Of a DNA stretch of 64,000 nt, positions 1 through 64,000 are shown piece after piece. Made by a program: the position numbers and the translations under genes. Source of the stretch: Bdellovibrionales bacterium. Lineage in GTDB: Bacteria; Bdellovibrionota; UBA1018; CAIMNF01. Under the pieces are notes generated by a model, which was given only the letters and a program-made list of their open reading frames with translations, had not been told where the DNA came from and did not search any database. Location: positions 496,001 to 560,000 of the forward strand of contig CANNBJ010000001.1 in NCBI GenBank assembly GCA_947502835.1, read 5' to 3'. Positions within the stretch are counted from its first letter, which is position 1. The number at the start of each line of letters is the position of its first letter.

Positions 1-5
1 GCAAA

Positions 6-1460
6 ATGGCGAGCTTGCTTTGGAATCGAATCTCAAAACTCGACCGATTTGAAAAAATCGGTTTGTTCCTCTTTGTTTTGGGACACGCCTGTGCGGCCTA
101 TTTTTCCTTCGGGTACAACCATCCCGACGAACATTTCCAGATCCTCGAGTTTGCCGATTATTTCATTGGACTGAAGGCCGACTCCTCTTCACTGCCCTGG
201 GAGTTCAGGTCACAGATCAGGCCGTGGTTCCAACCCTTTCTCCATGCCCTCCCCATGAAGCTCCTGCTCTCTCTGGGTTGGTACCAGGCCTTTGACCTCT
301 TGGCGGCATTTCGGGTTCTCTATGCCGCATTGAACCTCGCAGCGCTGTGGAGCCTCTGGCGCGTGTTCAAGGATAAATTCGCGATCGATCCGAAGTGGTT
401 TCTTTTGATCGGGACTCTCTGGTTCTTCCCGTACCTGCATGTCAGGAATTCCAGCGAAAATCTTTCAGGCATTTTCCTTACGTTTGCCTTCGCCGTGTTT
501 TTCGGCGGTGGCAGATCGTTTCTCTGCGGTCTCCTCTTCGGGTTTGCCTTTCTTGCCCGGTACCAAATCGCCTTGGGCCTGGCCGGGTTCGCCCTCGCCA
601 TTCTTGCCCGGGAGCGGAGAATCACAGGGGATCACCTCCGGATGCTCGGAGGATTCCTGATCGTCGTCGGTTTTGGAGCGGTTCTTGACCGGATCGGCTA
701 CGGAAACTGGGTCCTTGCCCCGTATCTTTACTTCAAAGTGAACCTGGTGGACGGCGTTGCGGCAACCTTCAACCCTTACCCTTGGTATCAGTATTTCATC
801 TGGATCCTTCAATTGAATCCGGTGGTGTCGCTCCCCTTGTTCCTTGGAATCCTGGTGTATGCAAAGAAGGAAAAGATCGATCCACTTGCTGGATTCGTCC
901 TCACATTCATGTTTTTGCATTTTTTGATCACGAACAAGGAATACCGATTCTTTTTCCCCTTGATGAATCTGGTCATCCTGATAAGCATTCGCGCCTTCCA
1001 GGATTCACCCCAACGATGGTTTTCCGCGCCCTACCTGACCGCATACCTCGGAACCAGCATTCTCGGGTTCTATGTATCCACCTTTCACGGAGCCGCCCTC
1101 GGTTCCCTCTGGTGCATCCATACGGCCCACCGGTTTGGAAGCGCGGGAGAAACCTGGCTCAGCAATCGCGATTTTGTGAGCGAGTTCCGGAACAATTACT
1201 ACCGCCTCGATCAGGTCAAAGTTCATACTTATGGCACCGACGTGGAGCTTTCAGAGGCGCTCAAAGAACACACTCCACCCACACACGTGATGATTGATGC
1301 CAAAATCGGCGAGGAGAACACGGGCCGACTCATGAATTTGCTCCGAAACCGGGGATGCGAATTGGAAACGAGCGCTCTTCCCGACTTCGTCTTTTCTCTT
1401 CGGGACCGGTTTCCGGTCATTCGCAAGATCGCCTATCGCGCCCTCTATCGCTGCCCTTGA
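6..1460 (+). CDS. GT22-like (Alg9/PIG-B type) membrane glycosyltransferase
   Basis: The 484-residue protein is a polytopic membrane protein with many hydrophobic segments. Near residue 38 it carries HPDEHFQ, which resembles the HPDE(x)FQ loop motif of GT22 mannosyltransferases such as Alg9 and PIG-B; these use a lipid-linked sugar donor on the outer face of the membrane. A soluble tail of roughly 100 residues follows the last membrane segment. The likely acceptor is an envelope glycolipid or polysaccharide, which is inference. The start ATG lies 5 nt from the window edge, so its ribosome site cannot be judged. It converges on mutY and the two overlap by 16 bp. The family call rests on the motif and topology, not on an alignment. 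Confidence 0.7.
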   Translation: MASLLWNRISKLDRFEKIGLFLFVLGHACAAYFSFGYNHPDEHFQILEFADYFIGLKADSSSLPWEFRSQIRPWFQPFLHALPMKLLLSLGWYQAFDLLAAFRVLYAALNLAALWSLWRVFKDKFAIDPKWFLLIGTLWFFPYLHVRNSSENLSGIFLTFAFAVFFGGGRSFLCGLLFGFAFLARYQIALGLAGFALAILARERRITGDHLRMLGGFLIVVGFGAVLDRIGYGNWVLAPYLYFKVNLVDGVAATFNPYPWYQYFIWILQLNPVVSLPLFLGILVYAKKEKIDPLAGFVLTFMFLHFLITNKEYRFFFPLMNLVILISIRAFQDSPQRWFSAPYLTAYLGTSILGFYVSTFHGAALGSLWCIHTAHRFGSAGETWLSNRDFVSEFRNNYYRLDQVKVHTYGTDVELSEALKEHTPPTHVMIDAKIGEENTGRLMNLLRNRGCELETSALPDFVFSLRDRFPVIRKIAYRALYRCP

Positions 1461-2476
1461 TCGGTCTTGAGATCCTTTTCCACCATCGCGATCGCTTTTC
1501 GCACGGGCGCGGGAACGGCAGGCAGGTCGAGGATCGAGAACCATCGTCCGTTCTGATCCTCCAGCTTGGTCCGGGAACCCACAAAAAACAGAAAGTGATG
1601 CCGCTCCACCTTGTGGCGGGTGACTACATACTGGATCCTGAACTCGGAACGCATCACAGCTCCGGCAACGCCCCTTGCTCCGGGTGAAGGAAAATCCCAG
1701 AGTCCTTCCCGCCATCCGGTGCCTTCGTTCCGAATCAACCAAACCTCCGCCACACTCTTTTTTCTCCGAAGGGGAATCCACTTTCTCTCGCTGAGATGTT
1801 TCCACTCTTTCTTCGGTTTCTTTTCGGGAAACGCATGAGGTTCGGACTTGCCTTTGCAGGAACCTCGAATCGGGCAAACCCCGCACTTCGGATTCCGGGG
1901 CAAACATACAAGAGCCCCAAGCTCCATGAGTGCTTGATTCAGGATCCGTGGATCCGCACTCCTCTCCTCCACCAATCGACGGGAGAGATCCCAGATCAAT
2001 CGATTCCCCGAATCCAATTTGCGAATCGCATGCACCCTCGAAAGAACCCTCACAATGTTTCCATCCACGATGGGTTCCCTTTTTCGATACACAATCGAGG
2101 AAACAGCACCTGCAGTATAGGGTCCCACCCCCGGAATCTCCCTCCACTCCGAAGCGGTTTCGGGGAATCCGTCTCCGGCTTTCAGCCTCTCGCAAATCGC
2201 CTTCGCGCCCCGATGAAGATTCCGGGCCCTCGAATAATACCCGAGGCCAGCCCAGAGCTTCAAAACCCGCTCTTCCGGCGCGTTCGCCAAATCCTCCACC
2301 TCCGGGAACGCGAGGAGAAATCTCTCGAAATACGGCAACATGGCGGTGACACGGGTCTGCTGGAGCATGATCTCGGACAACCAGACGCGATAGGGATGCG
2401 GATCTGCCCGCCACGGGAGATCCCGCGCCGTTTTTCCGAACCAGGCGCTCAGATTTTTGACGATTTTGACGCTCAC
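1445..2476 (-). CDS. mutY: A/G-specific adenine DNA glycosylase MutY
   Basis: MutY removes adenine mispaired with 8-oxoguanine in base-excision repair. The N-terminal half has the HhH-GPD fold with the helix-hairpin-helix GVGPYTAGA and the catalytic Asp in VDGN. The EIMLQQTRV helix is characteristic of MutY. A C-x6-C-x2-C-x5-C cluster (CLPRNPKCGVCPIRGSC) binds the 4Fe-4S centre. The remaining C-terminal part matches the NUDIX-like domain that recognises 8-oxoG. The length of 343 residues is normal. The start is GTG. The gene is divergent from the amidase, and the amidase promoter lies within its first codons. Confidence 0.95.
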   Translation of the reverse strand: MSVKIVKNLSAWFGKTARDLPWRADPHPYRVWLSEIMLQQTRVTAMLPYFERFLLAFPEVEDLANAPEERVLKLWAGLGYYSRARNLHRGAKAICERLKAGDGFPETASEWREIPGVGPYTAGAVSSIVYRKREPIVDGNIVRVLSRVHAIRKLDSGNRLIWDLSRRLVEERSADPRILNQALMELGALVCLPRNPKCGVCPIRGSCKGKSEPHAFPEKKPKKEWKHLSERKWIPLRRKKSVAEVWLIRNEGTGWREGLWDFPSPGARGVAGAVMRSEFRIQYVVTRHKVERHHFLFFVGSRTKLEDQNGRWFSILDLPAVPAPVRKAIAMVEKDLKTDQGQR

Positions 2477-2504
2477 AATGGCCGCATGCTACCCTGATTT
2501 CAGC
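2466..2504 (+). promoter_or_regulatory. Predicted leaderless promoter of the amidase gene
   Basis: TTGACG (2466-2471), an 18-bp spacer, then TACCCT (2490-2495). The -10 box ends 9 nt before a GTG in the amidase frame, so transcription should begin at or next to the start codon. It lies inside the 5' end of mutY on the other strand. Confidence 0.5.
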
Positions 2505-3344
2505 GTGGTGATAAGCCGGATTTTTTCTGCATTTCTTGTTTTTTTCCTCCTCCTTCAAGGCCCCGTTCCGGAGGCCCGCGAAGTCTCAAAAAAATTTCTC
2601 GTTGTGATCGATCCAGGTCATGGCGGGGCCGATACCGGAGCCGTGTTTGACGGAGGAAAAACCCGTCTCACGGAAAAGCATTTCACCCTGCTCCTGGCGC
2701 GCGATCTTGCGCGGGAACTCATCATTCGCGGGCACAATGTGATCCTGACCAGAAACGAGGATCGGGATGTCCTGCTCAGTGACCGAACTGCTCTTGCAAA
2801 CAAGGTGAAGGCCGATGTGTTCATCTCGATCCATCTCAATTCAAGTGAAGATGCGATCCGCACGGGCGGGGTCGAAACATTCATCCTGAACCATGCAACC
2901 GATGAGACCTCGCGTCGCCTGGCGGATCTCGAAAACGCCGTATTGAAGGACTCGCAGGCCAACTCGGATTCGGGAAGCTCAAATGTCTCGCTCATCATGA
3001 AGGATCTCATCCTTGATGCGAACCTCACCCCTTCCAAGGATCTTGCCTGCTCGGTCCAGTCCCGGATCCGTGGCAAAATCAATGACCGCGGAGTGAAACA
3101 GGCGCTTTTTTACGTTTTGCTGGGCGCGGACATGCCGAGCATCCTGATCGAATCAGGATTCATGAATTCAAAAGAGGATCGGGATCGCATCCTGTACACC
3201 CGATCGAGACTTTCCATGGCCGCTGACCTTGCCGCTGCAGTGGACGACTATCGATTGAACAAGAAGAGTGCGTCCTGCCAGGTTCAGAGCGAGAAACAGT
3301 TTCAGCGCAAAGCCGAGCTGCCGCGCCCGAAAAACCGGATCTGA
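2505..3344 (+). CDS. N-acetylmuramoyl-L-alanine amidase (Amidase_3, AmiC-like)
   Basis: This zinc amidase cleaves the bond between MurNAc and the stem peptide, typically during septum splitting. The Amidase_3 motifs are visible: VIDPGHGG with the first zinc His, a TEKH segment providing the Glu, SIHLNSS with the second His, and ILIESGFMN with the catalytic Glu. The ORF track begins at TTG 2457, but GTG 2505 is preferred. It gives a clean signal peptide (VVISRIFSAFLVFFLLL...) and sits 9 nt after a TTGACG-18-TACCCT promoter. The protein is about 279 residues with no extra targeting domain. Upstream TTG 2457 or ATG 2478 cannot be excluded. Confidence 0.88.
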   Translation: MVISRIFSAFLVFFLLLQGPVPEAREVSKKFLVVIDPGHGGADTGAVFDGGKTRLTEKHFTLLLARDLARELIIRGHNVILTRNEDRDVLLSDRTALANKVKADVFISIHLNSSEDAIRTGGVETFILNHATDETSRRLADLENAVLKDSQANSDSGSSNVSLIMKDLILDANLTPSKDLACSVQSRIRGKINDRGVKQALFYVLLGADMPSILIESGFMNSKEDRDRILYTRSRLSMAADLAAAVDDYRLNKKSASCQVQSEKQFQRKAELPRPKNRI

Positions 3345-3366
3345 GCTTCGACTCCAAACCCCGGGA

Positions 3367-3873
3367 TCACGCTTCCATCGAGAGCCACTTCAAAACCCTC
3401 TCGGGCATCCGTGGCGGATCAATGTGGACCTTGATCAATCGCAAAGTCTCCTCGGGCGAAATGTTCCGGTGATCGCCACGGAAGAGGGCCTTGACCAGAC
3501 CCACGGCAATCGTCCTGTTTTTCCGCTCAAACCGTTGCTCGATGTAAAACCATTTCTCATCCCAGCCAATCACCTTGGTGTGAAGCCGATAGCGCTGGAA
3601 TGGCAGGAGTGAAACCTTGTAGCGAATGTTCACCGCGCCCACCAGTGGCTGCCATCGGTGCCGGACCAAAGCACCTGCCAGATCCGTTCGAATGAGCAGA
3701 TCAAGCCTCCCCAAATCCATCAGCGACAGGAATCTCCCGTTGTTCATGTGAAGGTTCAAATCGAGATCATTGGGGAGCACCCTGAGGTGGAGTACGGACT
3801 CGGACAGGGGATGCAGCTTCTTCCTGAACAAGCCCTCGATGATGATCAGCACCAACCGGATCAGAAGATTCAT
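3367..3873 (-). CDS. Hotdog-fold thioesterase-like protein (THEM6/4HBT type)
   Basis: The 168-residue protein has the hotdog-fold signature DLDLNLHMNNGRFL followed by a DLGR helix, as in the 4HBT superfamily and in THEM6-like proteins. Members hydrolyse acyl-CoA or related thioesters. The substrate is unknown. The N-terminus (LLIRLVLIIIEGLF) is hydrophobic and could anchor it to the membrane. Its ATG overlaps the holA stop (ATGA type), so the two are probably translated together, although a functional link is not evident. Confidence 0.7.
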   Translation of the reverse strand: MNLLIRLVLIIIEGLFRKKLHPLSESVLHLRVLPNDLDLNLHMNNGRFLSLMDLGRLDLLIRTDLAGALVRHRWQPLVGAVNIRYKVSLLPFQRYRLHTKVIGWDEKWFYIEQRFERKNRTIAVGLVKALFRGDHRNISPEETLRLIKVHIDPPRMPERVLKWLSMEA

Positions 3874-4865
3874 GGATCAAGTCCGAAGATCATGCCGGTC
3901 CAAAGGCCGGACGGGGAAAGCCTCGTGTTCTTGAGTGAGAAATCTACTTCAAACAGGGAGTGTTCAAGCTCCTGAATCGTGTGACGGTTCCACGATTTCC
4001 GCCACCTCTCCAGCTTTTGCTGCAACATCGGGTTTCTGCGCTCAAGCGCAGGAGTGCGGGTTTCCTGCTCAAGAAGAAACGCCTTCATTTGCCTGAGGTT
4101 CCAGGCCAAAAGCCCCAAAAAGGGAAGTTGCACTTCCAGATCCGTTGAAAAATGATGAACCACGCGGAGCGCTCTTTTTTCATCCCGCATGAAGATCGCA
4201 TCGATGAACTCATCCTGGGCATAGGCACTCACTCCGGCTCTCAGGGAATCCGCACGCAACGAAGCATCGTCTCCCACGAGCTCGAGCTTGGAGAGTTCCT
4301 GATCGACGATGTCGAGACTCCAGGGATCAAGCCCTCTCAGGGAAAGCCTCTCCGCATCCCCGAGTTCGATCCCCCTGCGTTTCGCCAAGAACTCGATCCA
4401 TGCCTCTCTCTCGTGTTCCTTGACCTCTTCACAGGGAACCACCGCGGCAAGATCACTGAGCACCTTGGATGCCTTCTTCCTGCCGTCAAATGACTTCGAG
4501 AGGAATACGATCACCGTGGAAAACGCGCCCGGGGCGGATGGCTCGGTTCCCGGCAAGGACTCAAGGTACAGGGCGAGCGCATCAAGATTCTTGAATTCCT
4601 CGGAGTTTCGCACCACGATGAACTTCGTTCCCCCGGTCATCGAGCCGCTCTGGGCGGAGTCGAGAATGCGTTCGATCCCCGCTTCGGAACCATCAAACTT
4701 CTCAAGATTAAAATCGTTTACTTCGACATCCTGAAGCGTTGCCCTCTGGATCTTCCGAGTCAATTCGCGGGCCTTCATCCGCTCTGTCCCGAAAAGGAAG
4801 TAAACGGGCCGCACCTTTTGTTTTTCGAGTTCCTTTTGGATGAGCTTGGGCTCCAATTTAGGCAT
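3870..4865 (-). CDS. holA: DNA polymerase III subunit delta HolA
   Basis: HolA opens the beta clamp as part of the clamp loader. The N-terminus PVYFLFGTERM is typical of delta. The domain arrangement (degenerate AAA+ domain, then a helical C-terminal collar domain) and the length of 331 residues fit the family. The region LPFLGLLAWNLRQMK matches the conserved helix of the C-terminal domain. The family diverges strongly in sequence, so the call rests on the N-terminal motif plus layout. The thioesterase-like gene follows with a stop/start overlap. A TAAATC hexamer 9 nt before the ATG could be its -10 box. Confidence 0.88.
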   Translation of the reverse strand: MPKLEPKLIQKELEKQKVRPVYFLFGTERMKARELTRKIQRATLQDVEVNDFNLEKFDGSEAGIERILDSAQSGSMTGGTKFIVVRNSEEFKNLDALALYLESLPGTEPSAPGAFSTVIVFLSKSFDGRKKASKVLSDLAAVVPCEEVKEHEREAWIEFLAKRRGIELGDAERLSLRGLDPWSLDIVDQELSKLELVGDDASLRADSLRAGVSAYAQDEFIDAIFMRDEKRALRVVHHFSTDLEVQLPFLGLLAWNLRQMKAFLLEQETRTPALERRNPMLQQKLERWRKSWNRHTIQELEHSLFEVDFSLKNTRLSPSGLWTGMIFGLDP

Positions 4866-4931
4866 CGTTTCAAAGATTTATCGGGCTTTCCGTGTTTTGA
4901 AAAGGGCAAAACCGACGAGTTCCGGCGCTTG

Positions 4932-4969
4932 TTGCTTCAGCCCCCTGTTTTGGTGTACATTGGCCCCCC
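4932..4969 (+). promoter_or_regulatory. Predicted leaderless promoter of nrdR
   Basis: TTGCTT (4932-4937), 18 bp, TACATT (4956-4961), then only 8 C-rich nucleotides before the nrdR ATG. No Shine-Dalgarno sequence is present. Confidence 0.5.
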
Positions 4970-5485
4970 ATGAAATGCCCCTACTGCTCCACCCCTGAAA
5001 CAAAGGTCATCGATTCACGCCTGAATCAGACCGCCGACATGACCCGGAGGCGTCGGGAGTGTTCCGAATGCGGGGGCCGTTTCACCACCTACGAGAGAAT
5101 CGAGGAGTTCATGCCGAACGTCATCAAAAAGGACGGTCGTCGGGAACCATTCCAGCGAGAGAAGATCGTAGCGGGACTTCAGAAGGCCTGCCAAAAGCGT
5201 CCCATCACCGGCAGTCAGATCGAGGCTGCGGTTACTGAAATCGAGAAGAAGATCCAAAGCTACGGATTGAAAGAAATTCCCGCCAACAGCATCGGAGGGA
5301 TGCTCATGGCCGCCCTTCACAAAATGGACAAGGTGGCCTACGTCCGCTTTGCCTCTGTGTACCGTGAATTCCGGGACGTAGAGGAATTTGTTGCAGATCT
5401 GAATCAAATCGCCCCCCAAACTCCAGAGGAGGCCAAACCCAGGGACAACCTTGCCTTCCCATTTCTGAACGAGGCCGAATCATGA
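4970..5485 (+). CDS. nrdR: Transcriptional repressor NrdR
   Basis: NrdR represses ribonucleotide reductase genes in response to dATP/ATP. The N-terminal zinc ribbon is complete (MKCPYCSTPETKVIDSR, then RRECSECGGRFTTYE), and an ATP-cone domain follows (VIKKDGRREPFQREKI). The length of 171 residues is slightly above the usual 150-160 because of a C-terminal tail. The gene starts the nrdR-nusB-X-Y-Z-prkA series; its stop overlaps the nusB ATG (ATGA). No NrdR box was recognised near it. The promoter predicts a leaderless message. Confidence 0.96.
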   Translation: MKCPYCSTPETKVIDSRLNQTADMTRRRRECSECGGRFTTYERIEEFMPNVIKKDGRREPFQREKIVAGLQKACQKRPITGSQIEAAVTEIEKKIQSYGLKEIPANSIGGMLMAALHKMDKVAYVRFASVYREFRDVEEFVADLNQIAPQTPEEAKPRDNLAFPFLNEAES

Positions 5486-5955
5486 GCACGCCCGCCCCGA
5501 ATCTTACCCCGCGCCAAAAAGCCCGGGAGCTTGCCTTCCAGTTCTTGTACCGCTTTGACCGGGATCCCGGCGAGGAGCTCAGTCCCGGACAAATTGAAGC
5601 CGAGTTCAAAAAGCACTCCGAACACTTTGGCGAATTCCAACACTCTTTTGATTTCGCACTCCGCTTGATCCAGACTTGTCTCCGCGAGCTTCGCGCCATC
5701 GACACCGCGATTGCATCCCATGCAGCGAACTGGAAAATGGAACGCCTTGGCGCAATCGAGAAGGCATTTCTCCGCATCGGAACTGCAGAATTGTTGTATT
5801 TCAAGGACGTCCCTGCGTCGGTGACTCTCAATGAAATCATCGAACTGAGCAAATCCTTCGGGGAAGAGGACACACCTCTGTTTTTAAACGGGATTCTTGA
5901 CCCGATCAGTAAGCTTCCGGAAGCCTCCGCAGGAAAAATCCCGTCCGATTCTTGA
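5482..5955 (+). CDS. nusB: Transcription antitermination protein NusB
   Basis: NusB binds boxA RNA with S10 (NusE) and supports rRNA antitermination. The 157-residue all-helical protein shows the family features: RQKARELAFQFLYRFD at the start, the WKMERLGAIEKAFLRIGTAEL segment, and VTLNEIIELSKSFGEEDTPLFLNGILD near the end. The start overlaps the nrdR stop. The nrdR-nusB pairing is common in bacteria; here ribH/ribE, often nearby, are absent. Confidence 0.96.
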   Translation: MSTPAPNLTPRQKARELAFQFLYRFDRDPGEELSPGQIEAEFKKHSEHFGEFQHSFDFALRLIQTCLRELRAIDTAIASHAANWKMERLGAIEKAFLRIGTAELLYFKDVPASVTLNEIIELSKSFGEEDTPLFLNGILDPISKLPEASAGKIPSDS

Positions 5956-6000
5956 CAGCTGCCAATTCCAGCGGCAATCGGCTATGATCAAAAGGTGTCG

Positions 6001-6399
6001 ATGGTGGATTACGCCCTTAGCCAAAATAAAATTTCCGGTGTGATGCTGGTCTGTTTCGAAAACGATCGCCCCCTGCAAGGCACGATCGCAACTCTCGATT
6101 GGCGATTCAACGGACATTTTACCCAACTCCAAAAAAAGCAACTCCTGACGGGAGCCGAAGGCGAGGTCATCCTTGCTCCTCTTCGATGGAATCAGAAGAT
6201 TTACCAATTTCTGATTCTCGGGGGTGGCTTCCTGGACTCGGAACTCGAACGCCCCGTACGATCGAAGAAACTCTTCGAGGCGGGCCTGAAAAAGATGGAT
6301 GAGCTCAAGCTCGGCAAAATGGGCGTTTCCCGAAAGGATTGGAATATCCCGGAGGATCATGCCGGAGCCTTGGAAAGGGGTATATGGATCGCAAACTGA
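6001..6399 (+). CDS. Leucyl-aminopeptidase N-terminal-domain-like protein
   Basis: About 132 residues. The stretch TLDWRFNGHFTQL...LLTGAEGE followed by a beta strand ending in LGGGF resembles the N-terminal macro-like domain of M17 leucyl aminopeptidases (LDWRLNG...GE...LLLGLG). The catalytic peptidase domain is missing, so a peptidase role is not supported; a small-ligand-binding role is only a guess. ATG 6001 is chosen with AAAGG just upstream; GTG 5995 in the same frame is possible and lies 6 nt after TATGAT. It overlaps the next gene by 16 bp. Confidence 0.55.
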   Translation: MVDYALSQNKISGVMLVCFENDRPLQGTIATLDWRFNGHFTQLQKKQLLTGAEGEVILAPLRWNQKIYQFLILGGGFLDSELERPVRSKKLFEAGLKKMDELKLGKMGVSRKDWNIPEDHAGALERGIWIAN

Positions 6400-6674
6400 T
6401 GTTATTTTCGTGGAGCACTCTGGAGCACACGAGGATCCGGGAACCAAAATCCGACCCTAAGGACCTCTCCTCATTTTCAGGCATTGAATCCATGATCCAG
6501 CACTCTCTCAGGCCACCCTCGCTCCTCCAGGTCCATACCCCGGCCGGATCTCTTCTCAAGGAACCCAAAAGAATGGATCGCCCCTTCGAGGATGAAACCC
6601 TTCTTCAAAAACTGATTCAGTACAGAAACCAGATTCCCCTCTCCCCTCGAATCATCCGGACCACAGACGCATGA
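6384..6674 (+). CDS. Hypothetical protein in the nusB-prkA operon
   Basis: About 96 residues, not recognised. The start at ATG 6384 is preferred over 6339 because a GGAAAGGGG ribosome site precedes it and it overlaps the upstream stop. There is no signal peptide or membrane segment. The C-terminal half is charged and proline-rich. Its 3' end overlaps the next ATG by 4 nt, so the three unknown genes and prkA form a translationally linked chain. This suggests the product works with or regulates PrkA, which is inference. Confidence 0.55.
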   Translation: MDRKLMLFSWSTLEHTRIREPKSDPKDLSSFSGIESMIQHSLRPPSLLQVHTPAGSLLKEPKRMDRPFEDETLLQKLIQYRNQIPLSPRIIRTTDA

Positions 6675-7120
6675 TCTGGGGTGAAATCATCAATTCTGTC
6701 CGGAGGCTCCATCTTTTCCTTGTTCAGGAATTCGCGATCGATCCTGCTCTTTTCACCCGAGACATCCCTGTTGCCGGAGTCTCAATTCCCTTTCCTGACT
6801 CCATCGATGATTTCGAGGAGTGGGAAGAGACCCCGCTCCCCTCCGAACTCCACGACCTGCTTCCACTTCATCCAGTGGAACGCGCCCTCATAGAAGGCTC
6901 CCTGCTCCCGATCCAGATTGTTCGCTTCAAAAGCACCCTTGAGATCGAATCCCTGTTTGAAGCAATCGGTGCGCTGGAGCGGAACTGGATGGAGGCGAGT
7001 GGAACGACCTCCCCCGAACGGTTCAAATCCGTTCAAAATTTCCTTCGGGCCGAGACCCTCAAATTGCAGGTCCGTGCCGGCCTGCGCACACTTGCCTCCA
7101 CAAAGGACAAAACCCCATGA
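6671..7120 (+). CDS. Hypothetical protein immediately upstream of prkA
   Basis: 149 residues, soluble, rich in Leu and Glu, predicted mainly helical in its second half. No motif was recognised. It starts in an ATGA overlap with the preceding gene and ends in an ATGA overlap with prkA, the strongest form of translational coupling. PrkA's usual partners (YeaH/DUF444 and SpoVR) are not present in the window, so this gene and its two upstream neighbours are candidates for PrkA accessory factors or substrates. Confidence 0.6.
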   Translation: MIWGEIINSVRRLHLFLVQEFAIDPALFTRDIPVAGVSIPFPDSIDDFEEWEETPLPSELHDLLPLHPVERALIEGSLLPIQIVRFKSTLEIESLFEAIGALERNWMEASGTTSPERFKSVQNFLRAETLKLQVRAGLRTLASTKDKTP

Positions 7121-9267
7121 ATCTCACTCAAATCGCAGACCAAGTGAAAACCGGGTTCAAGGAGAACCTCCAGACCCTCTCCTTCGAGGAGTACTTGAAG
7201 CTCCTGCAAAAGGCACCGAAGAATCATCTGAGGGGCTCGGCACACTATGCTGCCGACATGATGGATCACTTTGGAAAGTCGGGTCCTGCGTTCCAGGTCT
7301 TCAAGAACAAGGTGATTGGTCTCGAAAAAGTACAGAACCAGATCTATCAAATCCTGAGGGCATTTTCGAATCTCGGCCAGAACAACCGGATGATTCTCTT
7401 GCACGGCCCGAACGGAAGTGCAAAGAGCACCTTGATCTCGTCCCTCATGGACGGAATGAGTGCCTACTCCGGAACGCCGGAAGGGGCCCTCTACACCTTC
7501 TCGTGGATTTTTCCGATCGACAAGATTACACGAGGCAGCCTTGGAATCCGTGGTGATCACGAGAAGAAATCCAATCAGATTTCAAGCTACGCCTATCTTT
7601 CGGACGAGGAGATCGCCTGCATCATCCCGAGCGAGACACGAGACCACCCGGTCCTCTTGATTCCGGAGCATGAACGGAAGCAATTTCTTAGCTCCCGCGA
7701 CTTCAGGGTTCCCGAGCGTCTGATCACGGGTGGGCTTTCCCACCGCGATCACCTCATCTTCCAGGCACTGCTCACAAACTATCAGGGCGATTATTCCCAA
7801 GTCCTGAAACATGTCCGTGTGGAGCGCTTCTACCTTTCCCGGATCTACCGGACAGGCCTCATCACCATTGAGCCACAAATGCATGTAGATGCCCATTACC
7901 AGCAACTCACCATGAACCGGTCCCTCTCCCAACTGCCCGCAAGCCTCCAAGGGATCAATCTCTTCTCCCTGAGTGGCGACCTGCCCGATGCAAACCGGGG
8001 AATGATTGATTACAACGACCTCCTGAAGCGCCACATCGACACCTTCAAATACCTCCTCACCGCCACAGAAACCTCGAAGGTCACCGTCGGGCAAAGCATT
8101 CTCCACTTTGACACGATTCTGATCGGGTCCTCCAACGAGCTTCAGCTGGATGCATTCAAGGAGTACCCTGATTTCAGCAGCTTCAAAGGGCGCATTGAGC
8201 TCGTGAAGGTTCCCTATCTGCTCAGGGTTTCCGAAGAGCGTGAAGTCTATGATCCGCTCCTTGAGTCCATTGCGGGCACCAAAGCGGTGACTCCCCATAC
8301 AGGCTGGACGATTGCACTCTGGGCTGTGCTTACGCGCTTGAAAAAACCACACCACGATCGCTACCCGAATGAGCTTGCGTCTGCGATCGAAAAGCTCTCC
8401 CCTCTCGATAAAATGAAAATCTATGAAAGCGGGGACCTGCCGGAGCGCCTCACCCAGGAAGAACGAAAGCATCTGAAGGCGGCGGCTCACAAACTGGAAG
8501 AAGAGTATTCCAACGTTCTGTACTACGAGGGACGTACAGGAGCATCTGCGCGTGAGCTGAAGTCGGTACTCATCGATGCGGCCCAGAACCCCGACTTCAA
8601 GACCCTTTCCCCCCTTTCCGTGATTCAAGAGCTCAAAAGATTTGTGAAACGGACAACAGAGTATGAGTTTCTTCGGCAGGATCCGGTTGACGGCTACCAT
8701 GACCATGAGAAATTCATCGAGACCGTTTTGGACCAATATGCAGTTTTGATTGATCGTGAAATCCGCGAATGTCTTGGCCTCTACGACACACGCCAATGGG
8801 GGGATTTCATGAAAAAGTACATCAATCATCTCTCCTCGCTTCTCAAGAAGGAGAAAATGAAGAATCCGATTACCGGTGGATATGAAGAGCCGGATCAGGC
8901 ACTTCTCCAGGAATTCGAATCCATCGTGGGGGCGCCTACGGACTCGGATCAGAAACACGTATTCCGCCAGAACCTGATCACCCAGATCGGGGCATGGGTG
9001 TTGGATCACCCCAAGGAGCCAATCGACTATTTCAAAGTGTTTCCGGAGCTCCGCATGAGAATGGAAAAGCACTTCTATGAAAGCCAGAAGAGCTTGCTCC
9101 AGAAAATGAACCTCGCGCTCAAACAATTCGGCACAGACCACGATGATCCGAATTCCGAGGGGGCGAAGCTTGCGCGTCTCACTCTCGAAAACATGCAAAA
9201 AAAATTCGGGTACACCGTGGACGGTGCGAAAGAAGTGATTCATTTTCTGATGACCAGAAAATACTGA
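7117..9267 (+). CDS. prkA: PrkA family serine protein kinase / AAA+ protein (YeaG-like)
   Basis: PrkA/YeaG couples an N-terminal AAA+ module to a C-terminal kinase-like region and acts in stress and stationary-phase signalling. The AAA+ Walker A is HGPNGSAKS (near residue 93). Other conserved stretches include GLEKVQNQIYQIL, YLLRVSEEREVYD and the segment around the GRTGASARELK motif. The length of 716 residues is close to, and slightly longer than, E. coli YeaG. It is the last gene of the nrdR operon and is followed by a strong terminator. A 553-codon open frame on the opposite strand is a composition shadow. Confidence 0.95.
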   Translation: MNLTQIADQVKTGFKENLQTLSFEEYLKLLQKAPKNHLRGSAHYAADMMDHFGKSGPAFQVFKNKVIGLEKVQNQIYQILRAFSNLGQNNRMILLHGPNGSAKSTLISSLMDGMSAYSGTPEGALYTFSWIFPIDKITRGSLGIRGDHEKKSNQISSYAYLSDEEIACIIPSETRDHPVLLIPEHERKQFLSSRDFRVPERLITGGLSHRDHLIFQALLTNYQGDYSQVLKHVRVERFYLSRIYRTGLITIEPQMHVDAHYQQLTMNRSLSQLPASLQGINLFSLSGDLPDANRGMIDYNDLLKRHIDTFKYLLTATETSKVTVGQSILHFDTILIGSSNELQLDAFKEYPDFSSFKGRIELVKVPYLLRVSEEREVYDPLLESIAGTKAVTPHTGWTIALWAVLTRLKKPHHDRYPNELASAIEKLSPLDKMKIYESGDLPERLTQEERKHLKAAAHKLEEEYSNVLYYEGRTGASARELKSVLIDAAQNPDFKTLSPLSVIQELKRFVKRTTEYEFLRQDPVDGYHDHEKFIETVLDQYAVLIDREIRECLGLYDTRQWGDFMKKYINHLSSLLKKEKMKNPITGGYEEPDQALLQEFESIVGAPTDSDQKHVFRQNLITQIGAWVLDHPKEPIDYFKVFPELRMRMEKHFYESQKSLLQKMNLALKQFGTDHDDPNSEGAKLARLTLENMQKKFGYTVDGAKEVIHFLMTRKY

Positions 9268-9283
9268 TCCCTGAAAAAGAAAA

Positions 9284-9316
9284 AGCCCGGGAGGAACATC
9301 CTCCCGGGCTTTTTTT
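9284..9316. terminator. Bidirectional intrinsic terminator between prkA and the metalloprotease gene
   Basis: A perfect 12-bp stem (AGCCCGGGAGGA / TCCTCCCGGGCT) with a 3-nt loop. It is flanked by an A-rich run on the left and T7 on the right, so it can serve both converging genes. Confidence 0.9.
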
Positions 9317-9323
9317 ACTGAAC

Positions 9324-10910
9324 TTATCGAACAGGATACCCGCGGGCCTTGAACTTCTTGAGCACGGTTTCCTGAAGCTCGGGATACAGCTGCTGAGTTG
9401 CGACCACATAGGCACGGGCTGCATCCGCCTGGTTCGAACCCTGACCCAGAGTGGAAAGAGCGGACCAGAACAATTTATCCGCTTTTTCCTTTCCGATCAC
9501 ATCATAGATCTCCATGCACACCGTGGCCCAGAGCTGTCCTGCATTGTGGATTCCCCCGCTCGCGCCCGCAGGATAATTGCTCGTCACACCGACAGAGCGA
9601 CCGGGCCAGAATGAATTGTGCCCGTCAAACGAGAAGGTCCAGTTGTAGGCCACGTGCCCCGGCTTCATGAACTGACGCCCATAAGAGGCAGCCCAATAAT
9701 CTCCCGAGCCCTCGCTCAGCCCCTCAGCCTGGGAGAGCTTCCCGCCCGTAATCCAATTGTGGAGGGCATGACCAAGCTCATGAATGATCACATCGTGGTC
9801 CTGGGCATCATCCACACCCCCTTGCCCGAAGGCGAGCTCATCCGAAAATGGACTGTAATGGGAATTGTCATCCCCGTTCACACCATGAGGATCAACCCGG
9901 ATTCCCCCTTGATATCGAAGCGGATGCAGATCGAATCCGAGTTGCCCATTGAGATACTTCATGGACTTGTCGATGAAGTAATAGACATTCACCGCATCAA
10001 AGCAAGGATCGCTGCGCTTGAGACTGGAGAGATCCCCTCGAAAGCTGCAATCCGGGTTCTTGGGTGACTCCGAATCCACCACAACCACATTGGGGCCGGA
10101 AAGCACAAATTTTCCACCCTGATTGCTGAGGTTGTCGAGGGTAACCGGAGTGAGCATGCTTTGGAAAAACGGGGAATCAGCATTGTTGTTGTCGGAAAAC
10201 CCGCTAACGGAATCCATAGCTTTCCCTGAACGAACCGTAGGATTCGGTTCAAACACATTCACCCGTACTTCGGAGTTCGCTTCCCGGTGATTGAGGATCA
10301 GATTTGCAGACCGGTAAATCGTCCCGGTGTTTGCATCCATAAGGATTTCCCAAGCATACTTGCGGTCCACCGGAGCTGAAATCCGGATCTGGTATACGGT
10401 ACGGAAAGAACCCTGATGGAACCTGATCTTGGAGACCACCTCTTGCTTCACGGGAGACGCCGTGAGCTTCAAGTAGGAGTAGGTTCGGGCAAGAGCCTCT
10501 TTTTTGCTGATTTTTAAACGGGAAGACGACTTCTCATTCAAAAGCATCATGGTCTGCGAAACAGGAACCACGGAATTCACATAGGTGAGAGGATGAAGGT
10601 CCTTGGCAAGGGAAACGACAAGATCGGACCGATCCACCAGAAGACCGTTCAGCTTCTGCTGGAATCGAACCACGAACCCCACCGGGGTGCTTGTTACGGA
10701 TTCAAGAAACAGATCGGAAAGGTCACTCCTCAATCCAAGCTCCCCCGCGGAGTCCATCAAAAAGCGTCGGGCGCTTTCCTCCGGGGTGGTAGCCCCTTCT
10801 TGTTGCATGAATTTCGTGGATGGCTCGACCACGACCAGCGGTCCGGCCTGGACACCCCCTGAAACAAGGCTGAAAACAGCAGAAAATAAGAACAAAGATG
10901 TGGTTTTCAT
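9324..10910 (-). CDS. Secreted gluzincin metalloprotease (M4/M36-like with FTP propeptide)
   Basis: The zinc motif HELGH (IIHELGHALH) is followed about 20 residues later by the glutamate in GLSEGSGDYWA, the third ligand of gluzincins. The N-terminal part (residues about 30-200) resembles the FTP/PepSY propeptide of thermolysin-like and fungalysin-like proteases. The start is placed at 10910: it gives the signal peptide MKTTSLFLFSAVFSLVSGGVQA and is preceded by AGGGGGAAAA. The ORF-track start at 11039 would overlap the divergent rluA-type gene. The protein is about 528 residues, presumably secreted as a zymogen. M4 versus M36 assignment is uncertain. Confidence 0.85.
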   Translation of the reverse strand: MKTTSLFLFSAVFSLVSGGVQAGPLVVVEPSTKFMQQEGATTPEESARRFLMDSAGELGLRSDLSDLFLESVTSTPVGFVVRFQQKLNGLLVDRSDLVVSLAKDLHPLTYVNSVVPVSQTMMLLNEKSSSRLKISKKEALARTYSYLKLTASPVKQEVVSKIRFHQGSFRTVYQIRISAPVDRKYAWEILMDANTGTIYRSANLILNHREANSEVRVNVFEPNPTVRSGKAMDSVSGFSDNNNADSPFFQSMLTPVTLDNLSNQGGKFVLSGPNVVVVDSESPKNPDCSFRGDLSSLKRSDPCFDAVNVYYFIDKSMKYLNGQLGFDLHPLRYQGGIRVDPHGVNGDDNSHYSPFSDELAFGQGGVDDAQDHDVIIHELGHALHNWITGGKLSQAEGLSEGSGDYWAASYGRQFMKPGHVAYNWTFSFDGHNSFWPGRSVGVTSNYPAGASGGIHNAGQLWATVCMEIYDVIGKEKADKLFWSALSTLGQGSNQADAARAYVVATQQLYPELQETVLKKFKARGYPVR

Positions 10911-10974
10911 TTTTCCCCCTTTTAAAACCCCACGAAAAGCGTAAGAAACAAATGAGGAAATCGCAAACCTTTTT

Positions 10975-12165
10975 ATGAGTGACACCACGAAGACCCTGAG
11001 CGGAAAAGAATATCGAGTGACCCACTCTGTGGGCCCCAATCAATCCGGCATTCGATTGGATCGTTTTCTGATGGATCGCTACACTCGCCGCTCGAGGGAA
11101 AAGTTAAAGAGAATTATCGATTCAGGCGCGATTCGTGTGATTCGGGAAAACTCAAAACACCAAACCCTCGGAAGAATCAAGGCGAGCTTTTCTTTGCAAG
11201 CAGGCGATATTGTTGAGTTAATTTCGATCAAGCGACCTGAGCCCGAGGTTTCTTTTGATTATAAGATTCTCTATGAAGATCAAGAAATTCTTGTACTGAA
11301 CAAGCCTCCTCATTTGCCGGTTCATCCAGCCGGCAGGTTCTTCTTCAATACCCTTCTGACTCATTTGAAGACAGATGGATTCACTCTTCAGGGTCAAAGC
11401 GAGAGAAACTTTTTTTTGGTTCACCGCATCGACAAGGAAACCAGCGGAATCCTTCTTCTTGCGAAATCGAAAGAGGCCTGCAACGCGTTAACCTTGCAAT
11501 TCAGGAACCGTGAAACCGAGAAATACTATCTTGCCATTGCTCGAGGGAAACCGTCTTCAAATCAATTCAAGATCGACACTCCCATTGGCAAGCCCCGGGG
11601 CGCCACCATCGGCATCAAAATGGCCGCCCTTCCCCTTGAGCAAGGCGGTCTCGCCTCCGAAACCCTATTTGAAACCATTGAAACCCGCCGTGGAAACGAG
11701 GGGGTTTTTACACTCACTGCGTGCTTTCCAAAGACCGGACGCCAGCACCAGATCAGGGTGCACGCAGAGATCGCAGGACACCCCCTGGTCGGGGACAAAG
11801 TTTACGGATTGAAGGAGGAAGACGTTTTGATCCTCCTCGACGGAGATCGTGAAACCATTCGGGAAGAGGATGGAGAATCATCCACAGGGGAAGAGCCTCC
11901 GGCGGAGGAGGAGCAAAAACTCGAGCTCGAGTTCGAGGAAGGCGAAGCACCCAAACCCGAAATCTCCAAAAGCTCCCGCTACCGTGAACTCGAATCAGGG
12001 CTCCTTCTCAAAAGACATGCGCTCCACGCAGCGGGACTCCGCTTCAAGCACCCGACCACGGGAAAGCTCATGGCTTTCGAATGCGGATTGCCCGAGGACC
12101 TGAAGAAATTCTTCGAGGGACTCACCGGGACCCCGCTGCAAGAATTCCGCACCAACCATTGGTGA
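10975..12165 (+). CDS. RluA-family 23S rRNA pseudouridine synthase with acidic insertion
   Basis: The catalytic motif HRIDKETSG contains the essential Asp of RluA/RluD enzymes. An S4-like N-terminal domain (GIRLDRFLMDRY) precedes it. After GDKVYG there is an insertion of about 50 residues rich in Glu (for example EEPPAEEEQKLELEFEEGEA) before the usual ALHAAGL(R)F segment. That insertion is not part of typical RluC/RluD proteins. Length is 396 residues against about 320 for RluD. The target uridine cannot be told. It is divergent from the metalloprotease gene. Confidence 0.9.
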   Translation: MSDTTKTLSGKEYRVTHSVGPNQSGIRLDRFLMDRYTRRSREKLKRIIDSGAIRVIRENSKHQTLGRIKASFSLQAGDIVELISIKRPEPEVSFDYKILYEDQEILVLNKPPHLPVHPAGRFFFNTLLTHLKTDGFTLQGQSERNFFLVHRIDKETSGILLLAKSKEACNALTLQFRNRETEKYYLAIARGKPSSNQFKIDTPIGKPRGATIGIKMAALPLEQGGLASETLFETIETRRGNEGVFTLTACFPKTGRQHQIRVHAEIAGHPLVGDKVYGLKEEDVLILLDGDRETIREEDGESSTGEEPPAEEEQKLELEFEEGEAPKPEISKSSRYRELESGLLLKRHALHAAGLRFKHPTTGKLMAFECGLPEDLKKFFEGLTGTPLQEFRTNHW

Positions 12166-12176
12166 CCCGGGAAGGC

Positions 12177-12794
12177 TCACTTCCCGATCTTTGAGACCAT
12201 TTCCTTGAACTTCTCGCCCGATTCGGCCTCAATGTCCTGGTGCAGGGAATTCCCGTGGGCATCGATCGTGACCACAACAGGGAACCGCTCCACCTTCAAT
12301 TTCCAGATCGCTTCCGGACTTCCAAACTGTTCGAGCCCAAAGACTCCGTCGACCGATACGATTCTCTCCGCAAGGACTTGTGCGGCTCCACCCACGGCAT
12401 GGAGATATACGCAGCCGAAGGCTTTGCACGCATTTTTGGTTTTCTCACCCATTCCGCCTTTTCCGATCACTGCCTTCAATCCAAACTTCTCGATGATTTT
12501 GGCCTGATACGGCTCCTCGCGGATGGAGGTGGTCGGTCCCGCTGCGGTTGCCACCCACTTTTTGCCTTTTTTCATGATCACAGGGCCGCAGTGGTAAATG
12601 ATCGAGTTCTTCAAACGAACCTCGCTCTCGGGCGGCTCGTTGCCGGAGTCGAGCCACTTGTGGACCGCATCCCGACCAGTCAGAAGCTCGCCCGTGATTT
12701 CCACCATGTCACCCACCCGCAGCGATCTCACCTTCTCTTCCGTGAAGGGTTCGGTAAGCTGGTAGGCACCATCGATCTTTTCTAATAGAGCCAT
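12177..12794 (-). CDS. Class I fumarate hydratase, beta (C-terminal) subunit
   Basis: This subunit corresponds to the C-terminal Fumerase_C domain. Key stretches are KVRSLRVGDMVEITGELLTGRDAVHK and GPTTSIREEPYQAKIIEKF(G)LKAVIGKGGMG. The start at ATG 12794 is supported by AAGGAGAG upstream and by alignment with family N-termini; the track start at 12851 is too early. The gene overlaps the alpha subunit gene by 13 bp. Together they interconvert fumarate and malate in the TCA cycle using an oxygen-sensitive 4Fe-4S cluster. L(+)-tartrate dehydratase is the main alternative for such split pairs. Confidence 0.88.
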   Translation of the reverse strand: MALLEKIDGAYQLTEPFTEEKVRSLRVGDMVEITGELLTGRDAVHKWLDSGNEPPESEVRLKNSIIYHCGPVIMKKGKKWVATAAGPTTSIREEPYQAKIIEKFGLKAVIGKGGMGEKTKNACKAFGCVYLHAVGGAAQVLAERIVSVDGVFGLEQFGSPEAIWKLKVERFPVVVTIDAHGNSLHQDIEAESGEKFKEMVSKIGK

Positions 12795-13675
12795 TTGAGA
12801 ATCTCTCCTTTTTTTCCTACTCGGGCACCCTGACGACGAAACGCCCAGCACATGTACGAGACGCTGACAAAAAACGAAGCAGGAACCCGATTCAAAGCGG
12901 TGATCTTGGTCGCAAGCAAGGTGGTCTTGCCTCCGAACCCCATCGGTCCAATCCCCAGTTGATTTGCCTCATCTGTGATTCGCGCTTCAAGAGATGCAAG
13001 AGTCGCATCCCGATTGCGATCGCCGATCTTGCGGAGAAATTGTTCTTTGGACGCCGCATACCCGGTTCCCCGATCCCCTCCGATACAAACGCCCAGAATC
13101 CCCGGGCCGCAGCCCTTTCCTTGCGCATTTTGGACCGCATCCAGAATGCACTTTTCCACACCCTTCAAATCACGTCCGGCTCCGACCCGCGAATCCGGCA
13201 GGCTGTACTGGGCGCCGACGTTCTCGCACCCGCCCCCTTTCAACATCAACTTGATCTCGAATTCCTCTTTTTTCCAAGGCTCGGCGTGGATCACGGGCGC
13301 TCCCGGGCCGATGTTGTTTCCGCTGTTTTTACCGGTGATCGAATCCACACTGTTCTGGCGCAGATACCCTTTTTTCGTCGCGGTTACGATCGCTTTCCGG
13401 ATGAGTTTTTGAAGTTCCTCGTAATCGGTCTTTTGTGGAAAATGGAGATAGAACAAGACGGTCCCCGTGTCCTGGCAAAGGGGCTGGGACTTTCGCTTTG
13501 CAATTCCAACATTGTCGCAAATGATGTCCATTGCGTACTTGGCAGAGGAACCGGCAACCTCGGTTTTTCGTCCGGCCTCGATTGCCTCAAACACATCATT
13601 CGGAAGCTCGGCGGAGGTCTTCCGGATGATCTCGACCAGGGAGTCGTGAAGATTCTTTTTCAGTGTTGAATTCAT
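12782..13675 (-). CDS. Class I fumarate hydratase, alpha (N-terminal) subunit
   Basis: The Fumerase domain is recognised by the segments LCQDTGTVLF, VHAEPW(...)KLMLKGGGCEN, GPGILGVCIGGDRGTGY and LGIGPMGFGGKTT; the cysteines in the first three ligate the 4Fe-4S cluster. About 297 residues. The start is ATG 13675. No Shine-Dalgarno is visible, but TAAAAA lies 7 nt upstream, fitting the leaderless pattern. It is divergent from the tolC-type gene, so the two promoters overlap within about 50 bp. Fumarase versus tartrate dehydratase cannot be separated by eye, but fumarase is much more likely. Confidence 0.88.
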   Translation of the reverse strand: MNSTLKKNLHDSLVEIIRKTSAELPNDVFEAIEAGRKTEVAGSSAKYAMDIICDNVGIAKRKSQPLCQDTGTVLFYLHFPQKTDYEELQKLIRKAIVTATKKGYLRQNSVDSITGKNSGNNIGPGAPVIHAEPWKKEEFEIKLMLKGGGCENVGAQYSLPDSRVGAGRDLKGVEKCILDAVQNAQGKGCGPGILGVCIGGDRGTGYAASKEQFLRKIGDRNRDATLASLEARITDEANQLGIGPMGFGGKTTLLATKITALNRVPASFFVSVSYMCWAFRRQGARVGKKGEILKWLY

Positions 13676-13682
13676 GGGGGAA

Positions 13683-13722
13683 TTTTTACCCAAGGTGGGG
13701 GAATAATGCTAGAGTCATTTTC
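13683..13722. promoter_or_regulatory. Overlapping divergent leaderless promoters for fumarase and tolC operons
   Basis: For tolC: TTACCC (13686-13691), 18 bp, TAGAGT (13710-13715), then 7 nt to the ATG. For the fumarase alpha gene on the other strand: TAAAAA (13688-13683), 7 nt before its ATG. The -35 elements are weak. Confidence 0.35.
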
Positions 13723-14967
13723 ATGTTCCGGACGGCAATCCTGCTTCTGATGCCCGCAGTGGTCCATGCGGCTCTTCCGCTTGCGAATCCCGTCACGTTT
13801 GAATCCTGCCGGATGAGTGTTGCCGCATCCAATCCGGACCTTCTTTCCGCGCAAGAGTCCTTGCGCTCCCAAGAGGAGCTGGCGGCGGGATCTTATTCCG
13901 CGTTTTTCCCGAGCGTGAACGCATCCCTTGGCATGACCCGCACCTCTCCCGGACGGACCCTGGAGCCCCAGGCGCTGAGCTCCCTTGGAGTTTCCTACAA
14001 CCTTTTTTCGGGATTCCGGGATCGGGCCCGGGTCCGGAGCGCAAGAGCCAATCTTGAGATCTCCCGCGCCAGCCTGGACTCCGTCCGCGCCAAGGTAAGC
14101 TTTCAACTGAGGCAGGCATTTGCACAGGCGCTTTATGCGAAGGAAAATGTGGTTCTCACCCGGGCAATCCGTGAGAGACGGGCCCAGAACGAGCGATTGG
14201 TTCGGGCCCAGTATGAATCCGGAAGGGAGAACGAGGGCTCCTATCAGTTTTCCAAGGGACTTCTTGAGCAAGCCGAATATGACGAGCGGGTTGCACGGGA
14301 TCAGGAAGTGATTGCAGCTCAGAATCTTTCCCATGTTGCCGGATTCGATTCGACCTCAATCCTGGTTGAGGGGGATGTGCCCGTTTCGGCCCCTCCCGCC
14401 GAGGCGGATGCCACCAAACTTCTCGTGCTTACGCCCGCGCACAGGATCCAAACCGCACGCATTGAACTTGCGGATGCCCAGTTCGAATCGGCCCGAAGCG
14501 GATTCATCCCGAGCTTGGATCTGTCGGGAAACTTGAGCTATCTGGGGACCCGCCCAACACTTGAGGAAAACCGCTCCCTCGGGATCGGGATCACTCTCAC
14601 CATTCCACTTTTCAGCGGACTCAGCACATTCCGGGATCTCCGCAGTGCAGGAGCCCTTCAGGAGTCTGCGATTCAAAACAAGGTGTCGGTCGACTTCGAG
14701 ACACTTTCAGGTCTGCGACAGGCTCTGTTCACGTTCCAACAGTCCATTCAAAAATTGAAAGTCGACACCAATCTGAAGAACGCTGCAACCATCCGTGCGA
14801 CCATTGCCCGGAAGCGGTATAATCATGGACTTCTCATGTTTGAACAGTGGGATATCATCGAAACAGATCTCATCAACCGCCAGAAAAACGCACTCGCAAG
14901 CAAACGAGACCGGATCATCGCCGAGGGTGCGTATCGCCAGATCCAGGGACTAGGAGACTTTCCGTGA
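13723..14967 (+). CDS. TolC-family outer-membrane channel protein
   Basis: TolC-family proteins form the trimeric outer-membrane duct of efflux systems. The protein shows the duplicated OEP layout: a signal peptide (MFRTAILLLMPAVVHA), N-terminal SLRSQEELAAGSYSAFFPSVNASLGM, and a second repeat with ARSGFIPSLDLSGNLSY. Long amphipathic helices lie between. The start is ATG 13723, not 13663, because of the signal peptide and the promoter 7 nt upstream. It ends in a TGA overlapping the GTG of the adaptor gene, so tolC, adaptor and ABC transporter genes form one operon. Confidence 0.9.
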   Translation: MFRTAILLLMPAVVHAALPLANPVTFESCRMSVAASNPDLLSAQESLRSQEELAAGSYSAFFPSVNASLGMTRTSPGRTLEPQALSSLGVSYNLFSGFRDRARVRSARANLEISRASLDSVRAKVSFQLRQAFAQALYAKENVVLTRAIRERRAQNERLVRAQYESGRENEGSYQFSKGLLEQAEYDERVARDQEVIAAQNLSHVAGFDSTSILVEGDVPVSAPPAEADATKLLVLTPAHRIQTARIELADAQFESARSGFIPSLDLSGNLSYLGTRPTLEENRSLGIGITLTIPLFSGLSTFRDLRSAGALQESAIQNKVSVDFETLSGLRQALFTFQQSIQKLKVDTNLKNAATIRATIARKRYNHGLLMFEQWDIIETDLINRQKNALASKRDRIIAEGAYRQIQGLGDFP

Positions 14968-15944
14968 ACCATAGCAAACGCAGAAAAGTTCTTTTCATCG
15001 GCATTCCGGCAGGGGCTCTTGTCCTCGCCGTTGTTGCCATCTCTCTCCGGCAAAAATCGGACCCCAAGGCCACCTACCATGAGGCGGCGGTGGAACAAGG
15101 GGTCTTTGTGGAGTCGATTGTGGCCACGGGCACAGTTTCGCCTGAAAACCGACTGGTGATCAAATCCCCGGTGGCAGGAAGGATTGAAAGAATCCTCGTG
15201 AAGGAAGGGCAGAAGGTCTGGAAGGGGCAGGTCCTGGCGTGGGTCAGCACCACTGAAAGGGCTGCACTTCTCGATTCCGCCCGCGCGGAAAGTCCCGAGG
15301 AGCTCGCCCAGTGGGAGAAGTTCTACAAGCCCACTCCCATCTACGCCCCGATCAACGGCATGATCATCCTCCGGAGCTTTGAACCCGGACAATCGTTCAA
15401 CGCCAGTGACGGGATTCTCGTGATGTCGGATCGCCTCACGATCAAGGCACAGGTGGACGAAACCTCGATCGCAAAGGTGAATCTTGGACAGCGCGCCGAG
15501 ATCATACTTGACGCCTACCCGAGAAACACCTTGAAGGGCAAAGCCGTACATCGCGGTTTTGATGCGAAAACCGTGAACAATGTCACCAGCTACATTGTGG
15601 ATGTCTTGCCGGAAGAAAGCCCCGAGACCATGCTCTCGGGGATGACCGCGAATGTGAAGTTCATCCTCAATGAGATTCCGGACGCGGTGACGATTCCCAA
15701 CGAAAGCCTTTCTTCCGTGGACGGCAGGGCCTGCGTCCGGATCAAGGAATCCGATCCACCCGAGAAGACTCCTTGCGTGACCGTGAAGGCCGGTGGAAGC
15801 AATGAAACAAGAACCGTCATCCTCGAAGGCCTGAAGGCGGGGCAAACCCTTTGGGTCCAGGATTTAAAGCCTCTTGAGGCGAAAGGATCCCTTCTTCCAC
15901 GGAATCCTTTCAGCCCCATGGGCGGCGGACGATCACGGCATTGA
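14964..15944 (+). CDS. MacA/HlyD-type periplasmic adaptor with very short hairpin
   Basis: A membrane-fusion protein linking the inner-membrane ABC transporter to TolC. An N-terminal membrane anchor (VLFIGIPAGALVLAVVAI) leads into split lipoyl halves (VIKSPVAGRI and IYAPINGMIILRS) and a beta-barrel with VDETSIAKVNLGQ. Only about 30 residues separate the lipoyl halves, so the long alpha-helical hairpin of classical MacA is nearly absent. The start GTG 14964 overlaps the tolC stop and has TAGGAGA upstream; the track start at 14847 lies inside tolC. About 326 residues. Confidence 0.85.
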   Translation: MNHSKRRKVLFIGIPAGALVLAVVAISLRQKSDPKATYHEAAVEQGVFVESIVATGTVSPENRLVIKSPVAGRIERILVKEGQKVWKGQVLAWVSTTERAALLDSARAESPEELAQWEKFYKPTPIYAPINGMIILRSFEPGQSFNASDGILVMSDRLTIKAQVDETSIAKVNLGQRAEIILDAYPRNTLKGKAVHRGFDAKTVNNVTSYIVDVLPEESPETMLSGMTANVKFILNEIPDAVTIPNESLSSVDGRACVRIKESDPPEKTPCVTVKAGGSNETRTVILEGLKAGQTLWVQDLKPLEAKGSLLPRNPFSPMGGGRSRH

Positions 15945-15945
15945 G

Positions 15946-17904
15946 ATGAAGAGCGCGATCGAATTGACCAATATCCGGAAGAGCTTCCCGATCGGTGAAG
16001 ACCGCATCGAGATTCTGAAAGGCGTATCCCTTCGGGTCAACGCAGGCGAATTTGTCGCGATCATGGGACCATCCGGATCCGGAAAATCAACCCTGATGAA
16101 CGTCATGGGACTGCTGGATCGCCCCGAGAACGGCACCTATTTGCTTGAGGGAAATGAGGTGCAGGGGTTCGACGACGCGGGACTTGCCCGCGCCAGACGG
16201 GAAACCTTGGGTTTTGTATTTCAACAATTCCATCTTTTGCCGAGGCTCTCGGCTCTTGAGAACACCTCCCTTCCCCTTCTTTATTCCATCCATTCCACGC
16301 CTGAGGCTCCGGCGCGAGCACTCTTGAACCGTGTAGGATTGGGAGACCGTCTCGAGCACAAGCCGAATCAACTCTCCGGCGGACAACAGCAGCGGGTGGC
16401 CATTGCGAGGGCTTTGATCCACTCCCCTCGGATCATTCTGGCGGATGAGCCGACGGGTAACCTTGACTCGAAAAGTTCGGCAGAGATCCTGGGTCTTCTT
16501 CAGGAGTTGAATCGCGAGGGGATGACGGTGATCCTCGTCACCCATGAGGCGGAAGTTGCCGGTGCTGCGGACCGGATCATCACGATTCGCGATGGCCGGA
16601 TCGAATCGGACATCCAAAAACGTCAACCGGGCGGAACGCGTGAATCACCGAAAGAAGAAACACAGGCCCCTGTTCTGAAGAGTGGCAATCGAACCTTTGA
16701 ACTTTTCAAGCAAGCAGGTCGGACCCTCGTGGCAAACAAGCTCCGAACCGTTCTCTCGACCCTGGGAGTCCTGATCGGGGTGGCTGCGGTCATCGCGATG
16801 CTCGCGATTGGAAAGGGTGCACAGGAAGCAATCGAGACACAGCTCTCCTCGCTTGGATCAAACCTTCTCAGTGTTCGCCCGGCATCGATCCGGATTGGCG
16901 GGGTCGCCATGGAAAGCGACTGGCTCAAGATCTCAAAGCGGGACGCGGACGCGATCCTGGAGAGGGTCCCCGGGGTCAAGCAAACGGGCTGCGTGGTGCA
17001 GGGGAACAATCAACGGGTCGCGCACCTGGAGAAGAATGCCGCAACCCAGGTCTTTGGAACCCAACCTCTGTATGCCCGGATGCATGCCTTGGTTCCGGTT
17101 GTGGGGCGCTACTTCACGGATGACGAAAACCAATCCCGCGCGCTGGTGACGGTCATCGGCGCCACAGTTTCAAGGGAATTGTTCGGAACCGCCAACCCTG
17201 TCGGGAAGTCAATCAAGGTGAACAAGATCCCGATGCGGGTGATCGGAATTCTCCCCGAAAAGGGGGCAAGCTCTTTTGGAGATCGGGATGACCAGATCCA
17301 TGTTCCCCTTCTCACGGCAATGCATCGACTTTTCGGAAAATCCTTTCTCGACTTCATCGAGGTGGAGATCGAGAAAGGCGCAGACATGACCCTCGCTCAA
17401 TCGAGGATCGACTCGGTTCTCCGCTCCATCCACGACATTCCTCCGTCCCAAACCGAGGAGGCCTTCCGCATTTTCAACATGGCGGACATCCAGTCCGCGC
17501 TCACGGAAACCAGCAGGACACTCTCCCTTCTCCTGTTGGTCATCGCGGGGATTTCCCTGTTGGTCGGAGGGATCGGCATCATGAACATCATGCTCGTTTC
17601 GGTTACCGAGCGTACGCGGGAAATCGGACTCCGAAGAGCCATTGGAGCCACGCCGGGGGACATCCTTCTGCAGTTTTTGGTCGAGTCGGCCGCGATTGGA
17701 GTCTTGGGGGGAATTCTCGGTGTTCTTGCAGGGTCCGGAGCCTCCCTGCTGGTTTCCCTGGTTGCGGGATGGAGCACCTCCATTTCCCTGCCTGCAGTGT
17801 TCGGATCTTTTGTCTTCTCGAGTCTCATCGGAATGACCTTCGGACTTTGGCCGGCGCGGAGGGCGGCTCAACTGAATCCCATTGACGCTCTCAAGGGGGA
17901 GTAA
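15946..17904 (+). CDS. MacB-type ABC transporter (ATPase plus permease)
   Basis: An N-terminal ABC ATPase has Walker [10 protein letters not shown], signature LSGGQQQR and Walker [13 protein letters not shown]. It is fused to a MacB-type permease with one transmembrane helix, a large periplasmic domain (about residues 300-530) and three C-terminal helices ending in [17 protein letters not shown]. The MacB fold typically exports siderophores, lipopeptides, macrolides or toxins by mechanotransmission with TolC. The substrate is unknown. The start ATG 15946 is 1 nt after the adaptor stop. About 652 residues, normal for MacB. Confidence 0.95.
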
Positions 17905-17918
17905 TCCGGTCGTGCTCC

Positions 17919-17953
17919 TTGCAAGGGGATGCCACATCCGCTAGCCTCGGCGC
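17919..17953 (+). promoter_or_regulatory. Predicted leaderless promoter of the DUF885 gene
   Basis: TTGCAA (17919-17924), 17 bp, TAGCCT (17942-17947), then 6 nt to ATG 17954. There is no Shine-Dalgarno sequence between. Confidence 0.55.
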
Positions 17954-19729
17954 ATGAAGCCACTTACCACCCTTCTCCTGCTTTGTTCCTTCGCATGCAG
18001 CACCTCCGGTCCCCATTCACAAGTTCCTTCGTCGAGGACGATGCAACTGAACTCGATCCTTGATGAACATTTTGAAGCCACCCTGAAACTCGATCCCCTG
18101 TTTGCGACCTCGATCGGGGATCACCGCTACGATGCGGAACTTCCGGTTTCCATCCTTCCGGAACACCGGAAGAAAGAGGAACTCCTTGCGGAGTCAAGCC
18201 TTCGAAAAATCAGGAACTTCGGATGTCGCGACCTCCCTGAAACGGACCTGCTCACCTGTCTGACATTCGAGGAGGAGATCCAAAACCAGCTCGCTCTTTT
18301 GAAAGCGGACCTCGACGATCTGGCTCCATTCAATCAGTTCTGGAGCTTCCCCCTCGATTTCGCGGAACTTGCCTCCGGAACAAGCTATGTCACGTTTGAA
18401 ACCGTCCTTGACTATGAAAATTTCATGCAACGTCTCAAGCAGGTGCCTCCGTACCTGAAAGCGATGCAGGAACGCATGGTTCTGGGAAAGGATCGGGGCA
18501 TCACGGTCCCACGGATTCTTGCTCAAAAAGGACTGAAGAATCTGAAATCCCTCCTTTCGCCGCCACCAGCGGAAAGTGCCTTCTTCAAGCCGCTTCGGAA
18601 CTTTCCTTCCTCCATTCCGGAGCCGGAGCGGGCACGGATCCGCGCCGTGTATGAGGAGATCCTGACGGCCGAGGTGCTTCCTGCGTATCGAGGGTTCGCA
18701 CGTTTCGTGGAGGAACAATATGTTCCTCATTGCCGGAAGAGTTCAGGGATTCAGGCACTCCCCGGAGGTCGCGAAAACTATCTTGCCCTCGTCAAAAGCC
18801 ATACCACCACATCCCTCTCTCCGAACGAGATCATGATGATCGGAATACGGGAAGTGTCGCGGATCAAAAAAGAATTCGAAGCAGTGAAGAAACAACTCGG
18901 GTTCAAGGGGAGTCTCAAGGATTTTTTCAAGAGTCTTCGTACCAATCCGTCTCTTTTCCCTTTCCGGACCCATGAGTCGGTCATGACAGCCTATGAGAAG
19001 ATCCATCAAGCGATTGCCCCTGCGATCCCCGCGCACTTTCGAATGACTCCAAAGGCCCGATTTGAGATCCGTGAGGTGGAGAAGTTCAAGGCTGAAACCT
19101 CAGGTGAGGCCTATCAGAATCCGTCCGCGGACGGATCACGGCCCGGAATCTTCTGGGTACCGGTGCCGGACCCTGCGAAGTACCAGAAAAAGAGCATGGA
19201 AGCCCTCTTTTTGCACGAGGCGATTCCCGGTCATCACTTCCAGATCTCCCTTCAGCAAGAACTTGATTTGCCGAAATACCGCAAGTTCAATGGCAACAAT
19301 GCCTATGTCGAGGGGTGGGGTCTTTATGCCGAGAGCCTGGGTCGGGACTTGGGTCTGTATTCCGACCCGTATTCCTGGATTGGCAGGCTCGAATACGAAA
19401 TGCACCGGGCGATCCGCCTGGTGGTGGATACCGGAATCCACTGGAAGGGGTGGTCGCGCGAGCGGGCCATCGAATACTCCCTTGAGCATGAACCGATGGA
19501 CGAGGATGGCATCGTGTCCGAAATCGAGCGCTACATGGCTATTCCGGGCCAGGCTTTGTCGTACAAGCTCGGTGAAATCAAGATTCAGGAACTCAAGGCG
19601 TACGCGAAACATGAACTGGGGCCACGGTACTCCGATCCGGATTTCCATGATGAGATTCTGAAGGATGGCGCCCTCCCCCTTTCCGTTCTTGATTCGAAGA
19701 TCAAAAAGTGGGTTGCAAGCCGGAAATGA
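17954..19729 (+). CDS. DUF885 family putative metallopeptidase lipoprotein
   Basis: 591 residues. The N-terminus MKPLTTLLLLCSFAC is a lipoprotein-type signal, so the protein is probably anchored in the outer membrane or periplasm. The motif HEAIPGHHFQ is the hallmark of DUF885 proteins and resembles a gluzincin HExxH zinc site. A downstream EGWGLYAE stretch provides the candidate third ligand. Function is inferred only at the level of a metal-dependent peptidase. It stands alone, with its own promoter and a hairpin-rich region after it. Confidence 0.88.
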   Translation: MKPLTTLLLLCSFACSTSGPHSQVPSSRTMQLNSILDEHFEATLKLDPLFATSIGDHRYDAELPVSILPEHRKKEELLAESSLRKIRNFGCRDLPETDLLTCLTFEEEIQNQLALLKADLDDLAPFNQFWSFPLDFAELASGTSYVTFETVLDYENFMQRLKQVPPYLKAMQERMVLGKDRGITVPRILAQKGLKNLKSLLSPPPAESAFFKPLRNFPSSIPEPERARIRAVYEEILTAEVLPAYRGFARFVEEQYVPHCRKSSGIQALPGGRENYLALVKSHTTTSLSPNEIMMIGIREVSRIKKEFEAVKKQLGFKGSLKDFFKSLRTNPSLFPFRTHESVMTAYEKIHQAIAPAIPAHFRMTPKARFEIREVEKFKAETSGEAYQNPSADGSRPGIFWVPVPDPAKYQKKSMEALFLHEAIPGHHFQISLQQELDLPKYRKFNGNNAYVEGWGLYAESLGRDLGLYSDPYSWIGRLEYEMHRAIRLVVDTGIHWKGWSRERAIEYSLEHEPMDEDGIVSEIERYMAIPGQALSYKLGEIKIQELKAYAKHELGPRYSDPDFHDEILKDGALPLSVLDSKIKKWVASRK

Positions 19730-19736
19730 TCACCAC

Positions 19737-19815
19737 AACTGAAAGTCGTCCCCCTTGCGGGGGACGGCCCTCAGTTGCGGCTTCCACAACCCGCGGAGTC
19801 TCAAGGAGGCTCCGC
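19737..19815. terminator. Hairpin cluster between converging DUF885 and ftsH genes
   Basis: CGTCCCCC-TTGC-GGGGGACG forms an 8-bp stem, nested inside CAACTGA / TCAGTTG arms. A second stem GCGGAG / CTCCGC follows. No clear T-run is present, so factor-independent termination is plausible but not certain. The rest of the 177-bp gap shows nothing else. Confidence 0.5.
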
Positions 19816-19906
19816 CCCGGGCAAGGTGATTGGCAAGTTGGATGTTGAGACACGCTCTTCACCCCCCGAAAAAGCCAGCCACCCGGGTCGGCCCGGACAA
19901 CGCTGT

Positions 19907-21835
19907 TCAAACCACCAAGGGCGATGCCAACCCCTCATGCCCCGGCACCTCGGGTGCCTTGTGCTGGATCCAGAGTGCCTTCAGTTCCTGCTCGTCAAGC
20001 ACCTCCTTCTCCAGCAGCCTTGCGGCGCCATGCCGGATGAACGCCTCATGACTTCGCACGAGCCTCATGGCGTGGCCGAATGCATGATCGAGCAAATGAA
20101 GGATTTCCTGGTCTATCATGCGGGCGGTTTCATCACTGTGCTCAAAGTTCCGGATCTGCACTCCGGTCGGCAGAAAGGGGCTGGCGGGCTTTCCGTAGGT
20201 CATGAGTCCGAGTTCACTGCTCATTCCGTATCTTGTGACCATCGAGTGGGCGATCTCGGTTGCCTTATCGAGATCATCGGCGGCCCCTGTGGAGATTTGT
20301 TTGAAGAATACAGTTTCACTCGCCCGCCCTCCCAGAAGAATCGCAAGCTTTGACTCGAGTTCACTGCGTTCGAACAAGTACCGGTCTTCTGTCGGGCGCC
20401 TCAAGGTGTACCCGAGAGCGCCCACACCGCGGGGAATGATACTGACCTTGTGAACCGTTGCGCCTTCCTCGAGGGCGAAGGAGAGGGTCGCATGCCCCAT
20501 CTCATGATACGCGACCCTTTCTTTTTCCTCTGGCCGCATGATGCGGCTCTTCCTCTCGAGTCCCCCGACAATTCTCTCGATTCCTGAGGTGAAATCGGCG
20601 GACTCCACCATGGCAGCCCCCCTCCTCGTGGCAATGAGAGCGGCTTCATTGACAAGATTTTCGAGGTCGGCTCCCGAGAAACCGGCGGTAAGCCCGGCCA
20701 ATGACGCTGGAGCGACCTCCGGGGACACCTTGATTTTTTTCATGTGGATTCCAAGAATCGCGGATCTTCCATTTCGATCCGGCAAGTCAATGACCACTTG
20801 CCGATCGAAGCGACCGGATCGCAAGAGTGCTGGGTCGAGGATCTCGGGTCGATTTGTGGCGGCGAGCAAAACCACCCCCCGGGAAGAATCAAATCCATCG
20901 AGCTCCGCGAGAAGCTGATTCAAGGTTTGTTCCTTTTCGTCATTTGCGCCGCCGCTCACGAGACTGATCCCGCGGGCCTTTCCCAGTGCGTCCATTTCAT
21001 CAATAAAGAGAATGCAGGGAGCTTGACCGCGGGCTTGCTCAAAAAGATCTCTGACCCGGGCCGCGCCGAGCCCGACAAACATTTCCACGAATTCCGAACC
21101 GTTGATCGAGAAAAAGGGGACATTCGCTTCGCCCGCCACCGCCCGCGCGAGGAGTGTCTTTCCTGTACCCGGGGGACCGACGAGAAGAATCCCCTTCGGC
21201 ATTCGTCCTCCGAGCCGTTGATAACTTGCCGGATTTTTCAGGAATTCCACCACCTCCTGCAACTCCTGCTTCGCCTCGTCCACTCCAGCCACATCCTTGA
21301 ATCGAACTTTCAGGTCGCGCTCCACAAAAACCTTCGCACGGGCACGCCCCAGTCCGCCCAACTGGGCCTGGCCGCGTCCGATCCGGCCCATGACAAACCA
21401 CCAAAAGAATCCAAGCAAAATGAGGGGAGCAAACCAAGAAAGCAGATCGCGGAAGAAAGAGTTTTCCCTCTCCGCCTCAAATCGAACCCCTGCGGCCGTG
21501 AGGGCTTGAACCAGTCCCGGATCCTCCACTCGCGTGGAGACGAAGTTCCTGCCCTCCAGAAGGGGCGGAACCAGAAAGCCGCCTTCAATCCGGTCCTCCA
21601 GGATGCGGACGGATTGGATCTTCTGTTCCTGGACCAAGGTTAAAAAACGGCTGTACGGAATTCTCTCCACCCTGGGTTGCATGCGAAATGCCTCCCGTAC
21701 CATCAGGGCGAGCCAAAGAATGAGCACTACCGTAAACCCGTTGAATTTCCTGAACCTCGAACGCTCCATGCGGCCTCCTGAAGAAGACCGGGACCGGGAA
21801 TCCCCGCTCGACGGATCCCTGCGGTCCCGGTCCAA
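19907..21835 (-). CDS. ftsH: ATP-dependent zinc metalloprotease FtsH
   Basis: FtsH is the membrane-bound AAA protease that removes damaged or short-lived membrane and cytosolic proteins. Visible features are an N-terminal membrane helix ([16 protein letters not shown]), a periplasmic domain with EFxxxR-like repeats, a second helix ([18 protein letters not shown]), Walker A GPPGTGKT, Walker [11 protein letters not shown], the SRH region and zinc motif HEMGH. Length 642 is typical. It lies last in the ppsA-usp-hsp20-ftsH series, 11 nt after hsp20, suggesting a role in the same stress response. Confidence 0.96.
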
Positions 21836-21846
21836 GCTGATCCTCC

Positions 21847-22359
21847 CTAGGAAGACTGACGCTCACTCCAAAGCTTGCCCTCTGAGATCTTGATCTGTTT
21901 TGATTTCGTAACCTCGCTCTTGGGAACAACCACTTGGAGAACACCGTCCTTGTATTGGGCCTCGATTTGATCCACCTTTACGGCTGCCGGCAGGGCAAAA
22001 ATCCTCTCAAATGCGCCAAAATACCTTTCATTTTGATAGAAGCTTCCGGCACGGGTCTCATGGTCTTCTTTTCGTTCTCCGCTGATGCAAAGTTCGTTCT
22101 GATTGTTGAGCTCGATTTTGATGTTCTCTTTTTTGATTCCGGGCACATCCATGCTGAACAGAAAGTGTGTCGGATACTCCTCGACATCACAGGATGGCTC
22201 GAATTCTGCAACCGCGGGAAGGTCGGCAAAATCCTGCCCCAGAGTCTCATCCAACATGCGATTCATGCGTCGTTGAAGGTTCATGAAGTTCCGGAATCCG
22301 GTGCGAGCACCCCAAGCCGGGGTCATCGCGCGATCAATCAAAGATGGTGCATTTTTCAT
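21847..22359 (-). CDS. Hsp20 small heat-shock protein
   Basis: An alpha-crystallin domain is clear: FLFSMDVPGIKKENIKIEL, the GERKE motif and the DGVLQVVVPK strand. Such proteins hold unfolding clients as oligomers. The start ATG 22359 is preferred over the track start, with AAAGGAGAAAG upstream. A sigma-54-type promoter lies 36-64 bp upstream, so the gene can be expressed separately from ppsA-usp. The next gene is ftsH, 11 nt away, pairing a holdase with a protease. Confidence 0.93.
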   Translation of the reverse strand: MKNAPSLIDRAMTPAWGARTGFRNFMNLQRRMNRMLDETLGQDFADLPAVAEFEPSCDVEEYPTHFLFSMDVPGIKKENIKIELNNQNELCISGERKEDHETRAGSFYQNERYFGAFERIFALPAAVKVDQIEAQYKDGVLQVVVPKSEVTKSKQIKISEGKLWSERQSS

Positions 22360-22405
22360 TTCTTTCTCCTTTATTTCGGAATGATTTCCGTACGCCACTC
22401 CAGTC

Positions 22406-22422
22406 TGCAAACTTGATACCAA
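22406..22422 (-). promoter_or_regulatory. Candidate sigma-54 promoter of hsp20-ftsH
   Basis: On the minus strand TTGGTATCAAGTTTGCA matches the sigma-54 layout: GG and GC are separated by exactly 10 nt and the -12 element is TTGCA. It lies between usp and hsp20, in the only gap of the stress operon, with a start site expected near 22395. Confidence 0.55.
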
Positions 22423-22457
22423 CCGGGAGCGCCTCCATTCATCCGGGAACACTCTCC

Positions 22458-23447
22458 TCAGAAGGGACTTGCCGATTTTGTCCCGTCAGGGGGCAGAGTT
22501 TTCATCATCGGTGCGGGATGCGACTCCTGGATGGATTCGAAGGCCTTTGGCCCGAAGACCCAAACACTGTGAAGGGGCGAGCGGAAGACACGGTTTGAGA
22601 TTCCGCCCGTCAGGATCTTATGCCATTCCGGCCGCGTAGAGGTCATTCCGATCAAGGAGGCGTGCTCCGCAGCGGCTGCGCGCTGAATGGCCATGGAAAC
22701 ATCCCCCGTACCCTCTTCGATCAGGACCCGTGCGCGAATGGACGCCTCGCTGGCAAGCTTCACCCAGGCCTCCCCCTCCGAAATCAGGGACTCCTTCATC
22801 ACCTTCCAATAGGCTTCCGGAAGGTATGCCCCGACACCCGTGAGGCTCATACCTGTGACGAAGTTCGGATACTCGGCGACATGAAGAATCACCACCTCAG
22901 GATGAATCGGCCCGATCTGCCGGAGAAACTTGAGGAACGCCAGTCGTGAGGAATCCGAGAAATCCGTGGCAAACAAAACCCGTCGCCAAGTGTCGTGATG
23001 ATCGGGAGTGCGCCCGAAGAAGACCACGGGGACAGGCGAGGATAGAAGCACTTTCTCGGCAAAACTCCCCATCACCGTCCTGCTCAACCATTTTCGCCCA
23101 TGGGAGGATACGAGGATCAGATCCGCCTTGGAATCCCTCGCGTAATCCACGAGGGTGTGTGCGGGATGCTGGATCAGGTCCCGGTGCTCCCAGATGACCT
23201 TGACCCGCACGGGCACACCGAGGTTCATCCTCCGCACACGATCATGGAGAAGATCGTAGGCCCGGGTATACACGTGGTTGAAGCCGGGATTCTGATCCGA
23301 GTCCGCGATCACATGCACCGCCTCCACCCGGGACCCGAGTTTCCGTGCCCAGTTCTTCAACTCCTTCAAGGCAAATCGCGAGGGCTCGAGTCCTTTTTCA
23401 AAAGGATCCACCGCCAGAATCACATTGCATTTGCGAATCTCATCCAT
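22458..23447 (-). CDS. Tandem universal stress protein (UspA family)
   Basis: 329 residues containing two Usp domains. The first half contains ILAVDPFEKG... and ADLILVSSHGRKWLSRTVMGSFAEKVL, close to the ATP-binding G-x2-G-x9-G(S/T) motif. The second half begins VLFATDFSDSS and has a more degenerate nucleotide site (AAAAEHASLIGMTS). Usp proteins act in survival under starvation, hypoxia and other stress. It overlaps ppsA by 8 bp, so the two are transcribed and translated together. Confidence 0.88.
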   Translation of the reverse strand: MDEIRKCNVILAVDPFEKGLEPSRFALKELKNWARKLGSRVEAVHVIADSDQNPGFNHVYTRAYDLLHDRVRRMNLGVPVRVKVIWEHRDLIQHPAHTLVDYARDSKADLILVSSHGRKWLSRTVMGSFAEKVLLSSPVPVVFFGRTPDHHDTWRRVLFATDFSDSSRLAFLKFLRQIGPIHPEVVILHVAEYPNFVTGMSLTGVGAYLPEAYWKVMKESLISEGEAWVKLASEASIRARVLIEEGTGDVSMAIQRAAAAEHASLIGMTSTRPEWHKILTGGISNRVFRSPLHSVWVFGPKAFESIQESHPAPMMKTLPPDGTKSASPF

Positions 23448-25833
23448 TCCAACCTCCTTTTTCGGCGCTCTCCAAAACGGGTCTGATGCGCACCATGGAA
23501 TCCGGACTCAGGGAAACACTTGAAATGCCCTCACGGACCAGAAATGCAGCAAAGTCCGGATGGTCACTGGGCGCTTGTCCGCAGATTCCGATGGGTTTCC
23601 CCTCGGAGCGAACCGTCCCGATCACCTCGCGAATCATGGAAAGCACTGCAGGATCCTGTTCGTGAAACAGCGTGGAGAGAACCACCGAATCGCGGTCGAC
23701 CCCGAGAATTAATTGTGTGAGATCATTTGACCCGATGGAGAATCCGTCATACTCCCGGAGAAACTCGCGTGCGAGGATGACATTGGACGGAATCTCGCAC
23801 ATCATCCAGATCTCAAGATCCGCATCCCCCCTTTGAAGACCGTTTTTCTTGAGCTCCTGAATCGCGTTCCGCGAATCCTCAAGTGTCCTGACAAAAGGAA
23901 CCATGATCTTGAGGTTCTGGAGCCCCATCTCCATTCGGACTCTCTTGATTGCCTCACATTCAAGACGGAATCCGGCTGCGAAGGAGGGGTGCGAATAACG
24001 AAATGCCCCGCGGAAGCCGAGCATCGGGTTTTCTTCCGTCTCCTCAAACTCCTTGCCTCCGAGAAGGCCGGAGTATTCATTGGACTTGAAGTCGCTCAGC
24101 CTGAGAATGACAGGCTTCGGGTGAAAGGCGGCTGCAATGGTTCCAATCTCCTCGCTCAGTTTCCGGATGTAGTAGTCTTCCTTTTTTTCAAAACCTTTTG
24201 TCCTCTTTTCGATTTCGAGCCTTGTCTCCGGGTCCTTGACATCCTCGAACCGAACCAACGCCATCGGGTGAATCCCCACCCCCGAACTGATCATGAACTC
24301 CATCCTGGCCAGACCCACGCCATCATTCGGCAACTGTGCATGCCGTAAGGCCCCGTCGCTTCTTCCGATGTTCAGCATCACACGGGTACGAAGGGGAGCA
24401 CTGCCTTCCCATTCAATCCTCTCGGTTCGAAATCGCGCCACACCTTGGTACACAAATCCTTCCTCACCCTCTGCTGTTGAAACCGTGATCCATTCCCCGG
24501 TCTTGATCTTTCGGGTTCCATCTCCTGTACCGACCACTGCGGGGATTCCGCTTTCCCTTGAAATGATCGCCGCATGGCATGTTCGTCCGCCACGATCCGT
24601 GACAATGGCAGCTGCCCGTTTTAATGCCGGTTCCCAATCGGGGTCCGTCTTCGTGGTCACAAGGATCTCGGAATCCGAAAGTTCCTGAAGATCCTCGACA
24701 GACTCAATCACCCGGGCCACCCCCGTCCGGATCGAGACCCCCACGCTCCTTCCCTTGGCAAGCACAGGCCCCGCCTCTTCAATGAAATAACGGGCCTGAG
24801 CGGTGCCTTCTTTCTTCGCCCGGCTGTGGACGGTTTCCGGTCGAGCCTGGACCAAGAACATCGCACCCGTGAGTCCGTCCCTTGCCCACTCAATGTCCAT
24901 CGGGGTCTTGTGTTCCCTCCTGCGGCTGAAATGATTTTCGACAAGAACACCCGCTCTCGCAAGATCAAGAACCTCATCGTCAAGAAGACTCAATCGGGAA
25001 CGATCCTCTTGAGGAACCTCAACCCCGATCAATGAGGATTTGTGTACCGGATCATACACAAGGCTTTGCTCTTTGCTCCCGATCTCCCGCTTCAAGATGG
25101 GTCTGAATCCGCTGCGGAGGGTTTTCTTGAACACAATGAATTCGTCCGGATTGACAGCGCCCTTCACCAGGGTTTCGCCAAGCCCATAGGTGGAGTTGAT
25201 GACCACCACATCGGGGAAGCCCGTTTCCGGATCGAGAGTGAACATCACACCGGAGACACTCAAATCGGAGCGCACCATCTCCTGAATTCCGACGGACAGG
25301 GAAACCGAGGCATGGGCAAATCCACGCGAGTTCCGATAGGAGATGGCGCGATCATTGAAAAGCGAAGCAAAACAACGGACCATGGCGTGAAGAACTTCTC
25401 TGCTTCCTTCCACATTGAGAAAACTGTCTTGTTGGCCTGCAAAACTTGCATGAGGAAGATCCTCGGCGGTTGCACTGCTGCGTACGGCAACATCCATCCT
25501 ACCCTTCCGGATTCCGGAAAGGGTTTCATAGGCATGCAAAACTTCCTGCACGACAGAATCCGGAACTCTTCCCTCCTGGAATGCATTCCTGACCCTTGCC
25601 CCCCACTCGGTCTTCGGGGAGGGATCCGCCACCAGGGACTCGAGTCGATTGTGTCGCAAGAAATCATGGTAGGCATCCACGCTGATGGCAAAACCATCCG
25701 GCACTCGGATCTTTTCTTTGCGCAAGGCCTGGGTGAGCTCGCCGATTGAGGCATTTTTTCCCCCGACACGGTCAAGATCCTCAAGCCTGAGTGAGTCAAA
25801 CCAACGAATGTATTTGGTATTCTCTCTTTTCAA
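23440..25833 (-). CDS. ppsA: Phosphoenolpyruvate synthase
   Basis: PpsA converts pyruvate and ATP to PEP, AMP and phosphate. The N-terminal ATP-grasp domain has VGGKNASIGEL and VRSSATAED. The swivelling phospho-histidine domain has GGRTCHAAIISRE with the catalytic His, and the C-terminal PEP/pyruvate barrel has GSNDLTQL. The start is TTG 25833, preceded by AGGAGGTGGCACA; the track start at 25890 lies upstream of this ribosome site. About 797 residues, the normal size. A candidate sigma-54 promoter lies 31-46 bp upstream. It heads the ppsA-usp-hsp20-ftsH block. Confidence 0.95.
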   Translation of the reverse strand: MKRENTKYIRWFDSLRLEDLDRVGGKNASIGELTQALRKEKIRVPDGFAISVDAYHDFLRHNRLESLVADPSPKTEWGARVRNAFQEGRVPDSVVQEVLHAYETLSGIRKGRMDVAVRSSATAEDLPHASFAGQQDSFLNVEGSREVLHAMVRCFASLFNDRAISYRNSRGFAHASVSLSVGIQEMVRSDLSVSGVMFTLDPETGFPDVVVINSTYGLGETLVKGAVNPDEFIVFKKTLRSGFRPILKREIGSKEQSLVYDPVHKSSLIGVEVPQEDRSRLSLLDDEVLDLARAGVLVENHFSRRREHKTPMDIEWARDGLTGAMFLVQARPETVHSRAKKEGTAQARYFIEEAGPVLAKGRSVGVSIRTGVARVIESVEDLQELSDSEILVTTKTDPDWEPALKRAAAIVTDRGGRTCHAAIISRESGIPAVVGTGDGTRKIKTGEWITVSTAEGEEGFVYQGVARFRTERIEWEGSAPLRTRVMLNIGRSDGALRHAQLPNDGVGLARMEFMISSGVGIHPMALVRFEDVKDPETRLEIEKRTKGFEKKEDYYIRKLSEEIGTIAAAFHPKPVILRLSDFKSNEYSGLLGGKEFEETEENPMLGFRGAFRYSHPSFAAGFRLECEAIKRVRMEMGLQNLKIMVPFVRTLEDSRNAIQELKKNGLQRGDADLEIWMMCEIPSNVILAREFLREYDGFSIGSNDLTQLILGVDRDSVVLSTLFHEQDPAVLSMIREVIGTVRSEGKPIGICGQAPSDHPDFAAFLVREGISSVSLSPDSMVRIRPVLESAEKGGWNG

Positions 25834-25863
25834 TGTGCCACCTCCTGCCTTCCGCCCTCTGTA

Positions 25864-25880
25864 AGCAAAGAGCACACCAA
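25864..25880 (-). promoter_or_regulatory. Candidate sigma-54 promoter of ppsA-usp
   Basis: Minus-strand TTGGTGTGCTCTTTGCT has GG-N10-GC spacing and a TTGCT -12 element. The expected start site, about 12 nt after the GC, leaves a leader of roughly 20 nt containing the AGGAGG ribosome site before the TTG start. Confidence 0.55.
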
Positions 25881-25897
25881 AGGAAACCATGGATCAG

Positions 25898-25912
25898 GGT
25901 CCGGTTCTTGCA
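25898..25912 (+). promoter_or_regulatory. Candidate sigma-54 promoter of the Hsp20-like gene
   Basis: GGTCCGGTTCTTGCA: GG at 25898-25899 and GC at 25910-25911 are 10 nt apart and the -12 element is TTGCA, but the -24 context (GGGT rather than TGGC) is weaker than at the other sites. Divergent from the ppsA site. Confidence 0.4.
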
Positions 25913-25939
25913 AAGTTTCACCCTTTGTGGAGGTTCACA

Positions 25940-26260
25940 ATGAATCAGGTCATGCATGCAAAGGAAGCGGGGGCCCCGCTCTCTGTCCTATTGGTATCGG
26001 AAACACCCACGAGCTACCTCGTTTCCCTTCGAATCGATGCGCTGATGGAAAGTGAAGTCTGGATCAGCCATACGCAAGAATCCGCAAGCATCATGGGCCT
26101 CTCGGGAGGAGGATCTGAGGCATCCCCTCACCTGCTCCGGAGGGTGACCCTGGAAACCGCGGGTGCGGAGTCGAACTTACGCGCTCTGATTCACAGGGGA
26201 AATCTCTTCCTGATCCTCCCGAAAGCTGCAACGCTTGAAAAAACTAGGCTCTTGGAATGA
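25940..26260 (+). CDS. Divergent Hsp20-like (alpha-crystallin-like) protein
   Basis: 106 residues from ATG 25940, which has an excellent GGAGG ribosome site 6 nt upstream; the track start at 25889 lacks one. The sequence is poorly conserved, but its order of elements copies an alpha-crystallin domain: a strand ending TSYLVSLRIDALMES, a short WISHTQESASIMG strand where Hsp20 has the GER motif, a HLLRRVTLE strand, and NLRALIHRGNLFLILPK, equivalent to IxAxYxdGVLxVxVPK. The IxI/V tail motif is absent. It faces ppsA-usp-hsp20 across a divergent promoter region, supporting a stress role. It converges on the histidine kinase gene (17-bp overlap). Confidence 0.5.
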   Translation: MNQVMHAKEAGAPLSVLLVSETPTSYLVSLRIDALMESEVWISHTQESASIMGLSGGGSEASPHLLRRVTLETAGAESNLRALIHRGNLFLILPKAATLEKTRLLE

Positions 26261-27377
26261 GGACTTTGAATACGCTCCCTTTGCCCTTCTGACTTTCCAC
26301 ATGGATGCTCCCCCTCCAGGACTCGAGGATCCTCAAACTCAAGGAGAGACCCAGGCCCACTCCTTGTCCGATCCCCTTGGTGGTAAAAAAAGGACGGAAC
26401 AACCCCCGGATCACTTCCTGACTCATTCCGCATCCCGTATCGGCAACCTCAAGACACCAATCAGGTTCGGCTTCGCGTATGGAAATCCTGATGGAGTGTC
26501 CTTCGGTTCGTCCTGAATATTTTGCCACCTCAATTGCATGAAGCGCATTTTGGACCAGGTTCAGAATGATCTGATGCAAAGGCTCCGCATCGGCGTGAAC
26601 TTTCAGGGGAACACTCGGGGGAATCTCGGAGATCAGTTCAATTCCTTCAAGCTTGAGCACATGGCTCATGATGCCGAGGACATCGCCTACCACTTCACCA
26701 AGATCAAGGGCTCCCGTCGTTTTCATGTCATCCCCGCGAGCCAGATTCAACAGCGACTTCATCAATCGGGAAATCCTGTCCGCCTGCTCAATGATGATGC
26801 CGAGATCCCGCCGGATGCCCTCATTCGCTGGATTCCGGAACATCAAGACTTCCGCTCTCCCCCGAATGACTCCAAGAGGGGTCCCGATCTCATGCGCCAT
26901 CCCCGAGGCAAGCATCCCTACGGCGGCGAGCCTTTCCTGAATCAGCAACTCCGCATCCCTCTCGCGAATCTCCTTGGTTGCCTGTCTGCGAAACAACGCC
27001 TGACGGATGATCCTTTCAAGAGCATGGACATTCAACTTGCTGATGACAGCGAAGTCTGAAGCCCCCAGGCGAAACGCTTCGCGTTCCAGCTCAAGATCCT
27101 CTTCCCCGGCGAGCACAACCAACGCAGGCGGGTCTTTCGTTTTGAGTGAGTTTTTCAACACCTTACTCCACTCCGGAAACCCCCGGGCATCGAGGAACAC
27201 CAAATCCCAGGCCACCTCGTTTCCCGGATCGAGCCCAAGGAGAACATGCGGATCCCGGAACTCAAGATTCCAAGGACTGTTTTCGATCGAAAAGATCATC
27301 GACCCGAACTCAACCTTCATGGAAGGGTTCATCGACCCGAGAAGAATCCGGCACTCCCTGAGATTTGTGGTTTCCAT
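26244..27377 (-). CDS. Sensor histidine kinase with degenerate receiver-like N-terminus
   Basis: 377 residues without membrane segments, so it is cytoplasmic. The C-terminal transmitter has the H box GMAHEIGTPLGVI, N box ILNLVQNALHAIE, G1 VADTGCGM and G2 GVGLGLS. The N-terminal 130 residues look like a receiver domain: VFLDARG holds a candidate Asp and VISK the conserved Lys, but the acidic pair is missing. Such kinases often read a cytosolic signal or partner. It is divergent from the sigma-54 activator, its probable cognate. TAGAGT lies 7 nt before the ATG, suggesting a leaderless start. Confidence 0.9.
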   Translation of the reverse strand: METTNLRECRILLGSMNPSMKVEFGSMIFSIENSPWNLEFRDPHVLLGLDPGNEVAWDLVFLDARGFPEWSKVLKNSLKTKDPPALVVLAGEEDLELEREAFRLGASDFAVISKLNVHALERIIRQALFRRQATKEIRERDAELLIQERLAAVGMLASGMAHEIGTPLGVIRGRAEVLMFRNPANEGIRRDLGIIIEQADRISRLMKSLLNLARGDDMKTTGALDLGEVVGDVLGIMSHVLKLEGIELISEIPPSVPLKVHADAEPLHQIILNLVQNALHAIEVAKYSGRTEGHSIRISIREAEPDWCLEVADTGCGMSQEVIRGLFRPFFTTKGIGQGVGLGLSLSLRILESWRGSIHVESQKGKGSVFKVLIPRA

Positions 27378-27527
27378 GCGGGGAACTCTAGCATGCCTGG
27401 CTTCACAAACCTGTCAAAAACCGCGAAAAAATCATTCTTTAGACATTCTTTAAATTCTTTTTTTTTGGAAATGAATTTGGAATTTGAGAATGCTTTGGTA
27501 TGAAACCCGAAAGAACGGGGAAACACC

Positions 27528-28973
27528 ATGAATCAAACAAAAGGAAACATTGCAATCATCGATGACGACCACGAAATGAGACAGCTCGTCTCAGAGTACC
27601 TGAGATCAAGAGGCTATGAGACTCACTCATTTGCCTCCGCCAAAGAAACCCTTCACGCACTGGAATCCGACGGGATCCTCGCATCCGGAACCCCTCATGG
27701 GGACCTCGATGCGGTCATTTCCGACATCCGCATGCCGGAAATGGATGGAATCGAATTCGCTAAGGAACTGAAAAAAATACGCCCGGAAATCCCCGTGGTG
27801 CTGATCACCGCATTTGGAAGTGTGGAAACCGCCATTGAGGCCATGAGGAATGGCGCATTTCACTACATCATCAAACCATTCAAACTCACCGACCTTGAGG
27901 TGAATCTGGAACGAGCGCTCGAATTCCGGAAACTCCAGAAAGACAACACCGCTCTCCGGCACGAGCTGAAAAAAACCTGGTCCTACTCGAATGTGATTGG
28001 AAAGAGCGAGGGCATGAGGAGTATTTTCGACCTCGTTTCCCGAATCTCGGGAGCCACCTCGAATGTCCTGATCACCGGAGAGAGCGGCACCGGGAAGGAA
28101 ATGGTGGCGAAGGCGATTCACGAAAGCGGACCAAGAGCGGGAAAACCCTTTGTCGCAATCAACTGTACCGCCATTCCTGAGAACCTCCTTGAATCGGAAT
28201 TGTTCGGGCATGCCAAAGGTTCATTCACAGGGGCAATCCAGAGAAAGCGTGGGCTCTTCGAGGAAGCCAATGGGGGAACCATCTTTCTTGATGAGATTGG
28301 CGACATGAATGTGCTCTTGCAGTCAAAGCTCTTGCGTGTCATCCAGGAGCGAAAAATCAGGGCCGTGGGAGACAACAACGCCATTGATGTCAATGTCCGG
28401 GTGATCGCCGCCACTCACAAGGATTTGAAGGCAGCCATGAAGGATGGCCGGTTTCGGGATGATTTGTATTATCGCCTGAGCGTGATCCCGATCCAGATCC
28501 CGCCCCTTCGTCACAGGAAAGAAGACATTCCTCTTCTTGCAGAGCACTTCCTGAAGAAATACTCCGCCGCCGCGAACGCAAAGGTTCGGGGATTCACCAA
28601 AAGAGCCATCTCCAAACTGATGGGAATGAAATGGGAGGGGAATGTCCGGGAGCTCGAGAATGTCGTGGAGCGTGCCGTGGTTCTTTGCACCGACAGTCTT
28701 GTGGACGAAAAGGACATTCCGACTCCGGAGACCCAAACTTCCGAGGAATTCTTCGGTGAGGCCACGGGGGATTTTCCGACGATCACCAAACTCGAAGAAC
28801 GCTACATCAGGCTCATCATGGAAAAAACAGGCGGCCGGAAGGACAAAGCGTCTCAAATCCTCGGGATCAACCGGCGCACGCTGTATCGTAAAGAGCGTGA
28901 GTATGGAATGGTGAGCGCATCGCCAGAGATGGAGTTTGAGGAAGATTCACTCTCGGGGCAGATCGAGGCCTGA
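27528..28973 (+). CDS. NtrC-family sigma-54-dependent response regulator
   Basis: Domain order is receiver (IIDDDHEMR, phospho-Asp in VISDIRMPEMDG), sigma-54 activating AAA+ domain (Walker A GESGTGKE, sigma-54 contact loop GSFTGA, Walker B GGTIFLDEIGDM) and a Fis-type helix-turn-helix (KASQILGINRRTLYRK). It should activate sigma-54 promoters when phosphorylated, probably by the divergent kinase. GGGGAAACACC precedes ATG 27528. Four candidate sigma-54 promoters lie within about 5 kb on both sides, making the ppsA/hsp20 block its likely targets. Tandem terminators follow. Confidence 0.95.
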   Translation: MNQTKGNIAIIDDDHEMRQLVSEYLRSRGYETHSFASAKETLHALESDGILASGTPHGDLDAVISDIRMPEMDGIEFAKELKKIRPEIPVVLITAFGSVETAIEAMRNGAFHYIIKPFKLTDLEVNLERALEFRKLQKDNTALRHELKKTWSYSNVIGKSEGMRSIFDLVSRISGATSNVLITGESGTGKEMVAKAIHESGPRAGKPFVAINCTAIPENLLESELFGHAKGSFTGAIQRKRGLFEEANGGTIFLDEIGDMNVLLQSKLLRVIQERKIRAVGDNNAIDVNVRVIAATHKDLKAAMKDGRFRDDLYYRLSVIPIQIPPLRHRKEDIPLLAEHFLKKYSAAANAKVRGFTKRAISKLMGMKWEGNVRELENVVERAVVLCTDSLVDEKDIPTPETQTSEEFFGEATGDFPTITKLEERYIRLIMEKTGGRKDKASQILGINRRTLYRKEREYGMVSASPEMEFEEDSLSGQIEA

Positions 28974-28978
28974 TGATC

Positions 28979-29026
28979 CCACCCCGAAACGAAGGAACTT
29001 AAACTTGTTCCTGTCTTTCGGGGTGG
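28979..29026 (+). terminator. Stem-loop after the sigma-54 activator gene
   Basis: CCACCCCGAAA pairs with TTTCGGGGTGG (11 bp), with an inner GGAAC/GTTCC stem. No T-run follows directly. Confidence 0.65.
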
Positions 29027-29033
29027 AACCATT

Positions 29034-29073
29034 CGAGGGGTCCGGGTTGATTCCCGAGACCCCTCGTTGTTTT
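29034..29073 (+). terminator. Second intrinsic terminator
   Basis: CGAGGGGTCCGGG pairs with CCCG-A-GACCCCTCG and is followed by TTGTTTTT. It directly follows the first hairpin and insulates the downstream promoter. Confidence 0.8.
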
Positions 29074-29109
29074 TGCAATCCCCGTGCCGGAGAATTCCCC
29101 GCCCCCTCA

Positions 29110-29124
29110 GGCATTGATCTTGCT
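29110..29124 (+). promoter_or_regulatory. Candidate sigma-54 promoter of the 125-residue exported protein
   Basis: GGCATTGATCTTGCT has GG-N10-GC spacing, a GGCA -24 core and TTGCT at -12. The start site would fall next to ATG 29137. Confidence 0.5.
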
Positions 29125-29136
29125 TGGAATCGGGGC

Positions 29137-29514
29137 ATGGAGAATTCCCTGCACTACAGAATCGGCATTTTTTGGATTGTGATTTTTCTGATTTTCGCGA
29201 CCCTGAGATCCGCTCACGCAGCAACACCCCCGCCGGATCCGGGCTTCAGGGTCGAGTTCATGGGGAAGTCGTATGAGGTTTGGAAAGAACCGAGCCTGAA
29301 TGTGATCAAAGTGACCACGGATCGCATCAACGGGCCCATCAGGGATGAGCTGATTCTCAAAATCAAACGGGAGCATCTTCCCCCGCGGCACATTCACGTG
29401 AGACTCAGTGGCACCACTCCAGAATCCATGATTTACACAGGAATTCTTCCGTCCCGTGTTCTGTGGCAGGGCAATCTGAGCATTGAAATCGGAACTCCGG
29501 CGATTCGCCGCTAA
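29137..29514 (+). CDS. Hypothetical exported protein, about 125 residues
   Basis: The start at ATG 29137 gives a signal peptide (MENSLHYRIGIFWIVIFLIFATLRSAHA), whereas the track start at 28936 would run through the upstream terminators. The mature part of about 97 residues is beta-rich with two basic stretches. No family was recognised. A sigma-54-type promoter sits just upstream, and a PEP-synthase-like gene follows, so it may belong to the same stress regulon. No Shine-Dalgarno sequence is obvious. Confidence 0.55.
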   Translation: MENSLHYRIGIFWIVIFLIFATLRSAHAATPPPDPGFRVEFMGKSYEVWKEPSLNVIKVTTDRINGPIRDELILKIKREHLPPRHIHVRLSGTTPESMIYTGILPSRVLWQGNLSIEIGTPAIRR

Positions 29515-29517
29515 GGG

Positions 29518-29551
29518 TTTCCAAACGCCTTGAATTTGATAGACTCAGGGC
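29518..29551 (+). promoter_or_regulatory. Predicted leaderless promoter of the PEP-synthase-like gene
   Basis: TTTCCA (29518-29523), 16 bp, TAGACT (29540-29545), then 6 nt to ATG 29552. Confidence 0.4.
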
Positions 29552-30757
29552 ATGCACGGGATCTCCCCCAAATTCAAGTTCCTCGAAGATGCCGAGTCGC
29601 TCCTGCCACGAGGCTCGATCCCGCAGTACCGTTTTCTCTCCCTGCATGAGCCACCCTCGTCCCTTCCCGAAGAATGGAAGGGCATGGAGTGCATCCTCAG
29701 ATCGGGACTTTGGTCTGAGGGAGGCGGGAAGGAAATGCTAAGCGGCAAAAGCGTCAGCACAGGGGGCATTAGATCCCTCGAGGAACTTCAGGCCGCCTAT
29801 CAAGCTGCACTCTCCCAACCCGGGCTTCAAACACTCCTTCTCCAGGAAGAAATCCAGTGGGAGCGGCATCTGACCCTGTGGGTGGAAGATCACTTCATGT
29901 TTGTGCAGGAACGAGATCGGGAGGGAAGATCAAAATCCTTCTACTCCGACCCTCTCACGCGTTCGGGGGCCATGGATGCTCTTCGGGAAATCGATGCTTT
30001 TCTTGATCCATTGGAGCCGCTCCTGAGACAAAACCCCCACTGGCTTCTTGAGATCGGGAGCGTTGGATCCACCCTGTACCTCTTCCAAATCCAGGTGGCA
30101 TCCCACCACTTCCTGGAGCATGTGTTTTCCTCGGATCTTGCGTTTCGACTGGTCCTTGGCCGAAATCGTTTTCAACGGCTTGGAAACCTTCCCTCTCTGC
30201 TCCGGACGGAGTGGAATGCATTCCATTTCAGGCGACGCCTCCGGGGGGAACCCCCGCGCTTCTCCGATGTGTTTTCGAACTGGGAATTCCTGTTCCACTA
30301 TTTCAGGATTTTTTGCATGACCCGGAGAATCGTGCCCGACGCAGGAAGCTTTTCGGAGTTCCTTTCCTTGGCCCACGATAGAACCACTCATTGGGGATCG
30401 CTGGTTCACGAGCACCTCTCGATCAGTCGTGTTCTCCGCAAATCCGAGTCTGATCCCGAGATGGAAACGGCCTTCAACACCTCCGGGCCGCTCTACATTG
30501 GAAAAGGCATCCTCTGTGGCACCTTCGGCGTGGATATTTTTTGGCAGGAGGAACCTGATGTTCAGTTGATCCATTCCATAAAGCGGCCGAAAGCGATCCT
30601 TACTCCGAGCGTCAGCATTCTGTCACACTTCGCCCTTGCGTGTGCCGAGCTTGGCGTGGGACTCGTAATGGGACTTGAAAGCGAACCAGGAAATCTTTTT
30701 CAGCATAACGCAGAGCTTCAAATAGATTTCCATAAGCGTTCCATTACGCTACGATGA
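29552..30757 (+). CDS. Compact PEP-synthase-like protein (ATP-grasp remnant plus His swivel domain)
   Basis: 401 residues. The C-terminal 70 residues follow the phospho-histidine swivel of PEP synthase: AILTPSVSILSHFALACAELG aligns in order with AIVTDRGGRTCHAAIISRESG of PpsA, keeping the His. Residues about 45-90 resemble the ATP-grasp VRSS...ED segment (ILRSGLWSEGGG), and LLEIGSVGSTLYLFQIQ resembles the closing strand (EWxxDGxLxLVQAR), but the conserved Arg is replaced by Gln. The N-terminal GGKNA lobe and the C-terminal PEP/pyruvate barrel are missing. It could be a small dikinase acting on another substrate, as rifampin phosphotransferase does, or a regulatory relic. The similarity was read by eye. 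Confidence 0.55.
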   Translation: MHGISPKFKFLEDAESLLPRGSIPQYRFLSLHEPPSSLPEEWKGMECILRSGLWSEGGGKEMLSGKSVSTGGIRSLEELQAAYQAALSQPGLQTLLLQEEIQWERHLTLWVEDHFMFVQERDREGRSKSFYSDPLTRSGAMDALREIDAFLDPLEPLLRQNPHWLLEIGSVGSTLYLFQIQVASHHFLEHVFSSDLAFRLVLGRNRFQRLGNLPSLLRTEWNAFHFRRRLRGEPPRFSDVFSNWEFLFHYFRIFCMTRRIVPDAGSFSEFLSLAHDRTTHWGSLVHEHLSISRVLRKSESDPEMETAFNTSGPLYIGKGILCGTFGVDIFWQEEPDVQLIHSIKRPKAILTPSVSILSHFALACAELGVGLVMGLESEPGNLFQHNAELQIDFHKRSITLR

Positions 30758-30772
30758 TTCGAGGAGGTTCCA

Positions 30773-30940
30773 GTGGTATTTCCGTCTCTGTTTTTCCAAA
30801 ATGACCCGGGAATCGTTTCTCAAGCCTCAGGGTTTGTGATCCTCGCGTTTTCCCTGATTTTACATCGCTTCAAGCGAATGGTCCTCCTTGCAATGAGTTT
30901 CATCGTAGCGGGATGGATTGCATTTCGAATCTTGGGATGA
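30773..30940 (+). CDS. Small two-helix membrane protein (55 residues), not in the ORF track
   Basis: A GTG start at 30773 follows a near-perfect ribosome site (GAGGAGGTTCCA) and opens a 55-codon frame ending at TGA 30938-30940. Its translation has two hydrophobic stretches (ASGFVILAFSLIL and MVLLAMSFIVAGWIAF) separated by basic HRFKR, consistent with a hairpin inner-membrane protein. It starts 15 nt after the PEP-synthase-like gene, so it is probably cotranscribed. Function unknown. Confidence 0.6.
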   Translation: MVFPSLFFQNDPGIVSQASGFVILAFSLILHRFKRMVLLAMSFIVAGWIAFRILG

Positions 30941-31002
30941 ATGGATTTATGAAATGGTGCTTCTGGTCTTTGCCGAAGTTCTGGTCTACCCTAAGTTACA
31001 TC

Positions 31003-31680
31003 ATGAAGCGTCGTGCATTGGCCCAACTTCTCGCATTCGCTTTTTTGACTTTCCCCGGGATGAGCCACGCCACTACGACAAGCCTTTTCGGGTACTCCCA
31101 AACCAAGATTCTTTACACTCAGAATCAGAGTGCGAGTCTCAACTATTGGACCCACACCATTAAAGGCGGACTGGAGCTGTCCAAAGAGGAATCGCGCTGG
31201 TCCTATGGGTTGAGCGGATACGCAAACCTGAGTCCTTCCTTTACCTATCCCGGTACTTCTTCTTTTTTGCGCTTTTATGGAGGCAACCTCAGAGCCGCAT
31301 ATGCGCTTTTGCCAAAAAAACGCTTTCAGCTCTCCCTTGCTGCCGGTTACTACTTTGTGACCTCAGTGCCGTCTTCGTATTCGGGCGGGTTTGAAAACCT
31401 GAATGGACCGCAAATCTATCCATCCTTCCGCTATCAGTTCAAAAAACGGGGCCTTCTGACAGGATATGCAAAGTACTCTCCCGTAAGTTCAAGCTTTAAA
31501 CTCCTGAGCATTAGCAGCAACTACGAGCTTGCCTTTGGATTCGGCTATTTCTTCAAACAGCAGCTCTTTCCATTTCCCATCGGAATCAGTGTCGACTTCT
31601 CTGAAATTCGATTCAATGCCTCAGATACCATCACCTCGATCTTGCGTACAGGGTCGGCGGGGTTGGTGTTTCTTATCTAA
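31003..31680 (+). CDS. Putative outer-membrane beta-barrel protein
   Basis: The start at ATG 31003 gives a classical signal peptide (MKRRALAQLLAFAFLTFPGMSHA). The mature part of about 200 residues has alternating hydrophobic strands with many Tyr, Ser and Gly and ends in VFLI, fitting a small barrel. TAAGTT lies 5 nt and TTGCCG 27 nt upstream of the ATG, a possible leaderless promoter. Its stop codon is only 2 bp from the left end of the insertion sequence, so the element just missed the coding region or replaced its native 3' end. No specific family recognised. Confidence 0.55.
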   Translation: MKRRALAQLLAFAFLTFPGMSHATTTSLFGYSQTKILYTQNQSASLNYWTHTIKGGLELSKEESRWSYGLSGYANLSPSFTYPGTSSFLRFYGGNLRAAYALLPKKRFQLSLAAGYYFVTSVPSSYSGGFENLNGPQIYPSFRYQFKKRGLLTGYAKYSPVSSSFKLLSISSNYELAFGFGYFFKQQLFPFPIGISVDFSEIRFNASDTITSILRTGSAGLVFLI

Positions 31681-31682
31681 CT

Positions 31683-31706
31683 CTAACTGCCCTCGAAGAT
31701 TGCACC
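31683..31706. repeat. Left terminal inverted repeat of the IS
   Basis: 24 bp, perfect complement of 32672-32695. The next base outside (31682 T against 32696 G) does not pair, defining the end. Confidence 0.9.
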
Positions 31707-31768
31707 CGAGCTTCAGGGCGCATTCCGAAAAGAACACGAATTGGCCTGATTCCTGAAAATTCCGCGGC

Positions 31769-32695
31769 ATGCGTGTGAGCTGCCCGAGTCTCAAGTTAAA
31801 TTTATCAACTTCCCGCGGTGTTACAAGCCCTCCCGAGCATCATGATGTAGTCCGGAAAGGCTACTTCAGTCGCAAATCCGACAGCCGAAGGATTCAGCGA
31901 TTCCAGTGCAAGACCTGTGGATTGCTCTTCTCAAGAAGTACTCTCAATCCACGCTACTATCAAAAAGCAAGGAGGATCAACGCTCCACTCTACAAGCTCC
32001 TTGTTTCCGGAGTGTCACAAAATCGAGCTGCTTTGATCCTGGGAGTGAGCCCCTCCACGATCGCAAGGAGGTTTATGTTTTTGGCGGGACAGGCGAGCCT
32101 GTCTCAATCAAGACTCATTGCTCGCTTCCCACAAAGGTCCATCGAATCCATACAGTTCGACGATCTCGAGTCAAGCATTCACACGAAGTGCAAGCCCGTG
32201 AGCGTTGCTCTGGTAGTTGAGTCGAATTCACGGAAAATTTTCAGGTTTCAAGTCAATGAAATGCCTGCGAAAGGACGCTTGTCTGAGATCTCAAGAAAGA
32301 AATACGGTCCTCGCAAAGACCAAAGAGGCAGGGGTTGGAATCGACTTATGAAATCCATGAGGATGTTGATCAAGGAGGATGGCGCAGTCACATCGGATGA
32401 GAATCCTCACTATCCAAAATGGGTGAGAAAGCATTTACCAAATGCTAAGCACATCCGGATCCCCGGAGGTCGGGGTGCGATCACGGGGCAAGGTGAACTT
32501 CGGGACAAGCGGTTTGATCCCATGTTTTCGCTGAACCATACTTGTGCCATGCTCCGAGCGAACATCAATCGGCTTTTTCGGCGAACCTGGTGCACAAGCA
32601 AAAAAATTGAACGACTGAGGGACCACATTGCTCTCTATGTGGATTTCCATAACCGGAAATTAATGGAGTCAGGTGCAATCTTCGAGGGCAGTTAG
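31769..32695 (+). CDS. DDE-type transposase (IS1-like domain order)
   Basis: 308 residues. The N-terminus has a partial zinc ribbon (QCKTCGLLFS; the partner cysteines are not evident) followed by a helix-turn-helix (GVSQNRAALILGVSPSTIARRF). The catalytic region has a candidate first Asp in IQFDDLES, a second in TSDENPHYPKW, and the conserved tail FSLNHTCAMLRANINRLFRRTW. The frame is intact and ends within the right inverted repeat. The missing ribbon half raises the possibility that the element is weakly active or decaying. The start is uncertain. Confidence 0.82.
   Translation: MRVSCPSLKLNLSTSRGVTSPPEHHDVVRKGYFSRKSDSRRIQRFQCKTCGLLFSRSTLNPRYYQKARRINAPLYKLLVSGVSQNRAALILGVSPSTIARRFMFLAGQASLSQSRLIARFPQRSIESIQFDDLESSIHTKCKPVSVALVVESNSRKIFRFQVNEMPAKGRLSEISRKKYGPRKDQRGRGWNRLMKSMRMLIKEDGAVTSDENPHYPKWVRKHLPNAKHIRIPGGRGAITGQGELRDKRFDPMFSLNHTCAMLRANINRLFRRTWCTSKKIERLRDHIALYVDFHNRKLMESGAIFEGS
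32672..32695. repeat. Right terminal inverted repeat of the IS, overlapping the transposase stop
   Basis: GGTGCAATCTTCGAGGGCAG-TTAG encodes the transposase C-terminus (GAIFEGS, stop TAG) and is the exact complement of the left end. Confidence 0.9.
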
Positions 32696-32699
32696 GGAA

Positions 32700-33752
32700 C
32701 TATTTGCCGCCGCCATCCCCCGAAATGAAATTCTTCAACCATCCTTCAAACTCAGACACCTGCAACACAGCAACGGAATTGGACTCGATCGTTATGGAGG
32801 GATCATAGTAGCTAAACCCCACCACCACACCGTCCGGATTGTAAAGCACTGCAAAGTGTCCTGGATTCTCAGCCTTCAGAGCGGCCACCGTGTAAAACCC
32901 GGAGCCTGACGCTTTCTGAACAGCAAGATCCATAACATAAATAGAATCAGAGAGCGCAGGATCTGATCCACCTGTCACAAAAGACCAGGCTTTTTGAACC
33001 GATGAAACCGTATAATCATTTGGATCCACCGACAGTGTGGCAGGAGTGGATCTCGTTGTGCTTTGAACTTTTCTAATCATCGCAAGATTATTCTGGAGAG
33101 TTTTACTGTCATAATCCTCGTGGAAAACAATGGAATCCACTCGGTCTATTTCATCCGACTGAAGAAGAGAAGCATCCGTCACAGACAAATATACACTCGT
33201 TGATTTTGGATCAAAAGACTCAACACAATTTGCGGGAGCCATAATGTACTGCTCAGTTACTAGGACTCCTACACAATACTCGCCCTTGTCTGAAGCGATT
33301 AAAACCATTTCTTGCATCTGTGCGCCTTTGGAGTCTGTGCCCCCCTTCATCCCCATCACTGCTCCAGTCGTACCACCAGTTGTTGAATCACCTGTAGTTG
33401 AAGTGGAGCTGTCTCCAGTGGTGGAGGTAGAGTCGCCGGAGCTCGAGGAAAAACCACCAGAGGTGCCGGTAGTACCAGAGGTGCCGGTAGTACCAGAGGT
33501 GCCGGTAGTACCAGAGGTGCCGGTAGTACCAGAGGTGCCGGTAGTACCAGAGGTGCCGGTAGTTGATGTGGAGCTGCTTCCTGTGGAAGCATCCGAGGAG
33601 CCAGAACGCTCCGCTATGGAGGTGTCGGGCTCTGCAACCCGAACTGAAACTGAACAACCGGTGAGTGCAATGAAGAACACGAGTGCCCAAAGTCCGCGCG
33701 CCACTTTGTCCGTGTGAATCAACATCATGCTCAAACCAAGACTCTGTTTCAT
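32700..33752 (-). CDS. Lipoprotein with degenerate trypsin-like domain and TSGTTG repeats
   Basis: Lipobox LTGC follows a hydrophobic signal (WALVFFIALTGC), so the mature protein starts with a lipidated Cys. Residues about 60-130 are a low-complexity Thr/Ser/Gly linker with six-residue TSGTTG repeats. The C-terminal 210 residues resemble a trypsin-fold protease: CVGVLVTEQYIMAPANCV matches CGGSLI...LTAAHCV with the catalytic His replaced by Asn, and NNLAMIRK matches NDIALLK with Asp replaced by Asn. No GDSGGP is present. It is therefore probably a non-catalytic binding protein. A TATAAT box lies upstream. The 3' end is 5 bp from the IS. Confidence 0.6.
   Translation of the reverse strand: MKQSLGLSMMLIHTDKVARGLWALVFFIALTGCSVSVRVAEPDTSIAERSGSSDASTGSSSTSTTGTSGTTGTSGTTGTSGTTGTSGTTGTSGTTGTSGGFSSSSGDSTSTTGDSSTSTTGDSTTGGTTGAVMGMKGGTDSKGAQMQEMVLIASDKGEYCVGVLVTEQYIMAPANCVESFDPKSTSVYLSVTDASLLQSDEIDRVDSIVFHEDYDSKTLQNNLAMIRKVQSTTRSTPATLSVDPNDYTVSSVQKAWSFVTGGSDPALSDSIYVMDLAVQKASGSGFYTVAALKAENPGHFAVLYNPDGVVVGFSYYDPSITIESNSVAVLQVSEFEGWLKNFISGDGGGK
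33456..33563. repeat. Tandem repeat, six 18-bp units
   Basis: ACCAGAGGTGCCGGTAGT is repeated six times without change and encodes the Thr/Ser/Gly linker of the lipoprotein. Perfect identity between units suggests recent expansion or ongoing slippage. Confidence 0.95.
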
Positions 33753-33785
33753 GGAGTTTTACACCAGCACCCTTTCCCTCTTTAA

Positions 33786-33791
33786 ATTATA
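33786..33791 (-). promoter_or_regulatory. -10 box of the lipoprotein gene
   Basis: A consensus TATAAT on the minus strand, in TGATATAAT context, 33 nt before the ATG at 33752. No convincing -35 is seen. This is one of the few promoters here with a real leader. The rest of the 153-bp gap up to 33905 shows no other feature. Confidence 0.45.
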
Positions 33792-33905
33792 TCAAATAAG
33801 TCGGGAATTATGCACGGTCAAAATTTGAAAATCTTAATCCACCAGAGAGGTCCACCCGGGGATCAATTAATATCCACATCAGGATTGTGTCGAAAAAACC
33901 CTGTG

Positions 33906-35618
33906 TCAGCGATGACGCAAGAAAAACCGGGAATCGAGTTTTTTCAACTCACTCGCGGTCTTCCTCACGGGAATCCCGCACTCTCGAAGGGAAGGATCAC
34001 TGAGTGAAACTCGACACCAAATCTGCGCGAGCCTACGAAAGAGCGCTTGGTATCCAAGCAATGTGTAGCGCCCGAAGTGTGTGCAGGCTCCCTCATACCT
34101 CTGCACCTGATATTCCTCTTCGGTCGTCACGTATCCCGCATAGGAGTTCGCGTATCCAGAAATCACAACCCTCTCCACACCTCTCGCCTTCAAGATGGGC
34201 AAAAGCAGACTCCTCAGTCTTTGCCCCGCCTGCGTGGTGAACTCGCCAGGAACCGCTGCGAACCCGATCTTTCCAATCTGAAAGAGCTGGATTGGCATCC
34301 GGGTCGGAGTCATCGGCTCACCTCGAAACACTCGAATTCGCGACCAAAAGCGGATCACCCCCATCAGGGGATCAAGCCAACCCGGAATCGGAAGATCCTC
34401 CGGTTTTGAATCCCCAAACACCTTTCCTGCAGAAAGCTCCACACAGATCACCTTGTTCCCGTGAACCGATTGAGAAAGTCTTCTCCCTTTCAAAAAATAC
34501 ACCGCGCGCAAGATCCATTCTGCGAGGACTACCAACGCTCGCGGCGCACCCTGCCCTTCCTCAGTGCCTGCCATGAATGAACATCCCAGGGCGGCAGGTC
34601 CCGTCCTCACCCCTTCACGCCCTCCCACCCACTCAGGCGGAATCGGAATGTTTGTGCAATCATGATAGGAAAGAATAGAATCCAATTCCGGCTCATGGCC
34701 GGAAACACTTCTGAGGCAAGTCGATCCCTCCAAGAGCTTCCTTGCATATTTCGCCTGAATCTCCGCATTGAACTCCGCACTCTGCTGGTCATCCCGGAAC
34801 CGCCCCCTCCTCTCACGCTTGAACCAGTACTTCCGGAAATTCGGACTCACATCTCCCGCAGCGCCTTGGGCAAAAATCACCACGGCCCCCGCACCACCGG
34901 GTTCATTCTCAAGAATCCTTGAGGCAATGCCTTTGTGGTCTGGATGAATCGCATGAAAATCACGATGGACCGATGTGCAATGGACCGGGAACCAATTCAC
35001 ATGGGCGATCAGGGCACCTGACTCATCGAACGCCGAAATCCCGTCCATGGTACGGAAAACAGCCCGCTCACGCCGATTCTCCGGAACCGGCTCTACATCG
35101 CGATTGGAATTGTACGCTTGAATCGAGCGGTTGAAGGCGACCTGCTCGTGAAGCGGGATCTCAATGGCCCCGCTTTTCAGAATCGCAGGTTTGAGTCCCC
35201 TTGAGGCTAGCAAGACCGACTCAACGATCCCCTCAACATAGGTCTCAAATATCCCCGGGTGATACCCCCTGCTTGGAATATTGTAGAGTATCGAATGGCA
35301 ATACCCTCCGGGTGCATTGTGGGTATGGGTGGCCGTAAGGATTACCTCATCCTCACGAAAAGGAGTCTCCCATTCTCCGCGTGCTTGTACTGAATTGAGC
35401 CGTTTCATCACTTCGAGTCTCAACGACTCGCTGATGAAACAGATCTCCACACACACAAACACGAGTCGCTTGCCCGCATGATCCTCCAGTGCCACCGCTC
35501 TGGAATGGATTGGCAAGAACACGTGGTGGGCCATGTGTTTTGGATCACCCCAACCGAGCAGCGGCAAAGGATCTTTGATCTTTGGCGTGATGTCGACCCT
35601 CGCGGCTCCTGCTTTCAT
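33906..35618 (-). CDS. Neutral/alkaline ceramidase-like amidohydrolase without signal peptide
   Basis: Neutral ceramidases split ceramide into a sphingoid base and a fatty acid. Family signatures are consecutive: ARVDITP near the start, ATHTHNAPGGY (zinc His region), NWFPVHCTS (second His region), QGAAGDVSPN (around the catalytic Ser), PGEFTTQAGQRL and VISGYANSYAGYVTTEEEYQVQRYEG. The 570-residue protein stops soon after this last motif, so the C-terminal beta-sandwich of secreted bacterial and animal enzymes seems missing. It begins directly with the catalytic domain and lacks a signal peptide, so it is likely cytoplasmic. It starts 3 nt after the S1P-lyase-like gene. Confidence 0.85.
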   Translation of the reverse strand: MKAGAARVDITPKIKDPLPLLGWGDPKHMAHHVFLPIHSRAVALEDHAGKRLVFVCVEICFISESLRLEVMKRLNSVQARGEWETPFREDEVILTATHTHNAPGGYCHSILYNIPSRGYHPGIFETYVEGIVESVLLASRGLKPAILKSGAIEIPLHEQVAFNRSIQAYNSNRDVEPVPENRRERAVFRTMDGISAFDESGALIAHVNWFPVHCTSVHRDFHAIHPDHKGIASRILENEPGGAGAVVIFAQGAAGDVSPNFRKYWFKRERRGRFRDDQQSAEFNAEIQAKYARKLLEGSTCLRSVSGHEPELDSILSYHDCTNIPIPPEWVGGREGVRTGPAALGCSFMAGTEEGQGAPRALVVLAEWILRAVYFLKGRRLSQSVHGNKVICVELSAGKVFGDSKPEDLPIPGWLDPLMGVIRFWSRIRVFRGEPMTPTRMPIQLFQIGKIGFAAVPGEFTTQAGQRLRSLLLPILKARGVERVVISGYANSYAGYVTTEEEYQVQRYEGACTHFGRYTLLGYQALFRRLAQIWCRVSLSDPSLRECGIPVRKTASELKKLDSRFFLRHR

Positions 35619-35621
35619 ACC

Positions 35622-37133
35622 CTAGACCCTGTAAATTGCATCGAGTGTCTTCTTCAAAAGATCCGCAACCAGACCTCGAAACGGAAGACTCGAGGCCATG
35701 CCATATACCGGAGCCATTCCACCTGATTTTCCCGGACTTCTCCGGGCTTCTGCCACACTCCAGGCAAGGTCCGCAACAAAGCGCGCAAGCACCCCGGGCT
35801 CAAGATGTCTCAAGGTCAGTGCGATATGAAAGCACGGAGGATGGTGAAGGCCGTTCAAATTCCAGCCTCTCTCGCCCATTCGATCCATCACCTCGTAAAT
35901 GTCCACTTCATCGGATGCAAACGCAAGAATCCAGAGGGGATCCCCCAACACCCTGATCCCCGGTATCTTTGCTGCTTCGGTCTTCAGGAATGAACCTGCC
36001 TCCAGGAGCTTCCGGGCCATTTTACGATACCCCTCCGCCCCAACCGAAAGAAGACTTGCCCAACAGGTTGCACTGAGAGCGCCAGGTCTTGAGCCCATCA
36101 GTGTCGGCGAAAAGTAGAGGCCCCCCGGCCACTCCGTGGCAGTAAAATACTGCTCTCGTCTAAGCTCCTCGTCCCGATACAAAACCACGGATGTTCCCTT
36201 TGCGGCAAACCCGTACTTGTGGGTATCGATGGACATGGAGGTCACACCGGGCAATCGAAAATCCACAATGGGCACCGAAAATCCCACCTGTTCTGCAAAC
36301 GGGAGCACAAACCCTCCAAGGCATGCATCCGTATGAAATCCCACTCCATTCCTGCGTGCGATCCCGGAGAGTTGATCAATCGGATCAATCACGCCATGGG
36401 GAAACGCGGGAGCGGAGCCCACAATCGCGATCGTCCTTGAATTGACTCGTGCCTCCACCCGGGACGGTTCGAGAACAAAGTGCTGATTCACGGGTATCTT
36501 GATGAGTTTGATTCCGAAATAATCTGCGGCCTTGTCAAAAGCCGCATGTGCCGTGGTCGAGAGAATCACCTCAGGCCTCCGGACCCCCTTCGTTCGACGT
36601 GCGCGGTCGCGATACACCTTCATTGCAAGCAGGATGCTCTCGGTCCCGCCGGAGGTGACCGTACCGCAAACACCGGGCGCCTGATCCCCGCGTCCAGAAA
36701 ATCCAGCAACCATGGAGACAATCTCAGCTTCGAACTTGGTAGCGCTCGGAAAAAGATCGCTATGGAGGGGATTGCTTTGGGACTGCAAAGCATAGACCCG
36801 ATTCAAGAAGTCGATGTGCAAGGGATCTCCATGATAAATTGCACCCGAGACATAGCCATCCTCCCACTTCGGACGCTCAAGCTCTTGCATGGCGCGAATC
36901 TCCTCAAGAATCCGCTCACGTTCGATTCCCCCTTCCGGAAGAGCATGGTGCCGTTTGAACGTGGAGTGATAGGGTTTCAGGCTTCGCTCAAGCATCTGCG
37001 CAACCTTGCGATCCTCCTCCTCGATCATTGCCTTGAAGCGGGGATTCTTCTTCAACACCCCCTCAAGCCACCGGATCAGAAACCCCGGCAGAAAACCCAG
37101 CAGCTTTTCATACTTTTCGATGGGATTCTTCAT
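35622..37133 (-). CDS. Sphingosine-1-phosphate lyase-like PLP-dependent enzyme
   Basis: S1P lyase cleaves phosphorylated sphingoid bases into a fatty aldehyde and phosphoethanolamine. The order and content of motifs follow eukaryotic SGPL1: VSGAIYHGD, SNPLHSDLFPSATKFEAE, GTVTSGGTESILLAMK, TAHAAFDKAADYFG, GSAPAFPHGVIDPI, HTDACLGGF, the PLP lysine in DTHKYGFAAKGTSVVLYR, and EWPGGLYFSPTLMGSRPG. Glutamate decarboxylase-like enzymes lack this combination. The start ATG 37133 overlaps the kinase stop (ATGA); the track start at 37166 is upstream. About 503 residues. The N-terminal LPGFLIRWLEGVL may associate with membrane. Confidence 0.9.
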   Translation of the reverse strand: MKNPIEKYEKLLGFLPGFLIRWLEGVLKKNPRFKAMIEEEDRKVAQMLERSLKPYHSTFKRHHALPEGGIERERILEEIRAMQELERPKWEDGYVSGAIYHGDPLHIDFLNRVYALQSQSNPLHSDLFPSATKFEAEIVSMVAGFSGRGDQAPGVCGTVTSGGTESILLAMKVYRDRARRTKGVRRPEVILSTTAHAAFDKAADYFGIKLIKIPVNQHFVLEPSRVEARVNSRTIAIVGSAPAFPHGVIDPIDQLSGIARRNGVGFHTDACLGGFVLPFAEQVGFSVPIVDFRLPGVTSMSIDTHKYGFAAKGTSVVLYRDEELRREQYFTATEWPGGLYFSPTLMGSRPGALSATCWASLLSVGAEGYRKMARKLLEAGSFLKTEAAKIPGIRVLGDPLWILAFASDEVDIYEVMDRMGERGWNLNGLHHPPCFHIALTLRHLEPGVLARFVADLAWSVAEARRSPGKSGGMAPVYGMASSLPFRGLVADLLKKTLDAIYRV

Positions 37134-38716
37134 GACCGCACCTTTGCATTCAGCCTTCGGAACCAATCCTGATTCCGGTTGAAATACTCCACATAACTTG
37201 GAAAAACACGATCATAGACCGCACGATTCTCTTTGTTCGGGGAAAACACCCGTCTCACCCGGACAAGACTCTGGATCTGCTCCGGAGTCCTCTCCCCCAA
37301 GGCTATCCACGCGAGGGCCGCAGCACCCCTTGAGTTGGCAGAGAGCGGATCTTCCATCTGATGGATCTCCACTCCCAGCACATCGGAAAAAATCCCGGCC
37401 CACACCGCGGACTTCGCCCCGCCCCCGATAAAACGAACTCGATCAAAAGAGCGCCCGCAGAACCTTTCCGCATACCCTTTCAACCACCGGAGATTCATGG
37501 CAACTCCTTCCATGACCGCGCGCACGAGATGCTTCTGCTCATGCCGGAGCGAAAGATTCGCAAATCCCCCGCGAACATGATGAACATCAACGGGCGAGCG
37601 CTCCCCATTGAGCCACGGGAAAAATACCAACCCCTCCGCTCCCGCAGGAACGGATGCGGCCAACTGATCCATCCGCTCATATGTGTCAGGAGGGGCTGAA
37701 AAAGAACCGATGGAGTCCTCGGGAAATAAAATCCGGTTTTTCAGAAACTGAAGGGATGCTCCGGCTGTTTGCTGTTCATTCACAAGAAAATAGCGACCGG
37801 GCAAACCTGAGGGAATGCTCGTCATATTGTGGAAGAGATCCGTTTTCTTGTAGGGAACATGGCAAATCAGCCAAGCCGACGTCCCGACATACACATGGGG
37901 AACAAAATCCTGAATCGCCCCCGAACCAACAGCGGCCGAATGCAAGTCAGGGGTTCCGGCAATCACAATCGTATCCTCGGGGATGTGAAACTCCCGTGCA
38001 ACATCTGCCTTGATGCGTCCCAGAACGGAGTTTGTGGGCACAAGCTCCGGAAGCTTTTCGATGGGGATTCCACTCTTCCGGAGCAATCGCTCGGAATACC
38101 GGACGTTGTGGATGTCCCGATTGTCCGTGAGCCAATGAACCGTTATGGATTCAAACGAAGCACGGGCAAGTCCGCAAAAATAAAAGTTGAGATAATCCTT
38201 CGGCTCAAGAAACACCATCGTTTTCTCAAAGAGCTCCGGACGCGCTCTTTTCAGGTAAAGAATGTGCGAGATGGAATCCTTTCCGGAACGCGTCGGGCCT
38301 CCTCCTGTGATCCGGATCCAATCGAGGATCGCAAAAAGACCGTACCCATCCACTTTGGGAAATCCCTCGGTAAGCCTGGCTGCATCGGGAGCCCCCCGCG
38401 CATCCATCCACAGAATGGCATTCGAAAGCACCTCCCCCGACCTTCCGACCGGAACCGTGCCCGACCATTGGGCGGTTGCGTTCAAAGCACGGACCCGTGG
38501 AAACAGCTCAGGGCTTTTTTCATGGAGTTCATCCACTGCAGACCGGATGGCACGGATCCACTCTGCGGGGTCCTGTTCAACACCATTTTCTTCCTTGAAA
38601 ATCAGCTTCACTTCCCGAAATGTCGAAGCAAGAAGATTCAGGTCCCGGTCAAAAATCGACACCTTCGGACCGGAAGTTCCAAGATCAATCGTAAGAATGA
38701 GATCCTTTGAAACCAT
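37130..38716 (-). CDS. FGGY-family kinase (xylulokinase-like) of the sphingolipid operon
   Basis: The N-terminal actin-like fold has the phosphate-1 motif TIDLGTSGPKV. ATAQWSGTVPV and the C-terminal FIGGGAKSAVWAGIFSDVLG match FGGY kinases. Known members phosphorylate sugars, polyols or other small hydroxylated compounds. Here the gene is first in an operon with S1P-lyase-like and ceramidase-like genes and overlaps the lyase gene, so its substrate may be a sphingoid base or a related amino alcohol; that is inference. 528 residues, typical. TAAACT lies 6 nt before the ATG, predicting a promoter of its own and a leaderless message. Confidence 0.85.
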   Translation of the reverse strand: MVSKDLILTIDLGTSGPKVSIFDRDLNLLASTFREVKLIFKEENGVEQDPAEWIRAIRSAVDELHEKSPELFPRVRALNATAQWSGTVPVGRSGEVLSNAILWMDARGAPDAARLTEGFPKVDGYGLFAILDWIRITGGGPTRSGKDSISHILYLKRARPELFEKTMVFLEPKDYLNFYFCGLARASFESITVHWLTDNRDIHNVRYSERLLRKSGIPIEKLPELVPTNSVLGRIKADVAREFHIPEDTIVIAGTPDLHSAAVGSGAIQDFVPHVYVGTSAWLICHVPYKKTDLFHNMTSIPSGLPGRYFLVNEQQTAGASLQFLKNRILFPEDSIGSFSAPPDTYERMDQLAASVPAGAEGLVFFPWLNGERSPVDVHHVRGGFANLSLRHEQKHLVRAVMEGVAMNLRWLKGYAERFCGRSFDRVRFIGGGAKSAVWAGIFSDVLGVEIHQMEDPLSANSRGAAALAWIALGERTPEQIQSLVRVRRVFSPNKENRAVYDRVFPSYVEYFNRNQDWFRRLNAKVRS

Positions 38717-38722
38717 AAGTAC

Positions 38723-38728
38723 AGTTTA
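38723..38728 (-). promoter_or_regulatory. -10 box of the FGGY kinase/S1P lyase/ceramidase operon
   Basis: TAAACT on the minus strand ends 6 nt before ATG 38716, in the 74-bp gap after trmO. The -35 is weak. It makes the sphingolipid operon independent of the upstream operon. Confidence 0.4.
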
Positions 38729-38790
38729 TGGATTTCAAAATCGTTGAGCCAGCCTTTTCTTTTTCGGGGGCACACCGCCGAAAAACCCAT

Positions 38791-39504
38791 TCAAACCAAG
38801 CGGATCCCCGTGACACGGATTCGTCCACCCGGGAGGATTTCCCAATGGATGTCATTTCCCATCAAACGAAATGCAAATCGTTTTCCGGAGGACGCCGTGT
38901 CACCGATCGGCGTATGTTCCCTTTGGGATCTTGGCCTCGGGTCCCACTCGAGCACGCCGATGATCAAGTCCAAAATTCCAAGCCTCTCCGCCTGATCGCG
39001 CGCCTCTGCACCAAACTCGACCGGATACCGCTCAACCTCGCCGATGGCCCAGCCACTTGAGGCATCCTCCACTTGATCCGCATAGGGAAGATAAGGCTTC
39101 AGATCCAGAAGCGGACTTCCATCCAGAATGTCCACACCGCTGACCCTGAGCTCCGCACTCCCGTCCTTTGAAAAACGAATCTCCTCAAGCTTGACAACCG
39201 ACATCCCGATCGGATTCGGACGATGCGGCGAGCGGGATGCAAACACCCCGACTCTCGAAGGCGCATCGAGCCTTGGCGGCTGGATGGTGGGACGCCACAA
39301 ATCGGGATGACGTTCATTCTGCGCCTTGTGAAAAAGATAAATGAGCCAAAGATGACTGAATCCGGAAAGGTGAAGAAAACAATCCGGGTGGGAGAATTCA
39401 GGATGGAGCCGAACAATCCCATGCGCTTCCTTGACCATCAGGGATTGCCTTGGAACCCCGAATTTTTCGTGGAAACATGTCGAAATGAAGCCAATCGGTT
39501 TCAT
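38791..39504 (-). CDS. trmO: tRNA (N6-threonylcarbamoyladenosine(37)-N6)-methyltransferase TrmO
   Basis: TrmO adds a methyl group to t6A37 in certain tRNAs, using SAM and a beta-barrel fold. The N-terminus MKPIGFIST, the HLWLIYLFH strand and the SPHRPNPIGMS motif are diagnostic. DILDGSPLLDLKPYLPY follows as usual. The start ATG 39504 overlaps the MFS stop (ATGA) with GAGGGG upstream; the track start at 39648 lies within the MFS gene. About 237 residues including the C-terminal domain. Its place after a transporter has no obvious meaning. Confidence 0.92.
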   Translation of the reverse strand: MKPIGFISTCFHEKFGVPRQSLMVKEAHGIVRLHPEFSHPDCFLHLSGFSHLWLIYLFHKAQNERHPDLWRPTIQPPRLDAPSRVGVFASRSPHRPNPIGMSVVKLEEIRFSKDGSAELRVSGVDILDGSPLLDLKPYLPYADQVEDASSGWAIGEVERYPVEFGAEARDQAERLGILDLIIGVLEWDPRPRSQREHTPIGDTASSGKRFAFRLMGNDIHWEILPGGRIRVTGIRLV

Positions 39505-40712
39505 GAAGCGCCCCTCACTTTGGTCTTCCATGTGGGAATAGCCATCAGCGAAAGCAGGGCCGAGAACACCCCGAAAGCACCGATCACTCCACGAACCCCG
39601 AAACTCTTGAAAAGAATCGGCGAAGCCAGAGTGAACACCAGCGTGCACAGTGAATCAAGAATCATTCGCAACCGAACGACAGGGGTGATGGACCTGTGAG
39701 GGAACCGATCCTGAATCATCTCAAGAAAGGGAGTATCGTTCATGGGTCCGCCCACCGCACAAAGCGCCGAAAAAAAACAAATCCAAGGAAGAGTGGAAGA
39801 CAAGGAGATCATAAGAAAAGATACTCCGATAAACCCGAACCCGATGTACACCCAAGGTTCGGAATGCTTCCGGTGAATGTTTCCAAAGACGAGAGCCGAG
39901 CTGATATTCCCGACACCGTAGGACGCCATGATCCAACCAAAGGCCTTGAGGCCCTCCTGTTCAAGACCTCTTGCAAGCAAAGCAAGACCGACTCCATACA
40001 CAACGCCCCAGGGCCCTGAGCCCAATGTCTTGACCAGAAGTGCCCTGAAAATGTCGGGGTGCTTTCGCACCTCCCGGAAGGTCCGGATGACTCCCATTTT
40101 CTTCGGGATTTCCCGCCCACGCATGCACCCTTCATCATAGTTTCGATGCAGGGAGCGAATCAGAAGTGCCGAAAAAATGAAGCTGACCGCATCCAGGGTG
40201 AAAAAATGAAAAACCGGAATCACGCCGGAAAGCATACTCACCAAAACAGGACCCGCAACCCTCGCAAGACGATAGGTGGTCGACATCAGACCGTTTCCGG
40301 CACGAAGGAGCCTTGGCTGGGTGACAAGTACGGAAATGGAACTCAGAAGCGCGGGCTCAAAATAAGTCCCGAGGGCGGCCATGGCAATCGTAACAGCGGC
40401 CAGAATGGGATACGAGTTGATCCCGCAGAGAAAGAACCCCACCGGAATGAGCACCAGAATCGCCCGCAACAGGTCAACCGCAATCAGGGTGGCATCAGGC
40501 CGGAATCGATCAGCAAGATGGCCAAAGAAAAACCCGAACGCAAGTCCTGCTGCGAGCTGCATGGAGGCAAGGTAGCCGGTGTCCGCTCCGAGAACCCCCA
40601 CTGCAAGCCATATGAAGGCGATCTTGAACAGCTCATCCCCGATCGCAGACCCCACCTGCCCAAGCCAAAGCTTGCGAAGAGGCCGATTCCGAAAGCCCTC
40701 CATCATCAGCAT
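39501..40712 (-). CDS. Major facilitator superfamily transporter (MFS_3-like)
   Basis: 403 residues with about 12 hydrophobic segments. RPLRKLWLGQVGSAIGDEL at the start and FFGHLADRF in the second loop are typical of the MFS_3/enterobactin-exporter-like group. The substrate is unknown. It starts directly after the HTTM gene stop and overlaps trmO. The DCC-unknown-HTTM-MFS-trmO genes form one operon by overlap. Confidence 0.85.
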   Translation of the reverse strand: MLMMEGFRNRPLRKLWLGQVGSAIGDELFKIAFIWLAVGVLGADTGYLASMQLAAGLAFGFFFGHLADRFRPDATLIAVDLLRAILVLIPVGFFLCGINSYPILAAVTIAMAALGTYFEPALLSSISVLVTQPRLLRAGNGLMSTTYRLARVAGPVLVSMLSGVIPVFHFFTLDAVSFIFSALLIRSLHRNYDEGCMRGREIPKKMGVIRTFREVRKHPDIFRALLVKTLGSGPWGVVYGVGLALLARGLEQEGLKAFGWIMASYGVGNISSALVFGNIHRKHSEPWVYIGFGFIGVSFLMISLSSTLPWICFFSALCAVGGPMNDTPFLEMIQDRFPHRSITPVVRLRMILDSLCTLVFTLASPILFKSFGVRGVIGAFGVFSALLSLMAIPTWKTKVRGAS

Positions 40713-41639
40713 TCAAAGCTTCCTTTTCACTGAAAAGGGCAACCCCTCGGGGCGCAAGACGGCCAACCGTGCCTGAATCCAAAGAGCGAGCGCACGGCCT
40801 TGTCGGGGCTCAAGCATCACCACAAGAAGAGACATCATGATCCACTCGAACAGTGGAATGTTCATCGTGTACTCGATCCCGAGGTGGAGAAGCACTCCTG
40901 CGAGAATCACAGGAACCCGGAGCGGTTTGAACCAAATCAACGTGCCCAGTGCAAACTCGATGATCAGGCTGCCCCAGGTTGTCGCACGAATGGCCCAGAG
41001 ATGGTCAAAGACGTACGGAAGGGGAAACCGCTCAAAGTCCCACAAGCGGGACGTGTAGTAGGTTGCCTCCCCGTACGCCCATGCTCTTCCTTCTAATTTG
41101 TAAAAACAAGTTGAGAAATAAAGAAAGGAAATCTGCAGCTGAATCAACCGCTGGGCCCAAGGCATCTCAAGACGGGGCACGCGTGGCGCGAGTCCGGCTC
41201 CCCGTGAAAAATACCGGTCCAAGGAAAACGCTTTGCCCGCCTGACTGAAGCCAAGATGGAACAGCATCAATCGCAAGACCGTGTCTCCGGAGTTCAGGAT
41301 CAAGGGATTGTAGTAATGCAGCGAGCTCAGGGTGATGAATCCGATCCATGCGGAACTTCGTGTGAAAAAACCGAAAAGAAGAGAGATCGCGGAACAGAGA
41401 TGGAGCCAGAGAATCCAGGTACTGTTGAACAGTGTCGGCTTGAAGAATGAAAAGAGGTTTGAGCCTTGGAACCCGGACGGCCCCCAATACTCGACCACTC
41501 CCTTTTCGCCAAAGAAATCGGGAAGATCAGGGACCAAAAGGAGCGCATTGAAGATCAACATGATCGAAATCAGAATGCGAAACAGGGCGATCCCCTCGAC
41601 CGGTTCTTTCCGAAAGAGAAACTTGTGGAGGAAATTCAC
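40713..41639 (-). CDS. HTTM-domain membrane protein (gamma-carboxylase-like fold)
   Basis: 308 residues with several membrane helices. PVEGIALFRILISIMLIFNAL at the start and the repeated hydrophobic segments match the HTTM (horizontally transferred transmembrane) domain, also found in vitamin K-dependent gamma-carboxylase. The catalytic motifs of the carboxylase are not recognised. Bacterial HTTM genes often sit beside DCC-family thiol oxidoreductase genes, as here. The start overlaps the preceding gene (ATGA). A redox or lipid modification role is possible but unproven. Confidence 0.78.
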   Translation of the reverse strand: MNFLHKFLFRKEPVEGIALFRILISIMLIFNALLLVPDLPDFFGEKGVVEYWGPSGFQGSNLFSFFKPTLFNSTWILWLHLCSAISLLFGFFTRSSAWIGFITLSSLHYYNPLILNSGDTVLRLMLFHLGFSQAGKAFSLDRYFSRGAGLAPRVPRLEMPWAQRLIQLQISFLYFSTCFYKLEGRAWAYGEATYYTSRLWDFERFPLPYVFDHLWAIRATTWGSLIIEFALGTLIWFKPLRVPVILAGVLLHLGIEYTMNIPLFEWIMMSLLVVMLEPRQGRALALWIQARLAVLRPEGLPFSVKRKL

Positions 41640-42199
41640 AAATCCTCCTCCCGGATGGCTTGCGTATGAAATTTGAATTTTTCGAGCTTTTCATCGGGAA
41701 TCCGGTACCCGGTCGGGACGAACTCCTTGAGGGGGTCCTTGATCAGGGTCCAGTGACGCCACAACGAAACCTCGACGGGGATCCCTCCTCCTGAATCGCG
41801 GGCAAGGCGCGCCACATATCGGGCGGTCGACGGCCAAACTGCCTTGTGGTCGTCTGTTCGAACATTGTCGAGGGCCCATTTCCGGTAGCGTTCCTTGAAG
41901 AAACGCTCCACAAGGCTCATCTGTGACATTCGCGGCAGATCAAAAAAGCGAACCGAGCCATCGCGGAACTTCACTTCAGCGCGGATGAAGGCATTGATGC
42001 TCGAGGGCTCCGGCGCAAACATCGACCAGTTCTGGCCAAGATTGAAAAACCGGACATAACTTCGAAAGGGGGCTGCCACCACTTCCCGAACTGGAGAAAT
42101 CCTGGGAAACTCGCACAAAAAAATCGCAAGGCAATGAAACACACAAAAGCACCCGATCCAGAATCTTGAATCCCGCAGGGTCTTGGAAATCTTGCTCAT
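41636..42199 (-). CDS. Membrane-anchored companion of the HTTM protein
   Basis: About 187 residues with one N-terminal membrane helix (FWIGCFCVFHCLAIFLCEF) and a soluble domain containing FFNLGQNWSMFAPEP, a motif I associate with small proteins encoded next to HTTM genes. The rest is beta-rich with KFRDGSVRFFDLP. The start ATG 42199 overlaps the DCC gene stop (ATGA). Function unknown; an extracytoplasmic domain working with the HTTM protein is inferred from gene order. Confidence 0.6.
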   Translation of the reverse strand: MSKISKTLRDSRFWIGCFCVFHCLAIFLCEFPRISPVREVVAAPFRSYVRFFNLGQNWSMFAPEPSSINAFIRAEVKFRDGSVRFFDLPRMSQMSLVERFFKERYRKWALDNVRTDDHKAVWPSTARYVARLARDSGGGIPVEVSLWRHWTLIKDPLKEFVPTGYRIPDEKLEKFKFHTQAIREEDL

Positions 42200-42612
42200 C
42201 CAAGAAACCTCTGCTTCTCCTCGGGAGTTGGAATCCGGCACTGCTCAAGACGTCCGAAGATCCGGTACCGGATTCTTGCGACCAGCCGGTACAACGGATC
42301 CGCCATCCACGCGGGAATCAACAAAAAAGACTTGAGGAAGGACCAGGGAGCCGGCAGATATCCCAAAACACGAAACACCGCCCGTGATCTTCGATACACT
42401 CTTCCATTCGCCAACAGGTACACCGTGCTCAGCTCTTTGATTTCATCCGGTGAAACCCCGTGCTTCTCGAGCAGACTCCGTGCAAGATCCGACTGAAGTG
42501 CCACGAAGTGGATTTTCCCACCGGAATCCCGGGCCAATAAAAACTGAATAAGATGGTCGCACAATCCACAAAGTCCGTCGAAAAACAAAATCGGATGGGA
42601 ATGGCGCGACAT
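42196..42612 (-). CDS. DCC-family (DUF393) thiol-disulfide oxidoreductase
   Basis: The motif FFDGLCGLCD near the N-terminus is the DxxCxxC signature of the DCC/DUF393 family, a thioredoxin-like group. Downstream VYRRSRAVFRVLGYL fits the family. 138 residues. It leads the five-gene operon with HTTM and MFS genes. TAAACT ends 6 nt before the ATG, another leaderless layout, sharing promoter DNA with htrA. Confidence 0.88.
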   Translation of the reverse strand: MSRHSHPILFFDGLCGLCDHLIQFLLARDSGGKIHFVALQSDLARSLLEKHGVSPDEIKELSTVYLLANGRVYRRSRAVFRVLGYLPAPWSFLKSFLLIPAWMADPLYRLVARIRYRIFGRLEQCRIPTPEEKQRFLG

Positions 42613-42618
42613 GTCTTG

Positions 42619-42679
42619 AGTTTACCCCAGAGGGCTCGGGGATTGAAATCATAAAATGCTCCTGCTAAAATCCTCCGCT
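42619..42679. promoter_or_regulatory. Divergent leaderless promoters of the DCC operon and htrA
   Basis: For htrA: TTGAAA (42643-42648), 17 bp, TAAAAT (42666-42671), 8 nt, GTG 42680. For the DCC operon on the other strand: TTTCAA (the same hexamer reversed), 18 bp, TAAACT (42624-42619), 6 nt, ATG 42612. Sharing one -35 hexamer suggests mutually exclusive firing. Confidence 0.55.
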
Positions 42680-44194
42680 GTGAAAACCAAAGCTCTGATC
42701 GCAGCATGCCCCTTTTTCTTACTCTTGTCCCTGAACCTCCCCTTTCGGGCGTTTTCCCAAGCCCCGGAGCGGGGCTTCTCCGAACTGGTGAAACGGATCG
42801 GAGGCGGTGTCGTGAACATCTCCACTTTCGCAAAACCGAAACTTCCGCGCCGCGGTCCGCCCAATGGCTTTCAGGGACCTCTCGATCCCAACGACCCGTT
42901 TCGGAATTTTTTTGAGGAATTTTTCGGCGGTCGAATGCCGGGCCCTCGGGGGGAATCCCCTCCTCCTCCCCAAGGCCGGCCTCAAAAGTCCCAACCCTTT
43001 GCACTTGGAACGGGCTTCGTGATCGATGAATCCGGGCTGATCCTTACCAATCACCATGTCATCGGCGGGGCCGAAGAGGTGAAAATCCAGTTCAACGAGG
43101 ACGAGGACTACATTGCAGCCGACATCATCGGGCGGGATCCCGAGCTCGATGTTGCGCTTCTGAGTGTGAAAACCAACAAAAAACTCATTCCGATCCCCCT
43201 CGGGGATTCCGACCGGATCGAGGTCGGCGAATATGTGCTTGCGATCGGAAATCCGCTTGGGTACGGCCACACGGTCACCCATGGGATCCTTTCCGCAAAA
43301 GAGCGGAAGGCCCCCGAAATGCGTCTGGCAAAATACCTGCAAACGGATGCATCCATCAATCCGGGGAACAGCGGGGGCCCCCTGCTCAATATGAGAGGCG
43401 AGGTTGTCGGAATCAACAATGCGATCGACGCGCGCGCACAGGGAATCGGATTTGCGATTCCGATCAATACCGTGAAACAGGTCCTGCCGCAGTTGAAAAC
43501 AAAGGGCACTGTTTCAAGGGGGTATCTCGGCGTGAGTGCGGGAGAGGTGAGCGAAGAAATGGCCGCCCAACTTGAACTCCCCGCGGGCACCAAAGGGGTG
43601 ATGGTTGCAGAGGTGGTCCCCGGCGAGGCTGCAGACCGTGCCGGACTCAAGCCCTATGATGTCATTACCAGTGTCAATGGAGAGAAGGTGAACTCCCCGA
43701 TTGATCTCACGACCCGAATCACTGCCGTAAAGGTGGGGGATTCGGCTGAGATCCGGTTTTTTCGAAAGGGAAAGGAAAAGTCCCTCAAGGTGAAGCTCGG
43801 AGAACGGCCGCGCCAGTTTGCAGGGGATGAACCCGCACCCCGTCCCGGAGCGGAGCGGAAAAGCAAATCCCGTGAAAGCGCGATGAAAGAATGGGGGTTC
43901 GAAGCAGAAGAGATGAACGAATCGCTTGCGCGTGACTTCGGAATTCCCTCCGATGCGGCAAAGAAGATCAAGGGTGTGATCGTGACTGACCTTGCCTTCG
44001 GAAAAGCCGCGGCAGAATCAGGACTGAATCGGGGTGATCTGATTCTTGATGTGGGCGGAAAAGAGGTGAAAACCCTCTCCAACCTTGAGGAGGCACTCCG
44101 CTCGGTCAAGGGGAACTCGATCATGGTGAGGGTTAGAAAACCTGCCCCGCAAGGCGATGGCCCGGTGAATGTGATCGTTCTGAAAAAGGAATAG
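42680..44194 (+). CDS. htrA: Do-type periplasmic serine protease HtrA/DegP
   Basis: The protease domain has LTNHHVI (His), DPELDVALL (Asp) and NPGNSGGP (Ser). Two PDZ domains follow (YLGVSAGEV... and a second near residue 420 with VIVTDL...AAESGLNRGDLIL). It degrades or refolds misfolded envelope proteins. GTG 42680 is chosen over the track ATG 42656 because that ATG lies inside the promoter spacer and GTG starts a clean signal peptide (VKTKALIAACPFFLLLSLNLPFRAFS). About 504 residues. A Pro/Gly-rich linker precedes the protease domain. A long stem-loop covers the stop codon. Confidence 0.93.
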   Translation: MKTKALIAACPFFLLLSLNLPFRAFSQAPERGFSELVKRIGGGVVNISTFAKPKLPRRGPPNGFQGPLDPNDPFRNFFEEFFGGRMPGPRGESPPPPQGRPQKSQPFALGTGFVIDESGLILTNHHVIGGAEEVKIQFNEDEDYIAADIIGRDPELDVALLSVKTNKKLIPIPLGDSDRIEVGEYVLAIGNPLGYGHTVTHGILSAKERKAPEMRLAKYLQTDASINPGNSGGPLLNMRGEVVGINNAIDARAQGIGFAIPINTVKQVLPQLKTKGTVSRGYLGVSAGEVSEEMAAQLELPAGTKGVMVAEVVPGEAADRAGLKPYDVITSVNGEKVNSPIDLTTRITAVKVGDSAEIRFFRKGKEKSLKVKLGERPRQFAGDEPAPRPGAERKSKSRESAMKEWGFEAEEMNESLARDFGIPSDAAKKIKGVIVTDLAFGKAAAESGLNRGDLILDVGGKEVKTLSNLEEALRSVKGNSIMVRVRKPAPQGDGPVNVIVLKKE

Positions 44195-44230
44195 CCTCGG
44201 ATCGGCTCCGATGGAGCGATCCGAGGCTAT
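44191..44230. terminator. Long stem-loop between htrA and a converging gene
   Basis: ATAGCCTCGGATCG pairs perfectly with CGATCCGAGGCTAT (14 bp), with a further 3-bp GCTC/GAGC step inside. The htrA stop TAG is inside the left arm. No T-run is present. Confidence 0.65.
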
Positions 44231-44257
44231 GGAACATCTTCGTGCCGGGACGGCCTC

Positions 44258-44680
44258 TTAGTTGTTGCTCTCGGGAGTGCCTTCGGAGGAAGAGGAGGAC
44301 CCGGAACTGCCCGGGGTGGAGTCTTCAGGCTTGATTGCATTCCGGATTTCCTGCTTGCTCGCCTTCAGATCGCCTTTGATCTCGGTGCGCTCTTCCTTGG
44401 TGATTTTCCCATCCGCCATCGCTGCCGCTTTTTTGGCTTGGATCGCATCCACATTGCTGTTCAGTTGATTGGCTTGGTCTTGGGTGATCTTGCCCTTATC
44501 AAGTGCCCGCTGGATATGGCCCTTTTGGCGTTCAATCCGTGCTGCAGCCCCAGGCATTCCGCGCTTTCTCTGCCCATGGTTCCCGCCACCATGCCCACCG
44601 CGTCCTTCCCGAGCGATTGCGGGACTGGAAATTGCGATCAGGGCCACACCCAGAACAAGTTTGGTAAAAATTGATTTCAT
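44258..44680 (-). CDS. Hypothetical exported protein with two GKIT helical repeats
   Basis: 140 residues. Signal peptide MKSIFTKLVLGVALIAISSPAIA, then a Gly/His/Arg-rich segment. Two similar helical units follow: DKGKITQDQANQLNSNV and ADGKITKEERTEIKGDL. The tail is Ser/Gly-rich and acidic. The repeat has the feel of a minimal EF-hand-like or helical-hairpin module, but calcium residues are incomplete. AGGAG precedes the start. It is divergent from the ECF sigma operon and may respond to it. Confidence 0.55.
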   Translation of the reverse strand: MKSIFTKLVLGVALIAISSPAIAREGRGGHGGGNHGQRKRGMPGAAARIERQKGHIQRALDKGKITQDQANQLNSNVDAIQAKKAAAMADGKITKEERTEIKGDLKASKQEIRNAIKPEDSTPGSSGSSSSSEGTPESNN

Positions 44681-44807
44681 TGAAGTTTCTCCTATCGGTT
44701 CAGTTTAGGGCGTTTTGCCCGTTTGCGCAATCAAACGGATGCGGATCCCGAAAGTTGCAAAAAAATTCGGGTGCCCCGTGGATTTGAAAGCGCTAGGATC
44801 AAAATTC

Positions 44808-45383
44808 ATGAAACTTTTGAAGGGCATCCCCGTTTCATCTGATGTGAAGAGCGACGAGGATCTGATGATTCTGGTACAGCAAAACCATCGGGACGCCTTT
44901 GACACGCTCTACGAAAAATACAAAAGGCCGATCATGAGCTACATCTACTCCATGACCCTGAATCGCGATCAAGCGGAAGATCTCACCCAAGAAACCTTTC
45001 TGAAGCTGTTCCGCGCTCGCGGCACCTATCAGGCCTCGGCCAAGCTGAGTACGTTTCTTTGGACCATCGCAAAACACACCACATTTGATCACCTTGCCAA
45101 AAAGCGGGAGCTGGCAAACACGACCGAAGAAATGCCCGAATCCATCGATGACGGCCCCCTCGCCGATGAGGCTTTGGAACTTGAGGCGGATGAGGCCCGG
45201 GTTCGTGAATGCCTTTCCCGTTTAAGCCCGCGCGCCCGGCAAATCGTGAATCTCCGGATCTTCAGCGAGGAATCCTATGAATCGATTTCCCGCATCACCT
45301 CTGAAACGGAAAGCACGGTAAAGACCATCCTGCACAGAAGCAAATCCAGCCTCGTGGATTGCTTCAAAAGGGGGCAGACATGA
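44808..45383 (+). CDS. ECF-family RNA polymerase sigma factor
   Basis: About 191 residues. Region 2 is DAFDTLYEKYKRPIMSYIYSMTLNRDQAEDLTQETFLKLF; region 4 is LSRLSPRARQIVNLRIFSEESYESISRITSETESTVKTILHRSKSSL. ECF factors direct transcription of envelope or stress regulons. The start ATG 44808 follows TAGGAT by 8 nt; the track start at 44715 is unsupported. It leads a four-gene overlapping operon with a putative membrane anti-sigma. Confidence 0.93.
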   Translation: MKLLKGIPVSSDVKSDEDLMILVQQNHRDAFDTLYEKYKRPIMSYIYSMTLNRDQAEDLTQETFLKLFRARGTYQASAKLSTFLWTIAKHTTFDHLAKKRELANTTEEMPESIDDGPLADEALELEADEARVRECLSRLSPRARQIVNLRIFSEESYESISRITSETESTVKTILHRSKSSLVDCFKRGQT

Positions 45384-45727
45384 GTATTTTTGATCAAATG
45401 CGCACAAAACTTGAAGTGGAACCCTCCCGTCACTTCGATCAAAGAATGCGCCAAACCATCGATTGGGAGCTCGGCATCGAGCCGCACCGGGAACGCCCCC
45501 GGTTTTCCGGTCTTCGCATGGCCCTTGCCACCGCTGTGGCGGCAAGTCTTGTCTTCGGGTATTTCCGGCTGAACCAAGCTCCTTTTTTTGGTGAGGGCGC
45601 GATTGTTTCGGAAAATATCGAGTTTCTCAGAAACATGGAAACCCTGGGGGCTGTCGATGATGAAGAGGATCTGATCAGTGCATCCGAGGAGGAGTGGGCA
45701 TTGGTTCTGGAGGAATCTGAATCATGA
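45380..45727 (+). CDS. Putative membrane-anchored anti-sigma factor
   Basis: 115 residues starting in an ATGA overlap with the sigma gene. The N-terminal half is cytoplasmic and basic/acidic, one membrane segment follows (MALATAVAASLVFGYF), and the short external tail is strongly acidic. This topology and position fit a small anti-sigma factor, although no zinc HxxxCxxC motif is present. The tail overlaps the next gene. The call depends mainly on context. Confidence 0.55.
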   Translation: MSIFDQMRTKLEVEPSRHFDQRMRQTIDWELGIEPHRERPRFSGLRMALATAVAASLVFGYFRLNQAPFFGEGAIVSENIEFLRNMETLGAVDDEEDLISASEEEWALVLEESES

Positions 45728-45936
45728 TCCGCATCCCTTTTCTCTTCCTTCTGCTTTTCCTCCCGAAACCATCCTTTGGTGCGGACGAGGACCAGGAAAT
45801 CCTGCGTGATCTTGATTTCTTTAGATCATTGCATTTGGTGAAACAGGTGGATGAGCCGTTCCGGGAATCCGAGGAATCCCTCTCCCCGAAACTGCCGTTT
45901 TCAAATAAAAACGAGGTGAACCATGAAGCCCGCTGA
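45724..45936 (+). CDS. Small exported protein of the ECF operon
   Basis: 70 residues with a signal peptide (MIRIPFLFLLLFLPKPSFG) and an acidic mature part of about 50 residues containing DQEILRDLDFFRSLHLVK. That stretch resembles ENIEFLRNMETLGAV at the end of the anti-sigma-like protein, so the two may bind the same partner. It overlaps both neighbours. Function unknown. Confidence 0.5.
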   Translation: MIRIPFLFLLLFLPKPSFGADEDQEILRDLDFFRSLHLVKQVDEPFRESEESLSPKLPFSNKNEVNHEAR

Positions 45937-46324
45937 ATTCAAGCATCCCTTGAGGATTCTTTTGGCCTGGATCGTGATTTCGTTGTGCTCCACCCCGCTG
46001 CACTCGCATGCAGAGGAGGCACGCCCGCAAGAAGAGTGGAACAAGCTGAGCGAAACCGAAAAGGAGCAGATCCGACAGAACTTTCGCGAATGGAAGCAAC
46101 TCACCCCCGAGGAGCGTTCGGAGCTGAAAGAACGCTACCAAAGGTTCCGCAACCTTCCTCCCGAGCGAAAAGCCGAACTCAAACGCCGCTTCGAGAGGTA
46201 TCGATCACTGAGTCCTGAGCAAAAGAAAGAGCTGAAAGACCGCATCAAACGCTTCCAGCGGCTTCCAAAGGAAGAGCGCTCACGCCGGATCGAGAGAATT
46301 CGCGAACGAAGAAATCGCCGTTGA
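45923..46324 (+). CDS. DUF3106 family exported protein
   Basis: 133 residues with a signal peptide (ILLAWIVISLCSTPLHSHA) and three helical repeats of the type W(K/R)xLTPEERxELKxRYQRFRxLPPE, typical of DUF3106. Such proteins accompany ECF sigma/anti-sigma pairs in many proteobacteria. The repeats are highly charged amphipathic helices, reminiscent of CpxP/RseP-side sensors, but no function is established. It is the last gene of the sigma operon, overlapping the preceding one by 14 bp. Confidence 0.8.
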   Translation: MKPAEFKHPLRILLAWIVISLCSTPLHSHAEEARPQEEWNKLSETEKEQIRQNFREWKQLTPEERSELKERYQRFRNLPPERKAELKRRFERYRSLSPEQKKELKDRIKRFQRLPKEERSRRIERIRERRNRR

Positions 46325-46399
46325 ATTGCACCGCCAAATTCACACGCTTGAGATAAATGCTTACGGTTTTGTCAATTCTGTGCGACACTCGCGTCTCCC

Positions 46400-47794
46400 A
46401 TGGCCTTTATCATCAAACCAAAAACCAACGAACCTTCGGCGACGGAGCCATCCCTGAAGAAGGACCAAACACCGAACCCTGCTCCAAACAAGGCGCCCCC
46501 CTTGCCTAAGGGCCCAGCCGTTCCTCCGGGAGCTGTCGTAATTCCTGCCGAAGTCTCGACAAGCGCGGCCGAGGAGTCAAAGCCAGAGGATTCAGCGCCC
46601 CCCGTTGAGTGGACCTCTCTGCCATTGAAACCGGATCTCATTGAACTTCTCGTTTCTGCGGGGCTACCCCGCCCCACCCCTGTCCAGGCAAAAGCAATCC
46701 CGGAAGCCCATCAGAACTTCGATCTGATTGTTTCCGCTCAAACCGGTACCGGAAAGACAGCGGCCTTTGTGTTGCCCATCATCGAAAAGCTTCGCGGAAG
46801 AAAAGGCACTTATTGCGTGGTCCTCTGTCCGACCCGTGAGATCGCACTTCAAACCGAAAAAGTATTCCAACAATTCGGCAAGCCCTTCGGAATCGAATGC
46901 ATTTCCTTGATCGGGGGAACTCCCCTGAAGGCCGACGAGGCCCTTTTGCAGACCTATCCCCAAGTGATCATCGCGACACCGGGCCGGATGTGTGATCACA
47001 TCGAGCGGGGCACCGTATGGCTCGATTACCTCGAAATCCTGGTTCTGGATGAAGCCGACCGGATGCTCGACATGGGCTTTGCGGTTCAACTCAATCAAGT
47101 GCTCGATCAGACTCCGAATACGCGCCAGACCTTGCTCTTTTCGGCAACCCTCTCTCCAAAGATTGAAAAACTTGCCCATTCGATCCTCTACCAACCCAAG
47201 CGAATCCAAGTCGGAAAGACCTCCCGCACGGCATCGACGATCGAACAGAGGTTTGTATTTTTAGAGGAAGATCAGAAATTTTCCGAGCTCGAGCATCTTT
47301 TGTATGAGGTGCCTGGCTCGACCTTTGTTTTCACTCGCTCAAAGGACAACGCTGCAAAACTCTGGCGCAAACTCAGGAATCGCGGATTCCACGAGGCAAC
47401 CCAGCTCCACTCAAATCTGGCGCAAGAGGTTCGCGAAGAGGCACTTGAAGACTTCAAGAGCGGAAAATACCGCGTTTTGATTGCAACCGATGTCATGGGA
47501 CGCGGCATTCATGTCGATGAAGTTGCACACGTCATCAACTACGATTTTCCACGGGAAGCCGAAGACTACGTTCACAGGATCGGCCGCACAGGACGCGCCG
47601 AAAGCTCCGGGATCTCCACAAGCCTTGTGACCCGGATGGATCATCTCTGTGTCCGTGATGTTGAAAAAATCATGGGTAAAAAAGTTCTTCCCGCGAATCT
47701 TGGCCAGGATCGGCCCTCAAGTCGAGGGAAGCCCTCTTCTTCTCAGCACTCAAAAGGTCCCAAAAAACCGAATTCAGGCCAGAAGCGCCGCTGA
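46400..47794 (+). CDS. DEAD-box ATP-dependent RNA helicase
   Basis: Motifs in order: Q motif region (PTPVQAKAIP), I AQTGTGKT, Ia PTREIALQ, II LDEADRML, III SATLS, then helicase C motifs FVFTRSKDNA, LIATDVMGRGIH and HRIGRTGR. An N-terminal extension of about 70 residues is Pro/Ala/Glu-rich and low complexity; the C-terminus is Ser/Lys-rich. It probably acts in ribosome assembly or RNA decay. 464 residues. It stands alone after the ECF operon; no Shine-Dalgarno is evident at ATG 46400. Confidence 0.93.
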   Translation: MAFIIKPKTNEPSATEPSLKKDQTPNPAPNKAPPLPKGPAVPPGAVVIPAEVSTSAAEESKPEDSAPPVEWTSLPLKPDLIELLVSAGLPRPTPVQAKAIPEAHQNFDLIVSAQTGTGKTAAFVLPIIEKLRGRKGTYCVVLCPTREIALQTEKVFQQFGKPFGIECISLIGGTPLKADEALLQTYPQVIIATPGRMCDHIERGTVWLDYLEILVLDEADRMLDMGFAVQLNQVLDQTPNTRQTLLFSATLSPKIEKLAHSILYQPKRIQVGKTSRTASTIEQRFVFLEEDQKFSELEHLLYEVPGSTFVFTRSKDNAAKLWRKLRNRGFHEATQLHSNLAQEVREEALEDFKSGKYRVLIATDVMGRGIHVDEVAHVINYDFPREAEDYVHRIGRTGRAESSGISTSLVTRMDHLCVRDVEKIMGKKVLPANLGQDRPSSRGKPSSSQHSKGPKKPNSGQKRR

Positions 47795-47810
47795 TTCGGC
47801 GCCAAAGAAA

Positions 47811-48656
47811 TCAGAATCGGCTTTTACCCACTTCGTAGTCCTGAATCACCTTGAGGGCCGCAGCTCGAGCTGAACCGCCGATCAGATGCAAACCATCCCC
47901 TGCTGAAGGCTCTATTCCCGAAAGATCCGAGAAAATACATCCGACTTCGCGGGCCACTTGCTTCCCGGCTCGTACGAGCTTCTTAACGTTTTCATCCGTA
48001 ACGGATTCGGGCTCGCCCTTACCTCGAAGATATCTGGAGTGCGCACCCACCACGCCCGCAACGCCGGCAAGCAAACATTCGCGCTTGCGATTGGCCCCTC
48101 GGGCGATCTGCATCATCTTTCGATATTTGGTGAGGAACTCCGATTCAGAGAGCCACCAGTCATTTGCAGAAAGCGCCACCACCACGAGGTCAGGTCTCAT
48201 CCAGTTCCCCTCGTCCACGAGTTTGGCAAGAGGTGGAATCGCGAGGTACTTCCGCCCCTGGGCATCGAGTTCCCCCGAGTTCACAATCATGGTCGCAAAA
48301 CCGGGTTGAATGATCATGCGCGAGCCGCCCAGAAACCTGACCTGGGGCTCATCAACTCCATCCACCTGCGCCTCTCCGAGCCAATCCGTCGCCCCTGAGC
48401 CGCCCTGGCTGTAGTGGAAAACCGAATTGGAGCAGTTTCCTTTGGCAAAATACTTGAAGAGAATGGTCCCAAACCCGTCCTGGCTCTTTTGATCAAATGC
48501 ACCTGGATCAAACGTTCGGTCAAAACGGAATGGCGAAACCCCAAAGGCCATCTGGGAGTCTCCAATCAAAAGGACGCGCTTGCAGGCACCCTTTGATGCG
48601 AGAGCATGAGAAAACCCGAAAATCGAAAGCACAATGAGAAGGATATACCGATTCAT
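47811..48656 (-). CDS. Exported SGNH/GDSL-type hydrolase-like protein
   Basis: The start at ATG 48656 gives a signal peptide (MNRYILLIVLSIFGFSHALA). RVLLIGDSQMAFGV is the block I GDS motif with the nucleophile Ser. VVALSANDWW resembles block III (GxND) with the Gly changed. GDGLHLIGGSARAAA resembles block V (DxxH). The set fits an SGNH esterase or acyltransferase acting on envelope polysaccharide or peptidoglycan, as in related cell-wall proteins. About 281 residues. TTGATC-17-TAAATC ends 7 nt before the ATG. Confidence 0.72.
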   Translation of the reverse strand: MNRYILLIVLSIFGFSHALASKGACKRVLLIGDSQMAFGVSPFRFDRTFDPGAFDQKSQDGFGTILFKYFAKGNCSNSVFHYSQGGSGATDWLGEAQVDGVDEPQVRFLGGSRMIIQPGFATMIVNSGELDAQGRKYLAIPPLAKLVDEGNWMRPDLVVVALSANDWWLSESEFLTKYRKMMQIARGANRKRECLLAGVAGVVGAHSRYLRGKGEPESVTDENVKKLVRAGKQVAREVGCIFSDLSGIEPSAGDGLHLIGGSARAAALKVIQDYEVGKSRF

Positions 48657-48734
48657 GGGAATCGATTTAACCCAATGAGAACGACGGATCAACGAGTTTT
48701 ATTAAATAAAGCCAATTTAGCCCGTCTCAAATCC

Positions 48735-49195
48735 TTATTTCCTGACAGACTTGGTACACGAAAACCCCTGGCCCGATACAACACAGGCATAGCCCGTGCT
48801 CTGAAGGAGAGCCGATGACTGCCAAGAGAGTATAAGTGGACTTTGTCCTGCCACGCACCTTGGTGGGGTATACCTACACTCGAGACTTTGCAATCCCTGC
48901 GGGTTCCGTACAACCGCCGCACTCTGAAAGGGATCGATCACATTGGGAAAACCATGCGGTTGTGTCGTACAGTTAAAATAAGTGCTTAACCCTACGTTTA
49001 CCACCAACCCGAAACCAGGGGGTCTCTGAAACTGATTCAGATTAAATTGATAGGTAGCATTGGCACTGGAATAGGGCATAGCCACACTATTCGCACATGG
49101 TACTGAAACCCCTTGAGCTTGCGCCTGAGACGAAATAAAGCCCCCTCAAACATCAAACCCAAAACAAACCCACACATCAATCCAGCCACGAGCAA
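48735..49195 (-). pseudogene. Cysteine-containing exported protein C, probable frameshift in G5 tract
   Basis: The 116-residue frame 48735-49085 can be read upstream to FISSQAQAQGVSVPCANS before a stop. The frame immediately upstream (phase +1) encodes a hydrophobic run (LLVAGLMCGFVLGLMFEG). Joining them at a GGGGG run (49141-49145) makes a good signal peptide with an AQAQ-type cleavage site. The mature part has seven or so cysteines and ends FSCTKSVRK, like the small paralogues just upstream, which also end in Lys. Start uncertain: TTG 49195 with AGGGAAA upstream is a candidate. Either a true frameshift, phase variation or a sequencing error. Confidence 0.5.
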
Positions 49196-49227
49196 AGCGC
49201 TTTCCCTGCGTTTGACGCGAGACCCAA

Positions 49228-49452
49228 TTATTTGGAGGGTCTCAAACCATTTTTCACAGTACCCGTCACAAGGGCACCGTTGACCCAAGTAGTACATGTG
49301 CCATCCGACAAGCACTGTGTTCTCGAACTGCCGCAGGGAACCGTGAAGCCATCCCCCTGACAGGTGTTCATAACCACGGTCCCCGGCAGGAGTCCGGCAG
49401 ATGCGCTTGATAAAGAGAACAGACTAAGAGCAAAACAAAACAAACTTCTCAT
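49228..49452 (-). CDS. Small secreted four-cysteine protein A2
   Basis: 74 residues from ATG 49452 with GAGGAG upstream. Signal peptide MRSLFCFALSLFSLSSASA, then about 55 residues with four cysteines and a C-terminal TTWVNGALVTGTV...SK. It is clearly related to A1 (CTVWINGIQVQGTV) and more distantly to B1 and B2. Function unknown; the disulfide-rich secreted form suits a surface, effector or defence peptide. It follows B2 by 13 nt. Confidence 0.65.
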   Translation of the reverse strand: MRSLFCFALSLFSLSSASAGLLPGTVVMNTCQGDGFTVPCGSSRTQCLSDGTCTTWVNGALVTGTVKNGLRPSK

Positions 49453-49465
49453 GATCAATACTCCT

Positions 49466-49723
49466 CTACTTTGAAAGACCGGAACTTACTCTGCCACTCA
49501 CAACCCTGCCCCCGGAAAGAGCCACTTGGCAGGTACCATTGTCATTGCACGTCACACCAACCATCGAACAGTTAAATATCCCGCTGCCCTCATTGATTAC
49601 GCAAACCTTACGATTGCCGGAAGTGCTGACTGAACCCTGAATCGGCTCCGCAAAAGCAAAGCTACCGTATAAGGCAACCAAAACCAAGAAAAGCAACTTA
49701 CTCACCTTTAATTGAGACACCAT
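49466..49723 (-). CDS. Small secreted four-cysteine protein B2
   Basis: 85 residues. AGGAGGTGAGATC precedes ATG 49723. Signal peptide ends FAFA. The mature part has C-x10-C-x6-C-x5-C spacing and the tail TCQVALSGGRVVSGRVSSGLSK. It is a paralogue of B1 (TCGDVGSSCTVALRDGRRVSGTV). It starts the second B-A transcription unit, after a terminator that closes the first. Function unknown. Confidence 0.65.
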   Translation of the reverse strand: MVSQLKVSKLLFLVLVALYGSFAFAEPIQGSVSTSGNRKVCVINEGSGIFNCSMVGVTCNDNGTCQVALSGGRVVSGRVSSGLSK

Positions 49724-49850
49724 GATCTCACCTCCTTTTTATTAAAGAACCAATGACAGTTCCTACTAACAAATCCCAGAAACAGCCCCATGCATCGGCG
49801 GATCAACATTCGCAATCGACCAAACACGAAACTCCTAAACTGAACTACCC
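49724..49850. promoter_or_regulatory. Probable promoter region of the B2-A2-C unit
   Basis: A gap between the first unit's terminator and B2. It contains an imperfect AGGAAC/GTTCTT inverted repeat near the B2 ribosome site, but no convincing -10/-35 pair could be fixed. Confidence 0.3.
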
Positions 49851-49881
49851 AAAAAAAGGCTCCACTTCACTTCTGTGAGCC
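49851..49881 (-). terminator. Intrinsic terminator closing the B1-A1 unit
   Basis: On the minus strand GGCTC...GAGCC followed by T7, overlapping the A1 stop codon. The loop is 14 nt. Confidence 0.65.
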
Positions 49882-50097
49882 CTTGTTGGGCCTTACCGTA
49901 CCTTGAACTTGAATCCCATTGATCCAAACTGTGCATCTTGAACCCGAACATTCAACCCTACCTGAGGGATCGTCGCACCTAATTGAAAAATTTGTCCCCT
50001 CGCAAACCCCACCGCTGCCAACAACTCCGTGTACAAAATAAGCATGGGCCTCCCCGATAGAGAACGCCAAACCCAAGAAAATCACATATGACTTCAT
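49867..50097 (-). CDS. Small secreted four-cysteine protein A1
   Basis: 76 residues; AAGGAG precedes ATG 50097. Signal peptide MKSYVIFLGLAFSIGEAHA, then a mature chain with four cysteines and CTVWINGIQVQGTV...SQK. Paralogue of A2. It follows B1 by 9 nt. The same four-Cys order and Lys end occur in all four small proteins. Function unknown. Confidence 0.65.
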   Translation of the reverse strand: MKSYVIFLGLAFSIGEAHAYFVHGVVGSGGVCEGTNFSIRCDDPSGRVECSGSRCTVWINGIQVQGTVRPNKGSQK

Positions 50098-50106
50098 ATA
50101 CTCTCC

Positions 50107-50370
50107 TTATTTTTGAAGACTACTCTTGACCCGAACCGTTCCAGAAACCCTTCTCCCGTCCCGAAGAGCAACAGTACAAGATGAACCTACATCGCCGCAT
50201 GTCACGCCTGACATCGCGCAATCATACATGCCATGGGTGCCATTTCCTGTATCAACCCAACAATGTTTGCCCCCTTCACCATCGGTCCTCACTGATCCCA
50301 CCAACGGGGCGGCTTGAGCAGACCCACTCAAGGAACAGAACTCTAGAATGATCGCTAGAACAAAACCCAT
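50107..50370 (-). CDS. Small secreted four-cysteine protein B1
   Basis: 87 residues with a signal peptide (MGFVLAIILEFCSLSGSAQA) and AGGGAG upstream. The mature part has four cysteines and ends CTVALRDGRRVSGTVRVKSSLQK. Paralogue of B2. It is first in the array and divergent from the TIGR02147-type regulator, whose palindromic operator lies between them. Function unknown. Confidence 0.65.
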   Translation of the reverse strand: MGFVLAIILEFCSLSGSAQAAPLVGSVRTDGEGGKHCWVDTGNGTHGMYDCAMSGVTCGDVGSSCTVALRDGRRVSGTVRVKSSLQK

Positions 50371-50451
50371 ATCGTAAGTCTCCCTTGGACTCGATTTTCA
50401 CCCGCAATCCCCTGAAAATGAATGCATCATTTTGGACACATACAGAATAAC

Positions 50452-50491
50452 GTTTGCGGAATCGCAAACACTTTCCTAAGATTCTCTTTCT
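50452..50491. promoter_or_regulatory. Palindromic operator and leaderless promoter of the regulator gene
   Basis: GTTTGCG-GAAT-CGCAAAC (50452-50469) is a perfect 7-bp inverted repeat. It contains the -35 TTGCGG (50454-50459) of a promoter with TAAGAT at 50477-50482 (17-bp spacer), 9 nt before ATG 50492. It lies 82 bp upstream of B1 on the other strand, so it can control both directions. Confidence 0.6.
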
Positions 50492-51376
50492 ATGAAGCGG
50501 AAACAAAAATCAGAGCCGAATAATCTGAGCGCCAAGGGAGACAATTCGCTGCTGATCTGGCTACTTTCGAATTCACTTTCGATTTCAGACTTTTTTGCGC
50601 GACTCTTGAATGAAAAGCGCGCACGCAGACCGCGCTATTCCATGCGCTCGCTTGCCCGCGAACTGGGGCTTTCTCCGGCCATGACATCGCAGATTCTTTC
50701 AGGCAAACGAGGTTGCTCGCCGGAACTTCTGGAGAAAATTGCACTGCGCTTGAACCTTACCACTGAAGAAAAATCCATCCTCGAAATTTTAGCCGAACTG
50801 GGGAGAGCGAGAGGCAAGGTCAAGGAAACCCTCGAACAGCAGCTCTCCGGGATGCGTTTTTCAATTTCCCAGAAAACACTTCATCCGGAATTCATGAAGG
50901 GCTCTCACCGCAATCGTTGGTACTTTTGGTCACTCTATTCGGCATTCGGAATTGAAGGTATCGACAAAACCGCTGCCGCACTTTCCAAGGCCCTCAGGCT
51001 TCCGGCCGGTCTCATTCAGGACACACTCAAAGAGCTCTGCGCCCTTGGATGGATCAGACCCGGGCTCAATGGACATTACGCACTTGCTGAGGATGAGCAT
51101 CAACTCTATCGGGCCGAATTCCCACCCGTTGAACTCTGGGAACTCCGAGCCCACACCCTGAATCGCGTGCAAAAGCAAATCGAGGAGAGACATCAACACC
51201 AGGAAATCGGAATTGCGCACTTCCCTTTCAGACCTGAGCTGATGAGTAAGGTGGGAGAGGAGATGGACCGCTTTGTGGCACGATTAAAGAAGCTCGCCGA
51301 GCCACCCGAGAGAGCTACTGAGGTGTATTGCGCCTATATCCATGTATTCCCGCCAAAAGGGGACCACGAAGGGTAG
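50492..51376 (+). CDS. TIGR02147/DUF4423-type transcriptional regulator
   Basis: 294 residues. An N-terminal helix-turn-helix (YSMRSLARELGLSPAMTSQILSGKRG) is followed by a long helical domain with KTLHPEFMKGSHRNRWYFWSLYSAFGIEG and a winged-helix-like segment (ALRLPAGLIQDTLKELCALGWI). This order fits the TIGR02147/DUF4423 family, abundant in Bdellovibrio- and Fibrobacter-type genomes. It is divergent from the B1 gene, and the palindrome over its -35 suggests autoregulation and control of the cysteine-rich array. Confidence 0.82.
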   Translation: MKRKQKSEPNNLSAKGDNSLLIWLLSNSLSISDFFARLLNEKRARRPRYSMRSLARELGLSPAMTSQILSGKRGCSPELLEKIALRLNLTTEEKSILEILAELGRARGKVKETLEQQLSGMRFSISQKTLHPEFMKGSHRNRWYFWSLYSAFGIEGIDKTAAALSKALRLPAGLIQDTLKELCALGWIRPGLNGHYALAEDEHQLYRAEFPPVELWELRAHTLNRVQKQIEERHQHQEIGIAHFPFRPELMSKVGEEMDRFVARLKKLAEPPERATEVYCAYIHVFPPKGDHEG

Positions 51377-51402
51377 GATCCCTATCATTGCCAAAGCCCG
51401 AC

Positions 51403-51437
51403 TTGAATAATCTTCTAATTTAAGTTAGGTTCACCGC
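51403..51437 (+). promoter_or_regulatory. Predicted leaderless promoter of the next secreted-protein gene
   Basis: TTGAAT (51403-51408), 17 bp, TAGGTT (51426-51431), 6 nt, then ATG 51438. Confidence 0.55.
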
Positions 51438-51904
51438 ATGTTTACCGTATCTTGGTTTTGTTTTTGGCCACATCCACGCTTGCCGAGGCCGCTCCCGAAC
51501 TCCTCTGTTTTCAGGACTTTGTTGCTGAAACCGGCGGTGAAGTTTTTGATGCTTCCAGGCTTTTTGTCCGGGTCAAAACCTGCAGCTGCGGAACCTCAAT
51601 CTGCACCGTTGGAGCAAGTGGCGGTGGTTGGAACCCAGGAATCGAACTCCACGGTTCCCCCTACTGCGACGTCACATCCAATCCAGACGGAACCCTCTTC
51701 ATCAAGACTCGCGACTCTGAACTCTCCCTCAGTGTGGGAGAATCCGGGCCGCGGGATGACTATTTCAAGTCCTTCGTTCGCCCCTCTCAGGGCACCCTTC
51801 GCTATGATCAAGCAGGCCGGGCGCCTCGCTTCATTCCTCATCGCTTCAACTGTTATCTTGCAAACCCGTTCATCCGCGCACTTCCAGAGTGGAACGTAGA
51901 GTAG
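51438..51904 (+). pseudogene. Secreted cysteine-containing protein, probable frameshift after the fourth codon
   Basis: The promoter geometry points to ATG 51438, but that frame (MFTVSWFCFWPHPR...) is not protein-like. One nucleotide out of phase, the frame from 51452 gives a hydrophobic signal (LVLFLATSTLAEA) and a mature chain with six cysteines (LLCFQDF, VKTCSCGTSICTVG, SPYCDV, FNCYL). Adding one base near 51448-51453 would make a normal preprotein of about 155 residues. If translation really starts at TTG 51452, the signal is very short and lacks basic residues. It converges on metG, 6 bp away. Confidence 0.5.
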
Positions 51905-51910
51905 AGCGAC

Positions 51911-53845
51911 CTATTCAGAAGAAACGGCTCCCCCGGGAAAATACTGCTGTTTTTCACCAATCCCGTGCCCTGCTGGAATTCCGGTCCCAAGCTCCGCAAG
52001 CATAAACACGTTCTCCGGGAGCCTTAACGACTCCCGAAGCCTGCTCATGGTCGAGGGCACAAAGGGGTAGAGCATGATCATGAGGTTCTTTAGCACATAA
52101 AAACAGCTGTAAAGAGCATCCCGGCGCTGATCCTCCGGCGCACGATCATCATGCGGCTTGAACTGGGTAAAGAGGCTGTTGATCTGGCGCGCGTAGTTCT
52201 CGATTAAATTAAGGAGCGTGGAGTACTCCCCGCGATCCATGGATCGCAGATACTTTCGAATGAGGTTCGCGGTCTCGAGCTGAACCTTTTCATTGAGCTT
52301 TCCTTCCGGCACCTTGCCGCCGAACTTGGAGTGACACGCCGAGATCGGTTTCTCAAAGGCCGCGTTCATGGGGCCTGCCAAAAAGCGATTTCGCTCATCG
52401 AGAGCTGCAAAATCAAAGTTCGAGCTTTTCTCGGGCAAGGTCAAAAGCGAGAGAAAATACCGGATCTGATCGGCATCATAGCCCTTTTCCTCGAGCAGCT
52501 GATCGCCTGTATAGAAATTACCCCGGCTTTTGGACATCTTCTCGCCCCCCACCATGAGGTGAAAACAGCTCAAGATCTCGGTCATTTGCAAATCACCCTC
52601 ATTAGGCAAGTGGCTCGGGTCATCCTGTGAACCAATCCAAAGCGCTCCTTGCATGAGGACATAAAAATACACATTGTCTTGCCCCAGGAATTGCGAGACC
52701 CGCGCATCCTTGCGATTCCAAAATTCGAGGGCTTCGGAAGGGTCGCGCCCCTTTTCCTTCAATGCCACCTTTGAGAACGAAATCGGGGCAATCAGGGAGT
52801 CCGGCCACACGTAGAGTGTCTTTCCCTTCATATCGGGATCAAGATCCTCTGGCATCGGAATCCCCCACGAAACGTCCCGACTGATCGGACGATGTGCCCA
52901 AGCATCCAGCAGCTGGGTGCCAAAACCCTCGGCATCAAGAACCTTGCGTCCGGATTCCAGATCGATTTTATTTTCAAAAGTAAGCGCGACTTTCTTTCCA
53001 GCGGCATACTTGCTCTTGTGCTTCGGCAGCTGGTCTTTCAGCTCCTTGTAACGAGTCTCATGGGTGTTGTCGAACTGGAGCGCCGGCATCACTGTGTTGA
53101 CCACCTCATGGTAGAGCGCATGCCTCCAGGTTTTCTCTTTTCCCTGAATCCAGACCCTGAGAAGCTCCGAGACCTTCCAGATATCAAGCCACCAATGCAC
53201 AGTATCTTTCAGCACTGGCACGCCATCGCTCACCGCACTCGTTGGACTTTTCAGCTCATGCGGCTGGTATTGGGATCCACACTGATCACACTCGTCGCTA
53301 TAGGCCTTTTCATTGCCACACTTCGGGTTCGGGCAAGTCCCGCGAACCAAACGATCCTGCAAAAAGCGCGAGAGCTTCGGATCAAACCATTGCTGGCTCA
53401 CTCGCTTTTCCAGCATTCCATTCTTATGAAGCTTCCGGATGAAGTCTTGGCAAAGTTTTGCATGATGTGGAAAACACTCCGGTCTGGAAGTCCCTGTGTA
53501 TACATCAAGACCGATCGAATACCTGCGCATGGTCTCGCGCTGTTTTTCGTGGATGGCTCCAATGAAATCCTGGACGGTCTTCCCTGCTTGAAATGCAGCA
53601 AGCTCGCTTGTGGATCCGTGATCATCGGTCCCGCAAACATACAAAACATTCTCGGATCCGATCATCATCCGGAGAAACCGTGAATAAATATCGGCAGGCA
53701 CATGGGTCCCCGCCAAATGTCCCAAATGGAGGGGCCCGTTTGCATAGGGCATTCCCGCAGTCACAACGGCTCTTTTCGGGAACTTCGCCTGGGCCTTGAT
53801 GGCAGGGATATCGGTCGGTTGAAACGGGGCTTTTTGCTCGGTCAT
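51911..53845 (-). CDS. metG: Methionyl-tRNA synthetase
   Basis: Class I synthetase charging tRNA-Met. The HIGH-type motif is PYANGPLHLGHL. A zinc-binding insertion holds CPNPKCG...CDQCG, and KMSKSRGN is the second signature. An unusual stretch of about 50 residues with KELKDQLPKHKSKYAAGKKV sits in the connective region. 644 residues, without an obvious C-terminal tRNA-binding (EMAP II-like) domain. TTGAAA-16-TATGCT ends 9 nt before the ATG. No riboswitch or T-box was seen upstream. Confidence 0.96.
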   Translation of the reverse strand: MTEQKAPFQPTDIPAIKAQAKFPKRAVVTAGMPYANGPLHLGHLAGTHVPADIYSRFLRMMIGSENVLYVCGTDDHGSTSELAAFQAGKTVQDFIGAIHEKQRETMRRYSIGLDVYTGTSRPECFPHHAKLCQDFIRKLHKNGMLEKRVSQQWFDPKLSRFLQDRLVRGTCPNPKCGNEKAYSDECDQCGSQYQPHELKSPTSAVSDGVPVLKDTVHWWLDIWKVSELLRVWIQGKEKTWRHALYHEVVNTVMPALQFDNTHETRYKELKDQLPKHKSKYAAGKKVALTFENKIDLESGRKVLDAEGFGTQLLDAWAHRPISRDVSWGIPMPEDLDPDMKGKTLYVWPDSLIAPISFSKVALKEKGRDPSEALEFWNRKDARVSQFLGQDNVYFYVLMQGALWIGSQDDPSHLPNEGDLQMTEILSCFHLMVGGEKMSKSRGNFYTGDQLLEEKGYDADQIRYFLSLLTLPEKSSNFDFAALDERNRFLAGPMNAAFEKPISACHSKFGGKVPEGKLNEKVQLETANLIRKYLRSMDRGEYSTLLNLIENYARQINSLFTQFKPHDDRAPEDQRRDALYSCFYVLKNLMIMLYPFVPSTMSRLRESLRLPENVFMLAELGTGIPAGHGIGEKQQYFPGGAVSSE

Positions 53846-53854
53846 AGAATGAGG

Positions 53855-53882
53855 AGCATACCAGCGGGCAAGGGGCTTTCAA
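53855..53882 (-). promoter_or_regulatory. Predicted leaderless promoter of metG
   Basis: On the minus strand TTGAAA (53882-53877), 16 bp, TATGCT (53860-53855), then 9 nt to the ATG at 53845. Confidence 0.55.
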
Positions 53883-54014
53883 GAATGAATATCCGACTCT
53901 GGAGTCTTTCTTTGTAAAAAGGAAAGGCCAGTTTGATTCCAAAAAGACAAATACCCCCTTGATCTGCGTTTCATGGCCCCCGAAAGACCGAGGAGCTGGC
54001 ATTGATCTCGCAAT

Positions 54015-54032
54015 TCACACTGGTGTGTGAAG
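54015..54032. repeat. Short inverted repeat
   Basis: TTCACAC-TGGT-GTGTGAA, a perfect 7-bp stem in the 230-bp gap between metG and the next gene. It could be an operator or RNA hairpin. A partial third copy (ATTCACAC) follows immediately. Confidence 0.5.
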
Positions 54033-54053
54033 GATTCACACGCGGCCAAAAAC

Positions 54054-54070
54054 GGGCACAGGAGGTGCCC
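54054..54070 (+). promoter_or_regulatory. Hairpin presenting the Shine-Dalgarno sequence in its loop
   Basis: GGGCAC-AGGAG-GTGCCC: a 6-bp stem with the ribosome site AGGAG as the complete loop, 5 nt before ATG 54076. Confidence 0.5.
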
Positions 54071-54075
54071 ACAGC

Positions 54076-54291
54076 ATGAGTCGGAAAACCACATCTCCGC
54101 GGCAATTGTCGTTATTTGAACTGGACTCCTCGACCACCACTGAGGAAAAAATCAAGGAATCACTTCCAAAGAACCCTACGGTTCTTGACTTCATCAAGGC
54201 AAGATTCGAGCACGGTCCGGACATGACCCAAGAAGAAACCAAGCGGTGGATCCGGGTCTTGGTAAACCACTCGCTCAAGCGACTTGACTAG
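54076..54291 (+). CDS. Hypothetical 71-residue cytoplasmic protein
   Basis: No signal or membrane segment. The N-terminus is basic with PRQLSLFELD; the middle is acidic and helical (TTTEEKIKESLPKNPTVLDFIKARFEHG) and the end basic (VNHSLKRLD). Not recognised. The AGGAG ribosome site sits in a hairpin loop. It converges on the next gene with 6 bp between stops. Confidence 0.5.
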   Translation: MSRKTTSPRQLSLFELDSSTTTEEKIKESLPKNPTVLDFIKARFEHGPDMTQEETKRWIRVLVNHSLKRLD

Positions 54292-54297
54292 AAAAGC

Positions 54298-54843
54298 TCA
54301 GTGCTTGAGTCCGTGAAAGTTGGGTGAATAATTCTTCATCCTCTCAGCGCGCTCGCGCTCTCGCTGTTGGTCCAAAAAGACCTCATGGGAGGCTTCGGCA
54401 GCCTCGATCGCAATTCGAGACCGGTTGTACTGACATGCCTCCATGGATGCGTACACCCCGCCCTGATCGTCCTCATAATTTTCAGCCGCGAATTGGGCAA
54501 TCCATGGTTCAAGGTAGCCAATCGCAAGACGTGCGCGCTCCCGCCCGAGATTCACCGTAGGAGTCACGCCAAACCCGTCGTGTTCGCCATGAATGTATTC
54601 ATCCTGGGCCAATGCGTAAGCGGTACAGGTGACTGCGCGAAATGTGGCATCACACACTTGCTTTACTGCTTGGAGTTCACGGGAACCATTTGGGATTTCA
54701 ACCTCAAGGAAATGTTTTGTTCCGGCAGAGAGCAAAAGCGCTCCCTCGGGGCTTCTCGTAAAGAAGCAATCCGCACGGGCAGCGCTGAAACCAACAACGC
54801 CCGCAAACACAGCAATTCCCAACACCAAAACTCGAGTCCTCAT
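54298..54843 (-). CDS. Hypothetical exported protein
   Basis: 181 residues with a signal peptide (MRTRVLVLGIAVFAGVVGFSAARA) and three to four cysteines in the mature part (ADCFF, QVCDATFRAVTCTAYA, EACQYN). The second half is helical and charged, ending in a coiled-coil-like DQQRERERAERMK. ATG 54843 is chosen with AAGGA 7 nt upstream; TTG 54849 is the track start. No family recognised. Confidence 0.55.
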   Translation of the reverse strand: MRTRVLVLGIAVFAGVVGFSAARADCFFTRSPEGALLLSAGTKHFLEVEIPNGSRELQAVKQVCDATFRAVTCTAYALAQDEYIHGEHDGFGVTPTVNLGRERARLAIGYLEPWIAQFAAENYEDDQGGVYASMEACQYNRSRIAIEAAEASHEVFLDQQRERERAERMKNYSPNFHGLKH

Positions 54844-54984
54844 ATACAATCCTTTTCAGTCAGGTCCAAATCAAAGAAGACACCTTACCGGTTCGACTGA
54901 GCCCATTAAAGAAAAATATGGGGATCAATTCATTTTTTTAATAAACAAAATCAGTATAAAAATCTTAGCTCGCATTATACCTGA

Positions 54985-55019
54985 TTGAAATAGTTCATCC
55001 TCTGCGGTAATACCCGATC
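54985..55019 (+). promoter_or_regulatory. Predicted leaderless promoter of the 1065-residue protein gene
   Basis: TTGAAA (54985-54990), 17 bp, TAATAC (55008-55013), then 6 nt to ATG 55020. This is the best match of the series. The AT-rich 130 bp upstream contains no gene. Confidence 0.6.
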
Positions 55020-58000
55020 ATGCCTTTCGGGATTTCCTTTTTGCTCCTTTTTGCCCTTGCAAGCTTCTCCGCCCGGGCCGGCGACCTCTCATGCAAGGGC
55101 TCCCTCACCCCGGATCAAGCCCCCGACTTCGACGCCTATGCCACCTTTCTTCGGTATCATCCCACGCAAACAAAGAGCTCTGTTTTGTTCGAGGAATCTC
55201 TTTCGGACGCCTCCCTCAGAAGCACCCTGAACGAGAAGATCTCAACCAACATCGACTTGAGTGAAGCATCGAGCGCAGGACTCCACTTTCACTCCTGGGT
55301 CAGCACCTTCACCCAAAAAGAGCTCACCCATGTTGAGCCCGCACGGGAGGCATTTACCCCCTGGCAGAACCTGGAAACCGATTATCAGGTCTTCTTGCAG
55401 AGTCTGAAATCAAAACAAGAACGCCCCATGAGTGATGCCGAAGCCGAAAGAAAAGCGCGCTCGGACATCTCAATCCGCTTTGGAATTGATCCAGAGTCCT
55501 CTTCCGCCGCCTTTACCCAGAGCCCTGAGATCCGATTCTATTTTCAACGGCGAAAGAACTACTACCTGAATCAGGAAGTTCCGAACAGCGCCCTCCATCC
55601 GGGAAAACAAGAGGAGCGATTTCGAGCTTGGTTGAACAAAAAAATTGAGAACCTGGAGCTCGAGCGCGCGGAAAACCTGAAAGCATTGATTTTCGAAACC
55701 ACTCGCACAACACATCGCCGGGTGTTTTTCGAGGTCGCATCCACAGGAGGCGGGAACCCTTTTTGGACAAGAACCCTCACACTGGAGTTTCTTGAATCTG
55801 TGAAACCTTCAATCTCCAGCACCTTGCCAGGGGAATTTACACTGGAAATCAAACCGGATCACCTGGGCTTCAGGCAGGATCAGTCGTTTTTCCAAAAAGT
55901 GTTCGATAGTGACCTTTGGTACACCCCCTTTTCGAAATCGTATGCACCTGCGATCGAGGAAATGGATTCAACCAGCCATTCCGCCCTCGTCTTCACCCTC
56001 GACCCGGGAGCCAGACAGGAAATCGAGCCTGCATTGCGTTCGATCAGGGCCGCCCCCGCCTCCGTGCAGGAAATCCGGATCCCGATCCCTGATCTTCTGC
56101 AATTCATGCAGAAAAACACCTCCAAATCCGACTACCCCGGCGCACTCCTTGCCTCAACAAAGATTCATGCCCGAATCGAGTATGAAACCCGTCTGAATGA
56201 AAAAATCAAGGAACTGAGGGCGCTCGGATCCAATGTCACCATGACCGGGTTTTCCCGGTGGACAGCAAATCGTTCTGACACCGAACGGTCATTTTTCCAG
56301 AATCCAACGGTTTCGAAGGGAATCCTCACACGATTTCAAGACCTGAACCGTCCAACCCTGCACGACCCCTTGACCGGCCTTGAGTGGTTCGGATACGCAA
56401 TCCATCCGGACTACTGGCATCAACGGGATCTTGCCGGGTCTCGCAGCCACACGGGATTTCCATCGAGCTGGGTGGGCGACTTTTGGGACAAAAGCAAGAA
56501 CATCACAAGGAGAACCATCGTCCTGGGAAGTCTTGTCTCCATGATCTGGGGCGGAGTTGAAATTGCAGAGCGCTCCGGTCTTGGAGCTCCCCGTTCATCC
56601 CCAAAGAGCGTGGTGATCGGAACATCCGATGAAGCCCATGACTCCTTTGGAACGGATCAGGATGCGAACGGGGATGGGGTGCCGGACACCCTCTTTACGG
56701 TCAAGGCGGAGAGGATGAATCGAAAAACGCGGGGTCCGCTTTACCTGCCCGTGGAATCCGTGCCCCGCTACTTCGACCATGCGACGGCAGCAGATGCGCG
56801 GGATCCTGCCAAGCTCATCGATGTAACCGAAACCATTCCCCATGAAATCATAAACCTTCATGCATTTGATACCATCAGCCGGCAAACACTGATTGTGGAC
56901 ACGAAAGTCCTGCAGGTTCCCGTGGACAGTTTTCTGTTCTTGCCTCTTCCTGAGGGGTATGACCTTGTCTTTTATGACAGCTATCTCGAGGATTCTCTCC
57001 GGATTTATCGAAACCGGCAAACGGGCATGTATCTCCTGAAGATCCTGAAAAGCCCGGCAGACCAATTTTTCTTCAGGGCAGGCTATGTGAAAACGGCGAT
57101 GATCGAGCCGGAACCGGAACTTGTCCTGCGACTTTCGGACCTTGACCGAAACCGGATCACTGAAATGAACGGGAAAATCAATTCCGCAGGATTGCACGGT
57201 CTTTCCCGGGATCTATCGAAGCTGCTTGAAACCCCGGGCCCGATCTCGGCAAGGGCAATCGCGGACCTCATCAAAAATGGCCAACGATACAGCCTGAAAC
57301 CAGGCAAGGGTCCGAAGTGGATCCATCGCTTTTCCGCGAATCCCTACTCTAAATTCGCAAGATATCTCGGGGAGAATGGACTCCTTCACTTCAAATGCGA
57401 CATTGCAAATGAACTTCTCCAAACCATGCTTCGCGAGATCCTCGGTGACGATTCCACCCTGATCATCAAACCTCTTCACTCTTTTGTTTACGAAAAAAAC
57501 AAGAACTCCTCGAAACGCGAGTTCGAAAGCGGATTCATCGGCGGAATCGGTCATGCACGCACCCAGATCATGATCGCGGGAAATCAAGGCAAGATCGTGC
57601 TGGATGCAACTCCGATCACGCAATCCGATGACTCCCGTTCAGGCACTGAGCCGGAACCTGTCCAAAAGCAGGAGGAAATCAGCAACTCATCTCACAAGGA
57701 AAGCGATTCTCGCAAGCCTCAGGGCATTCTTCCAGATCCCGTTCGCCCGATCAGGGATCTGAAATCCTTAATTGCGCGACGGCGCCTCATCCTCATCCAC
57801 CAGGAGAGGATGGCGCAACTAGAGGAGCTGGCAGAGCAGCTCTTGAATGGACCCTCTTTCAGGTCCTGGATCAAAAAGAACCCGCGGGAGTATTTGCCGC
57901 CCCAAAGAGTTTACATTCTTGCCCGCCGGGTCTTGGAGTTTGGAAGTGGGCAGGTCACCCTTGAGGAACTCAGCCATGTGCTCAGAGACACCCTTTTCAT

Positions 58001-58217
58001 TCGGGATTTAGAATCTTCCCCCGATCCAGAAGGGCTTCAAACAGCCCTCCGGAAAATTGGTGACGCTGAACGTTTGACCTGGGATCAATGCAGACAGTAC
58101 CAGGAACAAACCCGTAAGTTCGAGTTCCTCTGGGCGCAAGATTACCCCTTGCGAAGCGAGGTGGACCGGATCCTTGACCTCCTGGCCTCCCACTCCTGGA
58201 GCCCCGTCATTCCCTGA
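55020..58217 (+). CDS. Large exported protein with transglutaminase-like C-terminal domain
   Basis: 1065 residues. Signal peptide MPFGISFLLLFALASFSARA. Residues about 25-480 are soluble and not recognised. A hydrophobic stretch near 495-510 (IVLGSLVSMIWGGVEIA) may be a membrane segment. Then DQDANGDGVPDTLF, a calcium-binding-type Asp/Asn loop. Residues about 785-870 carry Cys, His and Asp in transglutaminase order: FKCDIANELLQTMLREI, GHARTQIMIAG and IVLDATPI. The last 150 residues are helical. A cysteine peptidase or cross-linking role in the envelope is inferred. Confidence 0.6.
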   Translation: MPFGISFLLLFALASFSARAGDLSCKGSLTPDQAPDFDAYATFLRYHPTQTKSSVLFEESLSDASLRSTLNEKISTNIDLSEASSAGLHFHSWVSTFTQKELTHVEPAREAFTPWQNLETDYQVFLQSLKSKQERPMSDAEAERKARSDISIRFGIDPESSSAAFTQSPEIRFYFQRRKNYYLNQEVPNSALHPGKQEERFRAWLNKKIENLELERAENLKALIFETTRTTHRRVFFEVASTGGGNPFWTRTLTLEFLESVKPSISSTLPGEFTLEIKPDHLGFRQDQSFFQKVFDSDLWYTPFSKSYAPAIEEMDSTSHSALVFTLDPGARQEIEPALRSIRAAPASVQEIRIPIPDLLQFMQKNTSKSDYPGALLASTKIHARIEYETRLNEKIKELRALGSNVTMTGFSRWTANRSDTERSFFQNPTVSKGILTRFQDLNRPTLHDPLTGLEWFGYAIHPDYWHQRDLAGSRSHTGFPSSWVGDFWDKSKNITRRTIVLGSLVSMIWGGVEIAERSGLGAPRSSPKSVVIGTSDEAHDSFGTDQDANGDGVPDTLFTVKAERMNRKTRGPLYLPVESVPRYFDHATAADARDPAKLIDVTETIPHEIINLHAFDTISRQTLIVDTKVLQVPVDSFLFLPLPEGYDLVFYDSYLEDSLRIYRNRQTGMYLLKILKSPADQFFFRAGYVKTAMIEPEPELVLRLSDLDRNRITEMNGKINSAGLHGLSRDLSKLLETPGPISARAIADLIKNGQRYSLKPGKGPKWIHRFSANPYSKFARYLGENGLLHFKCDIANELLQTMLREILGDDSTLIIKPLHSFVYEKNKNSSKREFESGFIGGIGHARTQIMIAGNQGKIVLDATPITQSDDSRSGTEPEPVQKQEEISNSSHKESDSRKPQGILPDPVRPIRDLKSLIARRRLILIHQERMAQLEELAEQLLNGPSFRSWIKKNPREYLPPQRVYILARRVLEFGSGQVTLEELSHVLRDTLFIRDLESSPDPEGLQTALRKIGDAERLTWDQCRQYQEQTRKFEFLWAQDYPLRSEVDRILDLLASHSWSPVIP

Positions 58218-58261
58218 CTGAGCTGGAACAAATTCTTGCAAGCCCGTCACTTTCTTGCCGC

Positions 58262-58296
58262 TTGAGGCGCCCACACTGAGCCGCTACCATCAAACT
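58262..58296 (+). promoter_or_regulatory. Predicted leaderless promoter of the four-gene envelope operon
   Basis: TTGAGG (58262-58267), 17 bp, TACCAT (58285-58290), then 6 nt to ATG 58297. Confidence 0.55.
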
Positions 58297-58623
58297 ATGC
58301 TTCGGGGGCGCGCGCCGTTTTTGATGTTTGTTCTGGTTTCGATCACACTCCATTCATCCCGCGCCTTTTCCATGGCCTGCGACCCAAGCTGCCCGGAAAG
58401 GACGGCCCAACTCCGGAGCAAGATCCTCGCAAGGGATCGGATGAAGACCATTCTTTCGCGGAATGAGGACTTTTTGAAAAGAAACCCCAAAGCAAATCCC
58501 TCCATCGTCATGAAAATCCAATCCAACAAGATCATCGCGCGCTTGGAGATTGAGACCCTGGAGAACGAAATCCTACCCCTGTCGGAGTATGTGGAAAAGA
58601 AAGGGTGCAAACGATGCCCGTGA
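58297..58623 (+). CDS. Small exported protein with N- and C-terminal cysteine pairs
   Basis: 108 residues from ATG 58297. Signal peptide MLRGRAPFLMFVLVSITLHSSRAFS, then ACDPSC at the mature N-terminus and GCKRC at the very C-terminus, with a helical, charged middle. The paired cysteines at both ends suggest a helical hairpin closed by disulfides. No family recognised. It begins a four-gene operon (Cys protein, HAMP protein, TolC, barrel) and overlaps the next gene by 10 bp. Confidence 0.6.
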   Translation: MLRGRAPFLMFVLVSITLHSSRAFSMACDPSCPERTAQLRSKILARDRMKTILSRNEDFLKRNPKANPSIVMKIQSNKIIARLEIETLENEILPLSEYVEKKGCKRCP

Positions 58624-59060
58624 ACAAGAAACGAAAATTCAAACAACTCATCATCAATCCAGGCTTTCAATTCAGATATGTCTTTTGGCTGACAGCAAGC
58701 GGGTTGGCCTTGGTTGCGATCAATGCCCTGATCGCATACTCCTTCATCCAAGAGAATTACATGACCCTTGTGGAATTAAGCCCAATGACCGATGAAACGC
58801 GAACACTGATGTACGCCGAGCTGAAGCAACTCACTCTGGCGCTCTCCCTCACCTCCTTTTGCTTCTTGGCCTCGATTGCGGTTCTCGGCTTGATTCTCTC
58901 CCATCGTACCGCAGGCCCCCTCTACCATCTCAATCGGGTTTTCGAGGAGGTTTGTCGGGGAAACCTGAAAGCACGCGCCAAGTTCCGGCAAAACGATGAA
59001 TTCCAGGAAGTTGCCGAATCCTTCAACAAAATGATGGACAGCTTCAATCCAGAGAAATGA
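58614..59060 (+). CDS. Two-helix membrane protein with HAMP domain and no output domain
   Basis: 148 residues. Two membrane helices (VFWLTASGLALVAINALIAY and LTLALSLTSFCFLASIAVLGLIL) flank a periplasmic segment of about 35 residues. A HAMP domain follows: HRTAGPLYHLNRVFEEV...NDEFQEVAESFNKMMD. It ends right after HAMP, without kinase, cyclase or methyl-accepting domain. It resembles the sensing half of a receptor. The start ATG 58614 lies in the upstream gene's last codons, and its stop overlaps the TolC-type gene (ATGA). Confidence 0.75.
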   Translation: MPVNKKRKFKQLIINPGFQFRYVFWLTASGLALVAINALIAYSFIQENYMTLVELSPMTDETRTLMYAELKQLTLALSLTSFCFLASIAVLGLILSHRTAGPLYHLNRVFEEVCRGNLKARAKFRQNDEFQEVAESFNKMMDSFNPEK

Positions 59061-60415
59061 CTTGGAAATGGATCCTCCTCATCTGCCTTTTTCCAGCCCT
59101 GAGCTCCAAAGCAGCCAATCAAAGCCTGAGCTTGAAGCAAGCGCTTCAGATTGCGTACAAGCAGAATCTTGATCTTGTCCTCGCAAACTATGACTACGAA
59201 GTGAATTCGATCAACTATCGAAATGAGTGGCGAAACTTTTTTCTCCCGAAGATCAACCTTACCCTTGAAAGCACCACCGCACTGACCATGGGCGCCTATC
59301 CCGGGACCCCGGCAAGTTCAACCTTGCCGGACGGCAGAAGCACCGGGTACCCCACAGGCTTAAATGGAGCCGCCGCTACTCTTTCTTTGGGCGAATATAC
59401 GGTATTCAACTTTTTCAAGGACCGGATCCGCTACGACATTGCGCGCCTCACCTACACGCGAAACACTCAAAAACTCACCGAAATCAAAAGGAACATCACC
59501 TTCGGGATCATCGCAAAATACTTCGAAGCCCGCCTCAACCAGGAAAAACTCCAAGCTGCCGAAAAGTCCCTGCAAATCGCAAAGAGCATCGTGCGTTTGG
59601 TTCGCTCGAGGGTTGCCTTGGGCCAGGCCTCCGAGACCGAACTCAGCTCGATTCAGGTGGATACCAACACCGCAGCACTTCAGGTCAATACCCTCCAATC
59701 AGAACTGGAAACAAAATTGCTCGACCTGAATGCGGCCCTGAATCAAAACAGCTCGGAGCGATTTGTGCTCACCACGCCCCTCACCTACACTCCGATGAAG
59801 CTTTCCTTTGCCGAGGCTTTCGGCTGGTTCAAAGAAAATTCACCCACGATGAGGGATGCAAAGCTCGGACTTGAATCAGCGCGGGGAGCACTCGAAATTG
59901 CAGAAAAAGACCTGATGCCGCTTCCAAAGGTCACCTTGACAGGTCAAGCAGTGACCTATGGCAACCGCTACGGCGGTGGAGGGACAAGCTATTTACCTTC
60001 CACGGATCCCATCGATCTGAGGGCTGTGGTTTCCTTGACCTTGCCCATCCTCGGGCCGGGAGGCCTCTTCAACAAGGACAATCTTCGGGTCACCCAGATT
60101 GGTCTCGACCAAAACGAGGTCAGGATGCAGCAAACCTTGATTGCAAATGAGATTTCAATCCGGGCTTCCGTCTTTCAACTTCAGCAACTCGAGGATCGGC
60201 TGAAAACCCAAAAAGAAAATCTCATGGAATCGGCCTCATTGCTGGAAAGAACCATGAACACCACCGCGGGCCAGAAAACAAACCGGCTTGAGTTGCGGGA
60301 TGCACTCGACCGCGCGAGAAGCATCGAACTTGAGTATTTGCAGGCGATCTTTTCGTATGTTCAGGCGAAAAACAGCTTTTACAATCTGATCGGAAAGGAC
60401 ATGGACCCTGAATGA
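59057..60415 (+). CDS. TolC-family outer-membrane protein (second in window)
   Basis: 452 residues with a signal peptide (MTWKWILLICLFPALSSKA) and the repeated OEP pattern: SLKQALQIAYKQNLDLVLANYDY, then FGWFKENSPTMRDAKLGLESARGALEIAEKDLMPLPKVTLTG. Long helical segments fit the TolC tunnel. No adaptor or pump gene accompanies it, unlike the tolC-macAB-type operon at 13.7-17.9 kb. It sits between a HAMP protein and a barrel-like protein, all overlapping, so it may serve a different export or envelope function. Confidence 0.88.
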   Translation: MTWKWILLICLFPALSSKAANQSLSLKQALQIAYKQNLDLVLANYDYEVNSINYRNEWRNFFLPKINLTLESTTALTMGAYPGTPASSTLPDGRSTGYPTGLNGAAATLSLGEYTVFNFFKDRIRYDIARLTYTRNTQKLTEIKRNITFGIIAKYFEARLNQEKLQAAEKSLQIAKSIVRLVRSRVALGQASETELSSIQVDTNTAALQVNTLQSELETKLLDLNAALNQNSSERFVLTTPLTYTPMKLSFAEAFGWFKENSPTMRDAKLGLESARGALEIAEKDLMPLPKVTLTGQAVTYGNRYGGGGTSYLPSTDPIDLRAVVSLTLPILGPGGLFNKDNLRVTQIGLDQNEVRMQQTLIANEISIRASVFQLQQLEDRLKTQKENLMESASLLERTMNTTAGQKTNRLELRDALDRARSIELEYLQAIFSYVQAKNSFYNLIGKDMDPE

Positions 60416-61080
60416 AACCATGGATTCTTCTGTTGTCGCTTCTCCTGCCCTTCGCCGGTCATGCGGCCACACGAAACCCGATGTACCCGGAAAACATCTC
60501 CTACCAGTGGCTCGCCGGAGTCAATCGCTTCAACCATCACATCGATCTTCGGTTTTCGCCGCGAATGGTGCGACATTACGGGGCCTCGTATCGCTTGGAA
60601 TACAGCCTTGGAGGTCGCGCCCTTGATCTGCAAGGAACCTTTCTCCTCTCGTCCTGGGACGCGATGTCGGTTCCACCGAGCCTCGGCTCGCAGGAAAACA
60701 ACGAGGGGGGCCTGGTCGACAATCCCCTTGCCGAGGTGGCACTCCCCCGAAACGCGAGAGACCCCTGGAACCAGTGGATCCTTGAATTGGGCTACAGCTA
60801 TCGCGGGCGCTTGATCCCGATTGAGGCCACAAAATGGTCCCAGGCAGCCCGAGCCGCAATCGGGTACACGGGGCTGACCGACGTCTCAAACAACAAAAGC
60901 TATTCAGGGATTTCGGTGAATGTCGAATTCAGCATGTATTATGCGTTGAACCAAAAATTCCAAATCGGTCCTAAACTCAATTACCGCTATGGATGGACCC
61001 ACCTGAATGGGGCTCCAACATCGAATCTGACCCGCTTGCCGATTGCAAGCTTTGACGCGGCTCTTGGCTTGGTGTTCTAA
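60412..61080 (+). CDS. Putative outer-membrane protein, last in the TolC/HAMP operon
   Basis: 222 residues with a signal peptide (MKPWILLLSLLLPFAGHA). The mature part has alternating strands (RLEYSLGGRALDLQGTFLLSS, GISVNVEFSMYYAL) and ends with FDAALGLVF, a terminal Phe typical of barrel proteins. No family recognised. It starts in an ATGA overlap with the TolC-type gene. It abuts the converging ferritin-like gene with 2 bp between stops. Confidence 0.55.
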   Translation: MKPWILLLSLLLPFAGHAATRNPMYPENISYQWLAGVNRFNHHIDLRFSPRMVRHYGASYRLEYSLGGRALDLQGTFLLSSWDAMSVPPSLGSQENNEGGLVDNPLAEVALPRNARDPWNQWILELGYSYRGRLIPIEATKWSQAARAAIGYTGLTDVSNNKSYSGISVNVEFSMYYALNQKFQIGPKLNYRYGWTHLNGAPTSNLTRLPIASFDAALGLVF

Positions 61081-61082
61081 GC

Positions 61083-61514
61083 TCAGTTCTTGCGAAGCAT
61101 CTTCTTCACTTCGAAAATGTGGTTTGTCTCGGACATCACCTGTCCCCGGGCAAACTCTTCAAGGGCAATGTCCTCTGAATCCACTGCAATCAGCACGAGG
61201 TCTTTGTAGAGCTTGAGTGTCTCCTCCTCAAAGGTAAGGCTCTCATTGAGAATCTGATCCACTCCATGCTTGTTGCTTTCTTCCATTTTTGCAGCAAGAA
61301 CCGGGGGATGACCTCCATACGAGGTGATCAGTTCACCCACCGCCACCGCGTGTGCCGTGGATTCGGAGGCTTGGTCGCGAAACCACTTTTGAATCGGGAT
61401 CCGGTTATGCCCCATGATCATGAACGAATAATGGAGATATCGTACAATTCCAGCCATTTCGGCCTGAAAGATCCTGTTCAAACATTCGATGATTTTCTTT
61501 TCGCTCTTGCTCAT
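61083..61514 (-). CDS. Ferritin-like (bacterioferritin-type) protein
   Basis: 143 residues from ATG 61514; TAGGAT ends 7 nt upstream, and the track start at 61691 lies in the tRNA. A four-helix bundle with di-iron-type residues: LNRIFQAEMAGIVRYLHYS (Glu), ASESTAHAVAVGEL (Glu, His), and SLTFEEETLKLYKDLV and VMSETNHIFEV (Glu, His). The heme Met of classical bacterioferritin is not clear. It may store iron or act as a peroxide-protective mini-ferritin. Confidence 0.8.
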   Translation of the reverse strand: MSKSEKKIIECLNRIFQAEMAGIVRYLHYSFMIMGHNRIPIQKWFRDQASESTAHAVAVGELITSYGGHPPVLAAKMEESNKHGVDQILNESLTFEEETLKLYKDLVLIAVDSEDIALEEFARGQVMSETNHIFEVKKMLRKN

Positions 61515-61521
61515 GCACTGG

Positions 61522-61550
61522 ATCCTAAGTGCTTTTTCACGGATCGGAAA
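61522..61550 (-). promoter_or_regulatory. Predicted leaderless promoter of the ferritin-like gene
   Basis: On the minus strand TTTCCG (61550-61545), 17 bp, TAGGAT (61527-61522), then 7 nt to the ATG. Confidence 0.45.
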
Positions 61551-61637
61551 CCAAAAAAACCGTTCCGATTGATTTATTCTTGAAATGGACTCTCCCACCA
61601 TGGACTTCTTGTGGTAATAAGCAATCAAACGATTTCC

Positions 61638-61730
<93 letters not shown>

Positions 61731-61732
61731 TT

Positions 61733-61770
61733 AAAAAAGGCATCCGGGCAAACGTCCGGAGGCCTTTTTT
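61733..61770 (+). terminator. Intrinsic terminator of tRNA-Ser
   Basis: AAAAAAGGC...GCCTTTTTT with an inner CCGG/CCGG step and a T-run. Confidence 0.88.
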
Positions 61771-61779
61771 ATTTTTCGG

Positions 61780-61930
61780 GGCGGCAGAGGGAGATTCGAA
61801 GCGAGCTTGCCGTCAGCCCTTCGGGCTGCTGGCGAGCGTGACGCGAGCCAGAGGTAAGCAAGGTGGCCAGGCGGAGTGCGAACGTGAGGTGAGCCCGAGC
61901 GCCTGGCCGAATCCCTCCCTCACCGCCATC
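61780..61930. repeat. Palindromic element bounded by copies of the tRNA-Ser 3' end
   Basis: The right end GAATCCCTCCCTCACCGCCA nearly repeats the last 20 nt of tRNA-Ser (one mismatch). The left end GCGGCAGAGGGAGATTCGAA is an imperfect inverted copy of the same sequence. Inside are two hairpins: CAGCCC-TTC-GGGCTG (61814-61828) and GGCCAGGCG/CGCCTGGCC (61865-61908). No ORF of its own. It resembles a mobile tRNA-linked palindrome or a structured RNA. Confidence 0.6.
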
Positions 61931-61954
61931 ACTACACACTGTGAAGAACCGTTC

Positions 61955-62073
61955 CACTTCCCAATTCCCTTTTTTAAGAAGACAAATCAAGTTGAAGGAA
62001 GGAGGCGTAGTGGTGCATGCGTTGACTGACTGAAGCGAGATTTGAAGATGTAAAAAAGGGAATTCGAAAGTGG
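61955..62073. repeat. Fold-back repeat between tRNA-Ser and tRNA-His
   Basis: AATTCCCTTTTTTA (61963-61976) is a perfect complement of TAAAAAAGGGAATT (62051-62064). Pairing extends outward (CCACTT/AAGTGG) and, after an internal loop, inward (CAAATC/GATTTG). The loop is about 50 nt. It lies just downstream of tRNA-His on the minus strand, so it may end its transcript. Confidence 0.7.
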
Positions 62074-62080
62074 AAAAAAA

Positions 62081-62157
62081 TGGGGTGACCAACGGGGCTT
62101 GAACCCGCGACACCTGGAATCACAATCCAGTGCTCTACCAACTGAGCTATGGCCACC
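62081..62157 (-). tRNA. tRNA-His (anticodon GTG)
   Basis: The acceptor GTGGCCA pairs with TGGTCAC, the anticodon loop TTGTGAT has anticodon GTG, the T arm is GCGGG-TTCAAGC-CCCGT, and CCA is encoded. The extra 5' G(-1) (62157) can pair with discriminator C, the identity element of tRNA-His. Confidence 0.96.
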
Positions 62158-62266
62158 ACACACAGTTGAACTGTGGGTGAATGGTATAGATTCTAGACGC
62201 CCCTGTCAAGATAAGAGCCCAATACTCTTGACTATTTCCGATAGTTCGGGTCACCTTGAAGAACTT

Positions 62267-62875
62267 ATGAAAAAACACTGGCTTCTTCCCCTGTCTCTGC
62301 TTCTTCTCCCCTCTCTGAGCTCCGCAAGTGTGTTCACGATTCCTCAGTTTGTGGAATACAAGTCATGGGCTGTTGGACTCGAGCCGGAAGCAACACTCTC
62401 GACCTCGTCCCTTGGATCGGGACAGGGCGTGGCGTTCAATGCGAAATTCACCTACGGGATCAGCCCACTTTCAAATCTGCAGATCGGCGTTGGGCCGGGG
62501 TCAGGAAATAAAACATTCCGATTCGGGGGAACCTATTCCTTTGATTTCATTCCCGATCTTTCTGGCCAAATTGGCGCAGGTCTGGCGGCTCAAGCATATT
62601 ACTTTAATTTGCGGGATCGTTCTGGAAAAACAGAGATCCAAGCATATCCCTACGTCCACAAACGCTTCAGCACCTCATCGGGACTGGAATTTGATCCGTT
62701 CCTCGCAATGCCCTATGGAATGGAATTCGTGGACGGAAAACACCAGGCAGTGTGGCAGTTGGCAGTTGGAAGCTACTTTCAATCCTCCGAGCACATCGGC
62801 CTGAATACCGAACTCGGGTTGAGCTTGAAGAACGCCGATACCTATCTTGCTTTTGGCATTTCCTATCGGGATTGA
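62267..62875 (+). CDS. Putative outer-membrane beta-barrel protein
   Basis: 202 residues from ATG 62267; the track start at 62099 lies within tRNA-His. Signal peptide MKKHWLLPLSLLLLPSLSSA. The mature part shows many amphipathic strands with Gly and aromatic residues (FNAKFTYGISPLSNLQIGVG, YSFDFIPDLSGQIGAGLAAQAYYF) and ends YLAFGISYRD. Likely an eight-stranded barrel. It precedes the HAD phosphatase gene by 7 bp, so both may share a transcript. No family recognised. Confidence 0.6.
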   Translation: MKKHWLLPLSLLLLPSLSSASVFTIPQFVEYKSWAVGLEPEATLSTSSLGSGQGVAFNAKFTYGISPLSNLQIGVGPGSGNKTFRFGGTYSFDFIPDLSGQIGAGLAAQAYYFNLRDRSGKTEIQAYPYVHKRFSTSSGLEFDPFLAMPYGMEFVDGKHQAVWQLAVGSYFQSSEHIGLNTELGLSLKNADTYLAFGISYRD

Positions 62876-62882
62876 GGACTGA

Positions 62883-63662
62883 ATGCAGCCGCTGAAAGAA
62901 CTCGAAAGGTTCAAGCCCAAGATCAAAGGGCTGTGCTTTGATCTTGATGACACCTTCACTTCACACGGCAAGATCACCGCGGAAGCATTTGATTCCCTTT
63001 GGAAACTGAAAGCCTCCGGGTTCACCCTGATTCCGGTCACCGGCAGGCCGGCCGGATGGTGCGACCACATTGCGCGATTTTGGCCAGTCGATGGAGTTGT
63101 CGGAGAGAACGGCGCGTTTTCATTTTTCATGCATCAAGGAAAACGGGTTCGAATCGATACATTGCCACCCGAAGACGCCCGTTCGGCTCGCAACAAGTTG
63201 CGGGAGCTTCGACTCGGAATCGAGGGCGCTTTTCCCGGCTGCTCTTTTGCGTCGGATCAAGACTATCGGGAGTACGATCTTGCCATTGATTTCTGCGAGG
63301 ACGTTTCGCCTTGGGCCGAGTCCGAGGTGGAGCGACTTGTGCGATTTTGTGAATCAAAGGGAGCAATCGCCAAGATTTCCAGCATCCATGTCAATGCATG
63401 GTTCGGAAACTATACGAAAATCGAGGGAATCCGGCATTTTCTCTCAAGTGCTCCGAAGGAACTGAATCTCCCCGGGTTTGACGAACTGGTCTTTGTCGGC
63501 GATTCCCCGAATGATGAACCGATGTTTCATGCATTTCAAATGAGTGTAGGTGTTGCCAATGTTCGGCCGTTCCTCGGCAAAATCAAAAGTCCTCCGAAGT
63601 TCATCACCTCTCGGGAATGCGGTTCCGGATTTGCGGAGCTTTCAGAATTTCTTCGAAGCTGA
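62883..63662 (+). CDS. HAD-superfamily phosphatase (Cof/sucrose-phosphatase-like, subclass IIB)
   Basis: 259 residues. Motif I is CFDLDDTFTSHG (Asp nucleophile), motif II VTGRPAG, motif III a Lys near YTKIEG, motif IV FVGDSPNDEPMF. A cap inserted between motifs II and III fits subclass IIB, which dephosphorylates sugar phosphates and similar metabolites. The substrate is unknown. The 3' end overlaps the converging VanX-type gene by 59 bp, an unusually long convergent overlap. Confidence 0.88.
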   Translation: MQPLKELERFKPKIKGLCFDLDDTFTSHGKITAEAFDSLWKLKASGFTLIPVTGRPAGWCDHIARFWPVDGVVGENGAFSFFMHQGKRVRIDTLPPEDARSARNKLRELRLGIEGAFPGCSFASDQDYREYDLAIDFCEDVSPWAESEVERLVRFCESKGAIAKISSIHVNAWFGNYTKIEGIRHFLSSAPKELNLPGFDELVFVGDSPNDEPMFHAFQMSVGVANVRPFLGKIKSPPKFITSRECGSGFAELSEFLRS

Positions 63663-64000
63663 AGTCCATCACGGGCCACTCGCGCCTGGATTTGTGGTTG
63701 TAATGCCACCACTCATTCTCGATTCCCTCAAAATCATGTCTCTCCATGGTGGAGCGGAGCAAATCCCTTCGCTGTCTCTCAGTGAATTCACCCCCGGCAA
63801 AATCACGATAGGCTTTCTCATTCATCTCATCAAAATCGCTCGGCATGCGCACCGGACTTCCCGTGGTCAAATCAAAAAGGCCGAGGTCCACGGCACAACC
63901 TCGATTGTGAGAGGATCCATCCGAAGGATTTGCCAAGAATCTTCGGACCTGATCGTCCGACAGATCCCAGAAGAGTTTCGTTACACTCCAAGGACGATAC
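63604..64000 (-). CDS. D-alanyl-D-alanine dipeptidase VanX-type (partial, runs off the window)
   Basis: The frame stays open to the window edge: upstream of the track start it reads YRPWSVTKLFWDLSDDQVRRF, as expected for VanX/DdpX. Zinc ligands are in GSSHNRGCAVDLGLFD (His, Asp), and the catalytic Glu and third His are in ENEWWHYNH. VanX-type M15 enzymes hydrolyse D-Ala-D-Ala, giving glycopeptide tolerance or recycling peptidoglycan dipeptide. About 132 residues are visible; the N-terminus is outside. Confidence 0.85.
   Translation of the reverse strand, partial: YRPWSVTKLFWDLSDDQVRRFLANPSDGSSHNRGCAVDLGLFDLTTGSPVRMPSDFDEMNEKAYRDFAGGEFTERQRRDLLRSTMERHDFEGIENEWWHYNHKSRREWPVMDFSFEEILKAPQIRNRIPER

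Follow-up and report, generated by a model that had tools for sequence, protein, structure and literature searches.

Close to a PEP synthase gene, the stretch of Bdellovibrionales DNA analysed here encodes a much smaller protein with dikinase-like parts. The stretch, referred to below as the window, is 64,000 nucleotides long (GCA_947502835.1, contig CANNBJ010000001.1), and the locus raises the question of whether so compact a protein can still pass phosphate from ATP to a histidine and, if it does, which acceptor it would serve. A first-pass annotation had proposed a His-containing swivel domain behind a reduced ATP-grasp-like region, coupled to a two-helix microprotein. Our literature search returned no paper on such a protein in Bdellovibrionota.

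Domain order and predicted fold

The 401-aa open reading frame spans exactly 29552-30757 on the plus strand, as first annotated, and is present as a single copy in the window genome. The features discussed here are as follows.

29486-31000, unstranded: 1,515-bp cassette with just the gene pair (blastn against L125; 187 bp in the sister genome G011)
29552-30757, plus strand: barrel-less dikinase-like protein, 401 aa (open reading frame; family in ten genomes; composition)
29552-30127, plus strand: shortened ATP-grasp domain, residues 1-192 (AlphaFold2, Foldseek, conservation)
30092-30094, plus strand: codon of Q181, an Arg in canonical dikinases (hhalign, conservation)
30128-30481, plus strand: helical middle, residues 193-310 (alignment, conservation; model confidence low at 193-242)
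30482-30754, plus strand: phosphohistidine swivel domain, residues 311-401 (Pfam, family profile, Foldseek, hhalign)
30626-30628, plus strand: codon of H359, the expected phospho-accepting His, invariant (hhalign, conservation)
30761-30768, plus strand: Shine-Dalgarno sequence of the microprotein gene, GAGGAGGT (sequence)
30773-30940, plus strand: 55-aa microprotein, GTG start, beginning MVFPS (profile, alignment, hydropathy)

The protein thus runs from an ATP-grasp fold (about residues 1-192) through a helical middle (193-310) to a phosphohistidine swivel (311-401). The swivel is matched by PF00391 at residues 333-390 with E=0.0058, under the curated Pfam cut-off; the family profile matches the swivels of large PPS/RPH-type proteins in other genomes with E down to 9.6e-8, and hhalign places it closer to RPH-type proteins (97% probability, E=2.8e-11) than to PPS/PPDK-type proteins. 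The PEP/pyruvate-binding barrel PF02896 has no match and the protein ends with the swivel, so that both the swivel and the missing barrel of the initial description are borne out. The ATP-binding domain PF01326 (PPDK_N) found no match at E<=1 in any of nine family members, NCBIfam and PHROGs gave no match to the window protein, and a sequence search of solved structures returned only a pyruvate kinase swivel (E 0.41). A phage or defence origin of the gene was rejected, there being no PADLOC or PHROGs match, and a plasmid relation was set aside with no plasmid match.

AlphaFold2, run on a nine-row alignment, gave a mean pLDDT of 75.9. The N-terminal part (1-180/192) is mostly confident, with pLDDT mostly 77-94 (ten-residue blocks 60-94, lower at 51-70 and 131-140), the swivel lies at about 74-91, and residues 193-242 are of low confidence. 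The top Foldseek match in the PDB is rifampin phosphotransferase (RPH; 5hv3, E 9.1e-8, probability 1.00), with 762 aligned columns that take in both end domains, followed by PPDK and then by many ATP-grasp ligases. Rigid superposition on 5hv3 is poor, and the match therefore tells which domains are present and in what order, but not how they are arranged in space. In hhalign the ATP-grasp half is collinear with PPS-type proteins at a level that is not significant (P=0.27); fold prediction and residue conservation are what its assignment is based on, and it is too diverged for descent from PPDK to be traced. Of the checks proposed at first pass, structure prediction recovered swivel and ATP-grasp alike, with both ends aligning to RPH, and profile searches recovered the swivel. 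The helical middle occupies the place of the RPH acceptor-binding domain, and F241, N243, W244, Y250 and F251 are invariant within it.

The family is rare. A single-sequence scan of 84,980 species genomes, the sole test of distribution beyond the phylum, found one full-length relative, at 38% identity, in a Bacteriovoracaceae MAG (L003) labelled Bdellovibrionota. Searching 369 genomes of the phylum with a two-row profile located the gene in ten, from three families: that of the window (f1), Bacteriovoracaceae (f9, eight genomes, patchily distributed) and f20. Nine members are full length and the tenth (f9, G076) is split across two contigs; the others share 27-39% identity with the window protein. 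The gene is absent from eleven further genomes of the window genus. Its GC content (54%) equals that of the window (53%) and differs from that of the L003 locus (38%), which implies that any transfer was not recent.

The predicted transmembrane hairpin and the proposed envelope module

The microprotein gene begins 15 nt downstream of the dikinase-like stop codon, behind the strong Shine-Dalgarno sequence. Its product has two hydrophobic segments flanking an HRFKR loop, and by the charge rule the loop of this hairpin would lie inside with both ends outside. In other families it matches the N-terminal 50-55 aa of proteins of 122-371 aa with a secreted tail; in the L003 relative the first 50 residues are 43% identical to the microprotein and the secreted tail follows. 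A hairpin profile (A4) searched over the same 369 genomes gave strong matches in eight, all enzyme-bearing, and a ninth, divergent copy beside the propeller gene of G329 was found by context, not by profile. The hairpin is thus present in 9/10 enzyme genomes versus 0/359 others (Fisher p=3e-17, ignoring common descent). This distribution, and the enclosure of both genes in one cassette, lend strong support to the coupling proposed for 30773-30940; the pair is conserved.

Further genes keep the same company. In Bacteriovoracaceae a BamB-like propeller gene (PQQ_2, E 2e-10) is divergent from the enzyme gene and is followed by the hairpin fused to a Tyr/Pro/Gly-rich domain that is probably secreted; this domain carries CxxxC and CxxC pairs in most members and sometimes an extra 200-residue domain. 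A multi-helix membrane protein joins the set in three Bacteriovoracaceae genomes. The propeller is found in 9/10 enzyme genomes versus 1/359 others (p=3e-16, ignoring common descent), the one being a strong match in G011, a genome of the window genus without the enzyme. Relatedness inflates these co-occurrence statistics, yet the distribution is patchy within Bacteriovoracaceae and the family spans three bacterial families. The enzyme genome without hairpin and propeller is G149; since the genomes are partly MAGs, absences such as this may be assembly gaps, although both flanks of its enzyme gene are present and hold other genes. That copy (L017, G149:C80, 1155-2354) stands alone and is a possible orphan.

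In the window genome the remaining parts lie together at a second locus (contig C4, L114).

L114 6785-8137, minus strand: propeller (true start probably further in)
L114 8128-8535, plus strand: Tyr/Pro-rich protein with an ordinary signal peptide
L114 8545-9369, plus strand: multi-helix membrane protein

With the hairpin beside the enzyme and the secreted domain beside the propeller, what is one protein in Bacteriovoracaceae corresponds to two genes in the window genome. The Tyr/Pro-rich protein of G011 likewise lacks the hairpin and carries an ordinary signal peptide (L115; alignment). Enzyme and propeller trees match in topology for the shared genomes, with the two genes unlinked in the window genome (G000) and in G329, and they group the window genome beside a Bacteriovoracaceae genus (g73) with support of 98/97 and 100/99.

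The envelope set is unannotated at L114 (G000:C4, 6785-9369), L115 (G011:C52, 6276-8727) and L116 (G329:C152, 2428-4115). Its Tyr/Pro-rich secreted protein has a conserved YGxPWG...PSPY...CPxC pattern. The multi-helix protein, absent from L116, has invariant PHT, QxxHYxxQN, HNxQY and HYxxD motifs; Pfam gave no match to it, nor did Foldseek give a significant one to its structural model (64.8, low confidence). Transposase-like genes at 31769-32695 of the window and at L114 9724-10674 are 52% identical to each other, with a weak IS1-family match. In the window genome each half of the module has one of them downstream, and a role of these genes in moving its parts is conceivable.

Conserved and lost residues, and the case for catalysis

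In the alignment of the ten genomes, K7, R50, E167, Q179 and H359 are invariant where covered and position 69 is Ser or Thr. The K-F motif (K7), the (I/V)P motif (P24), R50 and S/T69 are present in all ten, from which it follows that the N-terminal ATP-grasp lobe, at first thought to be missing, is shortened instead. By alignment with RPH-Lm, K7 corresponds to Lys22, R50 to Arg117, S69 to Thr136, E167 to Glu297, Q179 to the Gln of the Q-x-R motif and H359 to His825, with K7 and S69 assigned by eye from motif spacing. In RPH, Lys22, Arg117 and Thr136 position the ATP phosphates, and roles of Glu297 and His825 are likewise described (PMC4844700). Features of the ATP-grasp superfamily are therefore present both as a fold, by Foldseek on the predicted model, and as equivalents of the Lys/Arg and Glu/Gln ligands of ATP-Mg (K7, R50, E167 and Q179). 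Accidental invariance of five of the six chosen positions has a probability of 7e-5 if the positions were fixed beforehand, which held only in part. In the swivel, T351 (T/S in the family) lies eight residues before H359, as in the motif T/SxxGGxxxH (PMC12167813), with the GG lost.

The whole family has lost other canonical residues, namely the Arg of Q-x-R, the acidic Asp two positions ahead of the Glu (replaced by Leu or Ile at 165), the GG loop and the Arg that follows the His. The replacement of the key Arg by Gln noted at first pass is correct for the window protein (Q181), and the position varies among Q, H, I, V, M and N in the family. These losses make reduced catalysis, or none, possible.

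We propose, with modest confidence, that the protein actively transfers phosphate from ATP to its His at the membrane, where the hairpin would be its partner, and that it serves an envelope module. What the analysis shows is the predicted fold with its domain order and conserved residues, the gene pairing, the co-occurrence and the congruent trees; catalysis, membrane location and acceptor are inferred. The shortened ATP-grasp domain would bind ATP, whose phosphate would pass to H359 of the swivel, and the helical middle, in place of a rifampin-binding domain or PEP/pyruvate barrel, would serve a different acceptor. The enzyme would work at the inner membrane, where the MVFPS transmembrane hairpin may be its dedicated docking site, regulator or acceptor, and the module would comprise the periplasmic BamB-like propeller, the secreted Tyr/Pro-rich protein and, in some genomes, the multi-helix membrane protein.

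The family-wide losses could also be read as those of a protein that has given up catalysis and, bound to the hairpin within the same envelope module, persists as a subunit that senses nucleotides or acts as a scaffold. The strong divergence of swivel and ATP-grasp and the lack of a recognisable acceptor domain fit such a role, but a scaffold would have no need of H359, and the invariance of this His together with the ATP-site Lys, Arg, Glu and Gln, at identities of 27-39%, leads us to regard it as possible and rather unlikely.

Candidate acceptors and relation to known dikinases

Two further proposals refine the active phosphotransferase described above, and our confidence in them overlaps with that in it. 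The first, which we consider unlikely, is a dikinase of the RPH or HpeHI kind whose new, perhaps hydrophobic, small-molecule substrate would be bound by the helical middle. The domain order is that of RPH, and the two-component HpeHI shows that such parts have been recombined for other acceptors (PMC12167813); against this, the middle, at about 120 aa, is far below the rifampin-binding domain in size and shows no detectable similarity, and no biosynthetic or catabolic genes are constant neighbours.

The second is a phosphohistidine relay onto a protein, either the hairpin protein or a secreted precursor joined to it. The restriction of the hairpin to enzyme-bearing genomes and the report that VadK is a histidine kinase interacting with proteins (PMC13400623) speak for it. 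By the charge rule, however, only the HRxKK loop would face the cytosol, and its His is not invariant; if the first segment spans the membrane, the strictly conserved FPS would be on the opposite face. We therefore hold a protein acceptor to be highly doubtful. A bolder scheme, in which a minimal dikinase passes phosphate from ATP via the swivelling His to the hairpin or its cargo and so controls assembly or release of the secreted Tyr/Pro-rich envelope protein in Bdellovibrionota, is likewise quite unlikely.

The nearby full-length ppsA (23440-25890, minus strand), correctly noted at first pass, lies about 3.7 kb away. In G011 the order of ppsA, histidine kinase, response regulator, small secreted protein and outer-membrane-type protein is kept, and 187 bp stand where the window has 29486-31000 (1,515 bp, exactly the pair; blastn); ppsA is thus an old neighbour, near by happenstance. 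Insertion in the window genome and loss in G011 are both compatible with the difference. That the protein is a decoy or regulator of PpsA, as suggested on account of this proximity, is barely credible, given that G011 has the ppsA neighbourhood without the pair, that the locations of the gene in other families are unrelated, no ppsA adjoining it in the stretches read, and that its distribution tracks hairpin and propeller instead.

Other neighbours deserve mention in their own right. In G329 a sigma-54 response regulator gene ends 3 nt before the enzyme gene (L023, 4732-6144 and 6148-7338), and in the window a response regulator gene lies further upstream. A two-component system was rejected as a functional neighbour: the two regulators are not reciprocal best matches, the better G329 match of the window regulator being at another locus, and genomes without the enzyme carry orthologues 75-89% identical to the window regulator. 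At 32700-33752 (minus strand) the window has a lipoprotein-like frame in which a trypsin-like domain (PF00089, E 1e-8) comes after several GTSGTT-type repeats.

Comparison with known systems places the protein near several of them. PEP synthase and PPDK share the ATP-grasp and swivel parts and the swivel His, but have the swivel in the middle, whereas here it is at the end and the barrel is absent; without that barrel the window protein alone cannot make or use PEP as they do. RPH (PDB 5hv1-5hv6, 5fbs) has the ATP-grasp domain first, the swivel at the C-terminal end and Lys22, Arg117, Thr136, Glu297 and His825 with equivalents here. It is about 850 aa long, however, against 401 here, and in place of its rifampin-binding domain there are about 120 residues that do not match RPH models; the GG loop is absent, and no NCBIfam or Pfam membership is reached by score. 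The suggestion of a minimal RPH-type phosphotransferase for another acceptor hence stands for the architecture (domain order, Foldseek, and retention of most first-half-reaction residues) and falls for RPH family membership, since the rifampin-binding domain is absent. The phenol dikinases HpeHI, CreHI and PpsAB also join an ATP-grasp domain and a T/SxxGGxxxH swivel to another acceptor domain, and differ in having two polypeptides, a large substrate-binding domain and phenolic substrates (PMC12167813). VadK (Rv1127c) combines a PPDK-derived ATP-binding domain with a His domain, has no barrel and autophosphorylates on His (PMC13400623). By description it shares with the window protein an ATP-binding domain, a His swivel domain and the absence of the PEP/pyruvate barrel; it was recognisable enough for annotation as PPDK, its catalytic His is residue 422, and it acts on the methylcitrate cycle (PMC13400623). 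The much reduced ATP-grasp, the helical middle and the membrane and envelope context set the window protein apart from VadK, again by description.

Separately, in Bacteriovoracaceae an RPH-like gene for a substrate-binding domain and swivel overlaps a cytochrome P450 gene by four bases (L035 145-1743/1740-3044; L038 1495-3090/194-1498), which looks like a small-molecule dikinase/P450 pair.

If active, the 401-residue protein would be among the smallest dikinase-type enzymes and would have a new acceptor. Together with VadK it would then show that the ATP-to-phosphohistidine half of PEP synthase and PPDK serves as a reusable module beyond carbon metabolism. These results also connect an orphan microprotein with several envelope proteins that lack annotation, as one testable set in a phylum with predatory members.
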